NCBI GenBank assembly: GCA_038869735.1
Contig: JAWCQO010000010.1
Span: 1 to 22,654, forward strand
Direction of reading: 5' to 3'
Length of the DNA stretch: 22,654 bases
Source: Candidatus Anstonellales archaeon
GTDB lineage: Archaea; Micrarchaeota; Micrarchaeia; Anstonellales; CG1-02-47-40
Part shown: piece by piece, positions 1-22,654 of the stretch
How the letters are laid out: each line of letters opens with the position of its first letter
How positions within the stretch are numbered: the first letter of the stretch is position 1
Program-made: the position numbers and the translations under genes
Notes under the pieces: generated by a model
What the model saw: only the letters and a program-made list of their open reading frames with translations
Databases searched by the model: none
Told to the model about the DNA's origin: nothing

Positions 1-49
1 TAATAAAGTAGTATGGATAACCCAACAATAGGATAATTGGTGATTTGCA

Positions 50-511
50 ATGAATGAAAAGATTATAGAAATCATAAAGGGAGTTATCAGAAAATGGGGA
101 GGGGAGCCCATAACGCATGAGAAACTTGTTCTGTTGAGGAACGAGGTTTACAAAAGAACTAAAACGAACAAAAACGCGCCATTTTCAAATGTCAAGAAAT
201 GGGTTAAGGAGGCACGACGGCAGATTAGAATAGAGGCTAAAAAAAGTAAATTAAAAGAACAAGCCAAGACCAAAGGAGAGGCAGATTCAGCGGTGTCTAG
301 AATACCAGAATCTGTCCAAAGAAGTGTAGACACTATAAAGGAGCAGACACAGGAGGTATACGTCGAGCGTCCTGTTCCGAGGATAGTTTTTGATAAAGTC
401 TATCTTCAAAATGTCCAGTACGAAATTTCTGGAATACGGGGAGCTCTTGAAAGGATTTCAAGACAGTTAGATAAACTGGAAAAAGAACTTAGTTCTCACG
501 CAGAAGATTGA
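50..511 (+). CDS. Small basic protein with C-terminal coiled coil, unknown function
   Basis: 153 residues, no family recognised. The first ~75 residues are rich in Lys/Arg and look helical (an IIEIIKGVIRKWGG start, then a very basic stretch at about 40-70), which would suit nucleic-acid or ribosome contact; that is inference. The last ~45 residues form a heptad-like amphipathic helix (ISGIRGALERISRQLDKLEKEL), probably a short coiled coil. The start is supported by a GGTGAT motif at 39-44, five bases before the ATG, matching the archaeal anti-Shine-Dalgarno. No signal peptide, membrane segment or metal motif is visible. It precedes the beta-CASP nuclease by 40 bp on the same strand. Confidence 0.7.
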   Translation: MNEKIIEIIKGVIRKWGGEPITHEKLVLLRNEVYKRTKTNKNAPFSNVKKWVKEARRQIRIEAKKSKLKEQAKTKGEADSAVSRIPESVQRSVDTIKEQTQEVYVERPVPRIVFDKVYLQNVQYEISGIRGALERISRQLDKLEKELSSHAED

Positions 512-551
512 CAAGAAAGTGTTTTAATCCTTGGTTTCTTTTTTAGGATAG

Positions 552-1547
552 ATGTTAGACCAGTCAAAGAGACAGATAAAAATAGGAGAGGTAGTTTTAG
601 CCTTAGATGCTGATGGTGGAGACGTTACATTTATTTCCCATGCTCATTCGGACCATGCATGCTACGAAAAAAGCGCAAAGAAAGTTGTAGCTAGTGCTGA
701 GACTCTTAAGCTTATTGGGAGCAGTAAGCAAAATGTAGCTATAGAGGGAGCAAACCTGCTTGAGGCAGGACATATGTTGGGTTCGAGGCAGATTTCATTA
801 GAGGTTGATGGAGGAGTCTTTGTTTATACTGGTGACTTCAAAATCGAGCATGGACTAACAACTGGGGGAGCAGATATTCCTTCAGAGTGTGATTACCTTA
901 TGATTGAAGGGACATATGGTGAGCCAGGCGCCGTATTCCCTCCAAGAGAAGATGTTTTTCTAGAGATGGAAAAATGGCTAAGCAAAAATAAAGATAACAT
1001 TGTTTTGATTGGAGCATATGAGATAGGCAAAGCCCAAGAAGTCGTAAAATTCTTAAACAAATATTGCTCAATAGAACCAATAGTAACCAAGAAGATAGAC
1101 TTTTTTTGTAGGGTTTATGAAGAGTTTGGGCACCGCTTTAAAAGAGTTGTTGCTCCGAGCAAGGAGGCAGACGAGATGTACAAAGACGCATTTGTTTCTG
1201 TTTTGCCAATGGAACAAGCCTCGTTTAACTTAGCCTCCAAACTATCTTATATTTATGGTAAAAAGACGCTCTGTACTCGAGTTACTGGGTGGGCATATAA
1301 GAGAACAAAAAATGCCGATAGAGTGTTTTGTCTTTCGGACCATGCAGATTTTCCTGGAATTTTAAAATATGTAGAGGCTGCTAATCCAAGAAGAGTTTAT
1401 TGTGTGCATGGAAACGAAGAGATCCTTGCAAATGAATTGAGAAAAAGGGGAGTTGATGCATTGGCAATTCCAAAGTTTGGTGCTAAAAAAAGGGTAGTGC
1501 AGTCAACCCTTGAGGTGTACAATGCCCTAACGAGAACTAATATATGA
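552..1547 (+). CDS. Metallo-beta-lactamase fold, beta-CASP-type RNA/DNA exonuclease
   Basis: 331 residues. The zinc-binding HxHxDH motif is at 30-35 (HAHSDH), followed by H74 (AGHMLGS) and D95 (YTGDF), as in metallo-beta-lactamase hydrolases. A beta-CASP-like segment (GAYEIGKAQEV, about 155-165) and the late SDHADF and VHG motifs (about 262-290) place it in the COG1236 group (mRNA 3'-end processing / DNA-ligase-associated exonuclease-like proteins). It is close to the ~330-residue ligase-associated exonucleases and shorter than archaeal aCPSF-type enzymes, and has no KH domains. The role is probably cytoplasmic RNA or DNA processing; the substrate cannot be read from sequence. A TTTTAA box near 520-527 lies ~27 bp before the ATG, so the mRNA may be leaderless. 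A second reading frame continues past its stop (see 1531-1677). Confidence 0.85.
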   Translation: MLDQSKRQIKIGEVVLALDADGGDVTFISHAHSDHACYEKSAKKVVASAETLKLIGSSKQNVAIEGANLLEAGHMLGSRQISLEVDGGVFVYTGDFKIEHGLTTGGADIPSECDYLMIEGTYGEPGAVFPPREDVFLEMEKWLSKNKDNIVLIGAYEIGKAQEVVKFLNKYCSIEPIVTKKIDFFCRVYEEFGHRFKRVVAPSKEADEMYKDAFVSVLPMEQASFNLASKLSYIYGKKTLCTRVTGWAYKRTKNADRVFCLSDHADFPGILKYVEAANPRRVYCVHGNEEILANELRKRGVDALAIPKFGAKKRVVQSTLEVYNALTRTNI

Positions 1548-1677
1548 AATAAAGCCAAAAAAGTGGTCGAGGAATGGGGATAAAGGGTTAAGAGAAAAGC
1601 CGGAACTTATAGTTTATGAGGATGACGGCCTTCTTGTCTTGATTTGTTTCTTTATTATAGGATTAATGAAAGTTTAG
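1531..1677 (+). pseudogene. Open frame without a start, overlapping the nuclease 3' end; possible gene remnant
   Basis: 48 sense codons from a stop at 1528-1530 to TAG at 1675-1677, in a frame shifted relative to the nuclease and extending ~130 nt beyond its stop. The translation has protein-like composition (ELIYEIKPKKWS near the start, PELIVYEDDGLL in the middle) but no ATG, GTG or TTG before the last third. It may be a degraded C-terminal extension or a decayed gene, or chance. No family recognised. Confidence 0.2.
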
Positions 1678-1762
1678 ATATTAAGGTATTATTGGTGAGA
1701 GTTGAGTTATATCAGAAACAATAGAACCTCTGTTTAGTTTTTCCCAGCCGTCTGGATAGATA

Positions 1763-1775
1763 AGTATAAAAATAT
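1763..1775 (+). promoter_or_regulatory. TATA box for the coiled-coil gene
   Basis: AGTATAAAAATAT lies ~24 bp (centre) before the ATG at 1793. No ribosome binding site is present, so transcription probably starts at or next to the start codon. The rest of the 1548-1786 gap holds only the start-less frame at 1531-1677. Confidence 0.55.
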
Positions 1776-1792
1776 TTTAATATAATTTGCAG

Positions 1793-2812
1793 ATGATGGA
1801 AGACGAAACAGTAGTAATCACTGCCCAAGATATTGCAAGTCATAGTGTTTATTTACGCAAAAAAAATGAGCTTTCATTCCAACTTGAGTTTTTAAGGAAA
1901 CAGGGTAGTAGCGAAGAAGACTTCCACATAAAAGCTCTTTTAAACCAGCTAAAGTTAGTTGAAGAGAAATTGGAGCCTGTTGAAAAAAGGCTTAGGATGG
2001 TTGATTTAGTAATGATATCTCCAAAGAAAGAAATAATAGATCAACTAACTGAAGAGATAAACGCCTATACGCAAGAAGAAAGGTATATGGCTATGATTCA
2101 AAAGCGTGGTCCATTATACGAAAAGATGAAACAGAGAGCTTCGTTGGCGAGAAGAAACTATGAAAATAGGGAGGAGATCGCGAGACTTATACTTTTGGTA
2201 AATTCACTCCAAAGAGAGGAGGCTGAAGGAATTAAAAGAATGGCGGAATTGGAAGGAGAAGAATCCGTGGATTTAAGCAACGTGGAGGATGATAAAAAAC
2301 TTGAGATTCTAGTACTTCTTAATAGAATTGGGATACCGGCAGTAGTTGTAGGGAATAAATTAGTAAGGTCTAGTGAAGAAGATAAAAGTGAGGTAGAGCG
2401 ATTAGTGGAAAAAGAAAAGAAGGTGTGGATACGCAAAGAGAAGGCTGCCGAATTTGATCGAAATGAAAGATTAATTGAGGAGGCAAACAAAAAACTTCAA
2501 AAACTCAATGCAATAAGGCAGATACGACAGCTCGAGGATAAGGAGTATGATGAATTTGTAAAAGCTCAGAATGATTATTTGGAAGGCATTGAGAGAAGGA
2601 AGGAGTTTCTAAATGAAGCAAAGAAAGGGCTATCGAAAATTGAAATGAAACGAATCGAGAGGAAGGTTGACGCTGTAATAAGCGAAATTGCAAAAGAACG
2701 CGATTTAAATAGTATGGAAAAAAATACATTCATTAAGAATGAGATAAAGGCAGCGATAACAGATATTTTGCTGGATAAAGAGAGCACATCTGAGGACAAA
2801 GAAGGAGAGTAA
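1793..2812 (+). CDS. Long charged coiled-coil protein, unknown function
   Basis: About 339 residues, almost entirely helical and rich in Glu, Lys and Arg, with long heptad stretches (roughly 15-135, 205-290). A less charged segment near 180-195 (RIGIPAVVVGNKLV) interrupts the coil and could be a small folded piece. No signal peptide, membrane segment, Walker motif or metal site is visible, so it is not an SMC/Rad50 ATPase although the coils resemble such proteins. A TTG at 1787 and a second ATG at 1796 are alternative starts; 1793 is preferred because the TATA box is spaced for a leaderless transcript starting there. It is followed directly by the tRNA-Ile promoter. The role is unknown; a structural or scaffold protein is a guess. 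Confidence 0.75.
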   Translation: MMEDETVVITAQDIASHSVYLRKKNELSFQLEFLRKQGSSEEDFHIKALLNQLKLVEEKLEPVEKRLRMVDLVMISPKKEIIDQLTEEINAYTQEERYMAMIQKRGPLYEKMKQRASLARRNYENREEIARLILLVNSLQREEAEGIKRMAELEGEESVDLSNVEDDKKLEILVLLNRIGIPAVVVGNKLVRSSEEDKSEVERLVEKEKKVWIRKEKAAEFDRNERLIEEANKKLQKLNAIRQIRQLEDKEYDEFVKAQNDYLEGIERRKEFLNEAKKGLSKIEMKRIERKVDAVISEIAKERDLNSMEKNTFIKNEIKAAITDILLDKESTSEDKEGE

Positions 2813-2815
2813 TTG

Positions 2816-2825
2816 CTTTTTAAGA
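2816..2825 (+). promoter_or_regulatory. TATA box for tRNA-Ile
   Basis: CTTTTTAAGA, centred ~31 bp before the first base of the tRNA, immediately after the stop codon of the coiled-coil gene. Confidence 0.45.
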
Positions 2826-2851
2826 CTAATTTAGCAAAGAATAATTCAGCT

Positions 2852-3047
2852 GGGCCGGTAGCTTAGCCTGGTTGGAGCGTTCGACTGATATAATTCGGCT
2901 TTGTAAAAGCCGAAATGTCGGAAAACTCCATAGAAACCTATTCTTCCTACAAGGAAGTTTAGGAGGAGCCCAAAACTGAAGAGGGAAGTTTGTTTTCCCT
3001 CTATGGTTCGGTTCGAAAGGACGAGAGTTCAAATCTCTCCCGGCCCA
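2852..3047 (+). tRNA. tRNA-Ile (GAU) with 121-nt intron
   Basis: Acceptor GGGCCGG pairs with CCGGCCC at the 3' end. The D-stem is GCUU/GAGC, the anticodon stem UUCGA (2880-2884) pairs with UCGAA (3013-3017), and the T-arm is GAGAG-UUCAAAU-CUCUC. The loop CUGAUAU gives anticodon GAU; A73 fits Ile. The exons meet between positions 37 and 38. CCA is not encoded. An alternative reading, with the intron hairpin at 2894-2914 as the anticodon arm (Tyr- or Thr-like), was tested and rejected: the arm would be 4 nt too long and the acceptor end does not fit archaeal tRNA-Tyr. Confidence 0.9.
2891..3011 (+). other. Large structured intron of tRNA-Ile (37/38)
   Basis: Three self-complementary elements are visible: an 8-bp hairpin (arms TTCGGCTT 2894-2901 and AAGCCGAA 2907-2914), an interrupted hairpin 2937-2963 (CCTA..CTTCC / GGAAG..TAGG), and a 7-bp hairpin (GAGGGAA 2981-2987 / TTCCCTC 2995-3001). 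CCATAG (2928-2933) can pair with CTATGG (3001-3006) to close a multibranch. The splice sites do not make a textbook bulge-helix-bulge: CUGA (2885-2888) can pair with UCGG (3008-3011), but then only one base separates that helix from the anticodon stem. Boundaries could shift by 1 nt (T at both ends). Confidence 0.75.
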
Positions 3048-3051
3048 TTCA

Positions 3052-3390
3052 CTATAATTCTTTTTCTAGTCTGTGCCAGAGCCAAAATTTTTCATTGTCT
3101 TCTGAGAGAGTTCTTTTTCTTTTTGTGCAAAGGTAGTATAGGCGATCGCATATTTTAGCAAATCGCTTCTTTTTTAGGCACTTCTTCTCTAGAAGCATGG
3201 CAAGATTACATGAATAAATACCTTGGGTTTTCAATCGGGGCGCTGAACGCTTTTTTGAGGTTGTGGATCCGTGGTTTACAGTGGGATGGTTTGAGAGGTG
3301 GTGGGTTGGTTTAGTGACGCTCTTCTCGTTCGGCTGAAGCTCAGCAAACTTCGTGATTTCTTCTTTATTCTTTTCCGCTGAGAGTTCCAT
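3052..3390 (-). CDS. Small basic hypothetical protein
   Basis: 112 residues, no family recognised. It is very rich in Lys and Arg, with four Cys in the second half (in YSCNL, KKCLKK, KICDR, YLCTK), which could be a small zinc-binding or RNA-binding unit; this is inference. In favour of a real gene: a GGTGA motif four bases before the ATG on the minus strand and an AT-rich TATA-like stretch (ATTATAAAAAATC read on the minus strand) ~25-35 bp further up. Against: low-complexity basic composition, and it fills a gap. It ends 4 bp from the tRNA-Ile 3' end, convergently. Confidence 0.45.
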   Translation of the reverse strand: MELSAEKNKEEITKFAELQPNEKSVTKPTHHLSNHPTVNHGSTTSKKRSAPRLKTQGIYSCNLAMLLEKKCLKKKRFAKICDRLYYLCTKRKRTLSEDNEKFWLWHRLEKEL

Positions 3391-3604
3391 TCATTCACCA
3401 GTTTACACAAAAATTGATTTTTTATAATTTTAAAGTCATTTAATAATTGATATAACTAAAATTGTAAAAAAAGTAAAATAATGGAAAAAATGGAGTATAA
3501 AAACAAAAAAATGAGGAGGTTTTTTATTGTAAAGAGGGGCAGATTAACATAAATAACTTAAAAAATTGTTATAGACTTATTTTAGGGGATAAATTGGTGT
3601 TTGG
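3391..3604. promoter_or_regulatory. AT-rich divergent promoter region before pgiA
   Basis: Holds a TATA-like TATAAAAA at 3496-3503 and another A/T box (TTAAAAAATTG) near 3557-3567 that is better spaced for a start close to pgiA. A 13-codon frame at 3511-3552 (MRRFFIVKRGRLT then stop) sits in between and could be a leader peptide, but no ribosome binding site supports it. Confidence 0.35.
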
Positions 3605-4348
3605 ATGCTTTTGTCAGATGGGAAGGTCAAAATAGAGTTATTAGAAGAAGATTTTCGCCTCTTTTTTGATGCAAAGGAAGTTCCAAGAAGCGTACGAACC
3701 TTAGGAGAAATGGAAGCAGTTGCGATGGACAAGAACTTTTTCAAATCCAGAGAAGTCAAGAAAGACCAAGCAGTTTATTATATGTATAGAGGCTTGAGGG
3801 AGAAGGAAAACATCAGATATGATCTTACTGTTATTCCGCCTTTCTCGATTGGAATGGAATTTGTTAAGACTTTTGGACATTATCACCCAAAAGCTGTAGG
3901 AGATTTGAGCTATTGCGAGGTATATGAAGTGTTATCCGGTAACGCGCATTATCTTTTGCAGCTAAAAAAAGCAAAGACGGTAGCGGAAGTAGCACTAGTT
4001 AAGGCAGCTGCTGGAGACTTGCTGATAATACCTCCAAACTGGGGTCACGTTACTATTAATCCCTCTAAAAAAATCCTTGTCATGGCAAATCTTGTTAACA
4101 TGTATTTTGATGCGGATTATGCAGAATATAAAAAAATGAATGGGGCAGTGTATTTTGAGGACGTTGATGGCCGAATCATTTTCAACAGAAAATATGTTGT
4201 TTGTCCACCTATTAGAATATTTGATGCCGATTCTTTTGGTAGTCAATTTGAAGTGTATCCAATGCTTAAAGGAAGGAGTTTGTTGGATGTATTAAATGAG
4301 TCGTCTAACCTCGTTTCATTTTTAGATAACCCTAATCTGTTAAGGTAA
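3605..4348 (+). CDS. pgiA: Cupin-type glucose-6-phosphate isomerase
   Basis: 247 residues. Interconverts glucose 6-phosphate and fructose 6-phosphate in the cytoplasm (glycolysis/gluconeogenesis). The cupin metal site is clear: KTFGHYHP with H92 and H94, SYCEVYEVLSG with E105 or E108, and PPNWGHVT with H148, as in archaeal cPGI. The family is usually ~190 residues; this one carries a ~45-residue tail after the cupin barrel (from about RIFDADSFGS at 205) and a slightly longer N-terminus. GGTG lies a few bases before the ATG. Its 3' end overlaps the end of alaS by 9 bp in convergent orientation. Confidence 0.9.
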   Translation: MLLSDGKVKIELLEEDFRLFFDAKEVPRSVRTLGEMEAVAMDKNFFKSREVKKDQAVYYMYRGLREKENIRYDLTVIPPFSIGMEFVKTFGHYHPKAVGDLSYCEVYEVLSGNAHYLLQLKKAKTVAEVALVKAAAGDLLIIPPNWGHVTINPSKKILVMANLVNMYFDADYAEYKKMNGAVYFEDVDGRIIFNRKYVVCPPIRIFDADSFGSQFEVYPMLKGRSLLDVLNESSNLVSFLDNPNLLR

Positions 4349-7009
4349 GGTTTCTATCTTTCCAAAAGCAATTTTTTGTGAACCCCCTCCTTTTCCACCG
4401 TATTTTTTGCAGAATTCTGAGAGGATATAAGAAGCGTTTATATTGGGTAAATTTCCTACTGCTGCTGCTACATTTTTTTGTGAATTATAAAGAATTGCCC
4501 CTATTGGCTCAGTTGATGATGCGATAGCCATTGCTATCTTTTTTAGCAATTCTGAATCAAAATCAACTGGAGTTGTTATGATTTCTTTTCCTTCTTTCTG
4601 TGCTTCAGAAACAAGTTGAGAGACAAAGGCTCGAGCAAGGTTATTTGATATCGCATCAAGCCGTTTGCCACGTTCTTTCCACTCCTCAAAAAATCTTTTC
4701 ATAGTAGATGGGAGATGGTTGGGTTCAATGTTCACAATAGCGATGGTGTCCAGTATAAGTCTTTCCCTTTCCTGTATGTACTTTATCGCTGCCTTGCCAC
4801 ATTTGTAAGACAATCTAACTATTCCATCCTGGATATTCTCGCAATTTATTAGTTTAAACACACCTATCTCACCGGTGTGTTTTAACATATGATGCGTACC
4901 GCCGCAGGCTTCGTGGTCAATATCTCCAATAGAAACTATTCTAAGCTCTTTGCCAGGTACTGCTCCGCCCTGGTAGAGTCGGAAGCCGTATTTTTGTTCC
5001 GCAACATTTCGTGGCAGAACTTCAGTTTTTATTGGGAGGTTCATTGAGATATAATGATTTACCAGCTCCTCTATTTTTTCTTGTTCTTCTTGAGTTATTT
5101 TTTTGTAATGAGTGATGTCAAGATGGGCTTTTTCTTCATCCTTGTGAGAGCCTCCTTGCCAGACGTGTGGGCCAAGGACCTGTCTACATACTGCATTTAC
5201 TATGTGCGTAGCAGTATGGTGTCTTGTAACTTGAATCCTTTTTTCCCTATCCACTATGCAGTGGACCAACTGCCCTTCTTTAAACTTAGAAGGGTGTTTT
5301 ACTTCGTGAAGGACGATTCCTGATTCTTTTTTAACATGTATGACAGGTTCACCTTCAATTGTTCCTGAATCACAGACCTGCCCCCCTCCTTCGGGGTAAA
5401 ATGCGGTTTTATCGAGGATAAGATAATTTTCCCGAATGCCGATGATTCGTGCATCAAACTCAAAAACTTCAGAATAGAACAAACCGTCTGTCTTTTCTAT
5501 ATTGCTGAGGTCTAACTTCTTTACTTCTTTAACTTCTTCATCAGGTTTTCTTATTCGTGAATAGAAATCTTTGGGCGTGTCAACTCTTACTCCTTGTTCT
5601 TGGGCTATTTCTAAAGCAAGCTCTGGAGGTATCCCGTCGGATTCGTATAATGTTTTGAGAGTGTTGAAGGATATTTGTTTTCCTTCTCGTTTAGCCTTGT
5701 CGATAATAGCTGCAACTTTTCCGCGCCCCCTTGAAAGGGTTTGGAAGTATTTTTTCCTTTCTTCTTCTACAACATCTATTGCAGTAAGAAGCCCTTCCTG
5801 CAATTTTGGGAAGATAGGTTCAAGATAATCTGCGTGTGCCCTTAGTATTTTAGCATAATCGAGATTGAGTGCAAACTCTTCATCCCACGCAAAAATTCTC
5901 CTTAAAATCATCCGTAAATTATACCCTCCTCCTGCGTTGGATGGGAGCATTCCGTCCGTTGAGGTAAAAAGAATAGTACAAAGGTGATCGGCTGACGCAT
6001 ATAGAGCATGAAGTGGCGAGAGCTTGGATAAGATGTCCTCCGCATCTGCTTGCAATGCTTGACCCAAAGACTCTTTCTGGTCTTTAATATTGGCAGAATT
6101 TTCAGCATCAAGAACACCTGCGGCCTTTGCATATCTTAAAAGAAGGTTTTCGTCTACTTGCAAATTCGCATCTTTTTTCATTTGGTTTAGAATATGTCCA
6201 AAAACTACTTCGTAAGATGTTGGAGATCCGTGACTAATCCAAGCAAATCGCGAAAGACCTGCACCCATATCTATAACTTTTGTAGACAGCTCACGCACTC
6301 CGTTATCCACCAACTCATACTGCATGAAAACGCAGTTTCCAAGTTCAAGGCCACCTACAAAATACTCCATCGAAGGGCCAAAATTTCCACCACCCATCCA
6401 AACGTCTTCAATAAAAACAATTTTTTCTTGGGGTATTCCAAGATAATTCATACACCCTATGTCGTATGTTAGAGCTTCATCTTTCCAGTAGAACAGCCCT
6501 GTCTTCTTTGTGTTGAAAGCGTGCTGTCCTATCATTACAAAGTTAGTATAGTGTCTGCCGGTTACTCCGACATTTGAAATGTCAGAAAATCGGATGCAGG
6601 GTTGGGGGATTATTAGAGGGTTTGCTGGAGGGTCTAGCTCGCCGTTTACAACGTAAGGCTGAAAATCGCTTATTGAGGCAATCGTAAAGTATATGTCATC
6701 GCGCCAGCGGGCAACTGTTGGGTAAGGCTCTATAGACGTATGGCCATTTTTTACAAAATATTTTTCTATCTCTTTCCAGCATTCAACATAGTCGAACTTT
6801 GTTTTTGTTGGTGGTTCGCTGATGAACTCATACCCGATGCATGAGGAATCTGCACACAAATCTCTATCTAGTTGTGCCCAGAAGTGCCGATGGCATTTTT
6901 TGCATTCTCTCCGTTTGAATCCTAAATCTCTTAAAGCAGGTATATCGTAGTGTTTCCTCCATTCTCTTGAAAAGGTTGCTTTTAGTTCTTCCTTTGAAAG
7001 CATAGGCAT
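4340..7009 (-). CDS. alaS: Alanyl-tRNA synthetase, archaeal type
   Basis: 889 residues, full length for the archaeal family. Charges tRNA-Ala with alanine and edits Ser/Gly mischarged tRNA. Order: N-terminal Cys cluster (C36, C39, C52, C57), class II catalytic core (about 70-380, with QPCIRFSDISNVG and MGGGNFGPSMEYF), tRNA-binding middle part, editing domain with HxxxH (RHHTATH, H598 and H602) plus C702 and H706 (ACGGTHH), and the C-terminal DHHA1-like domain ending in GGKGGGSQKIAFG. All expected zinc ligands of the editing site are present. An A/T box ~28 bp upstream suggests a leaderless or near-leaderless mRNA; a second ATG two codons in (7003) is possible. Confidence 0.98.
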   Translation of the reverse strand: MPMLSKEELKATFSREWRKHYDIPALRDLGFKRRECKKCHRHFWAQLDRDLCADSSCIGYEFISEPPTKTKFDYVECWKEIEKYFVKNGHTSIEPYPTVARWRDDIYFTIASISDFQPYVVNGELDPPANPLIIPQPCIRFSDISNVGVTGRHYTNFVMIGQHAFNTKKTGLFYWKDEALTYDIGCMNYLGIPQEKIVFIEDVWMGGGNFGPSMEYFVGGLELGNCVFMQYELVDNGVRELSTKVIDMGAGLSRFAWISHGSPTSYEVVFGHILNQMKKDANLQVDENLLLRYAKAAGVLDAENSANIKDQKESLGQALQADAEDILSKLSPLHALYASADHLCTILFTSTDGMLPSNAGGGYNLRMILRRIFAWDEEFALNLDYAKILRAHADYLEPIFPKLQEGLLTAIDVVEEERKKYFQTLSRGRGKVAAIIDKAKREGKQISFNTLKTLYESDGIPPELALEIAQEQGVRVDTPKDFYSRIRKPDEEVKEVKKLDLSNIEKTDGLFYSEVFEFDARIIGIRENYLILDKTAFYPEGGGQVCDSGTIEGEPVIHVKKESGIVLHEVKHPSKFKEGQLVHCIVDREKRIQVTRHHTATHIVNAVCRQVLGPHVWQGGSHKDEEKAHLDITHYKKITQEEQEKIEELVNHYISMNLPIKTEVLPRNVAEQKYGFRLYQGGAVPGKELRIVSIGDIDHEACGGTHHMLKHTGEIGVFKLINCENIQDGIVRLSYKCGKAAIKYIQERERLILDTIAIVNIEPNHLPSTMKRFFEEWKERGKRLDAISNNLARAFVSQLVSEAQKEGKEIITTPVDFDSELLKKIAMAIASSTEPIGAILYNSQKNVAAAVGNLPNINASYILSEFCKKYGGKGGGSQKIAFGKIETLP

Positions 7010-7012
7010 CAG

Positions 7013-7044
7013 CTGTAAGTTTATACAAATAAAGATTTTAAGGA
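7013..7044. promoter_or_regulatory. Shared promoter region between alaS (-) and tRNA-Val (+)
   Basis: An AAGATTTTAAGG element (7033-7044) is nearly symmetrical (CTTAAAATCTT on the other strand). It is spaced ~30 bp from both the alaS start on the minus strand and the tRNA-Val 5' end on the plus strand, so one TATA element could serve both. A further TTTATACAAATAAA stretch lies at 7019-7032. Confidence 0.4.
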
Positions 7045-7071
7045 TAAGTGAACCAAAAGAGTGATTATAGT

Positions 7072-7180
7072 GGGCCTGTAGTCGAATACTTCAATGGGGG
7101 TTTTTATACAAAGGAGTCGACAGTGGTAAGACGTCACTTTCACACAGTGAAGACTCGGGGTTCGATTCCTCGCAGGCCCA
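7072..7180 (+). tRNA. tRNA-Val (CAC) with a D-loop intron
   Basis: Acceptor GGGCCUG/CAGGCCC, A73. The anticodon arm UCACU-UUCACAC-AGUGA gives anticodon CAC; the T-arm is CGGGG-UUCGAUU-CCUCG. The D-stem GUC/GAC is separated by an inserted 35-nt segment. With it removed, the D-loop is of normal length with G18G19. Splicing 7087/7123 leaves A15 and U48, a normal Levitt pair, and 109 nt reduce to 74. CCA is not encoded. Confidence 0.88.
7088..7122 (+). other. Non-canonical 35-nt intron in the D-loop of tRNA-Val
   Basis: AGTCGA occurs at both ends (7080-7085 and 7115-7120), so several junctions are possible on length alone. One of them gives a proper bulge-helix-bulge core: UCGA (7082-7085) pairs with UCGA (7117-7120), the 3-nt bulges are AU^A (7086-7088) and CA^G (7121-7123), and the inner helix is CUUC (7089-7092) with GGAG (7113-7116). 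Cutting both bulges between their second and third base yields this intron. The outer helix is weak, which is common for introns outside the anticodon loop. Confidence 0.7.
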
Positions 7181-7195
7181 CTGGCCAACTAAGAG

Positions 7196-7204
7196 TTTAA
7201 AATA
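7196..7204 (+). promoter_or_regulatory. TATA box for tRNA-Glu
   Basis: TTTAAAATA, ~28-36 bp before the tRNA. A second A/T stretch at 7211-7223 is too close to the gene to be the main box. Confidence 0.4.
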
Positions 7205-7231
7205 AGTCATATTTAATTATAAACCAAATTT

Positions 7232-7306
7232 GCTCCCATAGTCTAGCCCGGTCAAGGACGGAGCCCTCTCAAGGCTCTAACTCGGGTTCAAATCCCGATG
7301 GGAGCA
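7232..7306 (+). tRNA. tRNA-Glu (CUC), no intron
   Basis: Acceptor GCUCCCA/UGGGAGC, D-arm with GUC/GAC, anticodon arm GAGCC-CUCUCAA-GGCUC giving CUC, 4-nt variable region UAAC, T-arm UCGGG-UUCAAAU-CCCGA, A73. It is the only one of the five tRNAs here without an intron. CCA is not encoded. The 191 bp downstream, up to surE, show no gene; an isolated CTGATGA at about 7429 has no partner boxes. Confidence 0.95.
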
Positions 7307-7497
7307 TTAAAAAGCATTGGTCAGTGTGTTATAGGCAAGTAAAAGTGTTAAGTAAGGTTGAAGGGCTTCGCCATCAATTTCTACTACAAGAAGAAAGACT
7401 TCGATTTATTATTAGCTATTAATCTGATGAGAAAAATACATTTTAGAATGGCGGTTTAATTAGGGATAATGGGACTCGGGAGTAAGTTTAGAACCGA

Positions 7498-8274
7498 TTA
7501 AAGACCAATAAACAGTTCTTTTGTATGTTTAATAAGACGAGTAGGAGAAATATCTAGTGAAAGCGGGGTTATTGTTATAAACCCCTTTTTTAGGAGAGAG
7601 GCATCGGTATTGGGGAAATTTAGGGTTGTGTCTTTCCCAACTATCCAGTAGTAGGGTGTACCGTAAGGATGCTTTCGTTCAAGTATGGAGGGAGCGTAGC
7701 GGTGCATTGAAGGCGAACAAACGGCTATCTTTGCATCTTTGACTCTTCTTGGGAAGTTTATATTTAGGATACTGCAACCTGATGGCATTCCGCATTTTAA
7801 GACTTTCTGGATTATATGGACCAATTTTCTTTTAAGTTCATTTGGCTGGTTTATTCTTTTTCTTGCACCCCAATCCTTAGAGTAGATATGCTGGGAGAAA
7901 GCCAAGGAAGGTATCCCATATGTAGCTGCTTCAAAGCAAGCCCCCAGAGTGCCTGAAGAAAAAATTGAATGAATTGAAATATTAGAACCCATATTTACTC
8001 CGGAAAGAAGGAGTGATGGCTTTTTTGGCATAAAATTCTTCTTGTTAAGTGCAAAGAGGACGCAATCTGCCGGAGTTCCTGATAGGTGGTAAATCCTTTT
8101 TTTTCCAAGAAAGGCGTAATCTAAACGGAGTGGTTTGTGGAATATTAGAGATTTTGACACTGCAGAGCGCTGACGTGAGGGTATGATGCAAAAAACTGAG
8201 TCTAAACTGGAAGCTGCCTCGATAAGTATTCGTAAGCCATCCGAGATGCCATCGTCGTTTGTTACCAATAGCAT
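7498..8274 (-). CDS. surE: 5'/3'-nucleotidase SurE
   Basis: 258 residues. A metal-dependent phosphatase acting on nucleoside monophosphates (and exopolyphosphate in some species), cytoplasmic. The SurE signature is present: TNDDG at 5-9 with the metal Asp pair D7/D8, the PSRQRSAVSKS segment with the metal-binding Ser, and SGVNMGSN near 92-99 with the conserved Asn residues. Length is normal for the family. It begins 19 bp after the aspS stop on the same strand without a promoter of its own that I can see, so it is probably co-transcribed with aspS. Confidence 0.93.
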   Translation of the reverse strand: MLLVTNDDGISDGLRILIEAASSLDSVFCIIPSRQRSAVSKSLIFHKPLRLDYAFLGKKRIYHLSGTPADCVLFALNKKNFMPKKPSLLLSGVNMGSNISIHSIFSSGTLGACFEAATYGIPSLAFSQHIYSKDWGARKRINQPNELKRKLVHIIQKVLKCGMPSGCSILNINFPRRVKDAKIAVCSPSMHRYAPSILERKHPYGTPYYWIVGKDTTLNFPNTDASLLKKGFITITPLSLDISPTRLIKHTKELFIGL

Positions 8275-8293
8275 TTTCCCATCTCAAAGATGT

Positions 8294-9586
8294 CTAGGGT
8301 AATAATCTTGTACGATCTCTGGGGAATAGCGAACACTCGCGTATATTCCTTTGGTTTGTTATCTTCATAAGTAATCTCTCAAGGCCTATAGACCAACCGG
8401 CATGAGGGGGTGCACCTACCATAAAAGCTTCTATGTAGAATTTGAAGTCTATGGGGTTTAGATTATGGAAACGTATTTGCTGTTCTAGTAAGTCTGGAGT
8501 GTGGATTCTCTGCGCTCCTGAAGCAATCTCTGTTCCTCTATACATGAGATCAAAGGAATGGCATATTTCTTTATTCTCTTCCTCCGGCATAGAATAAAAA
8601 GCCCGTGATTTTGTTGGCCAATCGTATATAAAGTATAAGTCTTCTGGTATGAGTTTTCTGATTTTTTCCTCATCTTCTCGCGAGAAGTCCTTGCCCCATT
8701 CAAATAGCACACCTGCCTTGTTGAGTTTTTGGACTATTTGTGAATAAGTAAATCTAGGTATCTTTTTTATGGACGGACAGGTAGAGTTCAATATCTTCAA
8801 TTCACTCTCATTTATCTCACTTACTTTTTTGTTGATGTGCAGTATGACTCTCTCAAGGATATCCATTGCATCATGGTGGTCCGCAAAACCAATTTCAACG
8901 TCCATCTGTGTGCATTCGTTGAGGTGAGTTGAGGTGTTGTGCTTTTCAGCTCTGAATGCTGGAACGATCAAAAATACCCTGTCCATCCCGCCTATTACTG
9001 CAAGTTGTTTGTATAGTTGAGGTGACTGAACTAAGAAGGCTTCTTTTTCGAAATATTCAACTCTAAAAAGGTCAGCCCCGCCCTCTGTCGCTGCTGCTGT
9101 AAGGGACGGAGTATGGATTTCTTGAAATCCTTCATCGATACATTTTTCTCTAAAAGCTGATAGAATAGTGTGTTGTATTTTGAATATCGCGTTTGTGTGC
9201 TCAGTACGAAGGTCGACGTGGCGGTGGTCAAGGCGAGTATCTATATCTGCAGGTGTCTTTCCAGTCACTTCGAATGGCACTTTCTTGTAGATTTTTGAGA
9301 GCACAACGATTTTTGAGGGTATTAATTCAAAACCAGCTTTGGCAATTTGTGATTTGGTTATGCGTCCTTGGACTTGTAGGACAGTTTCCTTTGGATGTTC
9401 CATCATAGAGTGAACATCGGCAGAAGTGTCGTTCTCTTTTGAGGTAATCTGTATTAGCCCTGTTCTGTCTCTTAATATAAGGAATTTTATTTTTCCCAAA
9501 TTTCTCGTTTCATGGACCCAACCGGCAAGAGTAACTTCTTTTCCTTCCTCTTTAAGTGCGTCTGAGATGTAGTGAGTGCGGAGCAT
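8294..9586 (-). CDS. aspS: Aspartyl-tRNA synthetase, archaeal type (probably non-discriminating)
   Basis: 430 residues, normal for archaeal AspRS. N-terminal OB-fold anticodon-binding domain (GWVHETRNLG, about 22-31; QVQGRITK), then the class II core with motif 2 (FRAEKHNTSTHLNE) and motif 3 (GWSIGLERLL) near the C-terminus. In the published comparison of archaeal AspRS, a Trp in the position of H25 marks Asp-specific enzymes and His marks non-discriminating ones; by that criterion this enzyme would also make Asp-tRNA-Asn, needing an amidotransferase that is not in this window. A G-rich ribosome binding site precedes the ATG. It lies 12 bp after the KH-protein gene and 19 bp before surE. Confidence 0.96.
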   Translation of the reverse strand: MLRTHYISDALKEEGKEVTLAGWVHETRNLGKIKFLILRDRTGLIQITSKENDTSADVHSMMEHPKETVLQVQGRITKSQIAKAGFELIPSKIVVLSKIYKKVPFEVTGKTPADIDTRLDHRHVDLRTEHTNAIFKIQHTILSAFREKCIDEGFQEIHTPSLTAAATEGGADLFRVEYFEKEAFLVQSPQLYKQLAVIGGMDRVFLIVPAFRAEKHNTSTHLNECTQMDVEIGFADHHDAMDILERVILHINKKVSEINESELKILNSTCPSIKKIPRFTYSQIVQKLNKAGVLFEWGKDFSREDEEKIRKLIPEDLYFIYDWPTKSRAFYSMPEEENKEICHSFDLMYRGTEIASGAQRIHTPDLLEQQIRFHNLNPIDFKFYIEAFMVGAPPHAGWSIGLERLLMKITNQRNIRECSLFPRDRTRLLP

Positions 9587-9598
9587 GAGAGACCCCCT

Positions 9599-10096
9599 TT
9601 ATTCAAGGGATATTCTTACCTCATTTTTGAGGAGTGACTTTAAAATGTTTTCAAGAGCGACGAGATCCATTGGAAGTTCAGCCAAACGCGATTTTTGGAT
9701 TCTTACTTTGTAAATTTCATTTCCGCCAGAATAAATGGTGTTTATCCCTATAAGTTTAACAGGATAGAGCACATCTGCTATCGTCTTTTTTAGGTCTCCA
9801 GAAAACTCGGCTATCCTCACTTTTTTTCCAAGAAATTTTGAAAGCTCAGATACAACTTTTCCGTCTTTTCCTATAAGCAGACCCATCTCTCCTCTCGTCA
9901 AGATTAGGACTGTTCTGCCAAGGTCTATTGCTCTTTCAAATGAAGCTTCGGAAATATTGTAGTGTTCGTTTATCTGATAAAGAAGCCTTGCTACTTGAAT
10001 ATCCATTTCTGTAATATTTCCCTGTTTTAGATTTGATTTGCACTTTGAGCAGAGGACTGTAGTCTTTCCGCACAAATCACATAGTGGAGTCTTCAT
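9599..10096 (-). CDS. Zinc-ribbon plus KH-domain RNA-binding protein
   Basis: 165 residues. The N-terminus has two CxxC knuckles (C6, C9, C16, C19), a compact zinc ribbon. A KH-type fold follows, with the GxxG loop GKDG at 76-79 (MGLLIGKDGKVVSEL), like archaeal NusA-like/KH RNA-binding proteins. Likely RNA or ribosome contact; the exact partner is not known. GGTGTT lies six bases before the ATG. An upstream CTTTTAAAG box and close spacing to aspS suggest it heads a KH-aspS-surE transcription unit. Confidence 0.85.
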   Translation of the reverse strand: MKTPLCDLCGKTTVLCSKCKSNLKQGNITEMDIQVARLLYQINEHYNISEASFERAIDLGRTVLILTRGEMGLLIGKDGKVVSELSKFLGKKVRIAEFSGDLKKTIADVLYPVKLIGINTIYSGGNEIYKVRIQKSRLAELPMDLVALENILKSLLKNEVRISLE

Positions 10097-10152
10097 AAGA
10101 ACACCTAGACACTAACAGCAAATCGTTGGAATCGGCATATCCCTCTGGGAGT

Positions 10153-10163
10153 GGCTTTAAAAG
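10153..10163 (-). promoter_or_regulatory. TATA box for the KH-aspS-surE unit
   Basis: CTTTTAAAGCC on the minus strand, predicting a start near 10130 and a leader of ~35 nt before the ATG at 10096. Confidence 0.45.
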
Positions 10164-10209
10164 GAAGGAGGGAAGCCGGTTGTAGAGTAAGAAGGCTGGT
10201 AGGCTTTAA

Positions 10210-10521
10210 TTAATTACCGCGGACAAGTGAGATTTCAATAGCAGATACTTTTGCCTTACTGCCATCTTCGGATGTCAGCTCTTCGGTTTTTATGTTTATG
10301 TCTGAGACCTTGACATCGGGCATGAAGCGGTTTTTTACTATCTCTGCTACGTCGACAGCATGAGATATTACCTTGCCGCGAGCCTTTATTGTAACTGTTT
10401 TTGCCCCGTTGTTAAACTGCGTAACAACAGCAAGGACATAACCCATCACTCCTTTTTTTCCTACATAGACTGTATTGTCTTGTTTTTCTGTTTGCTGCGT
10501 TGGTTGGTTTGTTTCTTCCAT
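10210..10521 (-). CDS. albA: Alba chromatin / RNA-binding protein
   Basis: 103 residues from the preferred ATG. Alba is an abundant archaeal nucleoid protein that coats DNA and also binds RNA. The sequence shows the conserved [18 protein letters not shown] strand-helix with the DNA-contacting Lys pair, the [16 protein letters not shown] helix, and the C-terminal strand [12 protein letters not shown] glutamine-rich, probably disordered N-terminus of ~18 residues precedes the fold. A GTG at 10530 in frame is ruled out as the start because it lies inside the GGAGGTG ribosome binding site, which is spaced six bases before the ATG at 10521. A TATA-like TTATTAATAAT is ~45 bp upstream. Confidence 0.95.
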
Positions 10522-10585
10522 GCGGTGCACCTCCCTTTTAGATTTTTACACTGGAATTTCGATTATTAATAAAGAAGAGAAAATT

Positions 10586-11911
10586 TTAAATGATGGTGTA
10601 TTGGAATATTGTCTCTTCTAGCTCCTTTTGAAGCTTCCTTGCCTTTTTTTCTGTCTTACACTCTATTGTTAGTCGGATAGCATCTTCCGTTCCAGATGAG
10701 CGGATAAGAATCCAGCCGTCATCAAAGTCTATTCGAAGGCCATCAATCAGACTTATTTTACCAGGAACTTTAATCTTCTTAATTATTTTTTCAACTGAGC
10801 TTTTTTTGTTCTGACAGGGATATTTTTTGCGGATTATAAATGTCGAAGGAAAGAATGCAGAATCAGAAATAAGGGAAGGTGAAACCGAAATGAGCTCTAG
10901 GAACTTAAGGCATGATAACAACCCATCTGCCGTTGGTGTTGAGTTTGAAAAAACATACTCTCCACAGGGTTCACCACCAAAAAGAGCCTTTCGTTTTATT
11001 AGCTCTCTTGCTACGTTGCCACTTCCAACAGGAGTTATATATAATTTTCCATTATGCCTCTCAATCGTTTCTTTTACGATGAGAGACGCCTCCACGGTCG
11101 TGACTATCTTCTTTACTCTATTTTTTGAAAGGAGATACGAACACATGATTGCAAGTTGGCGATCCAACCCAAGCATACGTCCGCGGTTGTCAAAAATCAC
11201 AGCTCTGTCTGCGTCTGGATCAAGAGCTATTCCTATATCCGCCCTTTCGTTTTTTATTAAGTCTGAAAAATGCCGAAGGTTCTCTTGTGTAGGTTCTGGA
11301 TTTTGGACCAATGGAAGTGAGGTTGAGCAGTTTGAAAAAACTGCTCGAATCCCAACATCATTGAGTATATCGTGGATTATGTTACTTGCAGCTCCATTTG
11401 CACAATCAATGGCAACTTTTGGCTTCCGTTTTAATATTGCTACCCTGTTTATTTTGGACAAGAGAAAGTGTTTGTATTGTTGCAATATTGAATCATCGTA
11501 GATGATTGAACCGGCCATATTCCAAGAAACTGTTGGTAGGAGATTTTTGGATATCTTCTTCTCTAACCTCCTTTCTATTTTTGGAGGAATTTCGATTCCG
11601 TGGTCAAAAAGTTTCACTCCGTTGTACTGTGGAGGGTTGTGCGAAGCTGTTATTACTGCGCCGCGAGTTGAAAACTTTTTTGTGGCAAATGCAAGTGCAG
11701 GGGTTGGACATATACCCATATCAACAACGTTTACGCCGCATTGCATCAGGCCGGAAGCAAAAGCATGCAAAAGAAGAAGGCTGGTATTTCTAGTGTCGCG
11801 TGCAAGAAGGAAGGATGAGGACTGCTTACCAAAAGCTTGCCCTACTTTCTGCATAAGGTGGCAGTCTATCTCTTTTCCGACTATGCCTCTAATACCAGAA
11901 GTTCCAAACAT
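10586..11911 (-). CDS. glmM: Phosphohexomutase (phosphomannomutase / phosphoglucosamine mutase family)
   Basis: 441 residues. Alpha-D-phosphohexomutase that moves phosphate between C6 and C1 of hexose or glucosamine phosphates, feeding nucleotide-sugar synthesis for glycans and envelope. Visible: FGTSGIRG at the N-terminus, the phosphoserine loop TASHNPPQYNG (S90), the Mg site DPDADR (D231, D233, D235), the sugar-binding loop GGEPCGEYVF (about 317), and the phosphate-binding RSSGTEDAIRLTIE near the C-terminus. Which substrate (glucosamine, mannose or glucose) cannot be settled; the glmM symbol is tentative. An A/T box ~27 bp upstream suggests a leaderless mRNA. Confidence 0.9.
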   Translation of the reverse strand: MFGTSGIRGIVGKEIDCHLMQKVGQAFGKQSSSFLLARDTRNTSLLLLHAFASGLMQCGVNVVDMGICPTPALAFATKKFSTRGAVITASHNPPQYNGVKLFDHGIEIPPKIERRLEKKISKNLLPTVSWNMAGSIIYDDSILQQYKHFLLSKINRVAILKRKPKVAIDCANGAASNIIHDILNDVGIRAVFSNCSTSLPLVQNPEPTQENLRHFSDLIKNERADIGIALDPDADRAVIFDNRGRMLGLDRQLAIMCSYLLSKNRVKKIVTTVEASLIVKETIERHNGKLYITPVGSGNVARELIKRKALFGGEPCGEYVFSNSTPTADGLLSCLKFLELISVSPSLISDSAFFPSTFIIRKKYPCQNKKSSVEKIIKKIKVPGKISLIDGLRIDFDDGWILIRSSGTEDAIRLTIECKTEKKARKLQKELEETIFQYTII

Positions 11912-12005
11912 AGAGTTCAGATTGGAGATAGAAAATTAAAAAAGATGAATGTCGAAATAGCAAACTAGCAGTAATAATAAAAATGACAAAGGATGTGAAC
12001 TTGAG

Positions 12006-13271
12006 ATGAAAAGATTACTTTTTGCAATCACTTTTGTTGTTTTGATTGCGGCTGAATATGCAGAGTTTGCAGCTGATTTGAATATTCAAGTAGCTGATCA
12101 AGATTTGAGACCTATCGAGAATGCAAAGGTGGAGGTTACCTATCAATTGAACTCAATACGTGGAAGAGTAACGACTAGTCCAAAATACACTGATAGTAAC
12201 GGGATGGTTAGTATTAGGATAGTAAACACTGAGTATAACACAGCAAAAACTGACAAGAATTTCGTGGTGGTAGCAACATATGGAGGAGAAAGCAACAGTG
12301 TTTCATATACAGTAGATACACATCCAAGCGTTATAGTTGTCCAAGTTCCTGCTTATATAGTAAATGTTTTTGTAAGGGACCAAAACGGTCGCGTACTCTC
12401 TGCGAAAGTTACAGCAAGAGGGGTGGAAAAGACAACAGACGCAAGTGGGAGAGTTTTCTTTCACATACCGCCAGGTCAGACGCAAATAGAAGCAAATTAT
12501 AATGGCGTTAAAAAAAGAATGAATTTAGATGTCTCATCAGATACGTCGTGGGAATTTATCTATCCGCTCTATAGCTTAACAGTAAACGTTGTAGATGAGA
12601 TGGGGAGACCTCTTGGTGCTACTGTTGGAATAGGCAGCCAATACATAAATACAGATGCCTATGGAAAGGCAAAATTTCAGAACGTTCCACAAGATAGTCC
12701 AGAGGTGACTGTGCAGTATGGAAATGTTGAGAAAACTCTAAATCCATATCTTCCATCTGAAAAGGAGATCACTGTTGCTTTTGACAACTCCCCTCCGCAG
12801 ATAAGTGATATAAGTGCAGGGTACATTAATGGGTTCGTGAAATTGAGGGCAAAGATAGTTGATATTGGGAAGTATGCGAGTGGTTTTGGAGAGGGGACAC
12901 AGTTTTACGTAACTTACAGGGTAGATGGAAATCGCAGGCAGACAGAGATGTATCCGGTTGGCGGATTTTATTATGAAGCTGATTTGCAAACACTCATGAA
13001 AAGCGCAGAGATTCCCTATACGATAGTAGCGTGGGACAAAGAAGGAAATAGGAATTCAGTTTCAGGTATGTACAACCTTACTGTGATTGTAGAGAGAAAT
13101 AACCCACCGATTGGAAGGGATGAAAGTAAGGAGGCTGAGGGTTCAGATGGTAGTAAGATTTTTGGTTTTGATACAGTAATGATAGCTGGGGGGATTGTTG
13201 TTCTTATAGTTGGAATTGTCGGTATTTATTGGTATTTCAAAAAGGTGGTGGAGAAGGGCGAGACGCCCTAG
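12006..13271 (+). CDS. Secreted, membrane-anchored protein with Ig-like / carboxypeptidase-regulatory-like repeats
   Basis: 421 residues. A signal peptide at 1-22 (basic KR, then LLFAITFVVLIAA) and a single C-terminal membrane helix (about 390-412) with a short basic tail indicate an extracellular protein anchored in the membrane. Three beta-rich repeats at about 25-115, 115-190 and 190-265 share a pattern of VxVxDxxGxPxxxAxV followed by TDxxGxxxF, typical of carboxypeptidase-regulatory-like or Ig-like domains; a fourth segment around 270-365 (PPQISDISAGYI ... YTIVAWDKEGN) resembles a fibronectin-like module. Probable surface structural or adhesive role. Its stop overlaps that of the MscS gene by 4 bp. 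Confidence 0.85.
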   Translation: MKRLLFAITFVVLIAAEYAEFAADLNIQVADQDLRPIENAKVEVTYQLNSIRGRVTTSPKYTDSNGMVSIRIVNTEYNTAKTDKNFVVVATYGGESNSVSYTVDTHPSVIVVQVPAYIVNVFVRDQNGRVLSAKVTARGVEKTTDASGRVFFHIPPGQTQIEANYNGVKKRMNLDVSSDTSWEFIYPLYSLTVNVVDEMGRPLGATVGIGSQYINTDAYGKAKFQNVPQDSPEVTVQYGNVEKTLNPYLPSEKEITVAFDNSPPQISDISAGYINGFVKLRAKIVDIGKYASGFGEGTQFYVTYRVDGNRRQTEMYPVGGFYYEADLQTLMKSAEIPYTIVAWDKEGNRNSVSGMYNLTVIVERNNPPIGRDESKEAEGSDGSKIFGFDTVMIAGGIVVLIVGIVGIYWYFKKVVEKGETP

Positions 13272-14374
13272 AGATTTTTATTATTTTTGATATAGACCGT
13301 TGTTATTGGATAAGGTATGGTTATTCTGTTCTTTCTGAAGGCCGCAATAACTGCCTTGTTTATTTTGGGAATTGCTTTGAATCTTTGTTGATAGTTGGTA
13401 ACAGAAAATATCACTTTAAATTGCAAAGCAAATTCAGAAAGCGAATCGAAACGAACAATCGGCTCAAAGGTGGAAGAGATAACAGGCTCTGTTTTTGCAA
13501 CATCAGATACGCATTTTTTGAGTATTCGCTCAACTTTATCTGGGTCTGAGTCGTAGGATGCTGAGAATGTCATAACAATATTTGATGATGATGTTGGTGC
13601 AGAGTAATTGATTATAGTTGCTTGAGCAAGTTTTGAATTTGGGAGTATTATGAGGTTTTGTGCAGGCGTCAGTATCTTTGTGCTTCTCCAACCTATTTCA
13701 GTCACATTTCCTTCATACTCTGGGGAACCTTCAACTTTTATATAATCATTTAAGCGCACTGGTTTATCTGCAAGAATGTATATTCCGGCAAAAAAGTTTG
13801 AAAGAGTTTCTTGCAAAGCCAAAGCAACTGCTAAGCCTCCAATGCCGAGTGCTGCAAGTAGCGGCCCAATTTCTATTCCGAGTCTATCAAAGATAATAAT
13901 TGCACCAATAGCATAAATAGCAATGCTGACTATTTTCCGGACAAGTGGAAAGAGCTCATCGTCAATAGTGGTTTTAGTTTGCGGCATTATTTCCCGTCCG
14001 TACCAAAGGAGAATTGTGACGGCGAGCTTGTTTGCAAGAAACACAAAAAAGATAATGAAAATGACGGAAAAAAGATTTAAAACTGGGAAGTTCAAGACTT
14101 CAAGCGATGGGTAGGTTATAGCTATTGAGATAAATGCAGAAAGGAGTATTGTAAAATATCCGGAGGCTTTTTGGAGTACGTCAATTATCATATCATCTAG
14201 GGTTGTCTTTGTTTTTTCTGAGATCCTCTTTGAGTAGTTAAATATTATAACAAATAGAAATGAGAACAAAAAATAAGAAATGATGAATATTAGAAATGCA
14301 AGAGTTAGAGAGCCGCCTGGAAGAGGAGGAAGCAGATTAAACAGTTGTAGGATAAAATTAAGCATACAGCTCAC
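13268..14374 (-). CDS. mscS: MscS-family mechanosensitive channel
   Basis: 368 residues. Membrane channel that opens under tension and protects against osmotic downshift. Four to five N-terminal membrane helices (within about 10-190) lead into the pore helix LAALGIGGLAVALALQE and the conserved MscS beta domain (FFAGIYILADKPVRLNDYI ... VTEIGWRSTKI ... IILPNSKLAQATIINYS). The C-terminal alpha/beta domain follows. The annotated start is GTG at 14374; ATG at 14365 (three codons in) is an alternative, and an upstream ATTAAATAA box is spaced for a start between them. Confidence 0.92.
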   Translation of the reverse strand: MSCMLNFILQLFNLLPPLPGGSLTLAFLIFIISYFLFSFLFVIIFNYSKRISEKTKTTLDDMIIDVLQKASGYFTILLSAFISIAITYPSLEVLNFPVLNLFSVIFIIFFVFLANKLAVTILLWYGREIMPQTKTTIDDELFPLVRKIVSIAIYAIGAIIIFDRLGIEIGPLLAALGIGGLAVALALQETLSNFFAGIYILADKPVRLNDYIKVEGSPEYEGNVTEIGWRSTKILTPAQNLIILPNSKLAQATIINYSAPTSSSNIVMTFSASYDSDPDKVERILKKCVSDVAKTEPVISSTFEPIVRFDSLSEFALQFKVIFSVTNYQQRFKAIPKINKAVIAAFRKNRITIPYPITTVYIKNNKNL

Positions 14375-14434
14375 ATTAATTTGAGTGATTAGGTTATTTA
14401 ATATTAAAATATATTATTGGAATATTAGACTTAA

Positions 14435-14543
14435 CTTTAAATAGGTAACGCGTCCGCTTTCGGTTAATAACAGCAAGTGTTGATATAACAAGTGAGAACT
14501 TTTACGTTCAATCCAACTGCCGAATTTAACTGATAATTTTTTT
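14435..14543 (+). other. Orphan TATA box followed by a T-run, possible unannotated small transcript
   Basis: CTTTAAATAG (14435-14444) would start transcription near 14465, and seven T at 14537-14543 could end it, but no convincing reading frame or RNA fold is visible between. CTGA occurs at 14530-14533, yet matching C boxes at the right distance are missing. The remaining sequence of the 14375-14624 gap shows no gene. Confidence 0.2.
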
Positions 14544-14580
14544 ATGGAGTTCTGCAATAGGATACGCCATCAACTGAAAC

Positions 14581-14589
14581 GTTTAAAAC
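14581..14589 (+). promoter_or_regulatory. TATA-like box for tRNA-Cys
   Basis: GTTTAAAAC ~36-44 bp before the tRNA, predicting a start ~15 nt upstream of the mature 5' end. Confidence 0.35.
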
Positions 14590-14624
14590 TGCTAGGAGGA
14601 AAAAATCAAATCGCTATCCTTCGT

Positions 14625-14706
14625 GCCAGGCTGGCAGAGCGGCTATGCACCCCGCTGCAGAAGGTGCAGGGACGGGGTTAGAGGGGTTCGACTCCCTTGC
14701 CTGGCT
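14625..14706 (+). tRNA. tRNA-Cys (GCA) with 11-nt intron
   Basis: Acceptor GCCAGGC/GCCUGGC with U73, the universal Cys discriminator. D-stem GCA/UGC, anticodon stem CCCCG (14650-14654) with CGGGG (14673-14677), loop CUGCAG+A giving anticodon GCA, 4-nt variable region UUAG, T-arm AGGGG-UUCGACU-CCCUU. The intron is 14661-14671, between positions 37 and 38: CUGC (32-35) pairs with GCAG (14666-14669), with bulges AG^A and GG^A, a regular BHB core closed by a short loop. CCA is not encoded. Confidence 0.93.
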
Positions 14707-14810
14707 TTGGAGTTGATTATAAAGAAAGAATTAGGTAGGATATAGGTGTAATAGGATTTATATAGCATATAAGTGGGATTATTGTATCAAAATTATGGGG
14801 ATAAAGTCAA

Positions 14811-15461
14811 TTAATCATCGCCATAATCAACTCTGAATGTTATTTGGTCTCCATCTTCTAACCTTAATTTTTGTTTTATGTTTATTGGAGCAATCAGTTC
14901 CATGATAGTAAGTCCATGCGTAGAGCGGTCTGGAAAGATTACGGCTCCGCGTATTGTATCCTCGATTAAAGCAGGGTAGGCAATAATTGAACCATACGTA
15001 CGCCGCCCTCGCTTAAAACCTTCTATGAGAATCGGTTTTTTAGATTTTAGGCGTAAGCGAAGCTCTATATCTTCTGGCGGGATAGTGACATTCAATGTGC
15101 CGGGATATGGATCAAAGCCAAGTAGTTTTATAAATTGCCTTCGGTAATCATGCATCTTCATAAATTTTTCTCCTTGTGAGATACCATGAACTATCTTTCC
15201 TGTGAATTCAAGGCTCTTTCCTCCAAATAAAGCTTCTGAGAGGGTGCGATAGATAGTTTTTGCTTCTGAAAGTGCTTTATTTGTAAGGATATATGCGCCT
15301 CCTTGCCGTTCGATATACCCCTCAGAGATCAAGATAAGTGAACGCCGAGAAAAAGATTGCTGCGATATTCCAAGTTCTGCTGCAAGCTGGCGCGTTGTGG
15401 CACGAACAGGGTCGCGATGGGCGCCTTTTTTTAATAGTAGAAATATTATATCGTCAAACAC
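14811..15461 (-). CDS. ribK: CTP-dependent riboflavin kinase with N-terminal winged helix (RbkR-like)
   Basis: 216 residues. Makes FMN from riboflavin with CTP, as known for archaeal DUF120 kinases. The C-terminal ~125 residues carry the family signatures GTLNVTI, RTYGSIIAYPALI and STHGLTIMELIAP. The first ~85 residues are a winged helix-turn-helix (TRQLAAELGISQQSFSRRSLILISEGYIER), the arrangement described for RbkR, a riboflavin kinase that also represses or activates riboflavin genes. The start is GTG at 15461; a weak AGGT lies upstream. Divergent from a C/D sRNA, with a near-palindrome in the intergenic region (15512-15540) that could be its own operator (inference). Confidence 0.9.
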   Translation of the reverse strand: MFDDIIFLLLKKGAHRDPVRATTRQLAAELGISQQSFSRRSLILISEGYIERQGGAYILTNKALSEAKTIYRTLSEALFGGKSLEFTGKIVHGISQGEKFMKMHDYRRQFIKLLGFDPYPGTLNVTIPPEDIELRLRLKSKKPILIEGFKRGRRTYGSIIAYPALIEDTIRGAVIFPDRSTHGLTIMELIAPINIKQKLRLEDGDQITFRVDYGDD

Positions 15462-15511
15462 AATAAAACCTGAGGGTAATCATTGATATTTTATGATTAA
15501 ATGGATAGGAT

Positions 15512-15540
15512 TTATAATATTGATACTTCGACAATTATAA
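15512..15540. repeat. Inverted repeat in the ribK / sRNA divergent promoter region
   Basis: Arms TTATAATATTG (15512-15522) and CAATTATAA (15532-15540) are inverted copies apart from one inserted A, with a 9-nt spacer. They coincide with TATA-like elements facing both ways, so this may simply be a divergent promoter, or an operator for the winged-helix domain of RibK. Confidence 0.4.
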
Positions 15541-15574
15541 GTGTTGAGAGTAATAGCTCTTCCGCAGAAGTTAT

Positions 15575-15637
15575 GCCGGTGATGAAATGAACAACCTCTA
15601 AGCAATATGCTATGAAGAGGCTAACAGCATCTGAGGC
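15575..15637 (+). ncRNA. C/D box sRNA (2'-O-methylation guide)
   Basis: Complete archaeal architecture: terminal stem GCC (15575-15577) / GGC (15635-15637); box C GUGAUGA 15579-15585; 12-nt guide AATGAACAACCT; box D' CTAA 15598-15601 (one change from CUGA); 10-nt spacer; box C' AUGAAGA 15612-15618 (one change from RUGAUGA); 12-nt guide GGCTAACAGCAT; box D CUGA 15631-15634. Both guides are exactly 12 nt, the standard spacing. Such RNAs bind L7Ae, Nop5 and fibrillarin and direct methylation five bases upstream of D or D' on rRNA or tRNA; targets are not identified here. A TATA box, AATTATAAG at 15533-15541, is correctly spaced. Confidence 0.8.
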
Positions 15638-15649
15638 TAATTATGATTA

Positions 15650-15660
15650 TGGATTATAAA
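15650..15660 (+). promoter_or_regulatory. TATA box for the SerK-like gene
   Basis: TGGATTATAAA just after the sRNA, ~25 bp before the GTG at 15680, fitting a leaderless mRNA. Confidence 0.5.
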
Positions 15661-15679
15661 TGTTCCTTGAGAAGGAAAA

Positions 15680-16492
15680 GTGGGTGTTGAGTTGCCGATC
15701 ATAGCGGAGAAGATACTCAAAAGCCTTGAAATTATGCCTCTAGAAAAGGTGATTTTGCACGAGCAAACAATTGCTGAGAACATAGCAATCTTGACTGAAT
15801 CGATGCTCAATATAGGTCGCCTTGTTGATCCTATAATAGTAGACAACAAGTATCATGTTGTGCTTGACGGAAACCATAGGAGACAAGTTCTTCAGAACTT
15901 AAAAGCGCCGCTTGTGATCTGCCAAACCATAGATTATATGAATCCTGCAGTCAAAGTTGGAGGATGGTTTCCTACATTTTTGCAGCTACCGGCAGGGATT
16001 GAAAAATTCCCCAGCGAGGAAGTTGATTTTGAGGTAGGGAGATCTGAGCTTGAAAAGAATAGAGCATATTTTATGTTGGTTTGTGGGAATAAAAGGAATT
16101 GCCGTCTTTTTCCAACTGAAAGGGATGAGCTTGAAGAAGTTATAAGAAAGCAGGAAGAGATTATGAGGGAAATAAATGGTAAGGAAAATGGTCAGTGTTA
16201 TTATTATGAGGATACTATGGCAGATGAAGCGCTTTCACAAAAGATGTATGTGTTTTGGAGGAGGAATTACTCAAAAGATGAAATAATAAAAGAAGCAGTT
16301 GCAGGGAGGCCTTTTCCTCCAAAATCAACAAGACATATGATCCCTGAAAGGATAATAAGATTAAACCTACCTCTTGGTTGGCTATACGAAGAGAAGAGTG
16401 AAGTGTGGAATCTGCTTGAGGGTATGATTAGAAAGAGGGCAGTCAATCATAACGTAAGAAGGTATACCGAACCAGTGATTGTCATTTATTAG
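15680..16492 (+). CDS. ParB/sulfiredoxin-fold protein, candidate free-serine kinase (SerK-like)
   Basis: 270 residues. The N-terminal ~80 residues are a ParB/Srx domain (ILHEQTIAENI at 25-35, RLVDPIIVDNKYHVVLDGNHRRQVL at 47-71). The DGNHRR motif (63-68) corresponds to the DGHHR of SerK/SbnI free-serine kinases, and H27-E28 falls where SerK has its catalytic Glu. A late FPPKSTRHMIP (212-222) also resembles that family. The first His of DGHHR is Asn here. Function as a small-molecule kinase is inferred; a DNA-binding ParB role is unlikely because the ParB helix-turn-helix is not visible. The start GTG 15680 fits the TATA spacing; TTG at 15692 is an alternative. Followed 9 bp later by a membrane protein gene. 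Confidence 0.75.
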   Translation: MGVELPIIAEKILKSLEIMPLEKVILHEQTIAENIAILTESMLNIGRLVDPIIVDNKYHVVLDGNHRRQVLQNLKAPLVICQTIDYMNPAVKVGGWFPTFLQLPAGIEKFPSEEVDFEVGRSELEKNRAYFMLVCGNKRNCRLFPTERDELEEVIRKQEEIMREINGKENGQCYYYEDTMADEALSQKMYVFWRRNYSKDEIIKEAVAGRPFPPKSTRHMIPERIIRLNLPLGWLYEEKSEVWNLLEGMIRKRAVNHNVRRYTEPVIVIY

Positions 16493-16501
16493 GGTGGAAG
16501 C

Positions 16502-17017
16502 ATGCGAAACAAACTTTTGGTTGCATGCCTGATTATAATTATTTCTGGAGCTGTGCTTCACCTTAGGATGGGATACCCTGTAGAAAAACTTTTACCGGTT
16601 TTTGCAGCTGTGCTTGGCGGCATGTTTTTTGTTGATTTAGACGTTCCCCTTTATTATATAAGACAAAGGCTTGTGATCGTTGTCATTGTTGTTATGATGG
16701 CACTATTTGGAGGAGTATACTATCTCTATGCGAAGCGAATAAATTCGATATGTCCTCTTTCTGGAGAGCTCCTATGTGGCGTATTATATTTTTTCATTTC
16801 CCTTGCAGTTGCTTCTCTGATAGCTCATTTTTTTGATGTAATTACGCCGTTTAAAGAAGGTCCGCTTCATGGAGTCATTCCTTCCATTGCATTTGGGCTT
16901 CTGGTGCTTGGAATTTACACCCATTATTTTAACTTTGACATCGGAATAATCAGCGGTTTTCTTGCGTTTTTTGCCTCAATTCTGCATCTTTTCTTGGATA
17001 GTGGAAAGAATAACTAA
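16502..17017 (+). CDS. Multi-pass membrane protein, unknown function
   Basis: 171 residues with five to six hydrophobic helices (about 4-22, 28-46, 57-77, 87-111, 120-142, 146-165). Charged residues that may matter sit in FVDLDVP (about 43-49) and FKEGPLHG (about 116-123). These vaguely recall membrane-bound DUF457/YdjM-type metal hydrolases, but the signature is not good enough to assign. A GGTGG ribosome binding site precedes the ATG. The 9-bp gap to the SerK-like gene indicates co-transcription. Confidence 0.8.
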   Translation: MRNKLLVACLIIIISGAVLHLRMGYPVEKLLPVFAAVLGGMFFVDLDVPLYYIRQRLVIVVIVVMMALFGGVYYLYAKRINSICPLSGELLCGVLYFFISLAVASLIAHFFDVITPFKEGPLHGVIPSIAFGLLVLGIYTHYFNFDIGIISGFLAFFASILHLFLDSGKNN

Positions 17018-17037
17018 AAAATCGTAGAGTGATTTTG

Positions 17038-17045
17038 TTTTTTTT
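17038..17045 (+). terminator. Poly-T terminator after the membrane protein gene
   Basis: Eight T on the plus strand 20 bp after the stop codon, in the convergent gap before uppP; archaeal termination uses T-runs. Confidence 0.5.
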
Positions 17046-17126
17046 GTATCTGGAGAGAAGAAGGTTTTGATGCCTGCTTATAATTGGTTTATCTATCCGA
17101 TTTTCAAGTTTCAGATTATGGCTTTG

Positions 17127-17900
17127 TTATAAAGAAAAATAGGATAGGACAAACGACATCAGTCCTAAAGCTATACAGTAATACGAAAAGGTCGTGAATT
17201 TTCCACTTTTAAGTACGCTTATAAGGGCGTGTATTGAGAAGTAACCGGTTATTGCTGAAGCCAATAGCCCAGCTGCCAAGGGAAGCAAGGATTCTTCTGA
17301 TAAGGCAGCTTGATTTAATTCTATTGTTGATGCAACCAATAGGGCAGGAAGGCCAATTAGGAAGGAAAAGCGTGCTGCTTCGGTTGGCTCAAGCCCGCAA
17401 AAAAGCCCTGCAGATATGGTGGCTCCGCTTCTTGATATGCCCGGAGCAACAGAAAGGCCTTGACCTATCCCTTGAGCAAGAGCAGAAAGCGGAGTAAGGG
17501 GCTGTGAACCTGGACTAGAAAAGCGAGTGAGAAACAGTATAACCCCATTTAATATAAGAGTTATCCCAATGGCACTTAGGGATGTGTGCATTTCTTCAAA
17601 CCAACTCTTCCCAGCAAATCCTATGAGGGAGGTTGGTATCCCTGCAAGGGCAATTAACACAAATAGTTTAAGAGTATGTGGGTCTCTGCGCAGTAAACTT
17701 GCGATAAGACCCATAAGGTCATCCTTCATATATGCTATCAAGGCAACTATTGTTCCAAAGTTGAGTGCAACCTGTAATTCAATTGGGGCATTTATGTTAA
17801 GTAAGTTATTAGCTATGGCAACGTGTGCGGCGCTGGAGATAGGAAGCCACTCAGTGAAGCCTTGGATTATTCCAAGAAGCACAGCATCGTCGATGTCCAC
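17127..17900 (-). CDS. uppP: Undecaprenyl-diphosphatase UppP/BacA family
   Basis: 257 residues, an integral membrane enzyme that removes one phosphate from polyprenyl diphosphate so that the lipid carrier can be reused in glycan synthesis. Both catalytic motifs are clear: GIIQGFTEWLPISSAAH at 10-26 and APGISRSGATISAGL near 155-170. There are about seven to eight hydrophobic helices; length is near the family norm. In archaea the lipid may be a shorter or partly saturated polyprenol. The gene start lies ~22 bp from the TATA box of the divergent C/D sRNA. Confidence 0.95.
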   Translation of the reverse strand: MDIDDAVLLGIIQGFTEWLPISSAAHVAIANNLLNINAPIELQVALNFGTIVALIAYMKDDLMGLIASLLRRDPHTLKLFVLIALAGIPTSLIGFAGKSWFEEMHTSLSAIGITLILNGVILFLTRFSSPGSQPLTPLSALAQGIGQGLSVAPGISRSGATISAGLFCGLEPTEAARFSFLIGLPALLVASTIELNQAALSEESLLPLAAGLLASAITGYFSIHALISVLKSGKFTTFSYYCIALGLMSFVLSYFSL

Positions 17901-17922
17901 AAGCTTATGGTTTAGGAAGAGG

Positions 17923-17930
17923 TATATAAA
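17923..17930 (+). promoter_or_regulatory. Strong TATA box for the C/D sRNA at 17953
   Basis: TATATAAA preceded by purines (AGGAAGAGG, BRE-like), centred ~26 bp before the predicted RNA 5' end near 17952. Confidence 0.65.
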
Positions 17931-17952
17931 GATGTTACGGAAAAAAATAATT

Positions 17953-18010
17953 GCGATGAGGAAACCGCTCCAGCCTGAAACTTATGATGAACGGAGTAGC
18001 TTCTGAGCCG
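17953..18010 (+). ncRNA. C/D box sRNA (2'-O-methylation guide)
   Basis: Box C AUGAGGA 17956-17962 (one change from RUGAUGA); 12-nt guide AACCGCTCCAGC; box D' CTGA 17975-17978 (perfect); 5-nt spacer; box C' ATGATGA 17984-17990 (perfect); 12-nt guide ACGGAGTAGCTT (17991-18002); box D CTGA 18003-18006 (perfect). Both guides are 12 nt. The terminal stem is weak (UUGCG with CGAA after a two-base offset). Predicted modified bases, by the D+5 rule, are the G of GCUGG and the last U of AAGCU in the respective targets; targets not identified. Located between divergent uppP and the redoxin gene with its own TATA box. Confidence 0.82.
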
Positions 18011-18039
18011 AAAAAGAAAATAAGCTTGAGGTGTGGTAG

Positions 18040-18597
18040 ATGGTACTTACAGAATCGAAATACATATTAAAAAACGGAGAGAGAGCGCCCTCATTTGAAT
18101 TGAGGGGCATAGATGGTAGGCTCCACAAACTTGAGGATTATGTGGGGAGTAATGCTCTACTTATCGTCTTTATGTGTAATCATTGTCCTTATGTAAGAGC
18201 AAAAATAAGAAAGATAGTTGAATTGCACAAAAAATATTTAGCACAAGGACTCGCAGTTGTTGGGATAAATCCTAACTCGAATAATCCTAATTATCCTGAT
18301 GACTCTTTTGAAAACATGAAAAAATTTGCAAGCGAATATGGAATAATGTTTGATTACTTAGCTGATGATGACCAAGAGGTAGCAAAGAAATATGGGGCTG
18401 TATGCACTCCGGACCCCTTTTTATTTGACAAAAATTTGAGACTGGTTTATCATGGGAGAGTTGATGGCGACCATGGAAAAGAAAAAGGAGAGGGCAAATC
18501 GGAACTGGATATTGCGATTGAAGAACTTATAAGAAGTGGGAAAGTTGATATTCCTCAAAAACCGAGTATGGGTTGCAGCATAAAATGGAAGGGCTAA
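18040..18597 (+). CDS. Thioredoxin-like redoxin (AhpC/TSA family)
   Basis: 185 residues. Thioredoxin fold with a CNHC active site (C46-C49, in VFMCNHCPYV) after the typical APSFELRGIDG start. Also conserved are the family's GINPNSNNPNYPDDSFENM segment and GAVCTPDPFLFD (extra Cys near 116). Likely a cytoplasmic peroxidase or disulfide reductase; no signal peptide. Another Cys near the C-terminus (MGCSIKW) could act in resolution (inference). GAGGTG at 18028-18033 is the ribosome binding site. Convergent with the decarboxylase gene, overlapping by 4 bp. Confidence 0.9.
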   Translation: MVLTESKYILKNGERAPSFELRGIDGRLHKLEDYVGSNALLIVFMCNHCPYVRAKIRKIVELHKKYLAQGLAVVGINPNSNNPNYPDDSFENMKKFASEYGIMFDYLADDDQEVAKKYGAVCTPDPFLFDKNLRLVYHGRVDGDHGKEKGEGKSELDIAIEELIRSGKVDIPQKPSMGCSIKWKG

Positions 18598-19577
18598 GTT
18601 ATTTTTCTTGGACCGGTGCCAACCCAGCTTAGTATGTGACGTTTTATTCCCTTTATGCGGAGGAGGGAGGGTAGTATTTTAGGCAGATTCTCTTCTAAGG
18701 TTAGAATATGTGCGTTTGGACCTGCATCAAAGGTATAGGCGCAGAGAAGCTCTCTTGAATTAATCTTAATTACTTCATTAATTATAGAATGAGAAATCCT
18801 GTTTAGATATTTAAAAGGGGGCTTTGAGTTTTCTATTGTCTGATGCAAATCATCGCTTTCCTCCATTGCAAGGGAGAATAAGGTTTCATGGTCTTTTTTA
18901 AGTATAGCATGCCTGACGCGAGTGATGCGCTTTTCTGCCCTCTCAACCCTAAATGGAAAATCGGGGTTTGTTTTTACGGTTCTTTGCATGCCTTCTCTAG
19001 ATGAGACTTTTTTTTCTGTATCAGAAACAATCAATATCAAGTCACGAAGATTTGGCCAATGGTCTGGCGATGCTATTTGTTTTGAGTACGAATCAGAACC
19101 ATCTTTTTTCTTTCCTCTTTTTAATTCTACAAAACCTCCATATATTGAACGGGAAGCGCTTGCTGAAACTTGACGGGCAATAATTGAAAGGTCTCGCAAA
19201 GAAAGATTTAGATTAAGGGCATCGCAAGCTGCCAGAGTTAGGGCTGCAAAACCGCTTGCAGAAGAAGCTATGCCGGCTCCAGTTGGGAAATTATTTTGTG
19301 TAACAACTTTTGCACGTGTTTTTATATTCTTTATTTTTCTTATGATGTCAAGTTGGCGTGAAACTTCAGCAAGAGCTCTTCCCTCAACTCTATGTTTATT
19401 AAGGACCAAAATGTCTGAAGTAAGAGAAGGGCTAAATTCTACAGAGGTTGTTGTTCGTAAGTTCTCACCTAGCGTAAATGATATGCTTCCGTTTGCAGGA
19501 AGTTTTTTCTCCTCGTCCCTCATTCCCCAGTATTTAACTATTGCTATGTTTGGTGAGGTCTGGTAGGTTGATAGCAT
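18594..19577 (-). CDS. mvaD: Mevalonate-pathway decarboxylase (diphosphomevalonate or phosphomevalonate decarboxylase)
   Basis: 327 residues, GHMP kinase fold. It makes isopentenyl diphosphate or isopentenyl phosphate from (di)phosphomevalonate with ATP, for membrane lipids and polyprenyl carriers. Conserved: SPNIAIVKYWG (8-18), the ATP loop PTGAGIASSASGFAAL, SASASRSIYGGFVEL, and the catalytic Asp in YTFDAGPNAH. Unusual: KYWGK is KYWGM here (M19). The Lys at this place contacts the diphosphate in classical MDD, and its loss hints at a monophosphate substrate as in haloarchaeal-type PMD. The lipoprotein gene ends 7 bp upstream on the same strand. Confidence 0.9.
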   Translation of the reverse strand: MLSTYQTSPNIAIVKYWGMRDEEKKLPANGSISFTLGENLRTTTSVEFSPSLTSDILVLNKHRVEGRALAEVSRQLDIIRKIKNIKTRAKVVTQNNFPTGAGIASSASGFAALTLAACDALNLNLSLRDLSIIARQVSASASRSIYGGFVELKRGKKKDGSDSYSKQIASPDHWPNLRDLILIVSDTEKKVSSREGMQRTVKTNPDFPFRVERAEKRITRVRHAILKKDHETLFSLAMEESDDLHQTIENSKPPFKYLNRISHSIINEVIKINSRELLCAYTFDAGPNAHILTLEENLPKILPSLLRIKGIKRHILSWVGTGPRKIT

Positions 19578-19584
19578 ACAAGTT

Positions 19585-20097
19585 TCAACCTTCTAGAGCG
19601 ATATCTTTTTCAGAACATATAGTACCTTTTGGATTGAAAAATACATCGGATATGTTTGTGGGTGTGCATGATAATTTTGCGCCTGCAACCAACCCTGAGG
19701 CAGGTAGGCCTGCGATGTCTTGAAAGTTAGTCAGCTGAACCCATGAACATTGAGAAAATCTTGGTATATTTGGCAATTTTATATAAAGCGAGTTATTTAC
19801 AAAGATTATTTCAGCCTGATAATGGCCAGACAAAGAAGATGAGGGGGGCGTGTATCGGTAACGGTATCCGTATATATAAATCTTCGAAAGTGCTATTTGA
19901 TCTCCACTAGTAATCTTTATCGAACAGTCGAGAGGAATGTTTTTTTCCATAAGTTCTGTTATGCTTGACGATTCAAGAACAGGAGTGTACGACGTTGGCA
20001 GCCTACTTTGAGATTGAGAATTTTGCACATCTTGCTGAAGGAGGCAGCCAACGATAGAAAACGCAAGAAAAAAAAGGAATATTGCTTTTAGTTTCAT
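19585..20097 (-). CDS. Small secreted lipoprotein, unknown function
   Basis: 170 residues. N-terminal signal with lipobox FSIVGC, lipid-anchored Cys at 18, then a Ser/Gln-rich linker to about 45. The mature part has Cys at about 58, 117, 144 and 161 (DCSIKI, SQCSW, LSCTP, TICSEK) that may form two disulfides. No domain recognised. Transcribed just ahead of the decarboxylase (7-bp gap), probably in one mRNA without functional relation. Confidence 0.8.
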   Translation of the reverse strand: MKLKAIFLFFLAFSIVGCLLQQDVQNSQSQSRLPTSYTPVLESSSITELMEKNIPLDCSIKITSGDQIALSKIYIYGYRYRYTPPSSSLSGHYQAEIIFVNNSLYIKLPNIPRFSQCSWVQLTNFQDIAGLPASGLVAGAKLSCTPTNISDVFFNPKGTICSEKDIALEG

Positions 20098-20156
20098 AGT
20101 TACAATACTGTTAAGAACTCTATTAAATATATTTTGGAGGGTAGGTTAAGATAGAT

Positions 20157-20567
20157 ATGAAAGAGAAGTCTTGTGGCATTGTCTTGTATAGAGATGGAGG
20201 AAGGAGACTGTACCTTCTTCTTCACTATCCTGCTGGGCATTGGGATTTTCCAAAAGGACATGTTGAAAAAGGCGAGGATGAACTTGCTACTGCAGTAAGA
20301 GAATTGATGGAAGAGACAGGGATAAAAAATATTAAGATTGATGATGGCTTTAGAGAGCGAATTGAATATTCTTACAAAAGAAACGGAGAATTTAGACACA
20401 AGGAAGTCGTCTTTTTTTTAGCGCAAACCGAAGAAATGAATGTGAAGATTTCTCATGAGCACATTGGTGCAGGTTGGTTTGAGTACACACAATCTTACAA
20501 GCAGTTAACATATGAAACTTCTCGTCGTGTTCTCAAAAAAGCCGAGGAGAAGCTGAATAGGTTATGA
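20157..20567 (+). CDS. Nudix hydrolase, Ap4A-hydrolase type
   Basis: 136 residues. Complete Nudix box from G34 to I56 (GHVEKGE ... RELMEETGI) matching GX5EX7REUXEEXGU, preceded by HWDFPKG, as in asymmetric diadenosine tetraphosphate hydrolases. Such enzymes clear Ap4A made as a by-product by aminoacyl-tRNA synthetases; substrate inferred from family resemblance. Full length, cytoplasmic. The 59-bp divergent gap to the lipoprotein gene holds both promoters. Confidence 0.92.
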   Translation: MKEKSCGIVLYRDGGRRLYLLLHYPAGHWDFPKGHVEKGEDELATAVRELMEETGIKNIKIDDGFRERIEYSYKRNGEFRHKEVVFFLAQTEEMNVKISHEHIGAGWFEYTQSYKQLTYETSRRVLKKAEEKLNRL

Positions 20568-20572
20568 GCTTC

Positions 20573-21886
20573 TTATTCTAGCCATGCACCGCGGAGTTCC
20601 TGTTTCTCTGAATTATCAGAGCGAACTTCAAGAACTACCCTAAACTTGCGAAAGCCCGGCATTTTTACGCCTTTTATGATTACAGTATCTTCCTCCTCTG
20701 GCAAAAGAGGTTTTCTTAGTTTGTAAGTTTGCTCGCCCCAACGTCGGCCATCTGAATCCTCAATTGACACCGTGATCCGTACACCTTGAGCAGTAACAGA
20801 ACCCAAATTTTTTATTGTAACGTTTGCTGTTGCGTCTATCTCGAAATTTTGGTAGATATATACAATGGAGGAATTTATAAGAAAATACGAACGTGGAATT
20901 ATAGTAAGCACAGTCATGTTCTCTTTTTTGTATTGAGGCGGTATTCTTCCAATTTCCCATCCCTCACCCGTTGTTTCAAGATAGCAGTAATCTATTCCAT
21001 TGTAGTTTATTCTGTCCTTTTGGGTTAATGAACAGCGCACGCCGGCAGCCATATGATTCTTCATGTTAATTAAAACTGCATCATAGCCGAGGGCCCGTAA
21101 AATAGCTGCTGTGAGGATTGAGGTATCTTCGCAATCGCCGCCATTTTCGTAGAGTGTCTCATAGGGAAATCTGGGGTATTCGTCTGCGGCAGCTGTAACT
21201 TCATCGATAGTGTAAGGGAGAGATTGAACAAAAGAAGCAACAAGATAAACGGTCTCATCAGAGGAGAGTCCGCTTTTATTTGCGATTTGCTTGAATTGGG
21301 CTGCAAGTTCTGAGATAAAGGGGAGGCTAAACTCATCAGATACGTAGATGTCGTAAGGTCTCTTGTTATGGGCGCGAGATTTATAAAACGCCTGCGTAGT
21401 GTTAGAAAGCAAAATGCCAACTACCCCCCATGTCCTTCCAGAATAATTCCACGTATAAATACGTTCTTGTATCTCTCCATTAGAGGAGTGGGGGAGTGCG
21501 AGGCATCCAATTTGGTTTGTTTTTAGTCCCTGAGGTAAACATATCTCATTTTCATTGCATCTACAATCCTGAGGACATGAAGCACAGGTTTCACCTTCAT
21601 TGTATGAGCAGACATAATCGCCGCAGCACACATCAGTCTTTACATGAACACAAAGAAAATTGGTCGATTCAGAGCAAGAGTCGATAGTGCACATATCATT
21701 GTCATCGCAAGTAGGAGGACAACTCGCGGGGGTTTCTGCGCAATCGCTGATGTTTGAGACAAGCCGTCCATCAAAGCATTTGTATATTATTCTAGCATTT
21801 GGAGGTGGGTTGCTACTGGGAGTTAACGCAGAACAACCAAGAAATAATAGACATATTGCAAGGATTGCAAGTGAGGTTACTTTCAT
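20573..21886 (-). CDS. Cys-rich lipoprotein with transglutaminase-like domain
   Basis: 437 residues. Lipobox LFLGC gives a lipid-anchored Cys18. Residues 37-130 hold ~18 Cys in CxxDxC-like repeats (TCDDNDMCTIDSC, CCGDYVC, GETCASCPQDC), a disulfide-rich extracellular module seen in many archaeal surface proteins. Residues about 205-310 are a transglutaminase/protease core with C252 (NGGDCED), H278 (KNHMAAG) and E304 (CYLETT) as the probable triad. The tail (about 345-437) is a beta domain of the CARDB type (NVTIKNLGSVTAQGVRITV). Probably cleaves or remodels surface proteins or peptides; the substrate is unknown. Confidence 0.88.
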   Translation of the reverse strand: MKVTSLAILAICLLFLGCSALTPSSNPPPNARIIYKCFDGRLVSNISDCAETPASCPPTCDDNDMCTIDSCSESTNFLCVHVKTDVCCGDYVCSYNEGETCASCPQDCRCNENEICLPQGLKTNQIGCLALPHSSNGEIQERIYTWNYSGRTWGVVGILLSNTTQAFYKSRAHNKRPYDIYVSDEFSLPFISELAAQFKQIANKSGLSSDETVYLVASFVQSLPYTIDEVTAAADEYPRFPYETLYENGGDCEDTSILTAAILRALGYDAVLINMKNHMAAGVRCSLTQKDRINYNGIDYCYLETTGEGWEIGRIPPQYKKENMTVLTIIPRSYFLINSSIVYIYQNFEIDATANVTIKNLGSVTAQGVRITVSIEDSDGRRWGEQTYKLRKPLLPEEEDTVIIKGVKMPGFRKFRVVLEVRSDNSEKQELRGAWLE

Positions 21887-21906
21887 TAAAAGAAGTAATG
21901 CTTGAT

Positions 21907-21918
21907 TATTTTTTAAAG
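21907..21918. promoter_or_regulatory. Shared A/T box between the transglutaminase-like gene (-) and tRNA-Ser (+)
   Basis: ATTTTTTAAAGT-type sequence centred ~26 bp from the minus-strand ATG at 21886 and ~31 bp from the tRNA 5' end, so it may act in both directions. Confidence 0.4.
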
Positions 21919-21943
21919 TCTCCTTTGCATAAAAATAAATTAA

Positions 21944-22049
21944 GCCGAGGTGGCAGAACCTGGTAATGCGCTAGACTTGAGTTTAATAGCGTATGACAGG
22001 AGATCTAGTGCCCTTTACGGGCTTAAGAGTTCGAATCTCTTCCTCGGCG
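21944..22049 (+). tRNA. tRNA-Ser (UGA) with 21-nt intron
   Basis: Acceptor GCCGAGG/CCUCGGC, G73 (Ser). Anticodon stem CUAGA (21971-21975) with UCUAG, loop CUUGAG+A giving UGA; a long variable arm with GCCC/GGGC; T-arm AAGAG-UUCGAAU-CUCUU. The intron is 21982-22002 at 37/38: CUUG (21976-21979) pairs with CAGG (21997-22000), with 3-nt bulges AG^U and AG^A, a regular bulge-helix-bulge. CCA is not encoded. Confidence 0.93.
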
Positions 22050-22050
22050 C

Positions 22051-22056
22051 TTTTTT
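22051..22056 (+). terminator. T-run terminator after tRNA-Ser
   Basis: Six T one base after the mature tRNA 3' end. Nothing further is recognised between here and 22238. Confidence 0.5.
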
Positions 22057-22238
22057 CCAATTTCTATTATCCAAAAGAGGTTATCGCAGTATTTTACCAG
22101 TGAGAAAAAGAGGATATAAAACGTTTTTAGCGTGAGGAAGCAAACTTTGGTGTTTTCTCCATGTTGTCTTCTAAATTTTGGATTGTAGCGTATAGCTTCT
22201 ATGTTTTATGTAGGAAGTAGTAGAGGAAAAACAAAAGG

Positions 22239-22340
22239 TGGAAGTCGTTATTTTGTGATTTTGGATTGATTGGTTGGATGAGGCGAATGGCTGAGTGATT
22301 GCACGGGATGCTGTATGGAAGTCGTTATTTTGTGATTTTG
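22239..22340 (+). repeat. Two 25-bp direct repeats in a gene-free stretch
   Basis: The 25 bases at 22239-22263 recur exactly at 22316-22340 (both begin TGGAAGTCGTTATTTTG), 77 bp apart. A related TTTTGGATTGATTG follows the first copy and reappears at about 22359-22372. No reading frame is supported in this T/G-rich stretch. Confidence 0.8.
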
Positions 22341-22379
22341 AGTTAATGGTTTTTGTGTTTTTGGATTGATTGTTGGTAA

Positions 22380-22654
22380 TTATTCAAACGTTATTTTTAC
22401 CTGGACAGTGTCTCTTCTCGATGCAGCCCAAGCATTAATGCCGCTGGCGCAACAAGTTACTTATTCCAACGTTATTTTTACCTGGACAGTGTCTCTTCTC
22501 GATGCAGCCCAAGCATTAATGCCGCTGGCGCAACAAGTTACTTATTCCAACGTTATTTTTACCTGGACAGTGTCTCTTCTCGATGCAGCCCAAGCATTAA
22601 TGCCGCTGGCGCAACAAGTTACTTATTCCAACGTTATTTTTACCTGGACAGTGT
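22380..22654. repeat. 81-bp perfect tandem repeats running off the window end
   Basis: About 3.4 copies of an 81-bp unit (27 codons) with a single difference, A at 22386 against C at 22467 and later. On the plus strand two frames stay open through all copies (one reads VIFTWTVSLLDAAQALM). On the minus strand one frame reads 26 codons ending DTVQVKIT(F/L)E then TAA in every copy, which looks like the natural C-terminus of a beta-rich protein. A duplicated gene end, a repeat-protein gene, or an assembly loop at a contig end are all possible. Confidence 0.85.

Follow-up and report, generated by a model that had tools for sequence, protein, structure and literature searches.

The guides of archaeal C/D box sRNAs are generally regarded as fast-evolving, and no target site was common to all seven species examined (PMC7994747). 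In all three domains of life, G2251 of 23S rRNA (E. coli numbering) is methylated by a protein or a guide system, and in H. marismortui it is listed as guided by aFib and an sRNA (PMC11542601). Of seven archaea whose sRNA sets come from RNA-seq, three have a predicted guide for the same nucleotide (PMC4644070); U2438 does not appear in the main text of that study. Two eukaryotic RNAs, SNORD31 (RF00089) and GlsR4 of Giardia (RF02473), carry a P-loop guide, ACCGCCCCAGU, beside a CUGA box.

The window analyzed here, a stretch of 22,654 nt, is contig C10 of an 884-kb archaeal genome in 15 contigs (G000). At positions 17953-18010 it contains what is, judging from the sequence, very probably a C/D box dual-guide sRNA for G2251 and U2438 with its own TATA promoter. 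This RNA would almost certainly guide a methylation enzyme to the P-loop of the large rRNA, where the end of the P-site tRNA is held. With the archaeal sRNAs sR44, sR49, and sR1 of Rfam it shares the order of boxes, 12-nt guides, a short D'-C' loop, a GC terminal stem beside the boxes, and guides directed to rRNA, whereas its guide sequences differ from theirs. The P-loop guide is nearly the same as that of SNORD31 and GlsR4, and by the N+5 rule these RNAs are therefore expected to address the same nucleotide, although their second guide region differs. The sRNA has the P-loop guide next to a CUGA box, as in SNORD31, but scores 26.6 bits against a gathering threshold of 40 for that family; the resemblance is possibly a convergence on a near-invariant rRNA target. 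Bacterial RlmB (Gm2251) also modifies this nucleotide, but as a protein-only enzyme. Finally, the two guides are conserved together across the order, whereas reviews stress the fast change of archaeal guides (PMC7994747). This kind of RNA is well known; the family itself, whose conservation among Micrarchaeota and some other archaea is unusually good, has not been described before as far as the literature searched goes, in which no paper naming C/D sRNAs in Micrarchaeota was found.

Architecture of the sRNA

Sequence inspection of positions 17956-18006 reveals the layout C-D'-C'-D with two 12-nt guides. The features of the locus are as follows (DNA letters in brackets).

17127-17900, minus strand: uppP, undecaprenyl-diphosphatase of the BacA family (Pfam BacA), adjoining the sRNA in the nearest genome too
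17923-17930, plus strand: TATA box TATATAAA, predicted sRNA promoter, 26-33 nt 5' of box C
17953-17954, plus strand: 5' strand of the terminal stem, GC, pairing with 18007-18008
17956-17962, plus strand: box C, AUGAGGA (ATGAGGA), one change from RUGAUGA
17963-17974, plus strand: D' guide (guide 1), AACCGCUCCAGC (AACCGCTCCAGC), predicted target 23S G2235 (E. coli G2251, P-loop)
17975-17978, plus strand: box D', CUGA (CTGA), conserved
17979-17983, plus strand: D'-C' loop, AACUU (AACTT), varying among relatives
17984-17990, plus strand: box C', AUGAUGA (ATGATGA), conserved
17991-18002, plus strand: D guide (guide 2), ACGGAGUAGCUU (ACGGAGTAGCTT), predicted target 23S U2426 (E. coli U2438)
18003-18006, plus strand: box D, CUGA (CTGA), conserved
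18007-18008, plus strand: 3' strand of the terminal stem, GC, pairing with 17953-17954
18040-18597, plus strand: redoxin gene (AhpC/TSA family; Pfam), 3' of the sRNA and outside the element, not beside the sRNA in the nearest genome

The four boxes are thus ordered within the 50-70 nt of an archaeal C/D sRNA, three of them being exact and box C carrying one substitution, and both guide spacers (12 and 12 nt) fall in the range of 10-12 nt. The altered G of box C lies opposite a U of box D, with which it forms a G.U pair. The nearest genome, Candidatus Micrarchaeota archaeon CG1_02_47_40 (MNVE01000016.1; G001), which belongs to the same family and another genus, has an exact AUGAUGA box C in its orthologue. 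The GCG-AUGA...CUGA-GC context is conserved in G001 and in the Rfam consensus of sR44, sR49, and sR1. An alternative box C, GCGATGA at 17953 with a 15-nt spacer, was rejected, since G001 has ATGATGA in the 17956 register and 12-nt spacers.

The initial annotation had described exact D', C', and D boxes, a box C one base off, and two 12-nt guides preceded by a strong TATA box, and the sequence is as described; the TATA element is conserved in G001 as ATATAAAGAT. A TATA-like motif was found upstream of 19 of 30 homologues, as compared with 3 of 30 for a control stretch.

Predicted targets in 23S rRNA

The D' guide pairs with positions 2231-2241 of 23S rRNA over 11 contiguous base pairs (10 Watson-Crick and one G.U), the N+5 position being a C-G pair at G2235, the aligned counterpart of P-loop nucleotide G2251 in E. 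coli. The probability of such a duplex is approximately 0.004 both for shuffled guides and for genomic 12-mers preceding CTGA. The D guide pairs with positions 2422-2432 over 7 bp, followed by an A.C mismatch at position 8 and 3 further bp, with an A-U pair at N+5 (U2426, E. coli U2438); this duplex is weak by itself (P 0.07). Hence the proposed match of the guides to rRNA was obtained for both of them, in the second case with one mismatch, and each has the Watson-Crick N+5 pair of an archaeal C/D sRNA. Both predicted sites are located in domain V. A tRNA target was rejected, the best tRNA matches comprising just 8-9 Watson-Crick pairs of 12.

Covariation between guides and rRNA was analyzed in 15 genomes for which both sequences were available, and it was observed at three positions, a supporting feature for an archaeal C/D sRNA. 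In the P-loop, C2254 is replaced by U together with a G to A change of the guide in G013, with C and G both unchanged in its congener G006. C2437 is replaced by U, again with G to A in the guide, in both G006 and G013. The same pair of changes affects C2443 in seven genomes (G071, G032, G018, G023, G052, G054, and G055) that span two families and three genera, counted per genome and not as independent events on the tree.

It is unlikely, in our assessment, that only the P-loop guide is productive and that the D guide does not function at U2438, being an orphan, a chaperone arm, or a guide for another site such as U2021. Such a reading can draw on the conserved A.C mismatch at position 8, on the ability of U2021 to pair with D guide positions 4-12 in G000, and on the long-range chaperone pairings proposed for archaeal sRNAs (PMC4644070). 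It is opposed by D guide positions 4 and 10, which co-vary with changes of the U2438 region in relatives, by positions 2-3, which are conserved though unpaired at U2021, and by the D guide of Altarchaeum, which has G at position 8 and forms 9 contiguous Watson-Crick base pairs with the U2438 region of G000 23S rRNA. U2021 was rejected as a D guide target, since the site is not conserved; its motif is matched in just two of the rRNAs examined. The preferred reading therefore keeps U2438 as the predicted second target.

Two further observations concern the target regions. Nearly all Micrarchaeota examined keep the D guide's A.C mismatch at position 8 (alignment A4), whereas Altarchaeum pairs perfectly at this position. 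The 23S gene of G001 spans approximately 6 kb and has an insertion of approximately 733 nt (L172, 5174/5908) that interrupts the target of the P-loop guide (GCTGGG|GCGGTA) one base past the nucleotide predicted to be methylated; the gene also has additional insertions from helix 74 to the A-loop.

Conservation and distribution

The orthologue in G001 is found in synteny, after uppP, and is identical to the window sRNA in 44 of 51 alignment columns, including the whole D guide (12/12) and the D' core ACCGCTCCAG (10/10), whereas its D'-C' loop has 3 nt instead of 5. The flanks have diverged, with 38 of 62 columns identical upstream and 30 of 63 downstream, as compared with approximately 43% for random pairs.

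Between the end of the sRNA and the start codon of redoxin there are 34 nt, and the promoter is possibly common to both, so the element could be read as a regulatory 5' UTR of redoxin and not as a trans-acting guide. This is very improbable. In G001, where the sRNA keeps its place by uppP, the next gene 3' of it is an antiporter on the other strand and not redoxin, which argues against a redoxin leader; homologues in other genomes are situated elsewhere, and both guides match rRNA. A trans-acting guide sRNA is thus the preferred reading.

Of the 82 genomes of the order, 65 match a profile built from 30 homologues (A4), almost all of them just once, and other genomes of the class match it too. 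The D' box can be degenerate in weaker profile matches such as those of family f5 (G021). When 84,980 species genomes were scanned for a pattern comprising the P-loop D' guide and boxes C' and D, matches were obtained in Micrarchaeota, four Altarchaeales genomes, and a Diapherotrites MAG; a Heimdallarchaeota MAG also matches, but with a different D guide. The P-loop guide is common to these matches because the pattern fixes it, whereas sharing of the D guide does not follow from the construction of the scan. Two sets of matches were set aside. The exact pattern CCGCYCCAGYCTGA, applied across the order, gave 7 other matches without C/D architecture, most of them in open frames, and profiles served instead; a Moranbacteria match to the pattern was rejected, as it lies in open reading frames and lacks box C. 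A P-loop/U2438 C/D sRNA of the archaeal family was also seen in the MAG of a CPR bacterium, Kaiserbacteria (MFMA01000023.1; L147 4259-4316), the contig probably being a misbinned archaeal one.

Genome-wide scans

Both strands of G000 were scanned for four boxes at archaeal spacing. The window sRNA ranks first with a score of 25.7, followed by candidates at 22.0 and 19.2, and five simulated genomes (second-order Markov) contained no candidates with a score of at least 19. A relaxed scan of G000 gave 32 candidates, most of the weak matches being in coding DNA; four are wholly intergenic, and these same four come out on top in a ranking that combines box score with rRNA complementarity. That box-like motifs came together by chance in AT-rich intergenic DNA is scarcely credible, for although the box consensus is short and most weak matches of the scan fall in coding DNA, simulated genomes give nothing at the score of the window sRNA, and orthology, synteny, and covariation contradict it.

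A covariance-model scan had been suggested initially as a check. The window sRNA is the best match (E 5e-10) of a generic C/D profile that was seeded with this sRNA itself, the sRNA at 15579 (see below), and four Rfam consensus sequences; these two sRNAs, both of them seeds, are the only significant matches in G000. In Rfam no family was matched at its gathering score, the sub-threshold matches being almost all to C/D families (sR44, SNORD31, and sR49).

The sRNA set of the genome

A second C/D sRNA and two further candidates were identified in G000.

15579-15634 of the window, plus strand: second C/D sRNA, D' guide AAUGAACAACCU directed to A-loop U2552, D guide GGCUAACAGCAU towards U2504
35696-35751 of contig C7: candidate sRNA, D' guide directed to the 16S 3' end, orthologue in G001
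110248-110303 of contig C2: candidate sRNA, D guide directed to 16S A1408, sequence common to relatives

The 15579 sRNA has a degenerate box D' (CUAA). Its D' guide pairs with the U2552 region by 10 Watson-Crick pairs and one G.U, and its D guide matches U2504 poorly in G000 and better in relatives. It has an orthologue in G001 and is present in 74 of the 82 genomes of the order. In 13 genomes (families f1 and f5) an sRNA of this type precedes the P-loop sRNA by 0.9-4.5 kb on the same strand.

Two sRNAs within 2.5 kb had initially been taken as a sign of a well-developed rRNA methylation system. This description does not fit, because genome-wide scans of G000 point to about four sRNAs, a number that is small beside the 26 of Nanoarchaeum and near the 7 of Methanococcus maripaludis (PMC4644070). 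That the two window sRNAs lie close together reflects a conserved linkage of A-loop and P-loop guides and not a high sRNA density, and G000 holds a small conserved core set of predicted sRNAs.

Other observations were made alongside. The candidate on contig C7 belongs to a third conserved sRNA family (L105 1586-1639, L125 615-668, L119 539-587, and G000:C7 35696-35751), whose D' guide (GTGATC core) is directed to the 16S 3' end beside the anti-Shine-Dalgarno (E. coli C1533). A C/D-like candidate with a 14-nt loop is located at G000:C1 31809-31868, less than 1 kb downstream of an intron-bearing tRNA-Trp gene. Introns were predicted in three tRNA genes of the window: Ile (2851-3048, 121 nt), Cys (14625-14706, 11 nt), and Ser (21944-22050, 21 nt).

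Methylation machinery and proposed mechanism

The genes for fibrillarin, Nop5, and L7Ae, the proteins of an archaeal C/D RNP whose presence was to be verified, are all encoded in G000. Together with the rRNA matches and the orthologue that keeps the guides, they uphold the initial annotation of a C/D box guide sRNA between uppP and the redoxin gene. The G000 Nop5 (C5 17224-18015; L076 1405-2196) is a protein of 263 residues whose alignment to Sulfolobus Nop5 begins at residue 119 of the latter; it thus lacks the usual N-terminal domain of approximately 118 residues, the part that contacts fibrillarin (PMC7994747). Neither an in-frame extension upstream of this gene nor an adjacent upstream ORF for the N-terminal domain was found. 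The Nop5 of G001 (C15 ~112363-113133) is equally short, and no Nop5 was found near the 23S gene in relatives. The single SpoU-type methylase of G000 is TrmJ-like and not RlmB, so no protein-only enzyme of the RlmB kind for G2251 was found in this genome.

The sRNA would be transcribed from its own TATA promoter. By analogy with known C/D RNPs, L7Ae would bind the C/D k-turn and the C'/D' k-loop, after which Nop5 and fibrillarin would join; given the short Nop5, the fibrillarin step is one that we infer. Pairing of the D' guide with the P-loop would then lead to 2'-O methylation of G2235 (E. coli G2251), and pairing of the D guide with helix 74 to methylation of U2426 (E. coli U2438), both as in known RNPs of this kind. 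With its neighbor directed to A-loop U2552, the sRNA may belong to a small core set for the contacts that tRNA-CCA makes in the peptidyl transferase center.

Significance

We tentatively suggest, as a possibility somewhat short of even, that the sRNA belongs to a single orthologous dual-guide family for P-loop G2251 and U2438, passed down by vertical descent in Micrarchaeota, Altiarchaeota, and a Diapherotrites lineage, and that it would be part of a minimal set for rRNA methylation that reduced genomes have kept; in the Micrarchaeota family of the window it would work with a Nop5 without the canonical fibrillarin-binding domain, fibrillarin being recruited otherwise. Three features make the locus of interest: how deeply the family is conserved, the linkage of the two sRNA genes, and the short Nop5, which raises a question about RNP architecture. 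The order-wide guide pair, the compensatory changes in guides and rRNA, and the linkage of the genes in some families together make a traceable rRNA methylation core, and the conserved guide pair offers a natural test of which methyl groups are retained by a reduced archaeal ribosome.
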